NCBI GenBank assembly: GCA_025935195.1
Contig: JAICVS010000003.1
Location: 1-64,000 of the forward strand
DNA from: Ktedonobacterales bacterium
GTDB taxonomy: Bacteria > Chloroflexota > Ktedonobacteria > Ktedonobacterales > JADMIN01
Direction of reading: 5' to 3'
DNA: 64,000 nucleotides
Numbering within the stretch: position 1 is the first letter of the stretch; the number at the start of each line of letters is the position of its first letter. The translations under genes were made by a program, and so were the position numbers. Positions 1 through 64,000 of this stretch are shown piece after piece. Under the pieces are notes generated by a model. It saw only the letters and a program-made list of their open reading frames with translations, was not told the DNA's origin and did not search any database.

Positions 1-214
1 CTCATCGTCATTGCCATGATTGCCATTGCCGCCCCCTCCACACATTCCGGCGCTTTGCCGCCGTCTCATCATGATCACTATAGAACATAAGTTTCATTTG
101 CGTCAAGCAGTCGCTCACGCGCGGCTGGCGGTCGGGGCCAGATTCTTGTCTTCCATTTCCCAGGCGTGATCCAGCGTGTGATAGTTCCCAATCTCTAGCG
201 AACTAGTGATTGGT

Positions 215-436
215 TTATGCGGCGAGCCGCACCGGGTGAACTACGCACCCTCTACTCCCTTGCGCGAAGGCGTCAGGAGCTACTTTGCGGATGATGTTGT
301 AGGTGCCGTTGACATCGGCGTTGATGTGGCGCCCATCCGCCGCCCGGTACAGCCCACGCTTCACCCGCTTGCCGCTGAAAGTGGGAGCGGGCCGCGTGGC
401 ATCATAGGCGGGTAACGCGCAAAGCGGACATGTTGC
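215..436 (-). pseudogene. Truncated IS200/IS605-type TnpB (OrfB) C-terminal remnant
   Basis: Minus-strand reading: ...AYDATRPAPTFSGKRVKRGLYRAADGRHINADVNGTYNIIRKVAPDAFAQGSRGCVVHPVRLAA*. The RGLYR..DG..INADVNG.YNI(I/L)RK motif is typical of TnpB C-termini; the rest of the gene is absent. 5' limit approximate. Confidence 0.8.
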
Positions 437-488
437 GTCCGCATTCCCGCGAGCCTGGCGACGAACCGGACGAGAGCGAGCGCCTGGC

Positions 489-540
489 TTCGTCCGTTCC
501 TCCCTCTGCGTCCTCCGCGTCCTCCGCGGTTCAATTCGTC
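489..540 (-). repeat. Dispersed repeat family E (CACAGAGGACACGGAGG-like), copy 1
   Basis: Reverse complement GAATTGAACCGCGGAGGACGCGGAGGACGCAGAGGGAGG resembles 43368-43430 and 19268-19330. Confidence 0.5.
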
Positions 541-3088
541 ACGCCCAGCGGGCGAGGCCCATGTCGTAGGCGTGGGCCAGGCCGGCATGGTGTGGCACGA
601 CGCGCACGCCGAAGATCCAACTGCCGCTGGTGTCGGGGCGCACGCGCGCCTGATAGGTATACGTGCCGCTCTCCGGCTTGCCAGCGCGCTCCAGGGGGAT
701 CACGCGCTGATCGGCGGATATGCCGTCGTCGTCGCGCGCCGCCACCAGCTCCACGCGCACGTCTTCCGGCGTCAGCTTGCCCAGCCACACTTTCGCCGTG
801 GCCTGGACGAGCTGGCCGATGGCGATCTGCCCCTCGCGCGGCACGTCCACCTCTAGCGCCACCTCGCCCCAGCCCTCCAATATGGAGCGTTTCCAGCGCA
901 CCAGCTCGCGCGCGGGCGCGTAGTTCTCCGCGTCCATGCGCGCGCCCAGGCGCAGAGCGGGGACGTAGAGCTGGTTCACGTAGTCTTTCAGCATGCGGCG
1001 CATGCTGAACTGTGGCGCGACGGTGCGGATCGCCTCTTTCATGACGGCTACCCAGCGATGGGGGATGCCGCCGGCGTCGCGGTCGAAGTAGAGCGGCACG
1101 ATCCGCTGCTCCAGCGCGTCGTAGAGGGCGGCGGCGTCGGCATCGTCGCGTGTCTGCTCGTCCTGATACTCACGCTCGGTGCCGATGGCCCAGCCGTTGG
1201 CGCCGTTCCACGCCTCGGCCCACCAGCCATCGAGGATGCTCAGATTCGGCAGGCCGTTCAGGCTCGCCTTCTGCCCGCTGGTGCCGCTGGCCTCGTGCGG
1301 GCGGATGGGGTTGTTGAGCCAGACGTCGCCGCCGCTGACCAGATGCCGCGCCATGTCCATGTCGTAGTCTTCGAGGAAGACGATCGTGCCGGCGAACTCC
1401 GGCTGGCGCGAGAACTCGTAGACACGGCGGATGAACTCCTGGCCGGGCTGGTCCGCCGGGTGCGCCTTGCCGGCGAAGACGAGCTGGACCGGGCGGTCGG
1501 GGTTGTTGAGAATGCGCAGCAGTCGCGCCGGATCGCGGAAGATCAGCGTCGCGCGCTTGTAGGTGGCGAAACGGCGCGCGAAACCAAGTGTCAGGGCGTC
1601 TGGGTCCAACACGTCCGCCGCCGCGCGCACGGCGGCCGGCCCTTCGCGCAGGCGCGTGCGCTGGCGGGCGAGCCGCTCGCGGGCGTAGGCGATCAGGTCT
1701 GTTTTGAGGGCGCGATGCGCCTGCCACAACTCGCCGTCGGGAATCTCGCCGATCCGCGCCCACAATTCCGGCTCGTCCAGGTGGGCGTACCAATCTGGGC
1801 CGAGAGAGCGTTGATAGAGCGCATCCAGCCGCGGCGCCAGCCAGGTGGCGGTGTGGACGCCGTTGGTGATCGAGCCAATCGGCACCTCGCTCACCTCGAT
1901 GTCGGGCCAGAGGAAGTGCCACATGCGCCGCGAGACATCGCCGTGCAGCGCGCTCACGCCGTTGTGCTGGGCCGAGAGCCGCAGCGCCAGCACGGTCATG
2001 CTGAAGCCGGTACCCCACTCCACTTGCTGCGCCGCCAGCGCGTGAAAACGCTCGCGGTCCAGGCCGAGCTGGGGCCAGTAGTCGCTGAAGAAGCGATCAA
2101 TCAGGTCGAAGCCGAAGACATCGTTGCCGGCCGCCACCGGCGTATGCGTGGTGAAGATGGCGTTGGCGGCGGCGATCTCGCGCGCCACGTCGAACGGCAC
2201 GCCCAGCCCGCCGATCAGCTCGCGGCAGCGCTCCAGCCCCAGGAAGGCGGAGTGGCCCTCGTTCATGTGCCAGACCAGCGCGTCCACGTTCAGCGCACGC
2301 AGCGCGCGTACACCGCCGATGCCGAGCATGATCTCTTGCGCGATACGCATCTGCTGGTCACCACCGTAGAGCCGCGCCGAGAGGGTGCGGTCCGCCTGGG
2401 CGTTCGGCTCGACGTCGGTGTCCATCAGGTAGAGCGGCACACGCCCGACCTGGACGCGCCAGACCTTGGCGAAGACGGTGCGCCCCGGCAGCTCGACCGA
2501 GATCATCACCTCCTCGCCGCGCGGATTCTTGGCGGGCGTGGCCGGCACCTGCGAGAAGTGCAGCTTCTCGTAGAACGCCTCTTGCTGGCCCTCACGGGTG
2601 ATGCGCTGGCGGAAGTAGCCCTGCGGGTAGAGGAAGCCGACCGCGACGAACGGCAGGCCAAGATCGCTGGCCTCCTTGCAGTGGTCGCCGGAGAGGATGC
2701 CCAGGCCGCCGGAGTAGATCGGCAGCGACTCGTGCAGGCCGAACTCGGCGGAGAAGTAGGCGATGGTGCGGTTGGCGTCCTGTGGATAGGTGCGGCTGAA
2801 CCAGGTGCTTTCGGGGCGCATGTAGGCGTCGAACGCGGCCAGCACGCGGTCGTAGTCGGCCAGGAAGGCGGCGTCGCCGGCCAGCGCCTCCAGCCGCTCC
2901 GGAACGGCTTCGATCAACATGCGCACGGCGTTGTGCTCGGTCTGTTGCCAGAGGCGCGGGTCAATGGCGGCGTAGAGCGCCTGCGCCTCGGGATGCCAGG
3001 TCCACCACAGGTTGTATGCCAGCTCGTGCAGCCGCTCGATCCGCGCGGGGATGGTCGGGAACACGGCCACACGTCCCAGAATCTTCAC
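539..3088 (-). CDS. glgP: Alpha-glucan (glycogen) phosphorylase, DUF3417-containing type
   Basis: VKILGRVAVFPTIPARIERLHELAYNLWWTWHPEAQAL..., EKLHF, GNDVFGFD, FARRFATYKRATL, SGTSGQKASLNGLPNLSILDGWWAEA. GTG start inferred. Confidence 0.93.
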   Translation of the reverse strand: MKILGRVAVFPTIPARIERLHELAYNLWWTWHPEAQALYAAIDPRLWQQTEHNAVRMLIEAVPERLEALAGDAAFLADYDRVLAAFDAYMRPESTWFSRTYPQDANRTIAYFSAEFGLHESLPIYSGGLGILSGDHCKEASDLGLPFVAVGFLYPQGYFRQRITREGQQEAFYEKLHFSQVPATPAKNPRGEEVMISVELPGRTVFAKVWRVQVGRVPLYLMDTDVEPNAQADRTLSARLYGGDQQMRIAQEIMLGIGGVRALRALNVDALVWHMNEGHSAFLGLERCRELIGGLGVPFDVAREIAAANAIFTTHTPVAAGNDVFGFDLIDRFFSDYWPQLGLDRERFHALAAQQVEWGTGFSMTVLALRLSAQHNGVSALHGDVSRRMWHFLWPDIEVSEVPIGSITNGVHTATWLAPRLDALYQRSLGPDWYAHLDEPELWARIGEIPDGELWQAHRALKTDLIAYARERLARQRTRLREGPAAVRAAADVLDPDALTLGFARRFATYKRATLIFRDPARLLRILNNPDRPVQLVFAGKAHPADQPGQEFIRRVYEFSRQPEFAGTIVFLEDYDMDMARHLVSGGDVWLNNPIRPHEASGTSGQKASLNGLPNLSILDGWWAEAWNGANGWAIGTEREYQDEQTRDDADAAALYDALEQRIVPLYFDRDAGGIPHRWVAVMKEAIRTVAPQFSMRRMLKDYVNQLYVPALRLGARMDAENYAPARELVRWKRSILEGWGEVALEVDVPREGQIAIGQLVQATAKVWLGKLTPEDVRVELVAARDDDGISADQRVIPLERAGKPESGTYTYQARVRPDTSGSWIFGVRVVPHHAGLAHAYDMGLARWA

Positions 3089-3319
3089 TCGTCGGTTACT
3101 CCTTCGTCCGTGGGAGCGTCCATCCTCCCATCGTTGCACATCCCAGCATTATACGCAGCCGCGCATCCCCTGCCAAAGGCAGCCCAAAAGTAGCGAGATG
3201 TATGCCATGCGCGCCCGATCCGGTACGATAGCTCCGCCCCACCATGTTTCTTTCGCGGTTCGCTCGCGGCTCGCACCGAAGGAGCCGGGGGTGAGCAATC
3301 CCCATCCCAGGAGTCATCC

Positions 3320-4771
3320 ATGCCGGCGGAACTCGATCTCAGTGGGCCGCTCACACGACGCTCCACGCGGCTTCCGCAGGAACTACACTGGGCAGCGACA
3401 TGGCACCAGCGCGGTGAACACCTGCGCGCATGGTGTACGCGCGCCGAGGGGCGGCGCATGCTCCTGCTGCTGGCGCTGGCGCTGCTCGTCCGCCTCCCGC
3501 TGATGGCCTTCCACGGCTTCTTCTACGATCTCCAGGGCTATGCCGTCTGGGGCGAGGTGCTGGATCACCACTTCTTCGACTTCTACACGGCGTGCTGCCC
3601 CGCCACGCTGCCGCCGCACGCGCCGCCGACGTACCCGCCGCTCACGGTGTATCTGTACGGCCTGCTCTATGCCGTCTACGCGCTGCTCGGCCGAACGATC
3701 ACCCCGGCGCCGCCGCTCGATCTGCACCAGTCCGTGCCGCTCACCGTAATCCTGAAGCTGCCGATGCTCGTGGCGGACCTCGCCACCATCGCGCTCATCT
3801 ACGCCGTGGCGCGGCGCGTCCGCTCCGAGCGGCTGGCGCTCGCCGCGGCGGCCTCGTACGCTTTCGCGCCCGCCGTGCTCTTCGATGGCGCGCTCTGGGG
3901 TCAGACCGACGGGCTGACGCTGCTGTTCATCCTGCTTGCGCTGCTGGCGGCGCTGCGCCATCGCGGCGCGTGGGCAGGCGTGTTCTTCGCGCTGGCGGTG
4001 CTGCTGAAGCCGCAGCCGCTGGCCTTCGCGCCGCTGCCGCTCGTCTACCTGTACCGCTGGGCGGGGCCGCGGCAGGCCGTACGCTGGCTCGCGGCCGCCT
4101 CCGCCACCGTGGTTGTCGTCTACTTGCCATATCTATTGCATCCTGTGGCGCAGATCGGGCAATTTTTGTCTGTCCTGCACGACGGCTTCCGGCAGGAGCC
4201 GTACGCCAGTATTGATGGCTTCAACCTGTGGTGGTTCCTCGGCGCCGCCAACCACGACTACGCGACACCCTACCTGGGTGCGCTCTCACCGAACACGCTC
4301 GGCCTCATCCTCTTCGCGCTGGTCCTGCTCGTCACGCTGGCCGGCATCTGGCGCAACCCATCGCCTGGCACGCTCTTCCTGGGCGCGGCGCTCGTCGCGC
4401 TCGCCTTCTTCGATGTGACAACCTTGCAGCGCGAGCGCTACCTGTACCCCGCCGTCGCTCTGTTCCTGCTGGCCGCGGTGTACAACGGCACGCTGCTGCT
4501 CTTCTCCATCGGCGCCGGGGTCACGGCCTTCCTCAACATGGCGATGCACCTGATCATGCGCGCCGATCCCGCCTTCGGCGGCTTCCATGCTGATCCAGGC
4601 ATTGACCTGAACGCCTGGGCCAGCTTTCTCGTCCATCATGGGGAATATAGCATCGCCGTCGCCGCGGTGAATGTCGGGCTGTTGCTGGTGGCCGTGCTGA
4701 TCTTCCCGCGCACGCTGCCGGCGCGGCGGGCATCACACGGGAGATGCGAGGCGGATGCAACCGTGATGTGA
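3320..4771 (+). CDS. Polytopic membrane glycosyltransferase-like protein (GT-C/DUF2029-like)
   Basis: 483 aa, many TM segments; GALWGQTDGLTLLFILLALLAALRHRGAWAGVFFALAVLLKPQPLAFAPL motif. Confidence 0.7.
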   Translation: MPAELDLSGPLTRRSTRLPQELHWAATWHQRGEHLRAWCTRAEGRRMLLLLALALLVRLPLMAFHGFFYDLQGYAVWGEVLDHHFFDFYTACCPATLPPHAPPTYPPLTVYLYGLLYAVYALLGRTITPAPPLDLHQSVPLTVILKLPMLVADLATIALIYAVARRVRSERLALAAAASYAFAPAVLFDGALWGQTDGLTLLFILLALLAALRHRGAWAGVFFALAVLLKPQPLAFAPLPLVYLYRWAGPRQAVRWLAAASATVVVVYLPYLLHPVAQIGQFLSVLHDGFRQEPYASIDGFNLWWFLGAANHDYATPYLGALSPNTLGLILFALVLLVTLAGIWRNPSPGTLFLGAALVALAFFDVTTLQRERYLYPAVALFLLAAVYNGTLLLFSIGAGVTAFLNMAMHLIMRADPAFGGFHADPGIDLNAWASFLVHHGEYSIAVAAVNVGLLLVAVLIFPRTLPARRASHGRCEADATVM

Positions 4772-4913
4772 GACATGCGTACCCTCTGTTGAGACTGGCG
4801 CGCGGATCGCACGGAACGCGGACAGGCACTCGCTCGTTGTAACACGTTGAGAGGCTCATTGCGCCCTCAGTCTCGCCTGTATATCCCACCCGCCCCAATG
4901 GAGGTAGCCCACC

Positions 4914-5297
4914 ATGTACAACGCGAACGCCAATGCCGCGCGCGGCTCCCGTTCCTTCTCACATCCCAATCAATGGGCGCTGATGCTGCACATTGGCAAG
5001 ACGTTCGCGCTCGTGCGCGCGGTGCTGGCCGATCCGCGCGTCCACTGGCTGCCCAAGGGCGTCTTCCTGGGCACGATCGGCACACTGCTGCTGGCGCTGC
5101 TGGGCGGCGACACGGTGGCCGGGGCGGTCGAGGCGTTCATCCCGGTCGTCGGCCCGCTCATCGGCTGGCCGGCGGACGCCGGCCTCGACTGGGTCGCTTT
5201 CGCCGTTGCCGCGTTCAACCTGCTACGTCTCTTCCCCGCCGATGTCGTGGGCGAGCATTACGACCGCCTCTTCCGCGCCGGCCGCCGCGCCGCGTAG
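4914..5297 (+). CDS. Small membrane protein, DUF1232/YkvA-like
   Basis: 127 aa; FALVRAVLADPRVHWLPKGVFLGTIGTLLLALL...FIPVVGPLIGWPADAGLDWVAFAVAAFNLLRLFP. Confidence 0.6.
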   Translation: MYNANANAARGSRSFSHPNQWALMLHIGKTFALVRAVLADPRVHWLPKGVFLGTIGTLLLALLGGDTVAGAVEAFIPVVGPLIGWPADAGLDWVAFAVAAFNLLRLFPADVVGEHYDRLFRAGRRAA

Positions 5298-5357
5298 CTG
5301 GCCGGCGATTGACATCGCGCCTGGGGGCCGTTGGCCGCCACGTCCACCTGTGTGGAC
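5298..5357 (+). repeat. Hairpin repeat family C, copy 3
   Basis: CTGGCCGGCGATTGACATCGCGCCTGGGGGCC...GTCCACCTGTGTGGAC; similar to 15811-15869 and 37210-37270. Confidence 0.65.
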
Positions 5358-5394
5358 CAGGGATCGGCACCGCTGATGGCCGCAATCCCAACTA

Positions 5395-5441
5395 CAGCAG
5401 AAGGCCCTCCGCCCCGCACAGGGAAAGAGGGCCTTCTGCTG
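5395..5441. terminator. Intrinsic (bidirectional) terminator hairpin
   Basis: Perfect 15-bp inverted repeat CAGCAGAAGGCCCTC / GAGGGCCTTCTGCTG between convergent genes. Confidence 0.8.
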
Positions 5442-5474
5442 CTTGGCTCATTTGCGTTCGCGGTTCACACGCGG

Positions 5475-6197
5475 CTATGGATGGCCGAAGCCGCCGCGGC
5501 GCCCATCGTCGAGCAGCGGATAATGGCCGGCGTTCACCGCCTGCTGTACGGCGCTGAGCGCCATGTCGGACTGCTGCTGCGTGATCTGGCCGGCGCTCAC
5601 CGCCTTCGCCAGATCCGCTTTCACCGCGGCGACGTACGCCGATTGTACCGCGCTGACATCCACCTTCTGGTCGGAGGCGATCTGCGCGACGGTCTTGCCG
5701 CCCGTGAGCGCCGTCTGGAGATCGGCCAGCGGCATGTGGAGCGCGCCCGCCACCGCGTTCAGGATGTCTTGCCGCGCGCCTGTGAGCGCCGCGCCGAACG
5801 CGCCAGCGCCGGCCCCGGCGCCGCCGCGTGGCCCATGCCCGGCAATGAATTTGCCGATGGCCTGGCAAGGATTGCTGGCGTTCTGGTTCAGCGCGTTTTC
5901 GAGCCGCGTCTTCTGCGCGGCGGTGATCTTGCCGTCGGCGACCAGCTGGTCAATCACCTTCTGCACGGCGACCTTGTTCGCCGCCTCTAGCTGGGCGTTC
6001 GTCTTGCCAAGCTGCTGCGCCAGCGTGTCTTCGTAGAGCTGGCAGTAGTCGCTCTTGGTCGCCTGCGCCTGGTGGGCCTGGCGCGGCGTGTTGTTGGCCG
6101 CGAACACGGGCAGCCCGCCACTCGACAGCATGCCGGCCAGCAGTCCGACGACGAAAATGCCGCCGGCGCCCGCCGCGATCCATATGCGCTTGCGCAT
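5475..6197 (-). CDS. Secreted/anchored alpha-helical protein of unknown function
   Basis: MRKRIWIAAGAGGIFVVGLLAGML signal/TM then repeated VADGKITAAQKTRLE-like helical motifs; start chosen internally. Confidence 0.6.
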   Translation of the reverse strand: MRKRIWIAAGAGGIFVVGLLAGMLSSGGLPVFAANNTPRQAHQAQATKSDYCQLYEDTLAQQLGKTNAQLEAANKVAVQKVIDQLVADGKITAAQKTRLENALNQNASNPCQAIGKFIAGHGPRGGAGAGAGAFGAALTGARQDILNAVAGALHMPLADLQTALTGGKTVAQIASDQKVDVSAVQSAYVAAVKADLAKAVSAGQITQQQSDMALSAVQQAVNAGHYPLLDDGRRGGFGHP

Positions 6198-6571
6198 CGT
6201 TTCCTCTCCCTCTCGTTTCGCCATCTTCACGGATCGGCCGTCACGGATCAGCAGCCGTGGTGATCCCCGGCCTGTGATGCCTTCGATACGGATCGTACGT
6301 ATGGGCGCCGCGCCCGGTCGCCACTGTTTGTGAAGTTTCGGCAAAGTGTGTGCCGGCGCGCGTTTGGCGCTTGCGTTCATCCAGCATTGTATAGCGCGGC
6401 GAGATGAGAGCGCGATTGGAGGAGTATTGGAAGCGGTGGCATGTACTCTGACGTGCCGCGTGTATGCGACGCGCGCATCCGAGCGCGTCAGCTTTTCGGC
6501 AGGAAGCCATGACGCTGGAGGCGCGCTTCCGTCCCGCACCCTCTCTCATGGCTGTCGCGGGGCAAAAAGAA

Positions 6572-6604
6572 GGGGAAGGGCGGGATGCCAGCTCGCCCTT
6601 CCCC
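6572..6604. terminator. Strong GC-rich hairpin
   Basis: GGGGAAGGGCG / CGCCCTTCCCC perfect 11-bp arms. Confidence 0.6.
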
Positions 6605-6606
6605 TC

Positions 6607-6632
6607 GCCGCCCGCGCATATGCGCGGGCGGC
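6607..6632. repeat. 26-bp perfect palindrome
   Basis: GCCGCCCGCGCATATGCGCGGGCGGC. Confidence 0.95.
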
Positions 6633-6754
6633 ACTGAGAGCCATTCGAGAGCCCGCGACCGCCATGGGGACAACGGCCGCGCAGCCAGGGACCGCAGGGA
6701 GTGCATCCTCGTTTGGGTGGAGGAGTCCGCGACTCGGATAGCTCATAGAAAGAA

Positions 6755-6792
6755 ACGCACCGCCGCGCCTTTCGTTAGGGGCGGTGGTGCGT
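6755..6792 (-). terminator. Terminator downstream of the anti-sigma gene
   Basis: Stem ACGCAC.../...GTGCGT followed on the minus strand by TTTCTTTCT. Confidence 0.65.
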
Positions 6793-6819
6793 CTTCCAGC
6801 AAACTGATGGTGAGAGGCT

Positions 6820-8607
6820 CTATCCGGCGACCGTCCATACCAGCGGCCGGTTGTCAGCGGCCGCCGTGTCGGCCAGCTTTAGCTGCGCGCCGTCCGCCGG
6901 GGCGATGGCGAGGCCGGTTCCGCTGCTGATGGCGAGGCTCTTGCCATCGGGCGCCCATAGCAGCGCGGCATCGCCGTGCTGCTGCGCCAGTGTCGCGATG
7001 GCGCCCGGCCCACTGGCACTGAGCGTCATGACGGCGACGCCGCCGCTCGTCCGCGCCGCGAGGTGGCCGCCATCCGGCGCCCACGCCACGGCGCCGGAGA
7101 CACCCGCCAGCACGGGTGTGATCGCGCCGCCCGGCGCCCACAGGAGGAGATCGCCGTTCACTGTCACGACGGCGACGGCCTGTCCCGCTGGCGCCCATGT
7201 CACGCTCGCCACCACCGCGTTGGCGCTGGCGCTCTGGGCGAAGCCCGCGCCCGTCGCGGAGACCGTCGCCAGCGCATCGCTCGTCTGGCTCGCCAGCGCC
7301 CACATCCCGCCGTTCGGCCGCGGCGAGAAGGCCGCGGCGCCGTAGCGCGAACCGGTTGGCGTCAGCCGCAATGGACCAGTGTCGCCCAGCGCTGAGACGG
7401 TGAAGATGCCGGTGATGGAGGCGCCTTGTGTCGTCGCCCAGGTGAGCGCGGGATGCAGCGGATCGGCAGTCCAGGCGAGCTGGGCGATGGTCGCGCTGTC
7501 TGCCGGCGTCGTCAACTGCCGCTGCTGCTTCGCCACCAGATCGTAGGCCCAGAGCGATTGCTGCCCCGGTTGCCCGGCGCCGCTCGCTGCCACATACGCG
7601 ATTCGCAGCGCGTCCGCGCTCCAGAGTGGCGTGCCGATCACGGTCTGCCCCGCGCTGGAGATGGCGCGCGGATTGGTGCCGTCACTGTTCACGAGCGTGA
7701 GCGCGCCGGCCTGTGTGACGTAGGCGAGCTGCGCGCCGTCCGGCGACCAGACGATGCGCATGGCGGAGGTCGCGGCGCAGCCAGCGGCGGCGGGGCCGCA
7801 CTGGCGTCCGAGCACGGCGATCACGTGGTCGCTCTGGCCGTCGGCGCGCACGATATGCAGGTCGCCGGTGCGCACATCCACATAGGCGATGCGGGTGCCG
7901 TCGGCCGAGACGGCCCACGACTGGCCCACATTCACCGCTGACGATGTCAGCCGCTGCGCCAGCTCTGGGCCGTATTCCGCCGCGCTCCAGAGCGCGCCCG
8001 CTCGCGCGTAGACGACACGCGGCCCCGCCGCCAGCGGGATGCCCTGGCTCGCTGGGCCGCCGAGGTTCTGTGTGGGTCCGCGTGTGCTTGTTGTCGCGGA
8101 ATAGAGAAGACCCTGCCTCAGTAGCAGGGCCGACCCGAAGAGGAGCACGAAAACCGCCGCCGCCTGCAGCGCGACGCGCGCCCATCCAGGTGGACCTCCG
8201 CTATGGCGGGTTGGGCGCGCGCGCGAAGAACCAGCGGCGGCTGGTGTGGCTGTTTCGCCGGTTTCGGCTGCTGGAGCCGCCGCGCCCATCTCGCCATGCT
8301 CGCCGTCGCTCTGATGTGGCAGCGGGCGCAGTGTGGTGCGCCGGCCGGCATGCCGCCCCGCGTCGCGCTCGAGCGAGCGCAGCAGGGCGGCGAACTCAGG
8401 CGAGTCGAAGATGCGGTCATGCAGCTTGGCGGGTGGCGCCACACGCGGCGCCGCCGCCAGCAGCAGATCGAAACGACGATAGTCGGCCGCGAGCTCGCTA
8501 CAGTGGGCGCAGGTTTCCACGTGCGTCCGCACCTCCTCGCGGAGCGGCGAGGCAAGCATATCGTCGAGATAGGCGCTGAGGAATTCCTCGGCCTTCTCGC
8601 AGGTCAT
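6820..8607 (-). CDS. Anti-sigma factor: N-terminal zinc-finger, TM, C-terminal TolB/WD40-like beta-propeller
   Basis: MTCEKAEEFLSAYLDDMLASPLREEVRTHVETCAHCSEL (H..C..C motif), TM ~LQAAAVFVLLFGSALLL, multiple WSPDGAQLAYV/WAPDGKSLAIS repeats; ATGA overlap with the sigma gene. Confidence 0.85.
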   Translation of the reverse strand: MTCEKAEEFLSAYLDDMLASPLREEVRTHVETCAHCSELAADYRRFDLLLAAAPRVAPPAKLHDRIFDSPEFAALLRSLERDAGRHAGRRTTLRPLPHQSDGEHGEMGAAAPAAETGETATPAAAGSSRARPTRHSGGPPGWARVALQAAAVFVLLFGSALLLRQGLLYSATTSTRGPTQNLGGPASQGIPLAAGPRVVYARAGALWSAAEYGPELAQRLTSSAVNVGQSWAVSADGTRIAYVDVRTGDLHIVRADGQSDHVIAVLGRQCGPAAAGCAATSAMRIVWSPDGAQLAYVTQAGALTLVNSDGTNPRAISSAGQTVIGTPLWSADALRIAYVAASGAGQPGQQSLWAYDLVAKQQRQLTTPADSATIAQLAWTADPLHPALTWATTQGASITGIFTVSALGDTGPLRLTPTGSRYGAAAFSPRPNGGMWALASQTSDALATVSATGAGFAQSASANAVVASVTWAPAGQAVAVVTVNGDLLLWAPGGAITPVLAGVSGAVAWAPDGGHLAARTSGGVAVMTLSASGPGAIATLAQQHGDAALLWAPDGKSLAISSGTGLAIAPADGAQLKLADTAAADNRPLVWTVAG

Positions 8608-9236
8608 CGGGTACCGCCTCCCCCCTGTTCCAGCGTCCGGAAGTGCTCCCGGAAGGAGTGCCGCGCGCGGGACAGGTACATTTTCACACCGCTCTCGGCG
8701 ATGTTGAGGGTTGCCGCGATCTCGGCGTACGAGAAGCCCTCCTGCGTGTAGAGCAGCAGGGCCGCGCGGTAGTGGCGCGGCATGCGCCTGAGCGCGGCAT
8801 GCACCAGCTCCGTCGTGCCGATGGTCTCCTGTGGGTCGGCGCTCTCGACGTCGGCGGGCTCGTGATCGAGATCCTGCCAGGGAAGCCAGGCGATCAGCTT
8901 GCGCCGACGCAGCGCGTCGTAGGCCGTGTTGGTGGCGATACGATACAACCAGGCTGAAAGCTTCAGGTTGGCGTCCATCTTTGGCAGCGCCTTGTAGGCT
9001 TTCAGGAAGGTGTCTTGCGTCAGATCGTCCGCCTGCTCGCGGCTGCCGACCAGGTGATAGATGTAGTTGTAGATCGGGGTCTTGAACTCGTCGTAGATCC
9101 GTTCAAAGGACCACGCTTGTTCCGCCGCCCTTGCCTCAGCCACCGGTGCGCGTCCCTTCACAGCGTCGGCCTGCCAGCCGGCGGCTTCGCTCAGAAGAGA
9201 ACGCCCCACGACCGCGGTCCCGGTTGTCAGGTTCAT
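8604..9236 (-). CDS. ECF-type RNA polymerase sigma factor
   Basis: TPIYNYIYHLVGSREQADDLTQDTFLKAYKALPKM... and YRAALLLYTQEGFSYAEIAATLNIAESGVKMYLSRARHSFREHF. Confidence 0.92.
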   Translation of the reverse strand: MNLTTGTAVVGRSLLSEAAGWQADAVKGRAPVAEARAAEQAWSFERIYDEFKTPIYNYIYHLVGSREQADDLTQDTFLKAYKALPKMDANLKLSAWLYRIATNTAYDALRRRKLIAWLPWQDLDHEPADVESADPQETIGTTELVHAALRRMPRHYRAALLLYTQEGFSYAEIAATLNIAESGVKMYLSRARHSFREHFRTLEQGGGGTR

Positions 9237-9566
9237 TCCTCCGGCCCCCCCGCGCCGGTCCCGGTCCCGCTGCTGAGGGGTGCGGTCTTCCTCAGCCCCT
9301 CTGGAGGATGCAACGGACTTCCGTGACGGCGGTAACATAAATCTGGCAGGCTGCCTTTCCCATTGGGTGAACGGCGCCATCATATCAGACCTACGACCAG
9401 CCGCCCAAGCCAGCCGCCCAACTTTCCTATCCCACGACCGTGCCGGCCGCCTGGCTCGTTGGCCGCCGCACGCTCCTCCCGCAGGCGCAGGTAGCAGCCG
9501 TACTTCGCCAAGAGCGGCCGGGCGAGTGTGCGGACAATGCGCATGAGGAGATCGTGGCGCCGCGGC

Positions 9567-10898
9567 TCACGACAGCGGCAGCGTGAAGCGGAAATCGCTG
9601 CCCGCCGGCGTCGTGGTGGATGAGGCTTCCAGCCAGAGCCGCCCGCCCATGCGTTCCACCAGATGATGGCTGACGAACAGCCCCAGCCCCAAGCCGGAGA
9701 GGTTGCGGCGCTCCGATTCCGCCGCGTGGTAGAGGTATTCGAAGATGCGCTCGCGGTCGTCCGCCGCCACGCCGATGCCCGCATCGCGCACCGAGACCAG
9801 CGCCATGCCATCCTCGCGGCGCATCACTAGTGTGATCGCGCCGCCGCTGGGGCTGTGGCGCGCGGCGTTGTCAAGCAGATCGCGCAACACCTGCTCCACG
9901 CGGGCGGCATCCCATGTGCCGGCCAGCGGCTCCACGGGCGCCGAGACGACGAACTCATGTTGCGGGAAGAGCGAGCGCCGCCGCTCTATCACCCGCGAGG
10001 CGATGGCTTGCAGCTCGGCGTGCGCTGGCAGCAGCTCCAGGGCGCCGCGATGGATGCGCGAGGCGTCGAGTAGCTCGCCGATCATCTCGGCCATGCGCAT
10101 ACTCTGCTGCTCGATGGCTTCCACCGAGCGCCGCATGCTGTCAGGCAGCGGCGTCTTGCGCGCCTGTCGCGCGAGGAGCTGGGCGTAGCCCTTGATCGAA
10201 GTGAGCGGGCTGCGCAGCTCGTGCGCCGCCAGCGAGATGTATTCGTCGCGGGCGCGCGCTTCGTGCGCCGCCTGATCGGCGAGTCGCGCGCGGTCGAGCA
10301 GGGCGGCCAGGTGATCGAGGACGAGCTGCCAACGTGCGGAGATCGCCGCCATCACTGTGCCGGGCGCATCCTCCCCGGTCTCTGTGGCGGCAATGAGGAC
10401 GCCCGTGAGCACGCCGTCCGGCCCGATCAAGGGGACGCAGCGCGCGCCGTGTGCGGTGGCAGACAGGTGACGGCCGAGCACCCGCTCGTCCACATCCGCG
10501 CCGAAGCCGAGCGTCTTGACCGGCCCGCTGTGAACGGCGTTCTCCGGCCGCGTGCCCTGCTCGGCAAGCGTGATCAGCTCTTCCCCACGCGGCGCGAGCA
10601 GGCGCAGGCCGCGCGTGTCCGGCAGGAGGCGCGCGCCGATGGCGAGCGCGCGGTCGAGCGCGGCATCCAGCGGCAGCGGCGCGACGAGCAGGCGCGAAAG
10701 GGCGGCGATTGCCGCCAGCGTATCGCCAGTATCGCCAGTATCGCCAGTATCGCGCGACTGGGCATCGCGTGGCTTGCGGCGTCCCCCGGCGGTCTCGGCC
10801 GCGCCGTCTGCCGACGATGGCGCCGATCCTTCCCTTCCCGCAGCGGCATGGACGCCCAGATCACGCTCATCTGCTGCTTGCTGCTGGCGCACGAGCAT
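9567..10898 (-). CDS. Sensor histidine kinase (GAF-like + HisKA + HATPase_c)
   Basis: YISLAAHELRSPLTSIKGYAQLLARQ (H-box), LRDLLDNAARHSPSGGAI (N-box), GLGLGLFVSHHLVERMGGRLW (G-box). Confidence 0.9.
   Translation of the reverse strand: MLVRQQQAADERDLGVHAAAGREGSAPSSADGAAETAGGRRKPRDAQSRDTGDTGDTGDTLAAIAALSRLLVAPLPLDAALDRALAIGARLLPDTRGLRLLAPRGEELITLAEQGTRPENAVHSGPVKTLGFGADVDERVLGRHLSATAHGARCVPLIGPDGVLTGVLIAATETGEDAPGTVMAAISARWQLVLDHLAALLDRARLADQAAHEARARDEYISLAAHELRSPLTSIKGYAQLLARQARKTPLPDSMRRSVEAIEQQSMRMAEMIGELLDASRIHRGALELLPAHAELQAIASRVIERRRSLFPQHEFVVSAPVEPLAGTWDAARVEQVLRDLLDNAARHSPSGGAITLVMRREDGMALVSVRDAGIGVAADDRERIFEYLYHAAESERRNLSGLGLGLFVSHHLVERMGGRLWLEASSTTTPAGSDFRFTLPLS
10720..10752. repeat. 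In-frame 9-bp tandem repeat (TATCGCCAG)n, ~3.7 copies
   Basis: gtatcgccagtatcgccagtatcgccagtatcgc; encodes DTGDTGDTGDT in the kinase. Confidence 0.95.
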
Positions 10899-11087
10899 CC
10901 CTCCCCAGATGACGGCATTTTTGCTATAGCGGACGAACGCACGAAACATGCCATAGGTGACAGATGGCGCATGCCCTCTGGTACGTACGCGCGCATGGGT
11001 GTACAATTGGTCACATTCCAGCGACGGACGGGCGGCGATGGCCGCGGCGGATGTCAGTGGGCGGGTTGGCGGGAGTCTATACGTATT

Positions 11088-12440
11088 ATGAAGTGCCCGA
11101 ACTGCGGCGGGACCGCGTTTGCCGGCAATCGCTGCCGGCAGTGTGGCTTTCTGATCAGGCAGGGCGACGCGCGCGGCAGGCCAAGCGGCTCGCTCGGCCA
11201 GGCACGACCTGGCGCTGGCGCGAGCGGCCAGGAGCGGCGGTCGGGCACGCTCGCGGACTTCTTCTCACCCAAGTCTCCCAAAGCGGCAAAGCCGCCCAAG
11301 CCGCCTAACGGTCCAGTACGCGGCCCGGCCGTGCGCTCCCAGCCTCGGCTGGGCAGGCGCCGTGGTAGCGCTCCACAGGCGTCGCCGCCCACTGGACCCA
11401 TGCGCCCATCTATGCCGCCCACGCCGCCCGCGCCACCCACACCGCGCCCGCCGATGCGCTCGCCCCGCACATCAGGATCGCTGGACCAGTTTGGTGTCGC
11501 CGTGTCGCCGGAAGGCTGGGACGACATCCCGTCACGCTGGGACGAAGGCCTGCGTTACGCGCCAGATGCGGACATGGTGGAAAGCTGGGACGATCTGCTG
11601 CCGGCCGGCCCGCCGGCGCAGCCGCTAGAGCCGGCGCAACCTATGGGACGACCAGACAACGGTGTCAGCTCTGGCTCGCTCTCCGGCGCGCGCAACCGCG
11701 CGCCGATGGTGCCGCTCGAAGATATGGCGCGGCTGCCGTTGGGCCAGTGGGTGCCAGGCATGCCGATCCCCCGCCCGATCTCGCGCACACGTGCGGTGGC
11801 GGTGGCGGCGGGCCGGCTCACCTCGAACACGATGCTGATCTCGCTGATCCTGCTCATCCTGGCGATTCCTGTCTACATGGGCATCACGAAGCTGGGCCTG
11901 CTGAACCCGAAAACGACCACGACCGCCGCGCCGCGCACGCTCGTGCCGACACCGGCGCTGGCCAAGGGCTTCACCGGCTTCCAGACCACGGAATTCGCCA
12001 TGGCGTACCCGGCGGCGTGGCAGCTCACCGCGACGGACGCCCCGCTCAACAGCGGGGAGGTGCTGCATCTGGAGCGGTTCACCGGCGTCCCCGGCCCCGC
12101 CGACACCTCGCTGACGGTGGCGACGATCGCCGCCTACCCGGCCGATCTGCTTGAAAGCCGCATGGACCCTATCGCGCGGCAACTGCGCGCCGACCAGACG
12201 TTGAGCGCGACCGCCGAGCGCACCGTCACCTACAACGGCATCCGCTGGACCGAGAAGGACTATCAGCAGACGGTGGTGAAGGGCAACGCCACTGTGACGC
12301 TCACGCTGCGCGTGCTGGCAATAGATAAGGCCGCCACCTCCTACTTTGTGATCGCCGTCGCCCCCAGCAGTGCCTTCGCCAGCGCCAACGCCGACACCTT
12401 CGAGCCGATCTTGGCCTCGCTGCGCTTCCCCAAGGGATGA
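11088..12440 (+). CDS. Zinc-ribbon/proline-rich/TM protein with C-terminal PsbP-like domain
   Basis: MKCPNCGGTAFAGNRCRQCGFLIRQG; TM LISLILLILAIPVYMGI; C-term TEFAMAYPAAWQLT...ASLRFPKG; start chosen at the zinc ribbon. Confidence 0.7.
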   Translation: MKCPNCGGTAFAGNRCRQCGFLIRQGDARGRPSGSLGQARPGAGASGQERRSGTLADFFSPKSPKAAKPPKPPNGPVRGPAVRSQPRLGRRRGSAPQASPPTGPMRPSMPPTPPAPPTPRPPMRSPRTSGSLDQFGVAVSPEGWDDIPSRWDEGLRYAPDADMVESWDDLLPAGPPAQPLEPAQPMGRPDNGVSSGSLSGARNRAPMVPLEDMARLPLGQWVPGMPIPRPISRTRAVAVAAGRLTSNTMLISLILLILAIPVYMGITKLGLLNPKTTTTAAPRTLVPTPALAKGFTGFQTTEFAMAYPAAWQLTATDAPLNSGEVLHLERFTGVPGPADTSLTVATIAAYPADLLESRMDPIARQLRADQTLSATAERTVTYNGIRWTEKDYQQTVVKGNATVTLTLRVLAIDKAATSYFVIAVAPSSAFASANADTFEPILASLRFPKG

Positions 12441-12487
12441 CACCATGCGGCTGATACTACGCGGCTGATACTATTCGCTGATACTAT

Positions 12488-13165
12488 TCAAGGCGCGGAG
12501 TCGGGGCGCTGGAACCGCTCCCAATCGGCGGCGAAGCGGGCGACCGCCGTGTTCGTGAGGGGATCGGCGGCGAGCGCGCGGATGATCTCCGGCGCGGCGG
12601 TGATGTCGCCGCCGCCGGCCAGCAGCGCCTCCGTCACCTCATCAGCGGACTTGAGGCTGGCGACCAGCAGGCGGGCGTCACTGTGTTGCGCGGCGATCAG
12701 GCGTGCCATCGCGCCGAGACGCGCCGGGGCGTCAACGCCGGCGCGGCGCAGCCGGCCGAAGTATGGGATGACCCAGGCGGCGCCGGCCAGCAGCGCGCAG
12801 TAGGCCTGGGCGACGGAGGCGACGGCCGTGAAGGAGAGGCGTGCGCCATCCTCGCGCAGAGCGTGCGCCGCCTCCAGCCCGTCCGAGGTCAGCGGCAGCT
12901 TGACGACGACGCGGGACGGCTCCAGTTCGACGTAGCGCAGGGCGGCGGCGCGCAACTCCTCGGCGCTGGCGGCCGACGGCTGCATGAAGACCGGGCCGGG
13001 GCAGATGTCCAGCAGGCCGCGCGCGATCTCGCGGTCGGTCGCCCGCTGGCCGCGCTCACGGGCGGCCAGCAGGATGCTGGGGTTGGTGGTCGCGCCGGTG
13101 ATGGGGAAGACGGCGCGCAGCGCGGCCACGTCGTCGAGATGGGCTGAGTCCGCGAAGAGCGCCAT
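12488..13165 (-). CDS. Transaldolase / fructose-6-phosphate aldolase family protein
   Basis: MALFADSAHLDDVAALRAVFPITGATTNPSILLAA; VVVKLPLTSDGLEAAHAL; TAVASVAQAYCALLAGAAWVIPYFGRL. Confidence 0.88.
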   Translation of the reverse strand: MALFADSAHLDDVAALRAVFPITGATTNPSILLAARERGQRATDREIARGLLDICPGPVFMQPSAASAEELRAAALRYVELEPSRVVVKLPLTSDGLEAAHALREDGARLSFTAVASVAQAYCALLAGAAWVIPYFGRLRRAGVDAPARLGAMARLIAAQHSDARLLVASLKSADEVTEALLAGGGDITAAPEIIRALAADPLTNTAVARFAADWERFQRPDSAP

Positions 13166-13191
13166 AGCGACGCCTCTTTTCTCGCTTGCGA

Positions 13192-14052
13192 TCAGATGCC
13201 GCCGAGCAGGGGGTAATGGAAGGGGCGCCCCTGGAACGCCTGGATGGCGCCGTAGATGCCGAAGCCGATCTCGACGAGGACGAGCGCGATAAGGAGCAAC
13301 CAGCCGCAGGTGAGGCCGAGGATGGGGAGCGCGGTGAGCCGCAGGCGCTTGCTGGCCGCCGCGCCCGCGAACCCCAGCACGAAGATCAGGAAGATCGGCA
13401 GCGCGACGAAGACGCCGACGGCCGAGACGAGCAGGTGAAAGAAGAACGCCTGTTTGCCCTGGTGAGAAGCATAGGGCGAGCTATTCCTGGCGGCGAGCCA
13501 GACGACGAAGGGCAGGATCAGCGGCGCGAAGAAGACGCTGAGGTGGCAGAACCCGGCCAGGATGCGCTCGCTATCCGGAATGCCGGAGGGATGCGCGATG
13601 GCGGACGGCGGGTAATAGCCGTAGCCATAGCCCGGTGGCGGTGGGGCATAGCCCGGTGGCGGTGGGGCATAACCGCCCGGAGCGTACGGTCCCCAGGGCG
13701 GCGCAGCGCCGGGCGGTGGTGGGGGAGGGGCATATCCAGCAGGCTCCGGCGAGACCGCGAAGGGCGGCGCGCGCAGGTCCGGCCGGCGCGCGAGGATGGC
13801 GTCGAGCAGGCGGCGCGCGTCCGGCGGATCGGCGGGTGTGAGGGAAACGGTGCGCCCCGGCAGGCCCAGCGAGACGAAGGGCGCGGCCGCGTCGCCGGCC
13901 AGCCTGACGTGCCGCAGCGCCGCCAGCGGGTAGACCTGATCGGCGCCCGCCAGCCGGTCCGGCCAGAGGTCGAGCGTGCCGCTGTCGCGCAGGGCGATGG
14001 AGAGCAACGGCGCCGGCTGTCCCGACGCAGATGGTGATGTAGCGTCCATCAC
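13192..14052 (-). CDS. DUF4870-family membrane protein with Pro/Gly-rich linker
   Basis: ERILAGFCHLSVFFAPLILPFVVWLAARNSSPYASHQGKQAFFFHLLV; YAPPPPGYAPPPPGYGYG linker. Confidence 0.8.
   Translation of the reverse strand: MMDATSPSASGQPAPLLSIALRDSGTLDLWPDRLAGADQVYPLAALRHVRLAGDAAAPFVSLGLPGRTVSLTPADPPDARRLLDAILARRPDLRAPPFAVSPEPAGYAPPPPPPGAAPPWGPYAPGGYAPPPPGYAPPPPGYGYGYYPPSAIAHPSGIPDSERILAGFCHLSVFFAPLILPFVVWLAARNSSPYASHQGKQAFFFHLLVSAVGVFVALPIFLIFVLGFAGAAASKRLRLTALPILGLTCGWLLLIALVLVEIGFGIYGAIQAFQGRPFHYPLLGGI
13627..13671. repeat. 21-bp tandem duplication coding for GYAPPPP
   Basis: catagcccggtggcggtgggg x2. Confidence 0.9.
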
Positions 14053-14054
14053 AG

Positions 14055-15200
14055 TCAGCCTCCCAGCGCGCGGGCGATGACGACGCGCTGAATCTGGTTG
14101 GTGCCTTCGTAGATCTGGCAGATCTTGGCGTCGCGCATCATGCGCTCGACGGGGAACTCTTTCATGTATCCGTAGCCGCCGAGCACCTGGATGGCGTCGT
14201 TGGTGACTTCGATGGCGATGTCGGAGGCGTAGGTCTTGGCGATGGCGGACTCACGGCTGAAGCGCGACACGCCGGCGTCCATCAGCTCGCCGGCATGGTA
14301 GACCAGGCGGCGCGCGGCCTCGACTTTGATGTCCATGTCGGCGAGCATGAACTGGACGGCCTGGTTGTCGAAGATCGGCTTGCCGAACTGGACGCGCTGT
14401 TTGGCGTACTGGACGGCGAAATCGAGCGCGCCCTGGGCGATGCCGAGCGCCTGGGCGGCGATGCCGGGGCGGGTGCGGTCGAGGGTGGCAAGGGCGATCT
14501 TGAAGCCCTCGCCCTCTTTGCCGAGCAGGTTCGCGGCGGGGATGGCGCAGTCTTCGAAGACCAGCTCGCCGGTCTGGGAGCCGCGGATGCCCATCTTGTT
14601 CTCGATCTTGCCGAGGTGGAAGCCGGGGGTGCCGTCCTCGACGACGAAGGCGGAGATGCCGCGCGTGCCGGTGGCGGAGGGGTCGGTGACGGCGAAGACG
14701 GTGTTGATGTGGGCGATGCCGGCGTTGGTGATGAAGTGCTTGAGGCCGTTCAAGACGTAGGTGTCGCCGCGACGCTCGGCTTTGGTGCGCATGGCGCCGG
14801 CATCGGAGCCGGAGCCGGGCTCGGTGAGCGCGTAGGCGGCGAGCCATTCGCCGGTGGCGAGCCTGGGGATGAAGCGCTGCTTCTGTTCCTCAGTGCCGGC
14901 GAGCAGGATGGGCAGCGCGCCGAGCTGCTGGACGCAGAGCAGGAGCGCGGTGGTGGCGCAGGCTTTGGCTAGCTCCTCGATGGTCATGAGGATGCTGACC
15001 TCGCTGGAGCCGAGGCCGCCGTACTGCTCGGGGAAGGGCATGGCGAGGATGTCCTGCTTGGCGAGCAGCTCCTTCATATCCCAGGGAAACGCGCCCTCGG
15101 CGTCAATCTGGGCGGCGCGCGGGGCGACTTGTTCACGGGCGAGGTCGCGCACCATCTCGATCAGCATTTGTTCTTCGGAAGAAGCTCGCTCGACGGCCAT
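14055..15200 (-). CDS. Acyl-CoA dehydrogenase
   Basis: MAVERASSEEQMLIEMVRDLAREQVAPRAAQ...AYALTEPGSGSDAGAM...QVLGGYGYMKEFPVERMMRDAKICQIYEGTNQIQRVVIAR. Confidence 0.95.
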   Translation of the reverse strand: MAVERASSEEQMLIEMVRDLAREQVAPRAAQIDAEGAFPWDMKELLAKQDILAMPFPEQYGGLGSSEVSILMTIEELAKACATTALLLCVQQLGALPILLAGTEEQKQRFIPRLATGEWLAAYALTEPGSGSDAGAMRTKAERRGDTYVLNGLKHFITNAGIAHINTVFAVTDPSATGTRGISAFVVEDGTPGFHLGKIENKMGIRGSQTGELVFEDCAIPAANLLGKEGEGFKIALATLDRTRPGIAAQALGIAQGALDFAVQYAKQRVQFGKPIFDNQAVQFMLADMDIKVEAARRLVYHAGELMDAGVSRFSRESAIAKTYASDIAIEVTNDAIQVLGGYGYMKEFPVERMMRDAKICQIYEGTNQIQRVVIARALGG

Positions 15201-15358
15201 GTGAAACGCTCCTTTGCGTCTACGGTACAGATGGGTGTGGTGCGGCGCCGTGTGGGAATGAGCCCGCCAGGGCGCGGATGCGCGGCCGGTAAGGGCCGTG
15301 GTGATTATACGATAGGGGCGGTGGCGCGACGGTGAAGGGCGAGTGCGGCGCGATGCAC

Positions 15359-15416
15359 GCTCGCGGCACTGAAGTGCCGGCGCACGGCACGGCTGGGGCT
15401 GAATCCCTACGGATGC
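15359..15416 (+). repeat. Hairpin repeat family B, copy 1
   Basis: GCTCGCGGCACTGAAGTGCCGGCGCACG...GGGGCTGAATCCCTACGGATGC; near-identical to 36656-36710. Confidence 0.85.
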
Positions 15417-15423
15417 TCGGCGC

Positions 15424-15700
15424 GGCAATGTTCACCAGAGAGGTCAACATTGCCGTTTTTGCCGCTTTTCGATGTTGCATCGGGCGCATCCTCCGCGCGA
15501 ATCCGCAATTCAAGCGGCTTTGCCGCTCCCGTGAACGTGACATTGCGCGTTCTGGGCGGCAAAAGCGGCAACGATCTGGCAAGAAACGGCAAGATGTGGC
15601 AACGGATGGCAATGCCGGCGGCAAAAACGGCAAGGGTACGCGGGGAGATATGGGACATTTCACACCTCCTGTGGACTGACTCGTCGTCATTTGCCGCCGC
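15424..15700. repeat. Dispersed repeat family G (GGCAA/TTGCC-rich), copy 2
   Basis: GGCAATGTT..AACATTGCCGTTTTTGCCG(C/T)TTTTCGAT plus phased GGCAA array; similar to 36768-37125. Confidence 0.85.
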
Positions 15701-15729
15701 CCCGGCATGAATGCCGGGGGTAATCCCGG
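15701..15729 (+). repeat. Hairpin repeat family A, copy 1
   Basis: CCCGGCA-TGAA-TGCCGGGGGTAATCCCGG. Confidence 0.85.
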
Positions 15730-15810
15730 TTCGGCGCCACGCTGATAGAACTAATTTACCATAAACGAGCATGGATAGCAAGGGCGTAAGGGGCCAGCGG
15801 CGTATGGGAC

Positions 15811-15869
15811 GGCCGGCGATTGAAATCGCGCCTGGAGGGCGTGCCGCCGCGACGTCCGCCGTCGCGGAC
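15811..15869 (+). repeat. Hairpin repeat family C, copy 1
   Basis: GGCCGGCGATTGAAATCGCGCCTGGAGGGCGTGCCGCCGCGACGTCCGCCGTCGCGGAC. Confidence 0.85.
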
Positions 15870-15954
15870 TCGAGAGAGAGGAAAGCGGTGGGCGAGGGTG
15901 GTTCCCTCACCCATCCGCCGTCTCGCGCGGAATTCCGGTGCGGCGTCGGGCGCA

Positions 15955-16030
15955 GGCGATGCGGGCGGGCGAGCGGGCGGACGGTTGAACTGACGGCGAT
16001 GCGGGCGGGCGCAGGCGATGCGGGCGGGCG
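15955..16030. repeat. Three copies of GGCGATGCGGGCGGGCG
   Basis: 17-mer at 15955, 15995 and 16014. Confidence 0.85.
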
Positions 16031-16034
16031 CGGG

Positions 16035-16305
16035 GGGCGCTCGGCGTAGCGGTAGAACGCCCGCTCGCTCGCTGGGATACTGCCCCCATTGGGCACACAC
16101 CGCCACGGGGATCACCGTACCGCGGCTCAATGCCGCCGCGGGACCGCATGGGGACGCTGGCGCGGCCGGCGCGGCCGGCACAGCCGGGCACCTCCTGCTG
16201 GTACACTGTGTTCACCAGCACGTACACGGTCGTCAGAACGGTGTCTACGTCCGACCATTGGGGTGCCTCCTTCGGTAGGCCAGATTCAGCAGCCTCAACC
16301 GTCAC
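16035..16305 (-). pseudogene. Frameshifted remnant of a DDE-transposase N-terminal region
   Basis: Minus strand: VTVEAAESGLPKEAPQWSDVDTVLTTVYVLVNTVYQQ, then in another frame LSRGTVIPVAVCAQWGQYPSERAGVLPLRR; resembles the '(L)SDSEV(I/L)T(V/L)AV.AQ....SER' region of IS4/IS5-like transposases. Confidence 0.5.
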
Positions 16306-16340
16306 CGAGACCCCTTTCCTGTTTCGAGTCAACTTACAGC

Positions 16341-16390
16341 AAACGTTGAAGTGCTGGCGCACGACGACGGGGCTGAAGCTCCACAACCAC
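16341..16390 (+). repeat. Hairpin repeat family B, degenerate copy 3
   Basis: GTTGAAGTGCTGGCGCACGACGACGGGGCTGAAGCTCCAC aligns with family B. Confidence 0.6.
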
Positions 16391-16436
16391 CAGTAACTCA
16401 CGCGGTTTCCAGATGATCGAGGAACGCTGAGACGAG

Positions 16437-17078
16437 ATGCCAGAGAATCTGCAACACCTACCGTTTGATGGCGATGATAGAGAGCCTCACGCCGCATCCG
16501 TGGTCGCGCCCGGCGGCCGGCCCGATCCGCCGCACAGCCCGTGGCGCACGGTCGGCGCGCGTGAGGTGTATCGCAATCCCTGGCTGGCCGTCACCGAATA
16601 CGCGGTCATCCGCCCGGACGGGCAGCCCGGCATCTATGGTGTCGTGGACCCCGGAGATAACGTCTCGGTCGTGCCGCTGGATGATGAGGAGCACGTCTGG
16701 CTGATCGGCGAGTTTCGCTATCCGACGCAGCGCTTCGCCTGGACGCTGCCCAGCGGCAAGGTCGAGGCGGGCGAAGATACGCTGGCGGCGGCGCGGCGCG
16801 AGCTGGCTGAGGAGACCGGCCTGCACGCGGCGGAGTGGGAGATGCTGGGCGCGCACCCACTGAGCGACGGCACTTCGACCCAGATCAGCCACATTTATCT
16901 GGCGCGTGATTTGTGCCAGGGCGAGGCGCGGCCCGAAGGCACCGAGCGGCTTACGCTCAGACGGCTGCCGCTGCGCGAGGCGGTGGAGGCATGCCGTACG
17001 GGCGCCATCACGGATGCTACCGGCGTGCTGGGCATCTGGGGTGCGTGGCTGCGCCTGCATGGCGTCACCGGCTGGTAG
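16437..17078 (+). CDS. NUDIX hydrolase (ADP-ribose pyrophosphatase-like)
   Basis: Nudix box GKVEAGEDTLAAARRELAEETGLHA. Confidence 0.9.
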   Translation: MPENLQHLPFDGDDREPHAASVVAPGGRPDPPHSPWRTVGAREVYRNPWLAVTEYAVIRPDGQPGIYGVVDPGDNVSVVPLDDEEHVWLIGEFRYPTQRFAWTLPSGKVEAGEDTLAAARRELAEETGLHAAEWEMLGAHPLSDGTSTQISHIYLARDLCQGEARPEGTERLTLRRLPLREAVEACRTGAITDATGVLGIWGAWLRLHGVTGW

Positions 17079-17081
17079 TCT

Positions 17082-18410
17082 TCAGGCCATCAGCAGGCCG
17101 CACGCCCAGGCGAAGGTCAGCGCGCCGCCCAGGCAGGCGGAGAAGGCCAGTATGCCCGCGCGCGCGCGCGGCGATCGCTGGCACCGCGCGGCGAGGGGGA
17201 TAGCAAGCGGGAACACTACCAACAGGTAGCGTGGCAGCGAAAACAGGGCATCGAAGTAGGGGCTTTGTGAATCACCTGGGATGGGGTGCAGCGTCAGCGA
17301 GAGGGCCAGCAGGAGCGACGCGCCCGCCCAGACCACGAACGAGGTTGGGATGCGCGCGCCCACGGCCGAGGCGCGCGGCCACAGGAGGGCGCACAGCAGC
17401 GCGAGGGCCAGCGCCAGCACGGCGAGGTCGAATCCCGACCGCAGTGCCGCCAGCGGCTGCGCGGGACGCAGTAGGATGGAGAGGTTGCGCATCACGCCGT
17501 ACCAGGGCCAGTCTAGCTCGCGGCCCCAGATCGCGTACTCGGCGTGTTGCGCTGCCGCGGGTGAGCCGTAGGCATGGCTGAGCACAAGCGCGACGCCGCC
17601 GAGCGCGGAGATGGGCAGCGCGACCGCGCCCGCCACCTGCCAGTTGCGGATGGCGGCCACTCCAGAGCGGCGGTAGGCTTCCAGGGCGAGCGGCACGAGC
17701 AGCAGGATGCCCGGCGCACGGGTGAGGGTCGCGAGCGTGACCAGCACGCCCGCGACCAACCAGCGCTGGCGGCGCATAGCGTACAGCGCGCCTGTGGCGA
17801 GCAGCAGGAAGAACGACTCGGTGTAGCCCGTGGCCAGGAAGAACGCGAGCGGCGAGAGCGCGATGACGATGACCACCCAGCGTGCCAGCGCGCGATCTCC
17901 GGTCTCCTCCGCCACCAGCCGCCTGAGCAACACGAGCGCGGCGAGCGCGCAGAGGTTGGCGATCACGAAGCCGGCCAATGCGACATTGCCGCCCACGAGG
18001 GGCGCGGCGAGACGCTCCAGCAGCGGCAGCAGTGGCCAGAAGGCGGCGCTCGCCGGCAGTGTGTACCCATGCGCGGCGATCCGGGCGTATGAGTCGGCAT
18101 CCCAGGCATGCAGCCAAAACGACGCGAAGACATGGGGCGTCACTGGGTGCGCGTAGCCCACCAGCGTCCATTGTGGCACACCAGATAGCCAGGCGAGCGC
18201 GCAGGCAACGGCCACGAGCGCGAGATGCGCGAGCCACGCGCCGGCCGCGTCATGCCATGCGGCGCTGGCGCGCGCGCGCTCCGCCCATGCCGTCGCTTGC
18301 CCTAGCCATGCACCCAGCCGCGGCGCCCTGGCTCCGGCTGTTGTCTCCCTCACCGCCACCGCTCGCCATCCTCTCAGGGAATCCATGCTCTGTGGGCATC
18401 TTTCGTACAT
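17082..18410 (-). CDS. Polytopic membrane protein, PIG-V-like mannosyltransferase
   Basis: FASFWLHAWDADSYARIAAHGYTLPASAAFWPLLPLLERL; FLATGYTESFFLLLATGALYAMRRQRWLVAGVLVTLATLTRAPG. Confidence 0.75.
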   Translation of the reverse strand: MYERCPQSMDSLRGWRAVAVRETTAGARAPRLGAWLGQATAWAERARASAAWHDAAGAWLAHLALVAVACALAWLSGVPQWTLVGYAHPVTPHVFASFWLHAWDADSYARIAAHGYTLPASAAFWPLLPLLERLAAPLVGGNVALAGFVIANLCALAALVLLRRLVAEETGDRALARWVVIVIALSPLAFFLATGYTESFFLLLATGALYAMRRQRWLVAGVLVTLATLTRAPGILLLVPLALEAYRRSGVAAIRNWQVAGAVALPISALGGVALVLSHAYGSPAAAQHAEYAIWGRELDWPWYGVMRNLSILLRPAQPLAALRSGFDLAVLALALALLCALLWPRASAVGARIPTSFVVWAGASLLLALSLTLHPIPGDSQSPYFDALFSLPRYLLVVFPLAIPLAARCQRSPRARAGILAFSACLGGALTFAWACGLLMA

Positions 18411-18462
18411 GACGGGCGCCCGCGCGAGGTGTAACGGGAATGCGCCCGCATGCCGGCGTGCG

Positions 18463-19155
18463 TCAGGCGCCGCGCCATCCATCTTCCAGCGCCAGCAGCC
18501 CACGCAAATCCGCGAAGGCCTGGTCCGCGCCACAGGCACGCAGCTCGTCCAGTGAATGCACCGGCCCCGTCGCCACTCCCACCGTCCGCATGCCGGCCGC
18601 GACGCCGCAGGCGACGTCCGCGGGGGTGTCGCCGACGATGTAGACACGCGCTGGGGGGAAGTCGCGGCCGAAGACGGCGCGCGCCCGCCCCAGCGCCAGC
18701 GGCGGCAGCGCCTCGCGCGCCTCCGCCTCGTCGCCGAAGGCGCCGCAGCCAAAGTAGCCATCCAGGCCCGCCGCGCGCAGCTTGGTCCAGGCGATACGCT
18801 CGACGTTGCCCGTCACCAGCCCCAACGCCGCGCCGCGCTCGCGCAGCCAGGTGAGCGCTTCGACCGCGTGGGGCGTGTGATAGGGGCGCAGATCATCCGG
18901 GACGTGCCGCTCGTAGGCGGCGGCGGCGGCGGCGAAGAAGGCCGGCAGCCCGGCCTCGGCGTCCGTGTCGAGTACACCCGCCGCGCGCAGCACGCGCCGC
19001 GCGATGGCTGTGTCGGTCATGCCGGCTGTCTGCCCCAGCGCGTCCGCTGAGAGGCGCACGCCGTACACCGCCTCCGCCGCGTCGCAGATCGCCTGCCGAT
19101 GGGCGGGCGGCATGCGTCGCAGCAGGGTTCCATCAATATCGAACAAGAACAGCAT
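18463..19155 (-). CDS. HAD-family hydrolase (phosphoglycolate phosphatase-like)
   Basis: MLFLFDIDGTLLRR; LGLVTGNVERIAWTKL; VYIVGDTPADVACGVAAGMRTVGVATG. Confidence 0.88.
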   Translation of the reverse strand: MLFLFDIDGTLLRRMPPAHRQAICDAAEAVYGVRLSADALGQTAGMTDTAIARRVLRAAGVLDTDAEAGLPAFFAAAAAAYERHVPDDLRPYHTPHAVEALTWLRERGAALGLVTGNVERIAWTKLRAAGLDGYFGCGAFGDEAEAREALPPLALGRARAVFGRDFPPARVYIVGDTPADVACGVAAGMRTVGVATGPVHSLDELRACGADQAFADLRGLLALEDGWRGA

Positions 19156-19197
19156 CGGCGCCCTTCCCAGTCCTCTTCATCCGCCACGGAAACGGCT

Positions 19198-19226
19198 CCC
19201 CGGCATTCATGCCGGGGGTAATCCCT
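19198..19226 (+). repeat. Hairpin repeat family A, copy 2 (loop inverted)
   Basis: aacggctCCCCGGCA-TTCA-TGCCGGGGGTAATCCC. Confidence 0.85.
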
Positions 19227-19267
19227 GGCTTGGCGCGGGTTGGATAGCTCAAGAGCGCGGATGACAT

Positions 19268-19340
19268 CGGTATTCAGCCTCCGTGTTCCCTCCCTCCGCC
19301 CGCGTGTCCTCTGGGGTAGTTCTCGTCGTCGTTCTCGTTA
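19268..19340 (-). repeat. Dispersed repeat family E, copy 3
   Basis: Reverse complement GAGAACTACCCCAGAGGACACGCGGGCGGAGGGAGGGAACACGGAGG. Confidence 0.5.
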
Positions 19341-19460
19341 TCGGGCGGCTTGCCGTTTGCATGGGGACGGCGGCGCGATTATGATACCATTCTGGGGACA
19401 CGTCCGATACCACCCGAAAATCCCATTTGGCTGGTCGCGGAGCGGAGAGGAGAGACAGGC

Positions 19461-20243
19461 ATGCAGTTGAGCTTTGACCTGGGAGATCCTCGCCAGCCAC
19501 GCGGTCACGCGATCGTGTACGCGCGCACTGGCGGCGTGGGCGGCGGCATCGTCGCGACCTACGTCGTCGTGCTGCCCATCCAGTTCTCCATCGGCAAGTA
19601 CCTGCCGCCCATCCTCTCCGGCCAGGTGCCACTCGAAGGGCTGGCTGATCCGGCGGCGATGAGCGTGGTGCCGATCCCGCCGATGCTGGAAGACATCCCG
19701 GCACTGAGCGCGCTGCGCCAGCTTGCCGAGCGGCGCGGCGACGACCTCTGCGACCTGGGCACGATCTTTTTGAGCGACGACGGGCAGCGCATGGCCTACG
19801 CCGCCGAGGCTTGCCAGGCGTACGGCCAGGTGTACGGCGAGTTTCGCCAGCGCTGGCCGGCGGTAGAGGTCGAGGAGGAGCGCGGCGCGACGCCGCTCGA
19901 CGATCTGAATGTCGAGGATGTGATGGCCGAGGTGCTGCCGGAGCGCGACCGCCTGGGCGAGCTGGCCCGGCTGATCGGCCAGGCGCGCTACGCCGTGGAC
20001 GGCAACGATGCGCGCCTGCTCGGCGATGTGACAGCCTCGATGGGCCGCATCACCAAGACGCTTCCGGAGAAGTACCGCGCCGATCAGCTCGTGCGCGCCG
20101 CCGTGCGGCCGGACGCGGCTGGCGCGCGGCTGGCCGAGCTGTATTTGCAGCGCGCCTACAAGCTGCTCGAAGAAGACTACGCCGCCATCCCGCCCATCGA
20201 GCGCGAGATACAGGCCGCCAGAGAATCCCTGGGTGGCGAGTGA
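19461..20243 (+). CDS. Conserved-looking hypothetical protein
   Basis: MQLSFDLGDPRQPRGHAIVYARTGGVGGGIVATYVVVLPIQFSIGKYLPPIL...; SD-like ggagaggagagac upstream. Confidence 0.7.
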   Translation: MQLSFDLGDPRQPRGHAIVYARTGGVGGGIVATYVVVLPIQFSIGKYLPPILSGQVPLEGLADPAAMSVVPIPPMLEDIPALSALRQLAERRGDDLCDLGTIFLSDDGQRMAYAAEACQAYGQVYGEFRQRWPAVEVEEERGATPLDDLNVEDVMAEVLPERDRLGELARLIGQARYAVDGNDARLLGDVTASMGRITKTLPEKYRADQLVRAAVRPDAAGARLAELYLQRAYKLLEEDYAAIPPIEREIQAARESLGGE

Positions 20244-20274
20244 CCGCCCATCGTTGAAGGAGCGAACGGCCGCT

Positions 20275-21744
20275 ATGCCGATGATCGTCCACGCCGATAT
20301 CACGACGCTGCTGGAAGCCCTCAGCGCCAGCGACGAAGACGGCGCCATCCACGCTACGCTGCGCCTGCTGGGGCCGGAGAACGCGCCGCCCGCCAAGATC
20401 GCCGCCCGCGTCGGCATCCCCGCCGCCTGGGCTGGTGGCGACGGCCATCCGCTGGCCGTGCTCTCCGTCTCTGGGCGGATCGCCGAGTGGATGCGCTCCA
20501 TCCCCATCGGTCCGGAGCCGGGCGCGGAGACGCGCCGCCAGCTCGCGCCGGCGCTGCCGCTCATCCAGAGCTTCCGTGCCGTCGCCGCTCAGGTGGCGAA
20601 GGGCCTGCCGGAGCCGCATCCCACGCTGCCCGGCGGCATCTCGCCCGCTGACCTCAAGCATGCCGAGGGCGCGTTCGGCGCGCTGCGCGACGCCGTGGCC
20701 GCGCGCGATCTCGACCGCGTGCGCGCTATCTTGATGGGCTTCTACATGACCGGCACGGATTATCGCGCCATGCTGACGGCAATCTACGGCGCGTTGGCGC
20801 TGCGCTATCCTGAGGGCGGCCACCCACTCTATTTCGCCATGGCCGGCAGCCGTGTGCTGGAGATGGCTGATTGGGGTGATCGTGTTCCCGCCTATATCTA
20901 CTGGGTCTCATCTCTGATCGTGGACAACACGCCCGATGCTCCGGCCGCCGAGACCGCGCACGCATACGCCTCCGCAGCCGCGCACGATCTGGGCTGGCTG
21001 CGCACGCGCCTCGCGATCCCGAAGAACGAGGCGGCGGGCGAGAGCTTCCGCCATGCCGTCGCATCCGGCAGCGCGACGGAGGCGTGCGACGCGACGCTGG
21101 CGGCGCTGCGCGGCGGGGCGACGCCGATGGGTCTGGCCGCGGCGCTCGCGCTCACGGCGGCGGAACAGCTCAACGCGGTGCCGCGGGGCGATGCGGATGG
21201 CCTGCCGCGTGCGGGCCACGCGCTGCTCTACGCCCACGCCGTCCACGTCGCCACGCTGCAGACGCAGAACAAGGAGATCTGGCCGCTGCTCTACACCGCC
21301 GCGTGCGCGGTCAACGCGGTGCGCCCGGCGGGCGGTGCTGGCGGGGTCGAGGCGGGGGCGCGCGCCGTGCCGTCTTCGCCGATCGGTGGGCTGATCGCGG
21401 CCAGCATGCTGCGTACGCTGGAGCAGCAGGTCGCGGCAGGAGACAGCGCGACGGCGCTCGCCATCGCTCATCGCTACTTACAGATGGGCCATGAGCCGCG
21501 CGCGCTGGCCGGTGTGATCGGCAGTGTCGCCGCCACGCGCGACATCGATCCGAGCGATGTGCGCTCGCTGCATATCCTGCCGATGGTGGCCGCCGCCGCC
21601 GAGGAGTATCTGACGCTGCCGCCCGCGCTGGCCGCCGGCGGCCAGAACGCGCTGCTGACGGCGGCGATCCGTCTCGCCAGCGAGCTGGGCGGCGGGCATG
21701 CGCTCGCGGATCGTGTGCGCGCGGCGATCAACGCTGAGGTGTAG
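20275..21744 (+). CDS. Hypothetical protein (helical)
   Basis: 489 aa from MPMIVHADITTLLEALSASDEDGAIHATLRLLGPENAPPAKIAARVGIPAAWAGGDGHPLAVLSVSGRI; 31 bp after the previous stop. Confidence 0.75.
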   Translation: MPMIVHADITTLLEALSASDEDGAIHATLRLLGPENAPPAKIAARVGIPAAWAGGDGHPLAVLSVSGRIAEWMRSIPIGPEPGAETRRQLAPALPLIQSFRAVAAQVAKGLPEPHPTLPGGISPADLKHAEGAFGALRDAVAARDLDRVRAILMGFYMTGTDYRAMLTAIYGALALRYPEGGHPLYFAMAGSRVLEMADWGDRVPAYIYWVSSLIVDNTPDAPAAETAHAYASAAAHDLGWLRTRLAIPKNEAAGESFRHAVASGSATEACDATLAALRGGATPMGLAAALALTAAEQLNAVPRGDADGLPRAGHALLYAHAVHVATLQTQNKEIWPLLYTAACAVNAVRPAGGAGGVEAGARAVPSSPIGGLIAASMLRTLEQQVAAGDSATALAIAHRYLQMGHEPRALAGVIGSVAATRDIDPSDVRSLHILPMVAAAAEEYLTLPPALAAGGQNALLTAAIRLASELGGGHALADRVRAAINAEV

Positions 21745-21748
21745 CACA

Positions 21749-21790
21749 GAGTCCTCACCCCGACCCCCTCTCCTTGCGAGGCGAGGGGGC
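21749..21790. terminator. Repeat family D terminator, copy 1
   Basis: GAGTCCTCACCCCGACCCCCTCTCCTTGCGAGGCGAGGGGGC; CCCCCTC/GAGGGGG. Confidence 0.7.
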
Positions 21791-22830
21791 TATGTCGCGA
21801 CCGCGCCGGATGGGCGCAGGCGGGCGAGCTGCTCGAACAGATCATGCTCTTGTGGCGTGAGGCGGCTGGGCAGGACAACCTGGACACGGGCGAAGAGGTT
21901 GCCGGCGCCGTCGCCTTTCAGATGGGGCATGCCCTTGCCGGTGAGGCGGAAGGTCTGGCCGTTCTGCGTCTCCGGTGGGATGGTGAGCAGAAGGCGTTTG
22001 CCATCGGGCGTGGGAACGGGGGCCTCGCCGCCGAGGACGGCCATGGTGAGGGGAACGGGGATGTCCACGGTGAGGTCGTCGCCTTTGCGCTCGTACTGTG
22101 GATCGGGCCGAACGGTGACGACGAGATAGAGATCGCCACGCGGGCCGGCGCCGGCGCCCGGATTGCCCTCGCCGGCGACGCGCACGCGCGCGCCGGTATC
22201 CACACCGGCGGGGATGCGCACTTCGAGGCGCCGCGACTTGTTGATCGTGCCGGAGCCGCCGCAGGTGGGGCAGGGGCGCACGCCGATTTTGCCCACGCCG
22301 CCGCAGGTGGGGCAGGTCTCCGGCGCTTCGACGTTATAGACGCGCGAGGCGCCGGTGTAGGCCTCTCTGAAGCCGATCTCGACGGGCTGCTCGATGTCGC
22401 TGCCAGGGCGTGAGGTGAAATCGCGGACGGTGCCCCGGCCGCTGGGGCGGCTAGCCGTGCCGGTGGCCGTGCCGCGACGGCCAAAGAGCGTCTCGAAGAA
22501 GTCGGAGAAGCCGGTGGGATCCTCGATGTCGAAGGGGATGTTGGAGCTGCTGCCGGAGGGCGATGGGCGCGTGCGGGCACGTGCGGGCGCGCTCGGCCCG
22601 AACTGCTCCTGCCAGTTGGGGCCGAGCGTATCATACTTGCGGCGCTTGTCGGGATCGGAGAGGACTTCGTAGGCCTCGTTGATCTCCTTGAAGCGGGCCT
22701 CAGCGGCCTTGTCACCCGGATTGACGTCCGGGTGGTACTTGCGCGCGAGGCGGCGGTACGCCTTCTTGATGTCGTCAGCGGATGCCCGCTTCTCGACGCC
22801 GAGAATCTTGTAGTAGTCTTTGTAATCCAT
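21790..22830 (-). CDS. dnaJ: DnaJ-family co-chaperone
   Basis: [67 protein letters not shown]; two CPTCGG motifs; C-terminal substrate-binding domain. Confidence 0.93.
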
Positions 22831-22887
22831 CGGCCCTCATACCGGCTCAGAGGCGGATGTGTCTGGGGTTGCCGGAGGCGTCGAGGC

Positions 22888-23457
22888 TCAGGCAGGCGAG
22901 CCGGAGCTGACGCGGACACGCGCGGGGCGTAGGAGGTCAGCGCCGAGCAGGTAGCCCTTGCGGACCTCGCCGACGACGGTGTTCTCGGGTTGCTCTGAGG
23001 CGATGGTCTCGACAGCCTCGTGCAGGCGTGGGTCGAATTGCTCGCCGACCGTGGCGACGGGGGTGAGGCCCTCGGTCTTGAGCAGCTCGTTGAGCTGCCA
23101 CCGTACCATGCGCAAGCCCTGCTGGAGGCTCTCGCGGTCCATGGAGTCTTCGTAGCTCATGGCGCGGTCGAGATTATCCATGACGTCGAGGACTTTCTCG
23201 AGGAGGTCGCGGCGGTTGCGCTCGACACGCTCGGCGGCGAAGCGTTCCTGGCGCTTGCGGAAATTCTCCATCTCGGCGCGCTCGCGCAGCCACTTGTCCT
23301 TGAACTGCGCGGCCTCGTCGCGGGCGGCTTGAAGCTGCGCCTGGAGGTCGCCGTCACTGACGACCTGGGGCGCTTCGCCGCCGGACGTGGGGGTGTCCGC
23401 TGGTTCCCGCTCCTGGGTGGTCTGTCGCTCCCGCACGTCGTCTGTGGATTCTGCCAT
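22888..23457 (-). CDS. grpE: GrpE nucleotide exchange factor
   Basis: KWLRERAEMENFRKRQERFAAERVERNRRDLLEKVLDVMDNLDRAM...FDPRLHEAVETIASEQPENTVVGEVRKGYLLGADLLRPARVRVS. Confidence 0.93.
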   Translation of the reverse strand: MAESTDDVRERQTTQEREPADTPTSGGEAPQVVSDGDLQAQLQAARDEAAQFKDKWLRERAEMENFRKRQERFAAERVERNRRDLLEKVLDVMDNLDRAMSYEDSMDRESLQQGLRMVRWQLNELLKTEGLTPVATVGEQFDPRLHEAVETIASEQPENTVVGEVRKGYLLGADLLRPARVRVSSGSPA

Positions 23458-23872
23458 CGTATGCTCCTACCGCCTGCTGAAGAGAGACGTTGTTATCACC
23501 GTGGACGGTCGAGGCGGGCGGGGAGCCTCCTGGCTCGGCTCGCCCACCTCGCGACCGTGCTTGTCGCTCTATCTTCCGTCTCGCAGTATAGCCCCGCACC
23601 GGAAGAGGTGTCAAAAAAGCGGGAGGCCCGATACATGGCGAGCGATGAGCGGTCCGGCATGCGTTGTGCGTAGTGGGCCGGTGCCGGTGTGGTGGAGGGA
23701 GACGGATGAGGCGCACCGGCGGCGGGCGGCACGGTGACGACACAACGGCGGCGGGACTAGGACTTTGCTGATCCAGCGATGCTAAACTCTGCCGTGCTCG
23801 TTGTAGAGGGTAGAGACCGCGAGCAGGCGTCCATGGAGGCGCCGCTATACTAGGATCGCTGGTGGAGAGGGA

Positions 23873-24340
23873 GTGGGGATCGTGCGAGAATCAGGAAGCT
23901 ATCCGAGTCCGCTCGCGGAGCGGCAAGGAGTGACGCTGCCCGCGGAGATGGCGGCGGCGAGGACGGCGGGGCGGCGACCGGCGCTGAAACGGGCGCGGCG
24001 GGCGAGCCTGGCGCTGGCGTTGAGCCGACTGGAGCGAGAGCACGTGGCGCTATTGCTGGCGATCTGCGAGCTGGAGGCGCCAGCGGGCGGCGCGGATGTG
24101 AGTGCGGATGCGGATGGGAATGCGCGGGCGCTGCGGGCGGCGCTGCTGCCGATGCTGCGCGAGGATCTGCGGCAGACGCAGCACGCGCTGGCGCGGGCGG
24201 CGCGCGGGCAGTACGGCGTGTGCGAGGTGTGCCACAAGGCCATCGCGGGGCGCACGCTGGAGCTGCGGCCGGCGGCGACGCGCTGTGGGGTGTGCGAGGG
24301 GCGAGCCGGGCGGCGCGCGGCGGTGCGCGTGCGCGACTGA
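23873..24340 (+). CDS. TraR/DksA-type zinc-finger protein
   Basis: ALARAARGQYGVCEVCHKAIAGRTLELRPAATRCGVCEGR. Confidence 0.85.
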   Translation: MGIVRESGSYPSPLAERQGVTLPAEMAAARTAGRRPALKRARRASLALALSRLEREHVALLLAICELEAPAGGADVSADADGNARALRAALLPMLREDLRQTQHALARAARGQYGVCEVCHKAIAGRTLELRPAATRCGVCEGRAGRRAAVRVRD

Positions 24341-24360
24341 GCCATTGCGCGGCGAGCTGG

Positions 24361-25671
24361 CTAGCGCGCGGGCTTGACCGCCGGCTGAACAGGTTCCCGC
24401 TCAGCCACGGTCGCGGCGCGTGTGGGCAGGCGCAGGCGGGAGAGGCCGTAGGCGGCGGCGAGGCCGATGAGGAGGATCGGCGCCCATAGCAGGGCGGGCT
24501 GGCGGCTGGCCGTTGCGAGGTCGAAGAGCAAGCCGCCGAGGAATTGGCCGAGGCCCGCGCCGATGGCGACGGCCAGCGCGCCGAAGCCGAAGTAGGCGCC
24601 GAGCATGTGCGCCGGGGCGAGGTCGGCGGTGACGGCGTTGACCGTCGGCCAGACGAGCATGCGCGCGAGGGCGAAGACGGCGATGCCAAGCACGAAGACC
24701 GTGACGCTGGGTGTGACGAAGACCAGCGCCATGCCGGCGCCACTGAGCGCGACACTGGCCGCCAGCACCACGCGCGGCGTGTAGCGCTCGCCTACATAGC
24801 GGGCGAGCGGGTATTGAATGAGGATCGCCGGCGCGGCGTTGATGGCGAAGGCGAGGCCGGCGAGTGTGGCGCCGAAGGATGGGCCGCCGATGCGCAGCGC
24901 GGCCAGCGGCACAGCGATGTTGAGCTGCGCCCAGAGGAACCAGAAGCCCGCCAGCAGCAGCGTGAGCAGCACGAAGGCGCGGTCGCGCCGCAATGTATGG
25001 AGCGTTGCCATCACACTGCTCACATTGCTCGCGCCGGCTGGATCGGTCGCGCGCTCGCGATCCGAAGCGGCGACGCCACCCTTGAGCAGGGTGTCGGGGA
25101 GGAACGCGAAGGAGAGCGCGCCGACGAGCACAAAGCAGCCGGCGGCAGCCAGGCTAACGACGACGAAGTTGATGCCGAGCAGCGCGACACCTAGCAGTGG
25201 GCCGATGGTCTGGCCGGCGTTGCCCATGGTGGCGGAGGCGGCGAACATGCGCTGGCGGCGCTCCGGCGCGACGAGATCGGCCAGCGCGGCGGTGCCGGAG
25301 GCATCGAAGAACGCGCCGCCGACGCCGGAGACAATCGCCCACAGGATCAGCATGGGTAGGGTGGTCGAGACACCGATGCCGACGAAGCCGGCAGCGCGGA
25401 CAAAGCAGCCAATGACGATGGCGGTGCGCGCGCCGAAGCGGTCCGCGAAGACGCCGCCCGCGAGGTCGAGGCCCTGCTGAGCGAGCTGGCGCAGGGCGAG
25501 CACCAGGCCAATGGCGGCGGCCGTAAAGCCCAGGCCGTGAGAGAAGTGGATGGCGATCAGCGGCACGAACATCGAGAAGCCGAAGTTCATCAGGCAGGTG
25601 TTGGTCAGCAGCGTCACGACACCAACCTGGGATGTGGTCGCGGTATGCGTCAGCTTCGAGGTGATCTGCAT
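24361..25671 (-). CDS. MFS transporter
   Basis: MQITSKLTHTATTSQVGVVTLLTNTCLMNFGFSMFVPLIAIHF...DLAGGVFADRFGARTAIVIGCFVRA; 12 TM-like pattern. Confidence 0.9.
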   Translation of the reverse strand: MQITSKLTHTATTSQVGVVTLLTNTCLMNFGFSMFVPLIAIHFSHGLGFTAAAIGLVLALRQLAQQGLDLAGGVFADRFGARTAIVIGCFVRAAGFVGIGVSTTLPMLILWAIVSGVGGAFFDASGTAALADLVAPERRQRMFAASATMGNAGQTIGPLLGVALLGINFVVVSLAAAGCFVLVGALSFAFLPDTLLKGGVAASDRERATDPAGASNVSSVMATLHTLRRDRAFVLLTLLLAGFWFLWAQLNIAVPLAALRIGGPSFGATLAGLAFAINAAPAILIQYPLARYVGERYTPRVVLAASVALSGAGMALVFVTPSVTVFVLGIAVFALARMLVWPTVNAVTADLAPAHMLGAYFGFGALAVAIGAGLGQFLGGLLFDLATASRQPALLWAPILLIGLAAAYGLSRLRLPTRAATVAEREPVQPAVKPAR

Positions 25672-26064
25672 GGAGAACGGTACCAGTGGGTTGTAACGGG
25701 ACGGACAAGCGGGCGCTTGAATGCGCGCGTAAACAAGATTATAACAGCGCATGGAAGGCGGGCATGACCCGCTGAGGCAGAGACGCTGACCACGGTGCGG
25801 GCGATCATGTTGACGAGTTCTTAAGTGGGCAGCTTCATTGCGCTGAAGGAGCGGCAGCCCAGCGAGCGTGCTACGCTCTAGGTATCGGCCACCATGCGAG
25901 GCAGGACGCGGGCAGTTGAGATAGCCCATTCGGCACGGGCGCGCAGTACCCATGCGTTGTACCGCTTTAGAATGGATACGCGCGCATTGCCGGCGGCGAC
26001 GCGCGATTGCTTTGCCGCGCCCCGAGGCCAGCGCCGTCGGTCAGTGGTGGATTGAGAGGCGGGA

Positions 26065-27249
26065 ATGCTGGAGACGCCGACTATCGCGACACCAGCGCCG
26101 TCCGATGCAACACATCGTGCCGCGCGCTGGCGCATCGGACGGATGCGCGAGTGGTCGCGCCCGCGGCTGGCATCTACGCTGGTGGCGGTGCTGCTGCTCG
26201 CCCTGCCGAACCTGCTAGTGCAGATGCATCGGGCGTATTTCGATGGACTGAGCGACAATTCATGGGCCATGCAGCGTGTCGCGGCGTGCGAGAGCCTGGG
26301 CCGTCCGGCCGACGTGCTCTATCTCGGCTCGTCGCGCACGGCCTTCGGGGCGGCGCCGGCAACGGGAGACGCGATCCTGCGCGAACAGTTCGGCGTTCAC
26401 ACGCTCGGATGCAACGCCGGCATCTTCGGTTCCACCATCGAGGACGACTATTATGCGCTGAAGCGGCTGATCAGCGATGGGTACGTGCCGAAGCTGGTCG
26501 TGGAGACCTTGTGGGAATGGAACCTGAACATCAACGCGCCAGTGCGCGCTGACGCGGACTCCGGCAATCTCGTGGAGGCCGAGCGCCTCGCCACGCTCGG
26601 TGATACGGCGGCGCTGCGCGATCACTTCGGCGCCGGCCCGCGCGGCCTTGCCGGCACGGCACAATTCGCCGCCAAACGCCTGATCCCGCTGTACGGCGAC
26701 GCGATCGGCGTCTATCGGACGGTCTGCGGCAGCTCGCGGATTGGCCCCTGTGCTGATGGAATACCGCTCGGCGTGAGTGCGGGCGAGCAGCAGTTGTACG
26801 AAAACGCCGATCGGCAAGGCTGGGTATCGGGCGGGAGCGGTTCATTGGCGGGATTGTCGCCCGCCGCACAGAAGAGGGTCGGAGATCGCGTCACGCAGCT
26901 CGAGCTGCCGGACTATCACCAGTTCGTGATCGGCGGCAAGGAGCCGGCCTATCTGGCGAACCTGATCGCGCTGGCCCAGGCGCATCATGCGCGTGTCGTT
27001 CTCGTCGCGCCGCCGCTGCATCCCATCTTCCGCACCAACGCCTTCGATGCACCGGACGTGCTGCCGCATATCAGCGCGTACTGGGCAACATTCGCCCGGC
27101 AGCACGGCGCGCGCTACGTTGACCTGTATGCGTCAGCGGACTTCACAGACGGGGATTTCCGCGATCCGTCGCATCTGAACGCCGCCGGGGCAGAGCGTCT
27201 CACCAGTTGGTTGGCCCTGCACGTACTCGGCCCAATGCTCGCAGCGTGA
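26065..27249 (+). CDS. Membrane-anchored SGNH-hydrolase-like protein
   Basis: N-terminal TM LVAVLLLALPNLLV; DVLYLGSSRTAFGAAP; C-term DFTDGDFRDPSHLNAAGAERLTSWLALH (D..H). Confidence 0.7.
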   Translation: MLETPTIATPAPSDATHRAARWRIGRMREWSRPRLASTLVAVLLLALPNLLVQMHRAYFDGLSDNSWAMQRVAACESLGRPADVLYLGSSRTAFGAAPATGDAILREQFGVHTLGCNAGIFGSTIEDDYYALKRLISDGYVPKLVVETLWEWNLNINAPVRADADSGNLVEAERLATLGDTAALRDHFGAGPRGLAGTAQFAAKRLIPLYGDAIGVYRTVCGSSRIGPCADGIPLGVSAGEQQLYENADRQGWVSGGSGSLAGLSPAAQKRVGDRVTQLELPDYHQFVIGGKEPAYLANLIALAQAHHARVVLVAPPLHPIFRTNAFDAPDVLPHISAYWATFARQHGARYVDLYASADFTDGDFRDPSHLNAAGAERLTSWLALHVLGPMLAA

Positions 27250-27340
27250 CCAGCAGGCGCGGCTGATCCGGAATCGCCGGCAACACTCTAAACGGTTGAT
27301 GGGAACGACGCGAGCGCACGGCAGAGGCAGGGGATAGCGG

Positions 27341-28831
27341 ATGCTCTTCAATACTCTCACCTACGGCGGGTTCTTTCTGGCGGTCTTCGTCGTCCACTGG
27401 CTGCTGCCACAGCGTGCGCGGCGGCCGTTCCTGCTGATTGCCAGCTACTACTTCTACGCCTCGGCAATCCCCCAATACCTGCTGCTCATTCTCACGCTGA
27501 CGGCCGCGAACTACGGCTTCGGCCTCTGGCTCGGCCGCGCCGTAGGACGGACGAAGCGGGTTGCGCTCTGGGTCGGGATCGGGGGCAATCTCGCCTGCCT
27601 CGGCTTCTTCAAGTATAGCGGCCTGCTGGCATCGAGCGCGGTGAGCATCGCGCGCCACCTGCCGGGCATCCTACAACCAGTGCAGGATCCGATCGTCGTC
27701 AATGTGGTGCTGCCGCTCGGCATCTCGTTCTTCACCTTCGAGTTCATCCACTATCTGGCGGAGGTCTACAAGGGCCTGCGCCCGATGAAGCACCCGATTG
27801 ACTTCGCGTTGTTCGCGGCCTTCTTTCCCACGCAGATCGCCGGGCCTATCAAGCGGTTTCCCGATTTTGCCAAGCAGCTCCTGCACCCTCAGCGGTTCCG
27901 TGAGGTGGATTTCGACGCGGGCATCGGCCTTATTCTGCGCGGCCTGCTGAAGAAGGTCTTGCTTGCGGATGTGCTCTCGCCGCTGGTGGCGGTGGCATTC
28001 GCGCAGCCCGGCGCGCTGGGGCCGGCCGCCGCCTGGTTCGCGGTCTTCGCGTTCGCGGCGCAAATCTACGGCGATTTCTCCGGCTATACCGACATCGGAC
28101 GCGGGAGCGCGCTGCTGCTGGGCTACTGGGTGCCAGAGAATTTCAGCCGCCCGTACCAGTCCGCCACGCCCGCGGAGTTCTGGCATCGCTGGCATATGTC
28201 GCTCTCCACCTGGTTGCGCGACTACCTCTACATTCCGCTCGGCGGCTCGCGGGTGGCGCGCTGGCGGGTGTACGTGAATCTGATGATCACGATGGCGCTG
28301 GGCGGGCTGTGGCATGGGGCATCGTGGCACTTCATGGTCTGGGGCGTCTATCAGGGCGTATTGCTGTGCGGCCATCGCCTCTGGTCGCGCACCGTTGGGC
28401 GTGTTCCGCTGTACGCTGGCGCGATGGCAACGGTCGCCGGCCAGTTCGTGAGCCGGGCGGCGACGCTCGTGCTGGTCTGCGCAGGCTGGGTGATCTTCCG
28501 CGCGCCGTCGGTCGGGGCATCGCTGCGCATGTTCCGTAGCATGGTGGCGATCCATCGGCCGGCCTGGGCCGGTCTGCACCCGGCCGCGCTCTCCACGCCG
28601 ATGCTGCTGATGCTGGGTGTGACCGTGGTGGTGGTCGGCGGCTGGGTCTACGCGATCGCCAGGCCGCTCATGGGCGGAGTGTGGGAGCGCGCCGCCGTGC
28701 GTGTGCGCTCCGAGTGGTGGCCCGCCGCGCACGTCTTCTTCGTGCGGCCCGCCTTCTTTGCGGCGGCGGTGTTGCTGCTGACACTGTGGCCCCCGCACAG
28801 CAGCCCGCGCTTTATCTACTTCCAGTTCTGA
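27341..28831 (+). CDS. MBOAT-family O-acyltransferase (AlgI-like)
   Basis: MLFNTLTYGGFFLAVFVVHWLLPQRARRPFLLIASYYFYA; AQIYGDFSGYTDIGRGSALLLGYWVPENFSRPYQSATPAEFWHRWHMSLSTWLRDYLYIPLGGSR; MALGGLWHGASWHF. Confidence 0.95.
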   Translation: MLFNTLTYGGFFLAVFVVHWLLPQRARRPFLLIASYYFYASAIPQYLLLILTLTAANYGFGLWLGRAVGRTKRVALWVGIGGNLACLGFFKYSGLLASSAVSIARHLPGILQPVQDPIVVNVVLPLGISFFTFEFIHYLAEVYKGLRPMKHPIDFALFAAFFPTQIAGPIKRFPDFAKQLLHPQRFREVDFDAGIGLILRGLLKKVLLADVLSPLVAVAFAQPGALGPAAAWFAVFAFAAQIYGDFSGYTDIGRGSALLLGYWVPENFSRPYQSATPAEFWHRWHMSLSTWLRDYLYIPLGGSRVARWRVYVNLMITMALGGLWHGASWHFMVWGVYQGVLLCGHRLWSRTVGRVPLYAGAMATVAGQFVSRAATLVLVCAGWVIFRAPSVGASLRMFRSMVAIHRPAWAGLHPAALSTPMLLMLGVTVVVVGGWVYAIARPLMGGVWERAAVRVRSEWWPAAHVFFVRPAFFAAAVLLLTLWPPHSSPRFIYFQF

Positions 28832-28875
28832 GCGCGGCTCTGTTTCCCGCTCCTGATCCTGATCTCGGCCCGGCG

Positions 28876-31083
28876 CTATGGGCAGAGACGCGCCGCGCCC
28901 GCGCTCTGCCACATGACGGCGAGGGTCGTGTCGCCCTTCAAGCCAGGAACAGTGTAGGTGGGCATTCCACCGGCCAGGACGAGCGGCGAGCCGGTGGGGA
29001 ACGGGCAGGCAGGCGCGGGCGTGTGGATGGCGACGGTGAGCGCGTAGGTGGAGCCCGCCTGACGTGTCAGCAGCAGACTGTAGGCGCTCGTGGGAGTCGC
29101 TGGGGCGGGGACGGCCCAGGTGAGGGTGACGGTGTGGCTGAAGTGGGGAGCCAGGCCGATGCCGCCGCCGAAGACGTCACGCGCGCCGGCGTGGCGCACG
29201 CGGTCCAGCGAGAGCAGCCCGGACCACTGGAGGAGCTGCGCGCCGGCGGGAACGTAAACCTGGATCTCGTCGTAGAAGCCCGTCACACCCTGTGGATCGT
29301 AGGGGTCGTCGTGCGGGTCGTAGGCGTAGTGGATGGTGAGCGTGTGTGTCACACTGCCGTCCGCGCCCACGGTCACATCGTCGCTGGCGGTCTCCGTCGT
29401 GTATTGCGATGCCTTGTTGATGCCGACGTTGTCGTCCACCAGCGTGAGCGTGTCGCCGGCGACGGGCGGCAGCGCGTTGGTGAAGTGCGCGCGGTCCAGC
29501 AGCGCGTAGACACCGGGATCGTTGACGTAGACCTGGAGGTCTTTCGCCGTCAGCGCGTCGCGCACGATGGTGAGCGCGCCGTGAAGCTGGGCCGGCGGCA
29601 GCGCGCGCAGGCGGGCGAAGACGGTCTCACCGAGCACGGAGGTGAAACGCTTGCGCTCGGATGTGTTCGTGCCGGCGGGGAGCGTGCCGGTGATCTCGGG
29701 ATGCGCCTGATAGAAGTGGATCTTCGCCTCGAGGTTCTCGCTGGTGACGGTCTCGTTGTAGCCCGGCAGGTCGATCGGCCCGGTGAGCGTCAGCAGTCCG
29801 GAGATGAAGCGCGGAGTGATGGCGATCACACCGTCCACGGTGTCGCCGCCGCTTTCCTGTTCGTAGATGCGCTCGGCTAGCTGGGCGTTGGTGGGAAAGT
29901 CAGGCGAGAGGTTGCTGTCGCGCAGGCCCATCGCCGGCGCCAACTGGAACCAGGAGTATTCAGGCGGGAAGGGCAGCACACGCCGCGCCGCGTTGTCCAG
30001 CAGGTAGGTGTCGCGCACGGCGGCGCTCTCGACTCTGCCACCGGCGACGGTGACGATGCCGTAGTTGCCAATGAAGCCGCCACCCGCGCGCAGCTCCGCC
30101 GAGTCCAGCAGCTCCAACAGATACGAGGTCGGCTGCCGCACGCCGAGCAGCGCTGGCGCGGCCTGGAGCAGGGTGTCCGCGTCGGCGAACGTCTGAGGCA
30201 GCGCCGGGGTGACGCGGTCGAAGGCGGTGAGCAGCGAGGTGACGGAAGCGCCGAGGCTATTGGGGTCGCGGATGGAGCGGCGCAGCGCCTCAGCCCGCGT
30301 GATATGGGCGCGCGCATCGCTGAGGACGGCGCGCGCCTGGGTGAGCTGATCCAGCGTGAGCGCCGGCGCGGCTGGTTGGGCGGCGGTCGGTGCGGTGGGT
30401 GATGCGGTCGCGGCTGGTGTGGCGGCGGAGCCGCCAGCGGCGGCGGCGGAGGGCGAGACGGCGGCGAGAATCGGGATGGCGGCGTCGAGCGCCTCGCGGC
30501 CCGCGCTGGCAAGCTCATGCCCCATGCGCAGCAGCGTGAGGCCGTCGGATGCGCGGCCCTGGATGCCAAGAAGCTGTGTGGCGGGGCCGAGCGCGGCGGC
30601 CTCTGTCTGGGCATCCGTCAGGTCATGATCGGTCGCGGCGACATCCGCGCGCAGTTCGAGCAGCAGAGTATGATCGAAGGGCGACGCGCTGAGCTGCTTG
30701 GCGACGCTTTGCGCATGGTGGACGTGATCCTGCGCGGATCGCAGTGTCATGGCGAGCCGCGCCGCGCGCACGCCGAGCAGGATGCCGCCGCCAGCGCCGG
30801 TCGCCACCAGCAGCACGGTGACGCACAGCACGACGAGGAAGATCGTCCGCGCCCGGCCCCGGCGCTGGAGCAGCAGGCGCGTGGCATGACGGCGGCGCAC
30901 ACGCCGGAGCGCGCCGGAGTGTCGCGGCAGGGAGACGCGCGGGAGCCGGGCGGTGGGCAGATCGGCGATGGATTCCGGCTCTTCGTTGCCAACCGCTGGC
31001 ATACTAGCATCACGCGGACGCGGATGCGAACGCACCGCCGATCCAGGGCGATCAGCCGAGCCGAAACGATCCGGGGAACCCAT
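28876..31083 (-). CDS. DUF4012-domain membrane protein
   Basis: PTSYLLELLDSAELRAGGGFIGNYGIVTVAGGRV...LRDSNLSPDFPTNAQLAERIYEQESGGDTVDGVIAITPRFISGLLTLTGPI. Confidence 0.88.
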   Translation of the reverse strand: MGSPDRFGSADRPGSAVRSHPRPRDASMPAVGNEEPESIADLPTARLPRVSLPRHSGALRRVRRRHATRLLLQRRGRARTIFLVVLCVTVLLVATGAGGGILLGVRAARLAMTLRSAQDHVHHAQSVAKQLSASPFDHTLLLELRADVAATDHDLTDAQTEAAALGPATQLLGIQGRASDGLTLLRMGHELASAGREALDAAIPILAAVSPSAAAAGGSAATPAATASPTAPTAAQPAAPALTLDQLTQARAVLSDARAHITRAEALRRSIRDPNSLGASVTSLLTAFDRVTPALPQTFADADTLLQAAPALLGVRQPTSYLLELLDSAELRAGGGFIGNYGIVTVAGGRVESAAVRDTYLLDNAARRVLPFPPEYSWFQLAPAMGLRDSNLSPDFPTNAQLAERIYEQESGGDTVDGVIAITPRFISGLLTLTGPIDLPGYNETVTSENLEAKIHFYQAHPEITGTLPAGTNTSERKRFTSVLGETVFARLRALPPAQLHGALTIVRDALTAKDLQVYVNDPGVYALLDRAHFTNALPPVAGDTLTLVDDNVGINKASQYTTETASDDVTVGADGSVTHTLTIHYAYDPHDDPYDPQGVTGFYDEIQVYVPAGAQLLQWSGLLSLDRVRHAGARDVFGGGIGLAPHFSHTVTLTWAVPAPATPTSAYSLLLTRQAGSTYALTVAIHTPAPACPFPTGSPLVLAGGMPTYTVPGLKGDTTLAVMWQSAGAARLCP

Positions 31084-31346
31084 CACATGTCCTCTGCTCT
31101 CCACCGCCAGCCACATCACCCGCGCCCGACGCGCCCACTACCACACGCCGCGCGCCCCGCTCGCTCAGACTATAGCAAGACAAGCTGAGAATGCGCCAAG
31201 AAAGCGGCTGGATGACATACCTTCGCTCACTCGGTCGTGTACGGCGAGTGCACCGCCCTCAGGCAAGACGTATGGCCGGTGTGGCACATTACAACTGTGG
31301 CGCGCTGGCGGCGAGATCATGCCAAGGAATGAAGGGAGATGTACCC

Positions 31347-32006
31347 ATGCACGATTGGGATGTGTCGGTGGAGGAGGCGGTTGCCATCCAGCGGCGCCTG
31401 CGCGCGCTTGTGCGGGTGGAGGCGGATGTCGCGCTGGACCAGGTGCGCATCGTGGCGGGGGTGGATGCCTCCTACAAGGATGTGGCGCGGGCGGCGGTGG
31501 TGGCGCTCGCTTTCCCGGCGCTGGAGGTGGTGGAGACGGCGGTGGCGGTGCGTGCGATCCCGTTCCCGTACGTGCCGGGGCTGCTCTCGTTCCGTGAGGC
31601 GCCAGCCGTGCTCGACGCGCTGGCGAAGCTGCGTGCGCGGCCGGATGTGCTGATCTTCGATGGGCAGGGGCTCGCGCACCCACGCCGGCTGGGCCTGGCC
31701 TCACACCTGGGTGTGTACCTCGATATGCCGAGCGTCGGCTGCGCCAAGTCGCGCCTGGTCGGGCGCTATGAGGAACCAGGGCCGCAGATAGGCGACCGCG
31801 CGCCGCTGGTTGACCGGGGCGAGGTGGTGGGGGTGGCGCTGCGCACAAAGCCGCGCACGAATCCACTGTTCGTCTCAGTCGGTCATAAGGTTGACTTGGA
31901 GACGGCGGTGGCGCTGGTGCTGGCATGCCTGCGCGGCTATCGCCTGCCGGAGCCGACGCGGCTGGCGGACCGGCTTGCCGGCGAGCGCGCGCTGTCGGCT
32001 GAGTAG
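31347..32006 (+). CDS. nfi: Endonuclease V (deoxyinosine 3'-endonuclease)
   Basis: IVAGVDASYKDVARAAVVAL; PFPYVPGLLSFREAPAVLDALAKL; PDVLIFDGQGLAHPRRLGLASHLGVYLDMPSVGCAKSRLVG. Confidence 0.95.
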   Translation: MHDWDVSVEEAVAIQRRLRALVRVEADVALDQVRIVAGVDASYKDVARAAVVALAFPALEVVETAVAVRAIPFPYVPGLLSFREAPAVLDALAKLRARPDVLIFDGQGLAHPRRLGLASHLGVYLDMPSVGCAKSRLVGRYEEPGPQIGDRAPLVDRGEVVGVALRTKPRTNPLFVSVGHKVDLETAVALVLACLRGYRLPEPTRLADRLAGERALSAE

Positions 32007-32008
32007 CC

Positions 32009-32068
32009 AGGAGTCGTCACCCCCGGCCCCTCTCCTTGCGAGGAGCGGGGGAGGCAGAGGGGCCGGGC
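32009..32068. terminator. Repeat family D terminator, copy 2
   Basis: CCCGGCCCCTCT (32020-32031) / AGAGGGGCCGGG (32056-32067), perfect 12 bp. Confidence 0.75.
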
Positions 32069-32088
32069 GAGTGATGGTGACTTGGCGC

Positions 32089-34284
32089 CTACTTGAAGGT
32101 GATGGGGAAGGTCGTCTGGACGAATTGGTCGGCATTCGGCGCGAGGACTTTGACCGTCACATCCCACGCGCCGGGCTGCACGACATCCATCGTACCGGTG
32201 TACTGGCCGGGCTTGGCCTTGCCGGTCTCCTTGAGTTGCACGCCGGTGCCGAATGGGGTGTTGGGGGTGGCGGCGAGCGCGCGCAGCACGACGACGGCCG
32301 CGCCCGCGAGTGGCTTGCCCTTGGCGTCCGTCACCGTCACGGTGATGGCGTTGGTGCCCACCGCGGTCGTACCCAGGCTCAGTGTCACACCCATGGTGCT
32401 GGCCTTCTGTGTCTTGGTGAAGACGGCGGGGCCGGTGGGCGCGGCGGTGGGGCTGGAGGCTACGACCGGCGGCGCGCTGGACGCGACGGAGCCGGCGGTG
32501 GGCGTAACGGCGAGCGTGCCGGCGAAGGCGCTGAGCAGCGCCACGCAGAGCAGCACGGCGAGGCCGACGATGGCCTCCCAGAAGAGCCAATCGCTGATGC
32601 GGCGCGAGAGCGCCTGCGCCTGTGGCGGCAGCCGGTCGTTCACCGGGCGGGTTGGAGCCTCCAGCGTCGCGGTGGAGGAGCCTTTGCGGCCCTTGCGGCT
32701 GCCGGCGGCGACGAGCTGTGGTGTGGCGACGCGCGCGGCGGCGACGGCATCGGCCGCGACCAGTGTGTGGGCGAGCTGGGGGCGCAAGATGAAGGCATGG
32801 TAGGCGCTGATGCCGACCATCAGCAGGAAGAGCTCGATCTTGACCAGCAGCGTCCAGCCGTAGGCGGTGGTGATGAACTGCTGGATGGAGGTGAGCTGCA
32901 CGGTGGTGCTGAGTGAGCCGGTGGAAGCGAGCAATGTGGCCGCGACGATGGCGAGCGCGCCGAACTGCGGCAGGCCGAGCGCCAGCACGCGCGCGCGCTG
33001 GCGCGCGTTCAGGCGTGTGAGCGCGGGCACGAGCACGAGACTGATGTAGAACAGGCCGCCAACCCAGGCGCTATTGGCGATCAGATGCACGAAGTCTACG
33101 GTGTTGGCGATCAGAGCTTTGTCATCCGACGAGGCGGCATGGCCGGAGAGGGTGAACGCGACGATCAGCACCAGCGCCAGCGCCAGCTCGGCGCGGCCCA
33201 CCCAGGAGCGGTGGCGCAGGCCATCGGCCAGCCGGTGCGGCAGGCGGCGTACGTCGCCCAGCGTGTGCAGCAGCGCCTGCCGGAAGTCGGGGACGCCGGC
33301 CTCACCATCGTCCGCGAGCAGCGCCTCTTCGAGGCCGGCGGCTGATGCGGGCGCCTGGCGCATCTGCCAGCGATTGCGCGCGCTGATAAGGGTAAGCGCG
33401 AGCGCGGCGGCGGCCACGATCTGGCGCACCCACCAGAACTGGCCGAAGCGCGTGCCGAAGAGGATGTTGCCGGCGACGGAGAACGAGAAGGCGTTCGATT
33501 GCCCGGTGGCGAGGGCAATCGCGCCCATCTGGGCGAAGATGATGCCCACGTCGGCGGCGATCAGCAGGCCCAGCGCGTAGGGCGCGAGCCGGCGGAAGCG
33601 GCGCTCAGCGGCGTAGGCTGCCGCGGCGAGGCTGGAGTCCGTGGTGAGACCGGGGGCCAGCACCCAGGTCTCCCAGATCACGCCGCCGATCCAGAAGGCC
33701 AGCAGCACGAATGAGAGCCAGGTGGTGATGGTGAGGGCGATGGTCGGGGCGTCCAGCGTGCCGTTGCCGGTCTTGGACGCTCCGCCGGGCGGCAGCTTGA
33801 CGTTGGTGGCCGCCTGCACTGTGGAGCCGGGGGGCGCGTAGGTGAAGACGTAGCCGTCGCTGGTCACGTGGCCATCCACGGCGGACTGGGTGGTGAAGAG
33901 CACGAGATAGTTGCCGGCGGGCAGGTTGTCTTCAATCGAGACCTGCATCTGGCGCGCGTCGCTCTTGAAGACGATGCTGTCGCCTTTATCCACCTGGTTG
34001 TAGCTGGACGAATCGAGCACGCGCACCTTGGTGAGTGTGGGGTTGAGCGCCTCGCTGTACCACAGATGCGCCACCTTGGGCGCCACGGTGACGGTCGAGT
34101 CCGGGGCGGGATCGGCCTTGACCAGATTGGAGTGCGCCGAGGCGGTGGGCAGCGTGCCGGCGAACGGGCTGGCTGGCACCATCAGCGCCAGCGCGAGGAA
34201 CGCGCCGCAGATCGCCGCGAGCGCCAATGGCCGCAGGTGGCGCCGTGCCGGGCGCCCTCGCCACACCTGAGCGGAAGACCTCAT
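32089..34284 (-). CDS. Copper resistance CopC-CopD fusion protein (YcnJ-like)
   Basis: ASAHSNLVKADPAPDSTVTVAPKVAHLWYSEALNPTLTKVRVLDS...GHVTSDGYVFTYAPPG (CopC); TVDFVHLIANSAWVGGLFYISLVLVPAL (CopD). Confidence 0.9.
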   Translation of the reverse strand: MRSSAQVWRGRPARRHLRPLALAAICGAFLALALMVPASPFAGTLPTASAHSNLVKADPAPDSTVTVAPKVAHLWYSEALNPTLTKVRVLDSSSYNQVDKGDSIVFKSDARQMQVSIEDNLPAGNYLVLFTTQSAVDGHVTSDGYVFTYAPPGSTVQAATNVKLPPGGASKTGNGTLDAPTIALTITTWLSFVLLAFWIGGVIWETWVLAPGLTTDSSLAAAAYAAERRFRRLAPYALGLLIAADVGIIFAQMGAIALATGQSNAFSFSVAGNILFGTRFGQFWWVRQIVAAAALALTLISARNRWQMRQAPASAAGLEEALLADDGEAGVPDFRQALLHTLGDVRRLPHRLADGLRHRSWVGRAELALALVLIVAFTLSGHAASSDDKALIANTVDFVHLIANSAWVGGLFYISLVLVPALTRLNARQRARVLALGLPQFGALAIVAATLLASTGSLSTTVQLTSIQQFITTAYGWTLLVKIELFLLMVGISAYHAFILRPQLAHTLVAADAVAAARVATPQLVAAGSRKGRKGSSTATLEAPTRPVNDRLPPQAQALSRRISDWLFWEAIVGLAVLLCVALLSAFAGTLAVTPTAGSVASSAPPVVASSPTAAPTGPAVFTKTQKASTMGVTLSLGTTAVGTNAITVTVTDAKGKPLAGAAVVVLRALAATPNTPFGTGVQLKETGKAKPGQYTGTMDVVQPGAWDVTVKVLAPNADQFVQTTFPITFK

Positions 34285-34516
34285 TCCTGTGCCTCCAACC
34301 TCATGTCACCTCAAGTCACGGTACTACACGCGGCCGCACTACGACGCTTCGCGGCCCATTCTACATCTGTTGCTGCTGGGGGGCTATTGGTCATCTGGCA
34401 TATTGCGTCGCGGCGCGAGGCGCAGCCGTGCTGATTTTGCAGATATTTTGCAGTGCGCGGCATGCCATAAGGACTACCACCTCCCATCACCCACACGACT
34501 TGCACAGGGAACAGGC

Positions 34517-34552
34517 GAGACGCCGGCCACCGGGAATGGCAGCCGGCGTCTC
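34517..34552 (-). terminator. Hairpin terminator downstream of symporter gene
   Basis: GAGACGCCGGC / GCCGGCGTCTC perfect 11-bp stem. Confidence 0.65.
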
Positions 34553-34599
34553 CAAGGCGGGGCGCAGGGCGCCCGCGCCGATGCGCTACAAGAGCGAGG

Positions 34600-36183
34600 C
34601 TACGACATCAGCGGGACGGCGATTGGCTCTTCGTGGTAGTCGCCGGTTGTGGTCTTGTCGGTGCCGCGCGCCATGCCGACGGCGTTGAAGATCAGCGTCA
34701 GCACGCCGGCGACGACGAAGTTCAGGATCAGCGAGTAGAAAGCGGCGTAGCCGGGGATGGTCAGGCCGCCCAGGTGCAGCGGGAAGGTGGACGAGTTGAA
34801 CGGCGCGCTGCCGCCCGACACGTTGACGTATGCCATGTACGTGCCGCTGATCATGCCAATCGCCCAGCCGATCAAGAGCGCCGTGCGGTTGAACCAGCGG
34901 GTGTAGAGGCCGACGACGACGGACGGCAGCGTCTGGATGATCCACACGCCGCCGAGCAGCTGGAGCTGGATGGCGTACTGCAGGGGCAGGAAGATGATGA
35001 AGGCGAGCGCGCCGAGCTTGACCACCAGCGAGACGAGCTTCGCCATGTTCGCTTCCTGCCGGTCGGTGGCGTTGGGGTTGATGTATTCCTTGTAGACGTT
35101 GCGTGTGAACAGGTTGGAGGCCGCGATCGACATGATCGCCGCCGGCACGAGCGCGCCGATGGCGATGGCGGCGAAGGCGAAGCCGACGAACCAGTCCGGG
35201 AAGGAGTTCAGGAAGAGCGCGGGGACGGCGAAGTTGTTGCCGTACTGCTTGAACAGTCCGGCGAACTGCGGCTTGGCCTTGACGCCGGCCGTGACGGCCA
35301 TGTAGCCCAGCAGCGCGATCAGACCGAGCAGGAAGGAGTAGGCGGGCAGCAGCGCGGTGTTGCGCTTGATGACGTTGCGGCTGTTGGCGCTGAGGACGCC
35401 GGTGACGGAGTGGGGGTAGAGGAAGAGCGCCAGCGCCGAGCCGAAGGCGAGGGTGGCGTAGGCGGCTTCGTTGCCGAAGTTTGCGGCGGTCGGCGTGGGG
35501 AAGATCAGGTTCTTGGCCGGCTGGGTGGCGAAGATGTGGCCGTAGCCACCGAGCTGCGTCGGGATGATGATCACGGCGGCGAGCACGGTGATGTAGATCA
35601 GCGTGTCCTTGACCAGCGCGATCATGGCGGGGGCGCGCAGGCCGCTAGTGTAGGTGTAGGCGGCGAGGATCACGAAGGCGATGATCAGCGGCAGGTCGGC
35701 GGCGAATCCCGTTCCCTGGAGGCCCATGCCGGCGAGCACGACCTGGATGCCCACGAGCTGGAGGGCGATGTAGGGCATGGTGGCGAGGATGCCGGTGAAG
35801 GCGATGGCCAGCGCGAGCCAATGGCTGTCGTAGCGGCCGCGCACGAAGTCGGCGGAGGTGACGTAGCCGTGCTTCTTGGCGACCGACCAGAGGCGCGGCA
35901 TCACCAGGAAGACGAAGGGGTAGGTGATGATGGTGTAGGGCAGGGCGAAGAAGCCGATGGCGCCGGCGCCGAAGACGAGGGCGGGGACGGCGACGAAGGT
36001 GTAGGCGGTGTAGAGGTCGCCGCCGAGCAGGAACCAGGAGACGACCGTGCCGAAGCGGCGGCCGGCCAGGCCCCATTCGTGGAGCGTGTCGAGGTCGCCG
36101 CGGCGCCAGCGGGCGGCGAAGAAGCCGAGGACGGTGACGAGCGCGAAGAGCAGGATGAAGACGATCAGGGCGGTGACGTTCAT
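34600..36183 (-). CDS. Sodium:solute symporter family (SSS) transporter
   Basis: DTLHEWGLAGRRFGTVVSWFLLGGDLYTAYTFVAVPALVFGAGAIGFFALPYTIITYPFVFLVMPRLWSVAKKHGYVTSADFVRGRYDS. Confidence 0.93.
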   Translation of the reverse strand: MNVTALIVFILLFALVTVLGFFAARWRRGDLDTLHEWGLAGRRFGTVVSWFLLGGDLYTAYTFVAVPALVFGAGAIGFFALPYTIITYPFVFLVMPRLWSVAKKHGYVTSADFVRGRYDSHWLALAIAFTGILATMPYIALQLVGIQVVLAGMGLQGTGFAADLPLIIAFVILAAYTYTSGLRAPAMIALVKDTLIYITVLAAVIIIPTQLGGYGHIFATQPAKNLIFPTPTAANFGNEAAYATLAFGSALALFLYPHSVTGVLSANSRNVIKRNTALLPAYSFLLGLIALLGYMAVTAGVKAKPQFAGLFKQYGNNFAVPALFLNSFPDWFVGFAFAAIAIGALVPAAIMSIAASNLFTRNVYKEYINPNATDRQEANMAKLVSLVVKLGALAFIIFLPLQYAIQLQLLGGVWIIQTLPSVVVGLYTRWFNRTALLIGWAIGMISGTYMAYVNVSGGSAPFNSSTFPLHLGGLTIPGYAAFYSLILNFVVAGVLTLIFNAVGMARGTDKTTTGDYHEEPIAVPLMS

Positions 36184-36277
36184 GTGCGGCTCCTTGGCTG
36201 GGAGATTCCAACGAGCGGGAGGGCCGCGTCTGACGAGCCGATCCCGCGTGGGCCGTCTGTCGTCGTGTGGCGCTGTG

Positions 36278-36484
36278 TCACTTGGTAGCGAAGTAGACCA
36301 CGGCGGTGAGGGCCGCGCCGATGATCACCCAGAGGAACTGGTACCAGTAGAAGAAGGGGATGCCCGCCAACTCCGGCTGGATGGAGTTGTAGAAGGGCAC
36401 CCAGAGCAGCGCGATGAATGGGACGACGAGGAGCAGGTACCACCAGCGTTTGCCGCCGCGATTGGCGGCCGGTCGGTCTACCAT
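36278..36484 (-). CDS. DUF3311-family small membrane protein
   Basis: 68 aa; WYLLLVVPFIALLWVPFYNSIQPELAGIPFFYWYQFLWVIIGAALTAVVYFATK; typical partner of SSS transporters. Confidence 0.88.
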   Translation of the reverse strand: MVDRPAANRGGKRWWYLLLVVPFIALLWVPFYNSIQPELAGIPFFYWYQFLWVIIGAALTAVVYFATK

Positions 36485-36655
36485 ACCGAGTTCCCTTTCG
36501 CTGCGAGGCCAAAGCCGCGACGCGATCCACTATCGCGCCGCGAGTCTTTGGTAGCAAGGAGTATACCAGATACAGGGGCGGCTCAGCAGCAGGAATCCGG
36601 GTGCGCTCTTGCGCCGGCTGGCTCAGCTTGCGGGGGGCGCGGGCAGCGATTGCTG

Positions 36656-36710
36656 GCTCGCGGCACTGAAGTGCCGGCGCACGCCAATGGGCTGAAGCCC
36701 CACGGAGATG
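36656..36710 (+). repeat. Hairpin repeat family B, copy 2
   Basis: GGCTCGCGGCACTGAAGTGCCGGCGCACGCCAATGGGCTGAAGCCCCACGGAGATG; two consecutive TGAA-loop hairpins. Confidence 0.85.
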
Positions 36711-36767
36711 CCAACAGTGCGATACGACGCGATATGTTCTCCAGGCAGGGAGGAGATGTGGTGGGGG

Positions 36768-37125
36768 ATGGCAATGTTGACTGGTGCGGTGAACATTGCC
36801 GTTTTTGCCGTTTTTCGATTTTGTGGCGGATGGCGATCCGGCGCGGAGGCAGAATTGAAGCCGGTTTGCGCGACGTGGCAACTTGACGTTTTGTGTTATG
36901 GGCGGCAAAAGTGGCAAGGATCGGCAAGAGATGTTTGCCGCTTTCATTGCCACTTGGGGTGTAAGGGGTTGCCGTTCGTCGTGCCGTCCGCGATTCTGTG
37001 ATGTCATTTTCATTGCCGCCACTCTCCCCCGCTCCCCGCTTCCCGCCGCGCCTGCTTGTGAGGTCTCGCCACTGCTTCATCGAGATCAATATGGAACGTA
37101 CGCTTCAATTTTGTCAAGGTGAAGC
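36768..37125. repeat. Dispersed repeat family G, copy 3 (a third, window-truncated copy is at ~1-115)
   Basis: GGCAATGTTGAC..GTGAACATTGCCGTTTTTGCCGTTTTTCGATT...GATCAATATGGAACGTACGCTTCAATTTTGTCAAG; 3' part matches 73-109 GATCACTATAGAACATAAGTTTCATTTGCGTCAAG. Confidence 0.8.
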
Positions 37126-37209
37126 GGTGAGAGCGGGAAGGTATCGGGCAGGAACGTGGCATGCGCGAGGGCGGGCTGGGTTGGGTAGGGAACGTGGCGT
37201 GCATAGGGA

Positions 37210-37270
37210 GCCGGCTGGCGGTTGAAACCGCCCCTGGAGGGCGTGCCGCCGCGAAACCGGCCTGCGCCGC
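37210..37270 (+). repeat. Hairpin repeat family C, copy 2
   Basis: GCCGGCTGGCGGTTGAAACCGCCCCTGGAGGGCGTGCCGCCGCGAAACCGGCCTGCGCCGC. Confidence 0.85.
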
Positions 37271-37413
37271 TTGGGGAGAGAGCGGGTGATGCGTGGCGAG
37301 TCGGGCCGTATACGGGGAGCGCCGGAGGGCGGAGGGCAGGTCAGCGGCTCTTGCGTTTGGCGGCGAACTGTGATATGGTACATGGCGCTGGCGGCGTGCG
37401 CGCCGAGGGCCAT

Positions 37414-37484
37414 TCCGGGATCGTCTAGTGGTAGGACGACTGACTCTGGATCAGTTAACCGTGGTTCGAATCCACGTCCCGGAG
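37414..37484 (+). tRNA. tRNA-Gln (anticodon CTG)
   Basis: TCCGGGA acceptor pairs with TCCCGGA; anticodon loop TCTGGAT on stem CTGAC/(G)TCAG-like; T-arm GTGGTTCGAATCCAC; CCA not encoded. Confidence 0.96.
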
Positions 37485-37587
37485 CCGAACATCATCACGG
37501 CGTGGGAGCTGGGTATCACCTGGCTCCCATTTTTTTGTCGGATGGGATGTGCCGGATGCGGCAAGGTTGTTGTCGCTCGCAAGCTTT

Positions 37588-37614
37588 CCGGCATGAATGC
37601 CGGGGGTAATCCTC
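37588..37614 (+). repeat. Hairpin repeat family A, copy 3
   Basis: CCGGCA-TGAA-TGCCGGGGGTAATCC. Confidence 0.85.
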
Positions 37615-37798
37615 GGCCCCGCATGAGTGGAGGAGCGGCCAACAGCCTCGACCAAAGCGATATGATGTGCCATATGCCGCGGGTGGTCGTTCTATCTCAA
37701 CAGGCGCGGTCTGGCCGGGGCGGGAGCTGGATGGATGAGACCGGGCGGTGGTGATGCGGCTCCGGCGGATGGTGATGCGGGCAGGGAGGGGGTGGGCG

Positions 37799-39040
37799 AT
37801 GCGCGGCAAGGGACATCTCCCGGTCTTGGATGGCCTGCGCGGGCTGGCGATCTTGCTGGTGCTGCTCAATCACGTGACGCTCTACACGCCGTGGCCGAGC
37901 GGCTGGCCGCCGCTGCTCGCGCAGATCGGGCTGTTTGGCTGGGCGGGCGTTCAGCTTTTCTTCATCCTGTCGGGCTTCCTGATCTTTTTGCCCTATGCCG
38001 GCGCGCTGGTGCGGCAGACTCCCTGGCCCGATCCGCTGGCGTTCTATCGCCGGCGCGCGCGGCGCATCCTCCCGGTCTACTTCGCGTTCCTGGTCGCGGT
38101 GGGACTGCCGCTGACGCTGGCCGGCCATCTGCACGCCGCGCGCCTGCCCGCCGCGATCGTGACGGCGCTGCTGCTGCACAATATGGATACGGCGGCCACG
38201 AACCTCGTCAGTCAGCTCAATGCGCCGCTGTGGACGCTCGCCATCGAGTGGCAGTTCTACCTGATCTTGCCCTGGCTGGCGCGTGGCTTTGCCCGTCTGG
38301 GCGCTGGGCGGCCGGGGCGGCTCTGGCGTCCGTTGGCGCTGGTGGTGGCGTTCGGCTTCAGCGCAAGCGTGCTGGCGGCGGTGGTGCGCCATGCCAGCGG
38401 CCAGATTCAGCCGGAGGATGCGCCCGGCGCGGTGGGGCTGGTGGTGCGCTTGCTCTATGGGGTGCGGGGACGCTACCTGGAGGAGTTCGCGCTCGGTATG
38501 GGGCTGGCGATCCTGTACGTCGCGTACGTGGCGGTGATCGAGCCGGGGCGCATCGCCGTACAGTGGCGCCGCCGCGTGGTGGGCGCCTGCCTGATCGCGG
38601 CGGGCATCGGGCTGCCGCTCTGCCACCTGTGGGCACGCGCCGCCGGGCAGTACGACCTGGGGGCCGACTGGACGCGCTTCGGTGTCGCTGGATGGATGTG
38701 GGCGCTGGCGGGGCAGTGGGTGGTGGCCGTCTGTTTCTGCCTGCTGCTGGCGGCGGGGCTGCTCTCGCGGGGGACGCTGGCGCGCGCGCTGGCGGTGGCG
38801 CCGCTGCGTTGGCTCGGCACGATCTCGTACAGCGTCTACGTCTGGCACCTGTGGGTGTTCCGCCTGATCGCGCCGGGCTGGCTGCTGCTGCCGGCGGTGA
38901 TCCTGCTGGGCGCGGCATCGTACTACGTGATCGAGCGTCCCTTCCTGGCGGCGCGAGGCGACGTTATGCGCGGCGCTGGCGTTGGGCGGCCCGCGAGTGA
39001 CGTGGGGGCCGCTGCGGTGAGGGCGAGCCGGGCGGGATGA
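37799..39040 (+). CDS. Acyltransferase 3 family (OafA/YrhL-like) membrane protein
   Basis: LPVLDGLRGLAILLVLLNHV...GWAGVQLFFILSGFLIFLPYAGAL...YRRRARRILPVYF; QLNAPLWTLAIEWQFYLILPWLARG. Confidence 0.93.
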   Translation: MRGKGHLPVLDGLRGLAILLVLLNHVTLYTPWPSGWPPLLAQIGLFGWAGVQLFFILSGFLIFLPYAGALVRQTPWPDPLAFYRRRARRILPVYFAFLVAVGLPLTLAGHLHAARLPAAIVTALLLHNMDTAATNLVSQLNAPLWTLAIEWQFYLILPWLARGFARLGAGRPGRLWRPLALVVAFGFSASVLAAVVRHASGQIQPEDAPGAVGLVVRLLYGVRGRYLEEFALGMGLAILYVAYVAVIEPGRIAVQWRRRVVGACLIAAGIGLPLCHLWARAAGQYDLGADWTRFGVAGWMWALAGQWVVAVCFCLLLAAGLLSRGTLARALAVAPLRWLGTISYSVYVWHLWVFRLIAPGWLLLPAVILLGAASYYVIERPFLAARGDVMRGAGVGRPASDVGAAAVRASRAG

Positions 39041-39217
39041 TATCGAATTTCATCAAGCGCGAGCGGACTGAGCGGACTTGCAGCGCATCCGCGCTTGCAC
39101 TTTGACAGGTGGTCTGGCATAATGCAAACGTGCATGAGGAAGCTTCCATTCCATGTAGTAGTTCCCACCGGCTTACCTTGGCCGTTGGCTATCGTTGCTT
39201 AAAGCGTAGGGACTGGC

Positions 39218-39586
39218 ATGAGGATAATGCACTTTCGCAAGGGCAAGCAAGGCGAACCGAATACTGAAGCGCGGCCACCTCAGAATCTAGAACCCAGTCC
39301 ACCCCCTGAGACTGCCTTCGCTGTTCAAAGCAGGGCGGAGAAACTCCGTGAACTGGCACGCCTTCAACAGGATGTTGCTATGAGGTTGCAGCAAACGGCA
39401 AGCAAAGAACATGATATTGCGAATCTGTGCGAAGCTATTAGTGAGCTTGACCTGAGGGACCAAGTCCGGGAGATGGAGATGGAGGTGCTAGGGCTGTTGA
39501 ATCGTGCCCTTAAAGTGGAGAGGATGGCTCTGGAGAGAGTGGCCCAAACACTTGAGGAAGAGAAGCTTGCGCTGCAAGTGGGCTAA
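39218..39586 (+). CDS. Small coiled-coil hypothetical protein
   Basis: 122 aa; heptad-like LRELARLQQDVAMRLQQTASKEHDIANLCEAISELDLRDQVREMEMEVLGLLNRALKVERMALERVAQTLEEEKLAL. Confidence 0.7.
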   Translation: MRIMHFRKGKQGEPNTEARPPQNLEPSPPPETAFAVQSRAEKLRELARLQQDVAMRLQQTASKEHDIANLCEAISELDLRDQVREMEMEVLGLLNRALKVERMALERVAQTLEEEKLALQVG

Positions 39587-39671
39587 CCTGTCTTCACGCT
39601 GTGCAGCTTGGAGGCATGATAGATTTCGCGGAAGGCCTGAACCGTAGATTTGGGGGAGGAGAGATTGCATA

Positions 39672-40004
39672 ATGGCAGATATCGGTGATGTGCGGTCAAA
39701 GGCACTGATAAAGGCCCGCCAGCTTCAGAATGATGCGAACCTGATCGCTCAGAATGAGCGAGAGGAAGAGGCTCTGCTAGGCAAGCTTGAGGAGATTGCT
39801 GACCAATACCACGATTTGCTGGGAATGTGGGAGGGAGCAGGAGACACACAAATGGCCGAGCAAGTTCGAAAAGAAGAAGAACGAATGAGGCAGTTGATCA
39901 CTCGGCTTACGGAACTGGCAGATCGAACAGCGGAAGAGGCGAAGAAGGTTCTTGGCGAGGTTAAGGATGTGCTGAGAAATGTCAACGACAGGCCACTTCA
40001 GTGA
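39672..40004 (+). CDS. Small coiled-coil hypothetical protein
   Basis: 110 aa; KARQLQNDANLIAQNEREEEALLGKLEEIADQYHDLL...VRKEEERMRQLITRLTELADRTAEEAKKVLGEVKDVL; SD gggaggagag. Confidence 0.75.
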   Translation: MADIGDVRSKALIKARQLQNDANLIAQNEREEEALLGKLEEIADQYHDLLGMWEGAGDTQMAEQVRKEEERMRQLITRLTELADRTAEEAKKVLGEVKDVLRNVNDRPLQ

Positions 40005-40185
40005 CTGAAATGCTGGCCATCGACATGCCCAGTATTGCAATTGCCTGCGTGACCGTCAGCGATCAACAGGAAATGCCGCACGTCCTATGCAAACGTGAGG
40101 TGGGATGACGTCGGACTTCGCGCCATCAGCAACTTATGTACATCCTTGGGGGAGATAGTATTAGCTGCGGTCGGGAGGGGATGCC

Positions 40186-41715
40186 ATGGATGCTTCTGCA
40201 GTGGCTCGTAAACGGGCATTACTTAGCACAGCGTATTTTGGCGATCCTACCGCCGAATTTGACCAAGCACTACATGCTACATTTGTAGAGACCGACATCT
40301 GGGCAGGCGTGATCAAGGATCAAGTGAATATTGTACTAGGGGCAAAGGGCACGGGGAAGAGCGCGATGTATTCCCTCCTCTTTGTCAAGCGCAGGGAATT
40401 GCGCAAGCGTCGGATCGTCGTCGTGGGTGCCGAAAGCCTGGAGGACGATCCCATATTCGTCAGCTTATCCATCAATCCAACTCTAAGCGAAGAGCAGTTT
40501 GCCACCCTGTGGAAACTGTATTTCCTTGCCCTTGTTGGAGGCGCACTCAGGTCACTGAGGATACGCGACGCCTCGGCACGTCGGGTCATCTCTGTACTCG
40601 AAGGAGAGAGTTTGCTACCACGTGCGGATGGATCGCTATTCGTGAGGACATTCAACGAGGCGCTGCGCTATGTCAACGCAGAACTAGAGGGGGAGTTCGG
40701 CGTTTCCGGGCCATCGCCTGTGCAGGTAAGAGTCAGCGGTAGAATCGTCTTGCACGAGCCCACAGCCGAGGAGCGACAGCAGGGCAAGATCGGGCTCAAT
40801 GAACTGCTTACGCTCGTCGGAAAGTCTCTCACGAAAGCGAAACTAGCTGTTTGGCTACTCGTTGATAGGCTCGACATGGCGTTTCCATCGGATGAAGCCC
40901 TGGAAATCCGTGCACTCAGAGCACTCTTCCGAGCGTACATATCGCTGGGGTTGCCAGCGTACGGGTTCAAAATCAAACTCTTCGTGCGTGCAGATACATG
41001 GGATCGTCTTACTAGGAACCTTGATGCAGGGGGCAGGTTTCCTGGCGCCAACATGCTCAACGGCACTGAGATAAGATGGAGCAGCAATGCTCTGTTGAAT
41101 CTAGTAGTCCGCCGTATCCTACACAATGAGCACCTCTGCAGGCATTACGGGGTCAAAGCAGACCATGTTCGGGCGGACTACCGACAACAAGAGGCACTAT
41201 TCGCTCGCGTGTTTCCGGAACATGTCGAGACGGATGCCGGCATAGTGAAGACCTTTGAGTGGATCCTACAACAGATTCGAGACGGTACAGGCAATGTAGC
41301 TCCGCGAGAACTCATCCTCATGTTGTCTTATGCACGCGAGGCCCAGCTGCAACGCCTAGACCTTGGGATTGTCGAGAGCGTCGACGAGCATCTGTTCGAT
41401 CAAAATGCATTGAAGATAGCTGCCGCTAAAGTGTCGGATTTCCGCTTGTATCGCACGCTCTTCACTGAGTATCCATACATACGCTCGGCAGTCGACGCCT
41501 TACGCGGTGGAGAAGCCTCGTACACAGTAGAGCGGCTGGAGCGGCTATGGCGCGATTTGCCATGGCAGGTTATGACAATGAACGACACTCACCAACTGGT
41601 GGATCGACTTACAGCGCTCGGCTTCTTTGAAGTGAAGTCGGCAGGGAATGTAACCATGTACCACGTCCCACCGATCTACCAGCACGCATTGGCTTTGTTC
41701 GAGCAGCATAGATGA
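40186..41715 (+). CDS. P-loop ATPase resembling the Sll1717 family
   Basis: 509 aa; YFGDPTAEFDQALHATFVETDIWAGVIKDQVNIVLGAKGTGKSAMYSLLF (Walker A GAKGTGKS), putative Walker B KLAVWLLVDRLD; SD gggaggggatgcc. Confidence 0.8.
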   Translation: MDASAVARKRALLSTAYFGDPTAEFDQALHATFVETDIWAGVIKDQVNIVLGAKGTGKSAMYSLLFVKRRELRKRRIVVVGAESLEDDPIFVSLSINPTLSEEQFATLWKLYFLALVGGALRSLRIRDASARRVISVLEGESLLPRADGSLFVRTFNEALRYVNAELEGEFGVSGPSPVQVRVSGRIVLHEPTAEERQQGKIGLNELLTLVGKSLTKAKLAVWLLVDRLDMAFPSDEALEIRALRALFRAYISLGLPAYGFKIKLFVRADTWDRLTRNLDAGGRFPGANMLNGTEIRWSSNALLNLVVRRILHNEHLCRHYGVKADHVRADYRQQEALFARVFPEHVETDAGIVKTFEWILQQIRDGTGNVAPRELILMLSYAREAQLQRLDLGIVESVDEHLFDQNALKIAAAKVSDFRLYRTLFTEYPYIRSAVDALRGGEASYTVERLERLWRDLPWQVMTMNDTHQLVDRLTALGFFEVKSAGNVTMYHVPPIYQHALALFEQHR

Positions 41716-41965
41716 GATTGATGTCGGAACATTCAGGGTGAGGCTAAGTGGCAAGTCGTCGACGATCCACTGGCTGTAAGTTCTACTCGCTGCCAAATCT
41801 AACCGGATTCTCAATGGCTACTGCCGCCTGGGTTGCGTCTCGGATACATGCTTAGGGGATCGCACGCTTGCGTCGCGGGCATTCCTTGGCGCAACATAGA
41901 ACATTCAAGCTCGCTCGCGCGCTCGTTTGAGCCACTGCAGGCTGTATGATTGATTCGGTGCGTCC

Positions 41966-43357
41966 TCACGGCCGGCGCGAGCGCGAACCGCCGCTCATCG
42001 CTCTGGTGGCGCCCGTGTCGTCGTCGTCCGTGTCGTGCGCGTGCGCTGGATGGATGGTTCGCTCGTGTGGTGGCGGAGGGATGGTCGCGGCATCGGCGGC
42101 AGCGGATGCGGCGGCAGCGGCGGTCGTGACCGGGACGACGGGGGCGCCGAACTGTTCGGGGAACTGGTGCGCGTGCGTCTGCCGCCACTCGCGCCAGATT
42201 TCGGAGAGCGCCGCCTGGATCAGCCCGGCGAGCGGCGAGGCGAAGAGCGCGCCCCAGATGCCGAAGAGCTCACCGCCGGCCAGCAGCGCGAAGATCGAGA
42301 CGGCGGGATGCACGCCGACCGCGCGCCCAACGACGCGCGGCCCCACCACGTCGCCCTCGATGATATGCACAATCACGAAGTACGCCAGCACGACCAGCGC
42401 CAGCACCCAGCTTTGCGTCAGCGCGATCAGCACGCAGGCGGCGCCGGAGACGAAGACGCCGATCACGGGGATGAACTCCAGGATGAAGGCGAGCACGCCC
42501 AGCAGCACGGCGTAGGGGACGTGCAGCGCGGCCATGCCGATGCCCACCAGCGCGCCGATCAGCGTGGAGAGGATGAGCTGGCCGCGGATGTAGCCGCCGA
42601 CGACACGCTGGAAGGTCAGCAGCATGAAGGAGACGCGCGTCCGGTGCTTGATCGGGGCGCTGGTGCGCAGCCAGGCGATCACGCGCTGCCCGTCAATCAA
42701 GAGGTAGATGCTCAACACCGTCACCAGCACCGTGTCCAGCACGCCGTTGAAGATGCCTTCGAGGAAGGGCACGATGCCCGCCGCCAACACCTGCGTCTGG
42801 CGCAGGATCTGATCGCCGACGGACTGAATCTGTGATTGCGAGATGCCCAACTGGCGCAGTCGTGTGATCAGCGGCGAATCCGCGCCGTTCTTGCCGGGGG
42901 TGATCAGGGTGGAGACCTGCTGCGTGAGCATGCCGACCTGCGTGATGGCTGTGCTGACGATGAGATAGCCGAGCGCGCCGATGACGCTGACGAAGGCCAG
43001 GTAGACCACCAAGAGCGCCAGCGGGCGCGGCAGGAAGCGGCTCAGGAACTTGACCGCCGGCATCAGCGCGTAGGCCAGCAGCGCCGCGACGATCAGGATG
43101 AGCAGTGCGCGGATCACGTGCGAGGCGGCCCAGACGACGAGCGCGACGATGATCAGCCAGCCGAGCACGGCGATGGCGGTGTCGCGCCGCCGCGCCCAAC
43201 GCTCGTTGGCGGGCGAGACATCGCGCCGGTCAGATGATTGTGGTGCGGTGGTGAGCATAGCCATCCATCCTGAGCGCGGAGCGACGCGCATCCTGGCCGG
43301 GTCCGCCGTATCTCCCGCGTATGGCACAGTATCGCAACTGGCGGGCCAGTCCGGCAC
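41966..43357 (-). CDS. AI-2E family transporter (PerM-like)
   Basis: LRTSAPIKHRTRVSFMLLTFQRVVGGYIRGQLILSTLIGALVGIGMAALHVPYAVLLGVLAFILEFIPVIGVFVSG; VVGPRVVGRAVGVHPAVSIFALLAGGELFGIWGALFASPLAGL. Confidence 0.92.
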   Translation of the reverse strand: MPDWPASCDTVPYAGDTADPARMRVAPRSGWMAMLTTAPQSSDRRDVSPANERWARRRDTAIAVLGWLIIVALVVWAASHVIRALLILIVAALLAYALMPAVKFLSRFLPRPLALLVVYLAFVSVIGALGYLIVSTAITQVGMLTQQVSTLITPGKNGADSPLITRLRQLGISQSQIQSVGDQILRQTQVLAAGIVPFLEGIFNGVLDTVLVTVLSIYLLIDGQRVIAWLRTSAPIKHRTRVSFMLLTFQRVVGGYIRGQLILSTLIGALVGIGMAALHVPYAVLLGVLAFILEFIPVIGVFVSGAACVLIALTQSWVLALVVLAYFVIVHIIEGDVVGPRVVGRAVGVHPAVSIFALLAGGELFGIWGALFASPLAGLIQAALSEIWREWRQTHAHQFPEQFGAPVVPVTTAAAAASAAADAATIPPPPHERTIHPAHAHDTDDDDTGATRAMSGGSRSRRP

Positions 43358-43365
43358 GAGGAGGG

Positions 43366-43500
43366 ACGAGAATTACCACAGAGGACACGGAGGAACACGG
43401 AGGGCAGAGGGCAGAAGAGGAGAGAGGATGACGAGAACCAACACAGAGGAACGGAGGCGAGGGAGGTTCACGGAGGGGGTAGGGAGAGGCAGCGCGCGGG
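43366..43500 (+). repeat. Dispersed repeat family E, copy 2
   Basis: GAATTACCACAGAGGACACGGAGGAACACGGAGGGCAGAGGG. Confidence 0.65.
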
Positions 43501-43625
43501 CCACTGCGGGGAGAGGGGGGCGGAGTGTGCTGGGCAGGGTCTAGTGCCATGAAGAGAAGGCTTGAAGACAGGCCGCTGTGTGCGGTAGCCTACTGTGCAG
43601 ACATGGCGCCCGGAAGGAGGAATGT

Positions 43626-44234
43626 GTGGATCAGTCGAGCGCTTTCGCCGCTCTGCCGCCGCCAGCGGCGCGGCGCCGTCCGCTACGGGCTGTCGTGCGC
43701 GCGGTGGCGCTGCTGGCCGCCTGTATCCCACTCGCCGCCTGCACGCTCTCGATCACGGGGCCGCGCGCGGCGACAACATCGGGCAACGCGATCTCCATTC
43801 CGGTGCGCGTGGTGCATGACGGCGCGGGCGGCACGGCTATTCTGGTCGGCGTGACCATCGGCGGCAAAGGACCGTTCACCTTCGTGCTCGATACCGGCGC
43901 CGAGTCGTCGCTGATCGATTCCGCCACCGCCAAACGGCTCGACCTCAAGGCCGCCGGCAGCCCGCACCCGATCTCTGGCATCGGCGGCGTGCAGCAGGCC
44001 GTGCCGGTCCAGCTCAAGGATTGGCACGCGGATACGCTGCGGCTGCCGGCGGTGACGATGGATAGCGCATCGTTCGCCGGCGACCGCTTCGGCAACAATA
44101 TTCGCGGCCTGCTCGGTTCGGACGTGCTCAGCCAGTTCGGCACGATTACGATTGACTACGCCGGCGGCACGCTCACCGTCTACAAGCAGATCGCGGCGGT
44201 GCGGCCGCGCTTTGGGTACGCCCATGCCGCCTGA
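43626..44234 (+). CDS. Retropepsin-like aspartic protease lipoprotein
   Basis: GTG start after ggaaggagga; lipobox-like LLAACIPLAAC; FTFVLDTGAESSLIDSATAKRLDL; IRGLLGSDVLSQFGTITIDY. Confidence 0.85.
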   Translation: MDQSSAFAALPPPAARRRPLRAVVRAVALLAACIPLAACTLSITGPRAATTSGNAISIPVRVVHDGAGGTAILVGVTIGGKGPFTFVLDTGAESSLIDSATAKRLDLKAAGSPHPISGIGGVQQAVPVQLKDWHADTLRLPAVTMDSASFAGDRFGNNIRGLLGSDVLSQFGTITIDYAGGTLTVYKQIAAVRPRFGYAHAA

Positions 44235-46299
44235 GCCACCTGAGCGCGGCGCCGGGGCATCCGCCGGCGACGAGCGCGAGACGACCGAGGCGGCGCGGCA
44301 GCCGCCACACGTGGGGGCGCCGGCGATTGTGGGCGCCGACATCGGCGGCACGTTCACCGATTTCGTGTATTGGAACGGGCGCGCGGTGGTCTTCTCCAAG
44401 CTGCCGACCACGCCCGCGCCGGAGGACGCGCTGCTCGCGGGCATCGCGCGGCTCGACGCCGACCGCGCGGATGTGACGCTGGTGCATGGCTCGACAGTGG
44501 CGACCAACGCCTTTCTGGAGCGCAAGGGCGCGCGCGTTGTGCTTGTCACCACGGCGGGCTTTGGCGACGTGCTGGAGATCGGCCGGCAGAATCGCGCGCG
44601 CATCTACGACATCCGCGCCGCCAAGCCGCTCCCGCTCGTGCCGGCCGTCTGCCGGCTGGAGGCGCACGAGCGCCTGGACGCTTCGGGAAACGCGCTCGTG
44701 CCGCTCACGGATGCTGAGGTGGAGCGCGTCGCGCGCGCGGCCGAGGCGCTGCATCCCGAGGCCATCGCGATCTGCCTGCTGCACGCCTACGCGAACCCGG
44801 CGCACGAGCTACGCCTGCGCGACGCGCTGCGCGCGCTCACGCCGTTCGTCTATTGCTCCGCCGAGATCGATCCGGCCTACCGCGAATACGAGCGGTCGAG
44901 CACGACGGTCTTCAACGCCTACGTCGGCCCGCTCGTCGCCGGCTATGTGGAGCGGCTGCAAGCGCGGCTGCGCTGCCCGCTGCGCCTGCTTGGCTCAAAC
45001 GGCGGGCGCCAGGTGGGTGGGCCGCTGCGCCGGCCGGCCAGCATGATCCTCTCCGGTCCGGCTGGCGGCGTGATCGGCGCGCGCGCCGTGGCGCGGGCGG
45101 CGGGCGAGCGTGAGATCATCACGCTGGATATGGGCGGGACGAGTACGGACGTGGCGCTGATCGCCGGGGAGCCGCTGGCCTCGCGCGAGACGCTGCTGGA
45201 GGGGCTGCCACTGCGCGAGCCGATGCTCGACATCCACACCATCGGCGCGGGCGGCGGCTCCATCGCGCGTTTCGACCGCGGCGGCGCGCTGGTGGTCGGG
45301 CCGGAATCGGCGGGCGCGAACCCCGGCCCCGCCTGCTATGGGCGCGGCGGCGAGAGCTTCACCGTGACCGATGCGCACGTGATCCTCGGCCATGTGCCGC
45401 TGGATGCGTTTCTAGGCGGGCGCATGCCGCTGGACCACGCCGCCGCCGAACGGGCCGGCCGCGCCGCGCTGGCTGGCCGCGCGCATGGTGATCCCGACGA
45501 TCACGATCTCGTGGCCTTCGCGGAGGGGGTGTTGAGCGTGGCTGAGGCGGCGATGGAGCGAGCGATCCGCGCCGTCAGCGCGCGGCGCGGCTACGATCCG
45601 GCGGGGTTCGCGCTGTTCTGCTTCGGCGGCGCGGGCGGGCTGCACGCGGTGCGGCTGGCGCGGGCGCTTGGCATGCGCGGCGTGCTGATCCCGCGCGCGG
45701 CCGGCGTGTTGAGCGCGCTGGGCATGGCGCTGGCCGATACGGTGGCAACGGCGCGGGAGAGCGTCTTGCGCGAGCTGGATGCGCGCGACGACGCGGAGCT
45801 GCGCGCGCGCTTTGCGCGGCTGGGGCGCGAGGCCAGCGCCGCACTGCTGGCCGACGGCCACGCGGGCGAAAGTCTCACTCTGCTGCCGGCGCTCGATCTG
45901 CGCTATCGCGGCCAATCCTACGAGTTGAGCATCCCCTGGGCGGATGAGGGCGCGGCCACTGGCGCGGCGTTCCATGCCGAGCACCTGCGCCGCTTTGGAT
46001 ATGCCGATCCCACACGGACTGTGGAGGCGGTCAACGCGCAGGTCACGGTTCGCGCCATCAATGACGGCTTCCCGCTGCCGGAGCTGCCGGAGGGGGAGGC
46101 GGAGGCGCCGGAGCGGCGCGTGACGGCCTACTTCGAGGGCCGGCAGTACGAGACGGCGGTATATCGCATGGCGCGGCTCATGCGCGACCAGCGCATCGCC
46201 GGCCCGGCCATCCTGGCCGACGACTTCGCGACCGTGCTCATCCCGCCGGATACGATGGCCCAGAGTGATCGCTTCGGCACCATCCATGTCACGCTGTAG
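44224..46299 (+). CDS. Hydantoinase A / 5-oxoprolinase family protein
   Basis: IVGADIGGTFTDFVYWNGRAVVFSKLPTTPAPEDALLAGI; LVHGSTVATNAFLERKGARVVLVTTAGFGDVLEIGRQNR; LDMGGTSTDVALIAG. Confidence 0.95.
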   Translation: MPPEPPERGAGASAGDERETTEAARQPPHVGAPAIVGADIGGTFTDFVYWNGRAVVFSKLPTTPAPEDALLAGIARLDADRADVTLVHGSTVATNAFLERKGARVVLVTTAGFGDVLEIGRQNRARIYDIRAAKPLPLVPAVCRLEAHERLDASGNALVPLTDAEVERVARAAEALHPEAIAICLLHAYANPAHELRLRDALRALTPFVYCSAEIDPAYREYERSSTTVFNAYVGPLVAGYVERLQARLRCPLRLLGSNGGRQVGGPLRRPASMILSGPAGGVIGARAVARAAGEREIITLDMGGTSTDVALIAGEPLASRETLLEGLPLREPMLDIHTIGAGGGSIARFDRGGALVVGPESAGANPGPACYGRGGESFTVTDAHVILGHVPLDAFLGGRMPLDHAAAERAGRAALAGRAHGDPDDHDLVAFAEGVLSVAEAAMERAIRAVSARRGYDPAGFALFCFGGAGGLHAVRLARALGMRGVLIPRAAGVLSALGMALADTVATARESVLRELDARDDAELRARFARLGREASAALLADGHAGESLTLLPALDLRYRGQSYELSIPWADEGAATGAAFHAEHLRRFGYADPTRTVEAVNAQVTVRAINDGFPLPELPEGEAEAPERRVTAYFEGRQYETAVYRMARLMRDQRIAGPAILADDFATVLIPPDTMAQSDRFGTIHVTL

Positions 46300-46306
46300 T
46301 AGGAAA

Positions 46307-46338
46307 GCGCCCCGACAGCTCACAGGCCATCGGGGCGC
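46307..46338. terminator. Bidirectional terminator
   Basis: GCGCCCCGA / TCGGGGCGC between convergent genes. Confidence 0.75.
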
Positions 46339-46366
46339 GGTCGTCACGTGTCCTCGCGGATGTGGG

Positions 46367-47773
46367 CTAGCGTCCGTCGCCGCCGGGGCCGAAGCGCGGC
46401 AGGCGGGTGTCGTCCACGATCTCTTCCTCGTCGGTGTAGACCTCCTCGGCGGTGGCCCGGCTCTGGCCGATCAATTGCTGGCGGCCCTTGGCGTCCACGG
46501 CGTAGATGTCGCGCTCGACGGTCATCTGCCCGGCGGCGCCACCGGCGCTGGTGCCTTGCGCGTTGACGACGATGCGGTCCAGCTCCTGGATCGTCACCGG
46601 CTCATCCTTCTTGCGGCGGCGCAGGAAGAAGAGCAACAGCGCCAGCAGCAGCAGCAGGAAGAGCAGGCCGATCACGCAGAAGACCAGCGTGGGCGGCGCG
46701 GGCGTGGGCGAGGGCGGCAGGACTTTGCCATGCACCAGCAGCGTCGCCTGCGCCGAGAACTTGGGCTGCGCGCAGGCGCCGGAGGGCTGGACAGCCTTGA
46801 CGGTGAGCGTCGTGTCATTGTCGGGGCTGGGCGCGTTGAAGGTCGCGCTGAACGAGCCGTCGTTGTTCACCGTCGCGGTCGCCGCCGCCGTCTGGCAGCC
46901 GTCGCTGCCGCCGTAGAGGATCTGCACCTGCCCGTCGCTCGACGAGAACTGCGTGCCGGTGACGGTGACCTGCTTGCCGGCGTCCACCGGCCCGCTCACG
47001 GTGATGGTCGGGTTCAGCTGCGCCACCTGCGCCTGCACGTCCAGCGTCGCCGTGGCTTGCAGGTTGGGCGTGGCGCCGCAGCTCTTCTGCGGCTCGACGG
47101 CGACGACTGCGAGCTTGGTCTCCACCGTGACGGCCGGTGCGTTGAAGGTGGCGGTGAAGGTGCCGTCGTCGGCGACAGCGGCGGTGGCGACGCTGTTGGC
47201 GCAGCCGTTGGAGCCGTCGGCGCTGTAGAGCACCTCGACCTGGCCGCCCGACTTGGTGGAGGGGAAGAAGTCCTTGCCGGAGACCTGCACGGCGCCGCCG
47301 CTGGCGACGGGGCTGCTGACCGTCAGCGATGGGCTGAGCACCTGGAAGCCGCCGGGGCTTTCCAGCGTCGTGCCGGTGCCGCTGTCGGTGGCGCAGATGG
47401 CGTACTTGCCGGGCGCGGTGGAGGGCCAGGCGAAGACGATGGTGATGGTGCCGTCGGCGCCCACCGTTCCCGTCGCGCCGGTGATGGTGATGATCGTGCC
47501 GGCGCAGTCGGTGGCGCTGTAGCCGATGACGATGCGCGCGCCGGGGGTGAGGCTGGTGCCTTTGAGGGTGAGCTGCGTGCCGGTCATGCCGTAGCCCGGC
47601 GTCACCGAGACGCATTTGCCGGGGTCCGAGGCGCAGAGGGAGCGCGGAATGGCGGGTAGAGCGGGATGCGGCGGGCCGGCGAGAGCGACGCCGGACAGCG
47701 TGACCAGCGCGAGTAGCGCGGCCAGGGCGAGCGCCGTGAGCAGCCGGCCTCCGTGGCGCCGCGCGCCCGCCAT
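46367..47773 (-). CDS. Cell-surface protein with repeated Ig/IPT-like domains and C-terminal TM anchor
   Basis: Signal peptide LLTALALAALLALVTLSGVALAGP; three SPTLTVSSPVASGGAVQVSGKDF-type repeats; TM LVFCVIGLLFLLLLLALLLFFLRRRKKDEP. Confidence 0.8.
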   Translation of the reverse strand: MAGARRHGGRLLTALALAALLALVTLSGVALAGPPHPALPAIPRSLCASDPGKCVSVTPGYGMTGTQLTLKGTSLTPGARIVIGYSATDCAGTIITITGATGTVGADGTITIVFAWPSTAPGKYAICATDSGTGTTLESPGGFQVLSPSLTVSSPVASGGAVQVSGKDFFPSTKSGGQVEVLYSADGSNGCANSVATAAVADDGTFTATFNAPAVTVETKLAVVAVEPQKSCGATPNLQATATLDVQAQVAQLNPTITVSGPVDAGKQVTVTGTQFSSSDGQVQILYGGSDGCQTAAATATVNNDGSFSATFNAPSPDNDTTLTVKAVQPSGACAQPKFSAQATLLVHGKVLPPSPTPAPPTLVFCVIGLLFLLLLLALLLFFLRRRKKDEPVTIQELDRIVVNAQGTSAGGAAGQMTVERDIYAVDAKGRQQLIGQSRATAEEVYTDEEEIVDDTRLPRFGPGGDGR

Positions 47774-47970
47774 GCTGGCATCCTCACGATTCGGCGTGTG
47801 TGCCGTCGGGTCGTGTCCCATGGTGGCCGGCGCCTCCTTCTCTCTCTTCCACTTCTTCATCAATCCACAGCCAACTGGTTAGGAGTCGTCTGGATGGCTG
47901 TTGCCGGAATATTGCCGGAATGTCGTCGGGGCGCGCCGAAGTGTCAGGCCGAACCGACGCGCCGATGGTC

Positions 47971-47990
47971 ACACCATGAGGTGCCGGCGC
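47971..47990 (+). repeat. Possible degenerate family B hairpin
   Basis: CACCATGAGGTGCCGGCGCA: arms CACC/GGTG followed by CCGGCGCA as in family B. Confidence 0.4.
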
Positions 47991-48283
47991 AAACTCAGCC
48001 AGTGTAGCAGTGCGGCGGCGTGCCGTCAAGCGTCGCTCTGCCAAAATGCGCGCGGTGGGCGTGACGCCCCTTAGTCGTTGAAACGAACGAATAGCCCATC
48101 GGTATTGCGCGATGCACAGATGGCCGGAGTCTGGGCGAGAGAAGTGCGGGAGAAGCGATCGTTGCGGCGGTACTTCCGGCGTGCGCCATGTGGGGCCGCG
48201 CTTTGCGTGGCGCGCGATTCGCTCTATAGTTATGGGAACGGCCATATGCCGGATGGGAGCACGACGAACGACGAGGAACAGCT

Positions 48284-49600
48284 ATGTCTAGGGGGCAGCA
48301 CGCGGATCGGCGCGACACCGGCACGCCGCACCCACCCGGTGAGCGCGGTGGTAGTGGGCCCATGCCGGGTGGGATGCTCGGTGGCCAGCGCGAGGGCGCG
48401 GGCTACACCGGGGCGACGCCGCCCCCCACCTCCGCGCCGGAGTGGCCGCGGCCCCAGCTCATCGCGACCATCGCGGAGCTGGCGGCTGTGGCACCTATCC
48501 TCGCCGCCGCGCCCGTGCTGGCGCTGGACGCCGAGTTCTTCCAGGTGCGCGCGCGTGGTCCTGACGACCCGACGCACCGGCTCTCGCTGCTCCAGATCGC
48601 GCTGGATCAACCGCGCGTCTCGTACGTGGTGGACGCGCTGCGCATCGCGGACCTCAGCCCACTGGCGGCGCCGCTCGCCGATGGGGGCATTCTCAAGCTG
48701 TTCCACGGCATCGGCGCGGACGCGCGTGTGCTGGCGAGCCGCGGGCTGGTCGCGCGCGACACGCTGGACCTGGAGGCGGTGAGTCGCTCGATCTTCGGCC
48801 AGCGCGAATCGGGCTTGCAGGCGATGCTCCAGCGCGCGAGCGGCGTGCGGCTGGATAAGAGCCTGCAACGGGCGGACTGGTCGCGCCGGCCGCTGACGGC
48901 GGCGATGATCGCCTACGCGGCGCGCGACGCGGAGATGACGCTTGTGCTGTACGCCTGGCTGGCCGAGCGGTATCCCACGGCGGTCGCGCTGCATCGCAGC
49001 CCGGCCGAAGAGCCGCCCCCGGCCGTCGCCGCGTGGATTTTGCCGTATCTGGAGGGCGCGCGCCCGCGTCCGGTCGTGCTGGCCGTGGCGGAGGCGGGCC
49101 TGGGCGCCGATGTGCCGGCGCAGCAGCGGGCGCTGGGCGCGGCGCTGGGCGCTGTGTGCCACCCGCCGCAGCGCGCGCGCGTGATGCGGCTGATCACGGA
49201 CCTGGAATTGGTGGGGCTGGCGCCCAATCTGCGGCCATATCTCACCTCGGCGGCGTCTGAGGAGCGCGCGGGCGCGGCGCGGGCGCTGGGCCGCTTGCAC
49301 GACACGGCGGCGGCGGAGCTGATCGCGCCGCTGCTGGCCGACCCGGTGCAGGACGTGCGCCAGGCGGCGGCGCTGGCGCTGGAGCTGCTGCATGGCGCGC
49401 CGCCAGCGCCCCGCCCGCCCTTCCGCCCGCATACCGGCAGCCTGAGCGGCCCAAGCGGGCCGGTGCGCTGGACGAGCGGCGGCACGAGTGGCGACACGCC
49501 GGACGACGACGGCGCGGGCTGGCGCTCGAAGCTGCGCGCGCGTTTCGGCGCCACATCATCGCCCCCGCTGGCAGCGGACAGTGCGAGCGAGGAAGGCTGA
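48284..49600 (+). CDS. Ribonuclease D-like 3'-5' exonuclease with C-terminal HEAT-like repeats
   Basis: PVLALDAEFFQVRARGPDDPTHRLSLLQIAL; GILKLFHGIGADARVL; ADWSRRPLTAAMIAYAARDAEMTLVLY; EERAGAARALGRLHDTAAAELIAPLLADPVQDVRQAAALALELL. Confidence 0.88.
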   Translation: MSRGQHADRRDTGTPHPPGERGGSGPMPGGMLGGQREGAGYTGATPPPTSAPEWPRPQLIATIAELAAVAPILAAAPVLALDAEFFQVRARGPDDPTHRLSLLQIALDQPRVSYVVDALRIADLSPLAAPLADGGILKLFHGIGADARVLASRGLVARDTLDLEAVSRSIFGQRESGLQAMLQRASGVRLDKSLQRADWSRRPLTAAMIAYAARDAEMTLVLYAWLAERYPTAVALHRSPAEEPPPAVAAWILPYLEGARPRPVVLAVAEAGLGADVPAQQRALGAALGAVCHPPQRARVMRLITDLELVGLAPNLRPYLTSAASEERAGAARALGRLHDTAAAELIAPLLADPVQDVRQAAALALELLHGAPPAPRPPFRPHTGSLSGPSGPVRWTSGGTSGDTPDDDGAGWRSKLRARFGATSSPPLAADSASEEG

Positions 49601-49678
49601 CGCATCGCGGCGGGCCTGATGTGCGCCGGGCACCGGCGCGAGCGGCAGGGACAGCGCCGCGATCTCCTCGGCATCCCC

Positions 49679-49733
49679 TTGACACGCCGCCGTTGTGACG
49701 GTACTATTTGTATACCGACTGGGTAGTATGGAA
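49679..49733 (+). promoter_or_regulatory. Sigma70-type promoter with overlapping palindromic operator-like site
   Basis: TTGACA (49679-49684)-N17-TACTAT (49702-49707) followed by TATACCGACTGGGTAGTAT. Confidence 0.65.
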
Positions 49734-49810
49734 AAGAGCGTGGGATGAGGCGTCCGGCTTCGCGCCGGACGCATGCGGCGGACGAGCGGCATACGAGAGG
49801 AGCGGCGACG

Positions 49811-50521
49811 ATGGCGGTATTGGCGACGGAACAACATGAGTTCGCGGTGACGGGTGCGCCGCGTATCCACCTGCGCAACACCGCGGGCAACGTGACAATT
49901 CGAGCGGGCGCGGCGGGGCAGGTAGCGGTGACGGTGACGAAGCGGGCGCGTAACGGCATCTTCGGCACGACGGATGCCGGCGACCTGGAGAAGCTGCATG
50001 TGGACGCGCGGCAGGAGGGCGATACGATCTCGATCATCACCGAGCCGCACGACTTCAGCTTCTGGCGCAAGTCGTACACGGTGGATGTGGAGGTGGTCAC
50101 GCCGGTGGCGACCGACCTGGATCTGCACGTCAACGCCGGCAATGTGCGCGTCGAGGGCATCGCGGGCGTCTTCCACGCCAAGCTGAACGCGGGCAACCTC
50201 GATACGGCCGGCGTCACCTTCGGCGAGCGATCCGATCTCTCGCTCAACGCCGGCAACCTGACCTTGGAGGGCGCGCTGGCGGCTGGCGCATCGCTGAGCG
50301 CCGCGGTGAACGCGGGCAACGCGCGGCTGCGGCTGCCGCGCGCCACCGCCGTCTTCCTGGATGCGCGCACCCACGCCGGCAATGTGGATGTCTCCGGCTG
50401 GCCGGTGAACTCGCGGCGCACCTTCGCCAGCGCATCCGCCAGTGGGGCGCTGGGTGAGGGCGCGAGCGGCACGCTGGCGGTGAAGGTGGACGCCGGCAAC
50501 GTCGTGATCACGGCCGTGTAG
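49811..50521 (+). CDS. DUF4097-like (adhesin/beta-solenoid) protein
   Basis: Repeated NAGNV/NAGNL motifs: LHVNAGNVRVEGIAGVFHAKLNAGNLDTAGV...LNAGNLTLEG...VNAGNARL. Confidence 0.8.
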   Translation: MAVLATEQHEFAVTGAPRIHLRNTAGNVTIRAGAAGQVAVTVTKRARNGIFGTTDAGDLEKLHVDARQEGDTISIITEPHDFSFWRKSYTVDVEVVTPVATDLDLHVNAGNVRVEGIAGVFHAKLNAGNLDTAGVTFGERSDLSLNAGNLTLEGALAAGASLSAAVNAGNARLRLPRATAVFLDARTHAGNVDVSGWPVNSRRTFASASASGALGEGASGTLAVKVDAGNVVITAV

Positions 50522-50527
50522 GGCGAG

Positions 50528-50579
50528 GAGTCCTCACCCCCTAGCCCCCTCGCCTCCGCGGAGGCGAGGGGGGAACTCG
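50528..50579. terminator. Repeat family D terminator, copy 3 (28-bp perfect palindrome)
   Basis: CCCCCTCGCCTCCGCGGAGGCGAGGGGG at 50545-50572, preceded by GAGTCCTCACCCCCTAG. Confidence 0.8.
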
Positions 50580-50702
50580 TCTCTCCGCCGCGCTCTTGGC
50601 TCGCCCGCGCGCCGGGTGGTAGGCTCTCTGATAAGAAGTGGCATCGCCACGGAATGGAGATGCTGGACGCAACGGAGCGCGAGCGCGGGGAGGCAAGGCG
50701 AG

Positions 50703-51575
50703 ATGGCGGATCACACGACGAGCTTTGGCATCAAGACGGCGCCACAGTTCACGGCGTACGACGACATGCTGCGCGACTGGCAAGAGGCGGACGGCGAGCC
50801 GCTGTTGGAGCACGCCTGGGACTTCGACCAGGTCATGCCGCTCGGCTCCGACCCGACCGGCCCCTGCCTGGAAGGCTGGACACTGCTGGCCGCGCTCGCC
50901 GCCCAGACGCGGCGCATCCGTGTCGGCGTGATGGTGACGGGCAACACCTACCGCCATCCCGCCGTGCTCGCCAACATGGGCGCGACGGTGGATATCATCT
51001 CGAACGGCCGGCTCGATTTTGGCATCGGCGCCGGCTGGAACGAGCTGGAGCATAGCGCGTATGGCATCCCGCTCTATCCGGCTGGTGAGCGCATCCGCCG
51101 GCTGGGCGAGGCGTGCGCGGTCATCCGGCGCATGTGGACGGAGGAGGCGCCCGACTTCGAGGGCCGCTACTACCAGCTCAAAGGCGCGCGCTGCGAGCCC
51201 AAGCCCATCCAAAAGCCCTATCCGCCGTTCGTGATCGGTGGCGGCGGGGAGCAACTGACGCTCCGTGTCGTCGCCGAGTACGCGGACATCTGGAACTTCG
51301 CGGGCGGGCCGGTGGAGACCTTCACGCACAAGAGCGCGGTGCTAGACGAGCATTGCCGCGCCATCGGCCGCGACCCGGCCAGCATCACGCGCTCGGTGCA
51401 GGTGACGGTGACGCCGGCGGACCTGGTCGGCGTGCGTGAGTCGGCGCGGGCCTACATCGCGGCTGGCGCGCGGCACGTCATCCTCAACCTGCGCGCGCCG
51501 TACCCAGAGGGCATCTGTCACCGGCTGGTAGGCGAGGTCGTCGAGCCGCTACGGCAAGCGCACGCGGCGGGGTAA
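50703..51575 (+). CDS. LLM-class (F420-dependent) oxidoreductase
   Basis: FGIKTAPQFTAYDDMLRDWQEAD; TRRIRVGVMVTGNTYRHPAVLANMGATVDIISNGRLDFGIGAGWNELEHSAYGIPL. Confidence 0.93.
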   Translation: MADHTTSFGIKTAPQFTAYDDMLRDWQEADGEPLLEHAWDFDQVMPLGSDPTGPCLEGWTLLAALAAQTRRIRVGVMVTGNTYRHPAVLANMGATVDIISNGRLDFGIGAGWNELEHSAYGIPLYPAGERIRRLGEACAVIRRMWTEEAPDFEGRYYQLKGARCEPKPIQKPYPPFVIGGGGEQLTLRVVAEYADIWNFAGGPVETFTHKSAVLDEHCRAIGRDPASITRSVQVTVTPADLVGVRESARAYIAAGARHVILNLRAPYPEGICHRLVGEVVEPLRQAHAAG

Positions 51576-51610
51576 CGCCGAGCGCGACCGCCACGGCGAT
51601 GATCGCCATC

Positions 51611-52372
51611 TCAGACCTGTTCGGTCGGGCGGATCAAGACCTCGTTGATGGCGACGCGGCGTGGGCGTGTCACGATGTACTGGATGGCGTCGGCGATGTC
51701 CTCCGCTTGCAGGGACTCAACGCCAGCCAGGAACCGCAAGCTTTGCTCGCGCACCTCCTCCCGTACGTGGCTTCCCAACTCGGTCGCGACGAATCCCGGC
51801 TCGATCACCGCGACGCGCACATGTCGTTTCGTCACCTCCTGGCGGAGCGACTCGCTGAAGGCGACCACGCCGAACTTGGTCACGTCGTACACACCCGCGC
51901 CGCTGCGCGCGACTCTGCCGGCGACAGAGCTGACGTTGACCAGATCGGCGACCCGGCGTGGCGCGTCCTCTGCCGCCCGCAAGAGGTGTGGCAGGGCGGC
52001 GTGCGCCGTGTAGAGCAGGCCCAGCACGTTCAGGCGCACCATCCGCTCCCACTCATCGAGCGGGGCGTTTTCAATGGGGCCGAGCAGCATCACGCCGGCG
52101 TTGTTCACCAGAATGTCGAGTCGTCCCAGCTCGGCCACCGTGCGCGCGACGGCGGCCTGCGCCTGGGTCTTGTCGGTCACGTCAGTTTCCATGACGAGCG
52201 CGCGGCCGCCCCGCCCCGTCATCTCCCCAGCCAGTTGATCGAGGCGTTCCTTGCGCCGCGCCGCCAGCGCGACTGCCGCGCCGTGGTGGGCCAGCGCTCG
52301 CGCCGTCGCCGCGCCGATGCCGCTGCTGGCGCCGGTGATAAGCGCCACCGTGCCATCAAGTTGTCCTGCCAT
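51611..52372 (-). CDS. Short-chain dehydrogenase/reductase (SDR)
   Basis: ALITGASSGIGAATARALAHHGAAVALAARRKERLDQLA; DILVNNAGVML; YDVTKFGVVAFSESLRQE. Confidence 0.95.
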   Translation of the reverse strand: MAGQLDGTVALITGASSGIGAATARALAHHGAAVALAARRKERLDQLAGEMTGRGGRALVMETDVTDKTQAQAAVARTVAELGRLDILVNNAGVMLLGPIENAPLDEWERMVRLNVLGLLYTAHAALPHLLRAAEDAPRRVADLVNVSSVAGRVARSGAGVYDVTKFGVVAFSESLRQEVTKRHVRVAVIEPGFVATELGSHVREEVREQSLRFLAGVESLQAEDIADAIQYIVTRPRRVAINEVLIRPTEQV

Positions 52373-52707
52373 CTATCCGCTCCCCTCTCCTATCCGCTCC
52401 TGGTGCGATGTCTTGATAATTGCTAGGTGCGGGCAGTGCCTCACGGTCCGCGCGTCCGCTCTCGGCCAGCACGTCCCGTGCCGTGGGACCGAGCCTGTGG
52501 CGCGTGCGCGAGAGCGCGTCAATGCGCTGAACGCGGGGAAGGGGAAGGGAGCCGGGCGATTCGGGCACAGCAGGTGGATGCGCTCGACGTGCGCGGGGGC
52601 GCGTTCGACGACCCACGAACTGGCGGTGCTATGATCCCGGCGTGCTGTGAGCGCGAGCGGTGCGCGTGCTCCGCCGCGGGACGGCACAGTGGAAGGAGGG
52701 CAGCCGC

Positions 52708-53115
52708 GTGGCTTCGGTTCAGGTTCGCTACATCGTGCATGATGTGGATGCCGCCATCGCGTTTTACCGCGAGCAGCTCGGCTTTCAGGAGGTGATGCAT
52801 CCCGCTCCGGCGTTTGCTATGCTCTCCCGCGGCGACCTGCGCCTCGTGCTCAGCGCGCCAAACGCAGCGGGCGGCGGCGGTCAGGCGATGCCCGACGGGA
52901 CCATACCCGAGCCGGGCGGCTGGAACCGCTTCGCGATTGAAGTCGCCGACCTCGGCGCCGCCGTCGAACGCCTGCGCCAGGCGGGGGCCCGCTTCCGCAG
53001 CGGCATCATTACCGGAGTGGGCGGCAAACAGGCTATCCTCGAAGATCCGTCGGGCAATCCCATCGAATTGTTCGAGCCGCTCGTGCCCGAGGCGCGCCTT
53101 GGACCGAACACGTAG
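52708..53115 (+). CDS. VOC-family (glyoxalase-like) protein
   Basis: VRYIVHDVDAAIAFYREQLGFQEVMHPAPAFAMLSRGDLRLVLS; ILEDPSGNPIELFEP; GTG start after ggaaggaggg. Confidence 0.9.
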   Translation: MASVQVRYIVHDVDAAIAFYREQLGFQEVMHPAPAFAMLSRGDLRLVLSAPNAAGGGGQAMPDGTIPEPGGWNRFAIEVADLGAAVERLRQAGARFRSGIITGVGGKQAILEDPSGNPIELFEPLVPEARLGPNT

Positions 53116-53153
53116 CCTGGGGGCGGCGCGAGCGCCGGGAAGGGAGCGAGATC

Positions 53154-54197
53154 ATGCACGAAGCGATGAGCGAGACGACCATTTCGCCCACGCGGGCGAG
53201 AGAGCGTGTCACCGTCGAGATGCCCGCATTCACGAGCGCGGCGCTGGCGGATAACCCGCTGGGCGATCCGGCGACGCGCAGGCTGCCCATCGTACTGCCG
53301 CCGGGCTACGCGGAGTCCGGCCGGCGCTATCCCGTCATCGTCGGACTGACGGGCTTCACCGGCCGGGGCGTGATGCTGCTCAACGACGACGCCTGGCAGC
53401 CGAACCTGACAGAGCGGTTGGAGCGACTCTACGCGGCCGGCATGCCGCATGCCATCTTCGTGCTGCCGGACTGCTTCACGCGCTACGGCGGCAGCCAGTA
53501 TCTCAATTCCAGCGCGACGGGCCGCTACGAGGAGTACGTGATCGCGGAGATCGTGCCGTGGGTGGATGCGCACTATCGCACGATTGCGGCGGCGGAAGGG
53601 CGCGGCGTCTTCGGCAAGTCCAGCGGCGGCTACGGCTCGATGATCCTGGGCATGCGCCACCCGGATGTCTTCGGCGCGCTGGCCTGCCACAGCGGCGACA
53701 TGGCGTTCGAGTTATGCTACGCCAAGGACTTCCCACTGTTCTGCAACGCGGTGAACGCGGCGGGCGGTGTCGCGGCATGGTGGGAACAGTTCGCGGCGCG
53801 GGTGAAGAAGCGCGGGGAGGATATGGCCGCGCTCAACATCCTGGCGATGGCGGCGTGCTACTCGCCCGACCCCGCCGCGCCGCTCGGCATCGGCCTGCCG
53901 TTCGACCCGCACACCTGCGAGCGTATCGCGGAGGTGTGGGCGCGCTGGCTGGAATGGGACCCCGTCGAGCTGCTGGACCGCTACGGCGAGAACCTGCGCC
54001 GGCTGCGGCTGCTCTACATGGATTGCGGCACGCGCGACGAGTTCAGCCTACACTACGGCGCGCGTCAGATGGCAAAGCGGTTGGGCGAGCGCGGCATCGC
54101 GCACGAGTACGAGGAGTTCGACGACGGCCACATGAGCGTCCAGTATCGCTACGATGTCTCGCTGCCCAGGCTGGCCGCCGCGCTGGCGCACGAGTAA
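53154..54197 (+). CDS. Enterochelin-esterase-like alpha/beta hydrolase
   Basis: LPIVLPPGYAESGRRYPVIVGLTGFTGRG; GVFGKSSGGYGSMILGMRHPDVFGALACHSGDMAFELCY. Confidence 0.88.
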   Translation: MHEAMSETTISPTRARERVTVEMPAFTSAALADNPLGDPATRRLPIVLPPGYAESGRRYPVIVGLTGFTGRGVMLLNDDAWQPNLTERLERLYAAGMPHAIFVLPDCFTRYGGSQYLNSSATGRYEEYVIAEIVPWVDAHYRTIAAAEGRGVFGKSSGGYGSMILGMRHPDVFGALACHSGDMAFELCYAKDFPLFCNAVNAAGGVAAWWEQFAARVKKRGEDMAALNILAMAACYSPDPAAPLGIGLPFDPHTCERIAEVWARWLEWDPVELLDRYGENLRRLRLLYMDCGTRDEFSLHYGARQMAKRLGERGIAHEYEEFDDGHMSVQYRYDVSLPRLAAALAHE

Positions 54198-54211
54198 CAT
54201 GAGTAACGGCT

Positions 54212-54290
54212 CCCCGGCATGAATGCTGGGGGTAATCCCGTTGCCCTATGCTCCAGTTGCTCCACGGGATTCGCTGTGGCATTCATGCCG
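54212..54290 (+). repeat. Hairpin repeat family A, copy 4 with opposed second end
   Basis: AACGGCTCCCCGGCATGAATGCTGGGGGTAATCCCG ... CGGGATTCGCTGTGGCATTCATGCCGGAG. Confidence 0.75.
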
Positions 54291-54319
54291 GAGAACAACA
54301 ACACCTTCCCGAAGTGGGC

Positions 54320-54844
54320 TTACACGATCCAGTCTTTGCGGAGCGTGAAGGCGCGCAGGGCGTCCTCCTGGATCGGCGCGCAGATGGCGCCGGGACAGAC
54401 GACGCGCACGCGGGCGACAGCCTCCTCGGCGCTCGCGCCGGCGCGGATGAGATAGGCGGCGAGGATGGTGCCGGTGCGGCCCTGGCCCATCAAGCAGTGG
54501 ACGGCGACGGCGTGGCTGGCGGCGCGCATGCGGTCAATGAAGGCGAGCGCCTCCTCGAACTGGCGCGGCGTGGGGGCGCTCATGTCCATCACGGGGATAT
54601 GCAGGCTTTCCAGGCCGTTGCGGGCGAGCGCGTCCACCGGCAGTGGCTCCTCGGTGAGGGTGAGCAGCGCGCCGATGCCCTGCTCGCGCAGCCAGGCGAG
54701 GTCGTCGTCCAGGCGCGCGGCGCTGGCTCCATTCCCATTCCCGCCTCCGCCGCTCCAGGCAGCGTTTGGCCCGTGCCCGCCGAAGCCGCCGGGGCAGGGA
54801 CACCCCGCCAGCTCACCCTCGATCAGCCAGTAGAAGCCGCGCAT
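54320..54844 (-). CDS. Dual-specificity protein phosphatase-like protein
   Basis: VAVHCLMGQGRTGTILAAYLIRAG (HC-x5-R signature). Confidence 0.88.
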   Translation of the reverse strand: MRGFYWLIEGELAGCPCPGGFGGHGPNAAWSGGGGNGNGASAARLDDDLAWLREQGIGALLTLTEEPLPVDALARNGLESLHIPVMDMSAPTPRQFEEALAFIDRMRAASHAVAVHCLMGQGRTGTILAAYLIRAGASAEEAVARVRVVCPGAICAPIQEDALRAFTLRKDWIV

Positions 54845-54889
54845 GCGTCCATCGCCTTTCGCAAATCGTATCGTGAAGTGGTGCTGTGG

Positions 54890-55489
54890 TCAGGCTTCCC
54901 GCTCCCGCCGCTCCCAGTCGGCTTTGTTCAGCGCGTACTCGACATCATCGCCGTCCCATATATCCTGAGATGTGGCGTGGAAGGTGCCGGCGGCCGCGAG
55001 GTCGGCGGGGGTGAGGCGAAATGTGCGCGCCAGCGTCAGGCCGGCCTTCTCCATCACGCGGCGCGAGGCGCGGTTGTCCTGATAGGTGGTGGCGATCACA
55101 CGCTCGGCGCCCAGCGCGGTGAAGCCCTTGCGGATGAGCGCACGCGCGCCTTCGGTGGCGTAGCCCTTGCCCCAGGCTGCGCGGCGCAGCCGGTAGCCCA
55201 GTGCGATCTCGCCGGGGTTGCCGTCGTCATGGGGATGGAAGCTGAACCATCCCAGGAAGTCGCCGCTGGCCTTCTCGATGGCTGCCCAGACGCCGTAGCC
55301 GTCGTAGCGCTCGTAGGAGCTGAGGCAGCGCGGCAGAATCTCGTGCGCGATCACGTCGCGGGGCGTCGGCGTGCCGCCGCTGAGGTAGCGCATCACGGCG
55401 GGATCGCTGTCCAGCGCGAACAGGTTGTCCACATCAGCTTGGGTGAGCTGGCGCAGCGTCAGGCGCTCGGTTTCCAGATAGACGTACAT
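54890..55489 (-). CDS. GNAT-family N-acetyltransferase (RimJ/RimL-like)
   Basis: LETERLTLRQLTQADVDNLFALDSDPAVMRYLSGG; EIALGYRLRRAAWGKGYATEGARALIRKGF; DNRASRRVMEKAGLTLARTF. Confidence 0.93.
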   Translation of the reverse strand: MYVYLETERLTLRQLTQADVDNLFALDSDPAVMRYLSGGTPTPRDVIAHEILPRCLSSYERYDGYGVWAAIEKASGDFLGWFSFHPHDDGNPGEIALGYRLRRAAWGKGYATEGARALIRKGFTALGAERVIATTYQDNRASRRVMEKAGLTLARTFRLTPADLAAAGTFHATSQDIWDGDDVEYALNKADWERREREA

Positions 55490-55596
55490 CGCGTCCTCCT
55501 CTCGTCAGTGATACGATACGTTGGCCATCGGGCGCATCCCGCGTTCCGGCAGGGAGCGCCTGCCGATTCGGCTAGGAGAGATGGGATCGAGAGGGG

Positions 55597-56604
55597 ATGG
55601 AGACGAGAGCGCAAGGCGCGGCTATGGAGGCAGCGGCTATGGTGGATCTGTACCCGGAGATCGAGCCGTACGCGCATGGCATGCTGGACGTGGGCGACGG
55701 CAATCGCGTCTATTGGGAGACCTGTGGCAATCCGCACGGCAAGCCAGCCGTCGTCGTGCATGGCGGCCCCGGTTCCGGCTGCATTCCGTGGCATCGCCGC
55801 CTCTTCGATCCCGCCGCTTACCGCCTCGTGCTCTTCGATCAGCGCAACTGCGGGCGCAGCCGGCCGCACGCCAGCGCGCCGGAGATAGATCTCGCGCGCA
55901 ACACCACCGCCTATCTGATCGTGGACATGGAGCGGCTGCGGAGTCACCTGGGTATCGAACGCTGGCTGGTGTTCGGCGGCTCCTGGGGCAGCACACTCGC
56001 GCTCGCCTACGCCGAAAGCCATCTGGAGCGGGTCACGGAGTTGGTTTTGTTCGGCGTCACCACCGGACGGCACACGGAGTTCGACTGGACCTTCCGTGGC
56101 GGGCTGGCGCGCTTCTTCCCAGAGCAATGGGACCGCCTGCGCGCGTCGCTGCCGCCCGCGGAGCGCGACGGCGATGTCGTCGTGGCCTACTCCCGGCTGC
56201 TGAACGACGCCGATCCCGCGGTCCGCCAGCGCGCCGCCGAGGCGTGGTGCCTGTGGGAGTCCGCGACGCCGGGCTGGCCGCCGTCGGATAGCCTTTCCCC
56301 GCGCTTCACCGATCCCGCCTACGCGCTGGCGTTCGCGCGCATCGTCACTCACTACGTGCGCCACAACGCCTGGCTGGAAGATGGCGTGCTGCTGCGCGGC
56401 GCGGGCGCGCTGGCCGAGATTCCCGGCGCGCTCATCAACGGCCGCTTCGACTTTCAAGCGCCTCTTGCCAACGCCTGGGAGCTGCGGCGTGTCTGGCCGC
56501 GTGCCGAGCTGGTGATCGTGGATGACGCCGGCCACATCCCCACCGTTCCCGGCGTCACCCAGGCGATCATCCGCGCGACCGACCGCTTCGCCGTGAGTCA
56601 GTGA
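55597..56604 (+). CDS. pip: Proline iminopeptidase / prolyl aminopeptidase
   Basis: MLDVGDGNRVYWETCGNPHGKPAVVVHGGPGSGCIPWHRRLFDPAAYRLVLFDQRNCGRSRPHA; LVFGGSWGSTLALAYAESHLERV. Confidence 0.95.
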   Translation: METRAQGAAMEAAAMVDLYPEIEPYAHGMLDVGDGNRVYWETCGNPHGKPAVVVHGGPGSGCIPWHRRLFDPAAYRLVLFDQRNCGRSRPHASAPEIDLARNTTAYLIVDMERLRSHLGIERWLVFGGSWGSTLALAYAESHLERVTELVLFGVTTGRHTEFDWTFRGGLARFFPEQWDRLRASLPPAERDGDVVVAYSRLLNDADPAVRQRAAEAWCLWESATPGWPPSDSLSPRFTDPAYALAFARIVTHYVRHNAWLEDGVLLRGAGALAEIPGALINGRFDFQAPLANAWELRRVWPRAELVIVDDAGHIPTVPGVTQAIIRATDRFAVSQ

Positions 56605-56707
56605 TAACAACTCCCGCGATGTTGTAGATACATGTAGATGGTGCCAAGGCTGATGTCATGCGGATTGGCGCCATGGGAAACTACAACAACAGCCACAGAG
56701 TTGTTAT
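56604..56707. repeat. Nested inverted-repeat element (MITE-like or structured RNA)
   Basis: ATAACAACTC/GAGTTGTTAT outer, TGTTGTAG/CTACAACA middle, ATGGTGCCA/TGGCGCCAT inner. Confidence 0.8.
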
Positions 56708-56733
56708 GAGATAGCGCCGGAGGCATGCCTCGC

Positions 56734-56760
56734 GGCCTGAAGGCCACGGCTAATCCCCGC
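56734..56760 (+). repeat. TGAA-loop hairpin, family A-related
   Basis: GGCC-TGAA-GGCC-ACGGCTAATCCCCGC. Confidence 0.65.
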
Positions 56761-56791
56761 GTGTATGAGATGCCTGGGCAACAGGACCGAA

Positions 56792-58150
56792 TCAGGGTGC
56801 GGCATGCCAGAGGATGCGTTGGTCGTTGTTTTCGTCTGCGAGGCCGCTGAAGACGGCGGCCCAGGTGTGATCGGCCAACATCGGCTCAACGATGAGGCGC
56901 GACGGCAATCCCGAGCCCGCCGGGACATACTCAGTGGCAAGGTCGTCGAGGTTCATGTCGTTGCCGATCGGCAGGATCTGCATGACGGTGGAGTCTGCGC
57001 CGAGGTGCCAGACGCCATAGCCGAGCAGAGTCTGCGATTTGCCCGGCGAGACGATGCGATAGTGATACCCCTGATAGCAGTCACCGCCAGTGCTGATTTC
57101 CAGCCAGTACATCTCGCCCGAGGTGCTCGGCGCGTTGGGCGGGTTCATCCCGGTGCGCCAGGTACTTCCGCCATTCGCACTGCTGAGCAGGCTGACGTGG
57201 TCGGCTTGCCCAGCTATGTGTGCGGCGCAGAGGCGTTCGGGCGCATGTGGCGTCGTAGCGAGTAGCACATCGCGCAGCGGCTCAGTGCCCATTGGTCCGA
57301 CAACATCCCAGTGGCGCGCATCGTCTCTGGAGTGTTCGAGCATTGGTGGCTGGCCGCTGTGTGAGAGCGCGCGATACCATGCATGCTCACCGCGGTAGTC
57401 GGGAAGCGGGTCGGTGTCAACCTGCCAGCCTTGCCGTTCCAGCCCGCTCAGCGCAGATTCGATAGTTGTCCATGTCGCGCCGTCGTCTATACTCATCGCG
57501 AACACTGAGGAACTTCCGTCGGGCGAATCGACAGTGCGGTCACCATAGAGCACGCCGTGACGGTAATAGGAGCCGATGTCGACGTGGGGCCAGTGGCCTG
57601 CCACAGCTGTGTTCGCAGTGACACGGTGCCAGGTCGTGCCGGCGTCGTGGCTGACCCAGAGCGTTGCGGTCGATGCCGTCGTCGGCGGCGTGAGGCTAAA
57701 CTTGGGCAGGATGCCGGCAAACAGCGTGCCATTGCCGCCGGGCGGAGCGGCGACCTCACAGTCATCGCCGTTCTCAAATGGTGGATGGAGGAGTTGCCAA
57801 TGCGTGCCGCCGTCGTGCGTGAGCCAGAAGTGTAGATGCCCAATCAGCCAGGTGCTGGGGTCTGTGGGGGCGATGGTAAACGAAGAGCCGCAGGCCAGCA
57901 TCAGGCCGGGCATATCCTCGCTGGAGGCGACTCCGTAAAGAACCGTCTTGCCGTGCGGCGTGATGTTGTGCCATCCTGCTGGGGCAAGCGCGGGATAGAT
58001 GAGTGGCGAGAAAATCGGCGAGAATGCGCCGAAGAACGTCAGGGCAGGGAGCAGCGCGAGAATAAGACGGACCCATCGGTTGCCCAAGAGGCGCCAGATA
58101 CGGCGCACGAGCGACGGCTCCGCGAGTGCCGATGGGGCGTCCGCGACCAT
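56792..58150 (-). CDS. Membrane-anchored BNR/sialidase-like beta-propeller protein
   Basis: N-terminal TM LILALLPALTFFGAF; LWVSHDAGTTWHRV, MSIDDGATWTTI, SSANGGSTWRTG (Asp-box like). Confidence 0.75.
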   Translation of the reverse strand: MVADAPSALAEPSLVRRIWRLLGNRWVRLILALLPALTFFGAFSPIFSPLIYPALAPAGWHNITPHGKTVLYGVASSEDMPGLMLACGSSFTIAPTDPSTWLIGHLHFWLTHDGGTHWQLLHPPFENGDDCEVAAPPGGNGTLFAGILPKFSLTPPTTASTATLWVSHDAGTTWHRVTANTAVAGHWPHVDIGSYYRHGVLYGDRTVDSPDGSSSVFAMSIDDGATWTTIESALSGLERQGWQVDTDPLPDYRGEHAWYRALSHSGQPPMLEHSRDDARHWDVVGPMGTEPLRDVLLATTPHAPERLCAAHIAGQADHVSLLSSANGGSTWRTGMNPPNAPSTSGEMYWLEISTGGDCYQGYHYRIVSPGKSQTLLGYGVWHLGADSTVMQILPIGNDMNLDDLATEYVPAGSGLPSRLIVEPMLADHTWAAVFSGLADENNDQRILWHAAP

Positions 58151-58314
58151 GAAGGAGCGCTCCTCCTCACGAGAGTGAACCCATGCATGCCGATGATAAC
58201 GTGGCGCTGTGGTGCACGTCAATCGAGCTTGTACAGCACACTTTATGGCGACTCGTTGGCCAGATGGCAGAGGTGCGGAGTATACGAGTGGCATGTCGCC
58301 AGGCGAGTACCTGG

Positions 58315-58410
58315 GCCATGGCCTCCGGGAGGAGGCCATGGCTAATCCCACGGAGCACTTGACGCCTGAGGGCAACTGGCTTCGCCTTGGAATTCATGCC
58401 GGGAGATCGG
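58315..58410 (+). repeat. Hairpin repeat family A-related element
   Basis: GCCATGGCCTCC-GGGA-GGAGGCCATGGC-TAATCCCACGG ... TTCGCCTTGGAATTCATGCCGG. Confidence 0.7.
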
Positions 58411-58629
58411 CAAGCCGCAGTTCAGCTGACGCGGCGCGACTTGCCCCTGCCAGTACGGCTCGCGCAGGTCGCGCTTGAGAAGCTTGTGGTGTGACAGGCC
58501 GGCGCGCAAGCGGTAGCGGCCCCTCACCTCTCCTTCCCGCGCGTCGCTCGCCGGTGCTACACTGCCGGCATCGCCTATCATCACCCACCATTGTCCGTCA
58601 AGCGCATGTGAGCCAGGAGATACAGCCTC

Positions 58630-59772
58630 ATGATTGATTTCACCCTCAGCGACGAGCAGCAGGCCATGCGAGAGCTGGCGCACACCTTCGCCGAGCAGGA
58701 GATTCGCCCCGTCGCCGCCGAGCTGGACGAGCGCGAGGAGTTCCCCTGGGAGCTGGTGAAGAAGGCGGGCGAGCTGGGGCTGACCACCTTCGCCTTCCCC
58801 GAGGAGATCGGCGGGCTGGGCATCACCGACGAGCTGACCAACTGCATCATCACCGAGGAGCTGGCCTGGGGCTGCGGCGGCGTCGCCACCGTGCTCGGCG
58901 GCACGCACCTGGCGAGCATCCCCATCCTGCTGGCGGGAACGGACGAGCAGAAGCGGCGGCTGCTCAAGCCCATCGTCGAGCGCAACGGCCTGTGCGCGAT
59001 GGCGCTGACGGAGCCGGGCGCTGGCTCGGATGTGGCGGCGATGACCACCACGGCGCGGCGCGAGGGCGACAGCTACATCCTCAACGGCGCCAAGCGCTTC
59101 ATCACCAACGGCGGTATCGCGGACCTGTACGTCGTCTTCGCCACGGTGGACCGCGCGCTCGGCTATCGCGGCGTGACGGCGTTCATCGTGCCGGGCGAGA
59201 CGCCGGGCCTGGCGGGCGGCAAGAAGGAGAAGAAGCTGGGCATCCGCTGCTCGCACACCGGCGAGGTGCTGCTAGACGACGTGCGCGTGCCGGTGGAGAA
59301 CCGGCTGGGCGCGGAGGGCAGCGGCTTCAAACTGGCGATGACGATGCTGGATCGCTCGCGGCCGATGGTGGCGGCGATTGCGCTGGGCATCGCGCGGGCG
59401 GCGTACGAATACGCGCGCGACTACGCGAAGGAGCGCGTGCAGTTCGGCCAGCCCATCGCGGCGAACCAGGGCATCCAGTTCATGCTGGCCGACATGGCGA
59501 CCAAGGTGCAGGCGGCGCGGCTGATGACGTGGTGGTCGGCGCGGGTGACGGAGACGGGGCGGCCGTTCCTGTACGAGAGTAGCATGGCGAAGAACTTCGC
59601 GTCGGATGTGGCGATGGAGGTGACGACGGACGCCGTGCAGATCTTCGGCGGCTATGGCTACATCCGTGAATATCCAGTGGAAAAACTCTTCCGTGATGCC
59701 AAGATCACGCAGATTTACGAGGGCACGAACCAGATTCAGAAGATGGTGGTGGCGAGCCAGATATTGAAGTAG
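58630..59772 (+). CDS. Acyl-CoA dehydrogenase
   Basis: MIDFTLSDEQQAMRELAHTFAEQEIRPVAAELDE...CAMALTEPGAGSDVAAM...QIFGGYGYIREYPVEKLFRDAKITQIYEGTNQIQKMVVASQILK. Confidence 0.96.
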   Translation: MIDFTLSDEQQAMRELAHTFAEQEIRPVAAELDEREEFPWELVKKAGELGLTTFAFPEEIGGLGITDELTNCIITEELAWGCGGVATVLGGTHLASIPILLAGTDEQKRRLLKPIVERNGLCAMALTEPGAGSDVAAMTTTARREGDSYILNGAKRFITNGGIADLYVVFATVDRALGYRGVTAFIVPGETPGLAGGKKEKKLGIRCSHTGEVLLDDVRVPVENRLGAEGSGFKLAMTMLDRSRPMVAAIALGIARAAYEYARDYAKERVQFGQPIAANQGIQFMLADMATKVQAARLMTWWSARVTETGRPFLYESSMAKNFASDVAMEVTTDAVQIFGGYGYIREYPVEKLFRDAKITQIYEGTNQIQKMVVASQILK

Positions 59773-60060
59773 CCGAGGAAGCGCCGCCGGAGGTACTATC
59801 CGCTTCACGTCCGGCGCGGCCACATCGTTTCAGCACATGGTAGACGGGCGGCTGGACGAGCGCCCGGCGCCACGTGACGCCCTGGACGGCGCATGCGGCC
59901 AGGTTTCGCGCGTATGCCCGATTGGCTCGGCATGGCGCGTGCGTAGTACCCATGCGCGGCGCACGCTGGCAGCCGGGAGCAAGTATCCAGCCGACATATT
60001 GACGGCTGAGCCGCGGGGGCGTACGCTGCCGGCCGTATCCGCGAACGAGCGAGTGACGAA

Positions 60061-60672
60061 TTGGCGAGGAGTGAGATGATGGCGGGCGGGGGCGGGAAGC
60101 AGCGCGAGCGGCGAGGGGCCGCACGCCGTGAGGCGGCGACGGAGCGGGCGGCCGGGACGGCGGCGCGGGCGGATGTGTCCGTGGCCGTCGCGGCGGCTCC
60201 CGCACGGCGGCGCGCACCCGCGGCCCACGCTGGCAAGAACGCGCAGCGCATACCCCTTTCGGCGGTGGCTCCCTGCGCCGACTTCGATACGCTGCGCTCG
60301 CTCTCGCCCGCGGATGCGCGCATGCATGTGGACGCCTACCTGCACGCGGTGATGCCGGCAGAGGAGGCGGACGCCTTCGAGGCGATGCGCTATCGCTGGG
60401 AGCTGCATTTGGTGGAACTGGATCAGCTTTGCCTGCTGCGCAGTGTGGATCTCGCCTCGGCCAAACTGCGCCGCTACCGCGCGGCCGTGCGTCGCGGCGG
60501 CCACTTTCCGCCGCTGGTGGGCCTGGGCGGCGACGGCCGGCGTGTGACCGACGGCGTGCTGCTCTGCGACGGCTACCACCGTGCCATCGCCATGCGCGAC
60601 GCCGGGGTGCATTACGTCTGGGTCTGGCTGGCCGCCGGCATGTGGGAAGCGAAGTCGCGGCGGAGCGCGTGA
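60061..60672 (+). CDS. ParB-like nuclease-fold domain protein (orphan)
   Basis: RIPLSAV...; KLRRYRAAVRRGGHFPPLVGLGGDGRRVTDGVLLCDGYHRAIAMRDAGVHYVWVWL. Confidence 0.6.
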   Translation: MARSEMMAGGGGKQRERRGAARREAATERAAGTAARADVSVAVAAAPARRRAPAAHAGKNAQRIPLSAVAPCADFDTLRSLSPADARMHVDAYLHAVMPAEEADAFEAMRYRWELHLVELDQLCLLRSVDLASAKLRRYRAAVRRGGHFPPLVGLGGDGRRVTDGVLLCDGYHRAIAMRDAGVHYVWVWLAAGMWEAKSRRSA

Positions 60673-60755
60673 CCTGCCGCGTTGCGAGGCACGGAGACGT
60701 CAACAGACGAGACAGGTTACCCGACGGATGCCGGAGATGAGGGCAGGGGCGCCTG

Positions 60756-61313
60756 ATGGATGCAATTGACCAAGTGTGGCAGCGAATTGAAGCCGGCTTG
60801 CGCCTACATGCGTCTTCGACCGGGCCGCAACTCGCTCCCGGAGCCTCCGAGCGAGCGATTGAACAACTGGAAGGTGTGCTGGAGGTCACCCTGCCCGAGG
60901 ACTTCCGAGCATCGTATCGCCTGCACGATGGGGGCTTTACGATGCAACTGGTCACCGACATGGAGATACTGCCACTCGAGGACATAGCCAAGACTTGGCG
61001 AATTCTGGAGGAGTTACCGCACGACGATGAGTGGGCACGGCAGCCCCCCCACTATTTCACGGAGGAGGTCGTGCGCTCTGGCTGGAAGACTGGTCCTATC
61101 CAGCCCGTCTGGTGGCACCGCCGCTGGGTTCCCTTCGGCTCCGATAGCGCAGGCAATCTTACGTGTCTAGATCTGGCCCCGGCATTGGATGGTACGATGG
61201 GGCAGATCATTGATTGGGATCATGAGTGTGGCCCTTCGCGTATGCTCTTCCCCGATTTTGGGCATTTCCTCGCCGCCTTGGCAGATCAGGTAGAGCGCGG
61301 CACCAACAAGTAG
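60756..61313 (+). CDS. SMI1/KNR4 family protein
   Basis: APGASERAIEQLEGVLEVTLPEDFRASYRLHDGGFTM...WVPFGSDSAGNLTCLDLAPALDGTMGQIIDWDHECGPSRMLFPDFGHFLAALADQVERG. Confidence 0.9.
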   Translation: MDAIDQVWQRIEAGLRLHASSTGPQLAPGASERAIEQLEGVLEVTLPEDFRASYRLHDGGFTMQLVTDMEILPLEDIAKTWRILEELPHDDEWARQPPHYFTEEVVRSGWKTGPIQPVWWHRRWVPFGSDSAGNLTCLDLAPALDGTMGQIIDWDHECGPSRMLFPDFGHFLAALADQVERGTNK

Positions 61314-61324
61314 GGAGCCAATAG

Positions 61325-61561
61325 ATGATAGATGAACTGAGCACTGTTGTGTTGACGACGAATCTGCCCTAGCATGATCTGCGCGCCCGCGACCTGGGTA
61401 CAGTGGTGATGGTGCATCAAGGCGGCAAGGGATATACTGTCGAGTTCATGATACTGAGCGGCGAGACGATTGCCGTGGCGACGCTCTCTGCCGATCAGGT
61501 GCGGCCAACGCGCGCGAATGACATCGCTCACGCGCGTGAGCTGGCAACGACAATACTCTAG
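61325..61561 (+). pseudogene. DUF4926-like protein interrupted by one in-frame TAG
   Basis: MIDELSTVVLTTNLP*HDLRARDLGTVVMVHQGGKGYTVEFMILSGETIAVATLSADQVRPTRANDIAHARELATTIL*; TAG at 61370-61372. Confidence 0.8.
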
Positions 61562-61624
61562 CCTACACTGGCATGAGCCGCCATCCGAGCGGCCGATGCG
61601 CGGCAGGGCTATGTGTTTGTTCGG

Positions 61625-62716
61625 TTATTTGGCCGCGGCGGCTTTGCGCAGCGATTCGAGGTCGCGCACCATGTAGGCCAGCTCCTGAGCCAGCCGCGAG
61701 ACCTCGTCTTGGTTGTTGAAATAGGTCATCTGCATGTCAATGCCCATCAGCGCGCCGAGCAGCAGCGCCTCGGGGACCGCCTCGCGCTCTAGGATGGAGA
61801 GCGGGCGCACGCGGCTGTAGGTGGCGATGCTGGCACGTAGCAGCGGCGGACGGCGGTCGCCCAGGCCCCAGGCGAAATCGAAGAGCGCCGTGTCACGATG
61901 CACCTTCTCGAAGTCGAGGATGCCGCTCACGGCCAGGCTCATGGCGTCGCCACGCCAGAGCACGTTGGCGGCGACGTAGTCGCCATGCACGATCAGCTTG
62001 GGCAGCGCGGGATAGAGATTCTCGAAATAGCGCGTCGCCAGCCGGTCGCGGATGTGCGCCAGCAGCTCCGGCGCGAGGTCGGGGTGCGGCTGCCAGCTCT
62101 CGAGGACGCGATCCACCGTCTCGATGGTCCAGGCGCTCCAGGGGGCGAACTCCTCGCCCTCCGGCACGAAGCCTTCGATGCGGCGATGCAGCGTGGCGAG
62201 CATCTCCGCGGCCTTGGGCCGGCCCCACATCCACTCCTGCGGGCTGGCGATGTGGCCGTCGAGGGCGCGGTAGAGCGCCCAGCAGGTGCCGGCGGCCTGG
62301 GTGTAGCTCTGGCCGGAGCCGGCCTCAGGCACTACGCGCGGGACGGGCAGCGGGTCCGGGCCGGAGGCCAGGTGCGCCAACACGCTGTGCATGTGCTGGA
62401 TCGCCGACGCGGGATACCAGGAGTAGAAACGGCGCAGGAAATAGCGCGCGTCGTCGCTGATGACCTCCCAGTAGTGGGCGCGGGGACGATCCGTCCCCGT
62501 GGTCGTGGGCTTGCCCGCCTGCGCATGCTTCAGGCCAAAGCGGGCCAGCACCTCCTCCACCGCGGCGGGGGCGTTCCACTCGTCGAGCGTGAGCACCTCG
62601 CCGGCCAGACCGCGCTCCTCCGCGCAGTCCTCGCAGCCGATCAGCTCGCCAGCGGGGTTGACGACGACCACCTCAAGCGGCCGCTGGCAGAAGGGACACA
62701 GGAGCGGCATGGACAT
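61625..62716 (-). CDS. Aminoglycoside-phosphotransferase-like kinase with N-terminal zinc ribbon
   Basis: MPLLCPFCQRPLEVVVVNPAGELIGCEDCAEERG; KLIVHGDYVAANVLWRGDAMSLAVSGILDFEKVHRDTALFDFAWGLGDR. Confidence 0.85.
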   Translation of the reverse strand: MSMPLLCPFCQRPLEVVVVNPAGELIGCEDCAEERGLAGEVLTLDEWNAPAAVEEVLARFGLKHAQAGKPTTTGTDRPRAHYWEVISDDARYFLRRFYSWYPASAIQHMHSVLAHLASGPDPLPVPRVVPEAGSGQSYTQAAGTCWALYRALDGHIASPQEWMWGRPKAAEMLATLHRRIEGFVPEGEEFAPWSAWTIETVDRVLESWQPHPDLAPELLAHIRDRLATRYFENLYPALPKLIVHGDYVAANVLWRGDAMSLAVSGILDFEKVHRDTALFDFAWGLGDRRPPLLRASIATYSRVRPLSILEREAVPEALLLGALMGIDMQMTYFNNQDEVSRLAQELAYMVRDLESLRKAAAAK

Positions 62717-63134
62717 CGAGGTCTCCTTAGTGGAGCTTGCGCTTCCAATACTATGCACCTTGCACCTCAGTCGTTCTGGCTCGCCTTCCTGTTCACCATC
62801 AGTGTACCCAATGATGGCGCACAGGTGGTGGCAGTGCGGATGCCATAGCACAGGCGGGCTAAGATGAACGGGTAGGCAAGAAGCGTGCAAGTGGGAGGTC
62901 GAACGACGTCCTGTGTTGCCCCACCATACCTGCAGCATACACCGTCGCCAGCAGCGGGCGCCGACAGCCCAAACCGGCCTGAAGCATAGCACATCCGTAA
63001 CGGCTTTGCACAATCGTCGCGCCGTGACGGACGGCATACGCTTCCTTTGCATTCTACCATGAAGCACAAAGAACGCAACTGATAAATTGTTAAATACATC
63101 ACAACTGAGACGGATGTGGGCGAGGGGAGCGCCG

Positions 63135-63157
63135 CCCGGCATCAATGCCGGGGAGCC
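63135..63157 (-). repeat. Hairpin repeat family A, minus-oriented copy
   Basis: Reverse complement GGCTCCCCGGCATTGATGCCGGG. Confidence 0.75.
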
Positions 63158-63267
63158 AACGCATGACACCGCCCCAACGCAAAGCGGTATCACGACCGAC
63201 AGAAGGATGCGGAGCGCGTCGGATGCGCCCTCCATCGTCGCCATTCAGTCCGCGTGACAACGCCCGC

Positions 63268-64000
63268 TCACTCGCCGGACGTCGCGACCGCTCGCGTCTT
63301 GCCATCTCCGCGCTTCGCGGATGCGGTTTTGCCGGTCTTGCTGGCCTTGCCATTGGCGCTCGCTTTGGTCCCCGCTTTGGTCCCCGCCGTGCGCCGCCCG
63401 TTCGCGCGCGCGGCCGTAGCGGCCGCCACTGGATGCGCGTGCGCCGCCAGCGTGCGCTTGATGCTCGCCAGCGCCTTCTCGATGTTCTCAATGGAGTTGG
63501 CGTAGGAGAGGCGGATGTAGCCCTCGCCGTAGGCGCCGAAGGCCGTGCCGGCGAGCGCGGCGACGCCGCCTTCGTAGAGCAGCAGGTCGGCCACCTCACG
63601 CGAGCTCATGCCGGTGGCGGTGATGTTGGGGAAGACGTAGAAGGCACCGCGCGGCGTGCGGCAGGTGAGGCCGGGGATGTCGTTCAGGCCGGCCACGATC
63701 ACGTCACGCCGCCGCCGGAACTCGGCCACCATCTCGTCACAGGGCGCCTGCGAGCCAGTGAGCGCGGCGACGCCGGCCATCTGTGTAAAGGTCGCCGTGC
63801 AGGAGTTGCTGTTGCTCATCAGCTTGGCGACGGCGGGCGCCAGCTCGCGCGGGAAGAGGCCGTAACCCAGGCGCCAGCCGGTCATGGCGTAGATCTTCGA
63901 GAAGCCATCCAGCACGATGGTGCGCTCGCGCATGCCTGGCAGCGCGGCGATGCTCGTATGCTCGCCTTCGTAGATCATGCGGCTGTAGATCTCGTCGGAG
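63268..64000 (-). CDS. Pyridoxal-phosphate aminotransferase class I/II, partial (5' end beyond window), with Ala/Lys-rich C-terminal tail
   Basis: SDEIYSRMIYEGEHTSIAALPGMRERTIVLDGFSKIYAMTGWRLGYGLFPREL (PLP Lys region SKIYAMTGWRLGY); tail AGTKAGTKASANGKASKTGKTASAKRGDGKTRA. Confidence 0.93.
   Translation of the reverse strand, partial: SDEIYSRMIYEGEHTSIAALPGMRERTIVLDGFSKIYAMTGWRLGYGLFPRELAPAVAKLMSNSNSCTATFTQMAGVAALTGSQAPCDEMVAEFRRRRDVIVAGLNDIPGLTCRTPRGAFYVFPNITATGMSSREVADLLLYEGGVAALAGTAFGAYGEGYIRLSYANSIENIEKALASIKRTLAAHAHPVAAATAARANGRRTAGTKAGTKASANGKASKTGKTASAKRGDGKTRAVATSGE

Follow-up and report, generated by a model that had tools for sequence, protein, structure and literature searches.

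A window of 64,000 nucleotides (the whole stretch of DNA analysed here) contains a short A+T-rich islet, and the question it raises is whether the three genes in the islet form one functional unit or only lie side by side. A sequence-only reading had proposed a horizontally acquired cassette with a possible role in defence or regulation, in which two small helical proteins would act as partners or sensors of an Sll1717-like P-loop ATPase.

Composition and surroundings of the islet

The islet (39050..41850, no strand assigned) has about 53% GC in a window of 68% GC, and sliding GC values of 0.52-0.56 over about 39,050-41,850 compare with 0.63-0.76 on either side. GC enters the islet from values of 0.65-0.73 and climbs back beyond it. 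No other islet of this kind occurs in the 64-kb window, where every other 500-bp window has at least 0.57 GC. Three ORFs of 122, 110 and 509 aa, all on the + strand and of the sizes first reported, occupy it at 39218-39586 (s1), 39672-40004 (s2) and 40186-41715 (the ATPase gene). The abrupt drop in composition and codon usage described in the sequence-only reading was also recovered, with GC3 values of 0.53-0.58 in all three genes vs. 0.87-0.96 in four flanking genes. The discontinuity is real, and a chance effect of composition can be discounted. The claim that all three genes follow good SD sequences stood in part, as those of s2 and the ATPase gene looked good by eye while that of s1 was weak.

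The flanking genes are ordinary (an acyltransferase, an AI-2E transporter and a sodium:solute symporter, the further ones being judged by eye). No integrase or IS was found within or adjoining the islet, and no direct repeat linked the tRNA-Gln gene (37414-37486) to its right edge. The AI-2E orthologues in the same bacterial family, compared in search of an empty site by synteny, sit in unrelated gene orders. An Rfam scan matched this tRNA alone, and a sigma-70 promoter scan returned no consensus site. The best explanation of the islet as a whole, to which we give an even chance, is that one small foreign fragment, or a pair of them, sits inside an otherwise housekeeping region. Elsewhere in the window, a 185-aa ORF at 60756-61313 has a GC3 of 0.66, below that of its surroundings, and resembles SMI1/KNR4 proteins by eye.

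The ATPase and its relatives

The third gene (40186..41715, +) encodes a 509-aa P-loop ATPase assigned to the Sll1717 family and to PHROG 14159 on the basis of profile matches. Membership of the Sll1717 family, as proposed in the sequence-only reading, was borne out by NCBIfam model NF047389 (P-loop ATPase, Sll1717 family): the protein matched model positions 1-422 of 454 and scored 165.8 bits, where the cut-off is 75. The match to PHROG 14159, a phage family of unknown function, extends over the full length of the protein (residues 17-503, E=1.7e-71); two other members of the clade score about 1e-117 against the same profile and an HEPN/ParA-linked Sll1717 protein only 5e-12. The two nucleotide-binding motifs already noted in the sequence were confirmed, namely the Walker A GAKGTGKS (residues 52-59; 40339..40362, +) and, in the Walker B region, WLLVDRLD (residues 223-230; 40852..40875, +). 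Both are conserved across 14 aligned sequences including that of the window, and at least 13 of the 14 have an identical DRLD. The family is common in Chloroflexota, where 54 of 301 genomes gave a match at E<=0.001 and 23 exceeded the cut-off, whereas the remaining sampled genomes from the source organism's bacterial family gave no match.

Relatives of the ATPase were missed by single-sequence scans of genomes and viral contigs and were recovered by alignment queries. The set (L046 (=L083), L082, L084, L085, L086 and L140-L148) comprises 14 relatives (31-38% identity) from five phyla and nine viral or prophage contigs. The full-length chromosomal ones come from a Chloroflexota MAG (38% identity to the window protein), Geothrix, Paenibacillus psychroresistens, a Nevskia MAG and a Spartobacteria MAG, and reach four phyla besides Chloroflexota. 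Searches by tblastn found no relatives in GenBank phage records and only distant ones on GenBank plasmids. The tree was built from 14 sequences including the window protein and leaving out the Spartobacteria copy (L086), which is split by an apparent frameshift; these sequences form one group (support 95/96) within the wider set of Sll1717 proteins. While the other clade members mostly share 39-57% identity with each other, the window protein shares 31-37% with all of them, and it deviates in 17 of the 32 alignment columns that have exactly one deviant sequence, the Walker motifs being kept. By sequence, the window ATPase is the most divergent member compared of a known but uncharacterised family.

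The gene settings of these relatives bear on both mobility and partnership. All 14 are solo: inspection by eye showed no neighbour that recurs, and small proteins of the s1/s2 type are lacking throughout. A+T content was compared with that of the flanks for 13 relatives and was higher in 12, by up to 22 points. In the viral and prophage contigs the gene adjoins a tyrosine-type integrase (L140) or the terminase small and large subunits (L148), lies between a neck/tail-completion gene and a head protease in a contig that is phage Mu-like by eye (L142; gene GC 0.385 vs. 0.60 in the flanks), or adjoins portal and terminase genes in a P2-like phage (L143, with L144 a near-identical sister by eye). 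In P2-like phages the stretch bounded by gpA and the portal gene gpQ, which is cos-proximal, is an established hotspot for anti-phage genes (PMC9122126). Various kinds of prophage carry members of the PHROG 14159-type clade as lone cargo, mostly A+T-richer than its surroundings, and the horizontal mobility first proposed is supported by this carriage in prophages and by the scatter of relatives over phyla.

As descriptive counts, defence genes stand near three of the five chromosomal relatives and the gene is cargo in the nine viral or prophage contigs. At L084 the chromosomal neighbours include type I HsdR/HsdS together with an MvaI/BcnI-type nuclease, at L085 they include Dsr1 and a SAVED/HNH-type effector, and at L086:3154-7474 an LRR-Roc-COR-TIR gene lies 70 bp upstream of the frameshift-split ATPase. 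A defence-type setting was observed for several relatives, through restriction, Dsr1 and TIR genes, but not for the Geothrix (L082) and Chloroflexota MAG (L046) copies, which, like that of the window, lie among ordinary genes outside defence islands. Prophage cargo may also serve other ends, such as lysogenic conversion, replication or partition, and these other uses count against a defence reading.

The small proteins

The two upstream genes encode a 122-aa helical protein of no known family (s1; 39218..39586, +) and its paralogue, a 110-aa predicted helical hairpin (s2; 39672..40004, +) with helices at residues 4-56 and 59-106 and the motif WEGAGD at the turn. The two proteins match each other (BLASTP E=7e-4), and both match a single ORF (L008:373-786) at 34-36% identity (E=1.4e-10) in genome G002, which belongs to the source's bacterial family; judged by eye, a tRNA-like sequence is close to this ORF. 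The presence of a protein-level relative in another genome supports s1 and s2 as genes, and they also show the coding pattern GC1>GC3>GC2. A three-member profile (s1, s2 and the L008 ORF) found nothing further in 400 Chloroflexota genomes, and no relatives were found in viral contigs or in GenBank phage and plasmid records.

As a tandem pair of roughly 100-aa helical proteins, with a WxG turn in s2, s1 and s2 could be Esx-like (WXG100) proteins that a type VII secretion system exports. The predicted hairpin of s2 (AlphaFold2, pLDDT 84) has the WXG100/EsxA-like form, the protein matches TIGR03930 with E=4.5e-6, and EsxA is the best PDB profile match, although a non-significant one (E=0.23). The TIGR03930 score (26.8 bits) nonetheless falls below the curated cut-off of 44.85, and weak scores may arise from any long helical hairpin. 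Neither s1 nor the L008 ORF matches TIGR03930, and Foldseek with the s2 model returned nothing below E=0.1. Moreover, an EssC-type ATPase (TIGR03928) was not found in the source genome (G000), a draft in 277 contigs whose 88% completeness limits such absences, though related genomes carry one. We regard this alternative as very unlikely. Several members of the same order have EssC-type ATPases together with WXG100 proteins (L136, L137, L138 and L139), and their sequences suggest that type VII-like secretion may exist in relatives of the source organism. Given the narrow reach of the profile, the WXG100 score below cut-off and the lack of an EssC-type ATPase, we read s1 and s2 as diverged paralogues, a lineage-specific pair seen only in the source's bacterial family.

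Whether this pair serves the ATPase is the point on which the proposed module turns. If it does, s1 and s2 would be helical-hairpin proteins that sense invasion and control the ATPase, as a lineage-specific elaboration of an enzyme that is normally solo. The shared strand and the uniformly low GC3 argue for this, low GC in all three genes being compatible with joint acquisition, and the far greater divergence of the window ATPase within its clade might follow from the gain of partners. The s1/s2 profile, however, had no match in any of the ATPase loci examined, so that the small proteins accompany the ATPase in none of these. Their only relative, a sample of one, lies in a genome that gave no Sll1717 match (G002, about 84% complete), and a gap of 181 bp separates s2 from the ATPase gene. 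The partner or sensor role claimed for the small proteins is not supported by these comparisons, and we now consider it distinctly unlikely. Judged by the refuting condition given with the sequence-only reading, a lack of co-occurrence elsewhere, the module fails on this sample. A toxin-antitoxin arrangement, with s1 and/or s2 restraining a toxic ATPase, would suit the gene order, in which small genes come before a larger same-strand gene within a mobile-type islet; the 14 relatives do without s1 and s2, so the family in general needs no such antitoxins, and we hold this reading to be extremely improbable. Most likely, the two small genes are a separate acquisition or a lineage-specific duplicate that the ATPase does not need. 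On balance, a single-gene ATPase that happens to lie beside two unrelated small genes is better supported than a module of three parts.

Possible function and comparison with known systems

The predicted fold offers some indication of what the ATPase may do. An AlphaFold2 model built from six sequences reached a pLDDT of 78 and a pTM of 0.79, residues 148-189 being unreliable. Foldseek matched it to Cdc6/Orc1, archaeal STAND-like ATPases (2qen/2fna), Apaf-1/CED-4 and BrxC with E-values from 1e-6 to 1e-3, the best matches being Cdc6/Orc1 with a winged helix; TM-scores against solved structures were only about 0.2-0.4 over the whole chain, and a sequence-profile search found no relative of solved structure. 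A C-terminal winged-helix-like region (approximately residues 440-495; 41503..41670, +) was delimited from the secondary structure of the model, Foldseek and a weak match to Pfam HTH_22 (E=0.028). These fold matches point to a predicted ORC/Cdc6/STAND-type AAA+ switch with a C-terminal winged helix.

Such a fold would also suit an accessory factor that serves mobile elements in replication, partition or regulation, i.e., an ORC-like initiator or DNA-bound regulator with no part in defence, and the existence of family members fused to ParA-like domains (L056 and L057) is in line with this. Against it, the ATPase is a single cargo gene at varying positions in different phage types, chromosomal copies lie near restriction, Dsr1 and TIR genes, and elsewhere in the Sll1717 family there are links to HEPN-like and TIR-like domains. 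This explanation appears unlikely to us.

We return to an anti-phage role, which the cargo and neighbour settings suggest for the ATPase. The core of the islet would then be one gene, a solo, mobile and probably anti-phage Sll1717 ATPase of the PHROG 14159 clade, with s1 and s2 separate from it, and we see the chances of this reading as evenly balanced. The ATPase would protect its carrier, be it a cell or a prophage, from rival phages or other mobile DNA. Under the mechanism that we consider likeliest, proposed from the fold alone, the ORC/STAND-type switch would bind ATP, the winged-helix or C-terminal region would recognise invading DNA or a phage protein, and upon recognition the ATPase would oligomerise and directly block the replication or packaging of the invader. 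It has neither a fused effector nor a recurrent neighbouring one. More tentatively, the solo Sll1717 clade represented by PHROG 14159 may constitute an undescribed single-gene immune system, spread by prophages and present in at least five phyla, whose ORC-like AAA+ protein would target invading DNA with no nuclease or toxin partner; we consider this possible, at somewhat less than an even chance. A literature search within one library returned no paper on Sll1717 or PDC-M28, and no activity assay for any member of the PHROG 14159 clade. The analysis connects PHROG 14159 with the Sll1717 ATPases and with a predicted ORC/STAND-type fold, and it adds counterparts in chromosomes and a setting of defence type; the clade of the window ATPase becomes a testable single-gene candidate, and a tempting but unsupported three-gene module can be struck off.

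The wider Sll1717 family shows other arrangements. Other Chloroflexota members carry N-terminal deoxyribosyltransferase/TIR-like, HTH or ParA-like domains. Four ATPases of 800-920 aa (L040, L041, L042 and L047) have a long N-terminal part that in some is weakly nucleoside deoxyribosyltransferase- or TIR-like, and on this sequence likeness they are candidate ATPase-effector fusions. In a further A+T-rich islet (L043:4985-7859) the gene after an Sll1717 ATPase encodes a CAP12/Pycsar TIR domain (PF10137, E=3e-38), and at L039:2898-6683 the gene immediately upstream of an Sll1717 ATPase encodes a 559-aa OLD/GajA/AriA-like ATPase, both genes being A+T-rich.

Among known systems, PADLOC's predicted candidate PDC-M28 consists, as deduced here, of an HEPN-like A, a ParA-like B and an Sll1717-type ATPase C. 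Two genomes of the same order as the source (G028 and G037; L056 and L057) have an HEPN-like gene followed by a ParA-like/Sll1717 fusion, which keeps the sequence A, B, C while joining the last two in one polypeptide. In PADLOC the window ATPase matched subunit C of PDC-M28 only (E=1.4e-13, residues 206-461). No HEPN-type A matched s1 or s2, the next flanking genes being the acyltransferase and the AI-2E transporter, and no ParA-like B was found among the three islet proteins; an assignment of the locus to PDC-M28 was rejected, since both components are absent. With NF047389 the window ATPase shares the domain span, and while that family also includes fusions to TIR-like/deoxyribosyltransferase-like, HTH and ParA domains, the window clade is unfused. 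With ORC/Cdc6 and STAND ATPases (Apaf-1, CED-4, archaeal 2qen/2fna and BrxC) it shares a predicted AAA+ core and C-terminal winged helix, but it bears no significant sequence relation to the solved members and has no repeat sensor or effector domain. To PHROG 14159 it is alike by its full-length match; the other members of that family are solo cargo in prophage-type contigs, whereas the window copy is chromosomal, lies among housekeeping genes and is the most divergent of the 14 compared.
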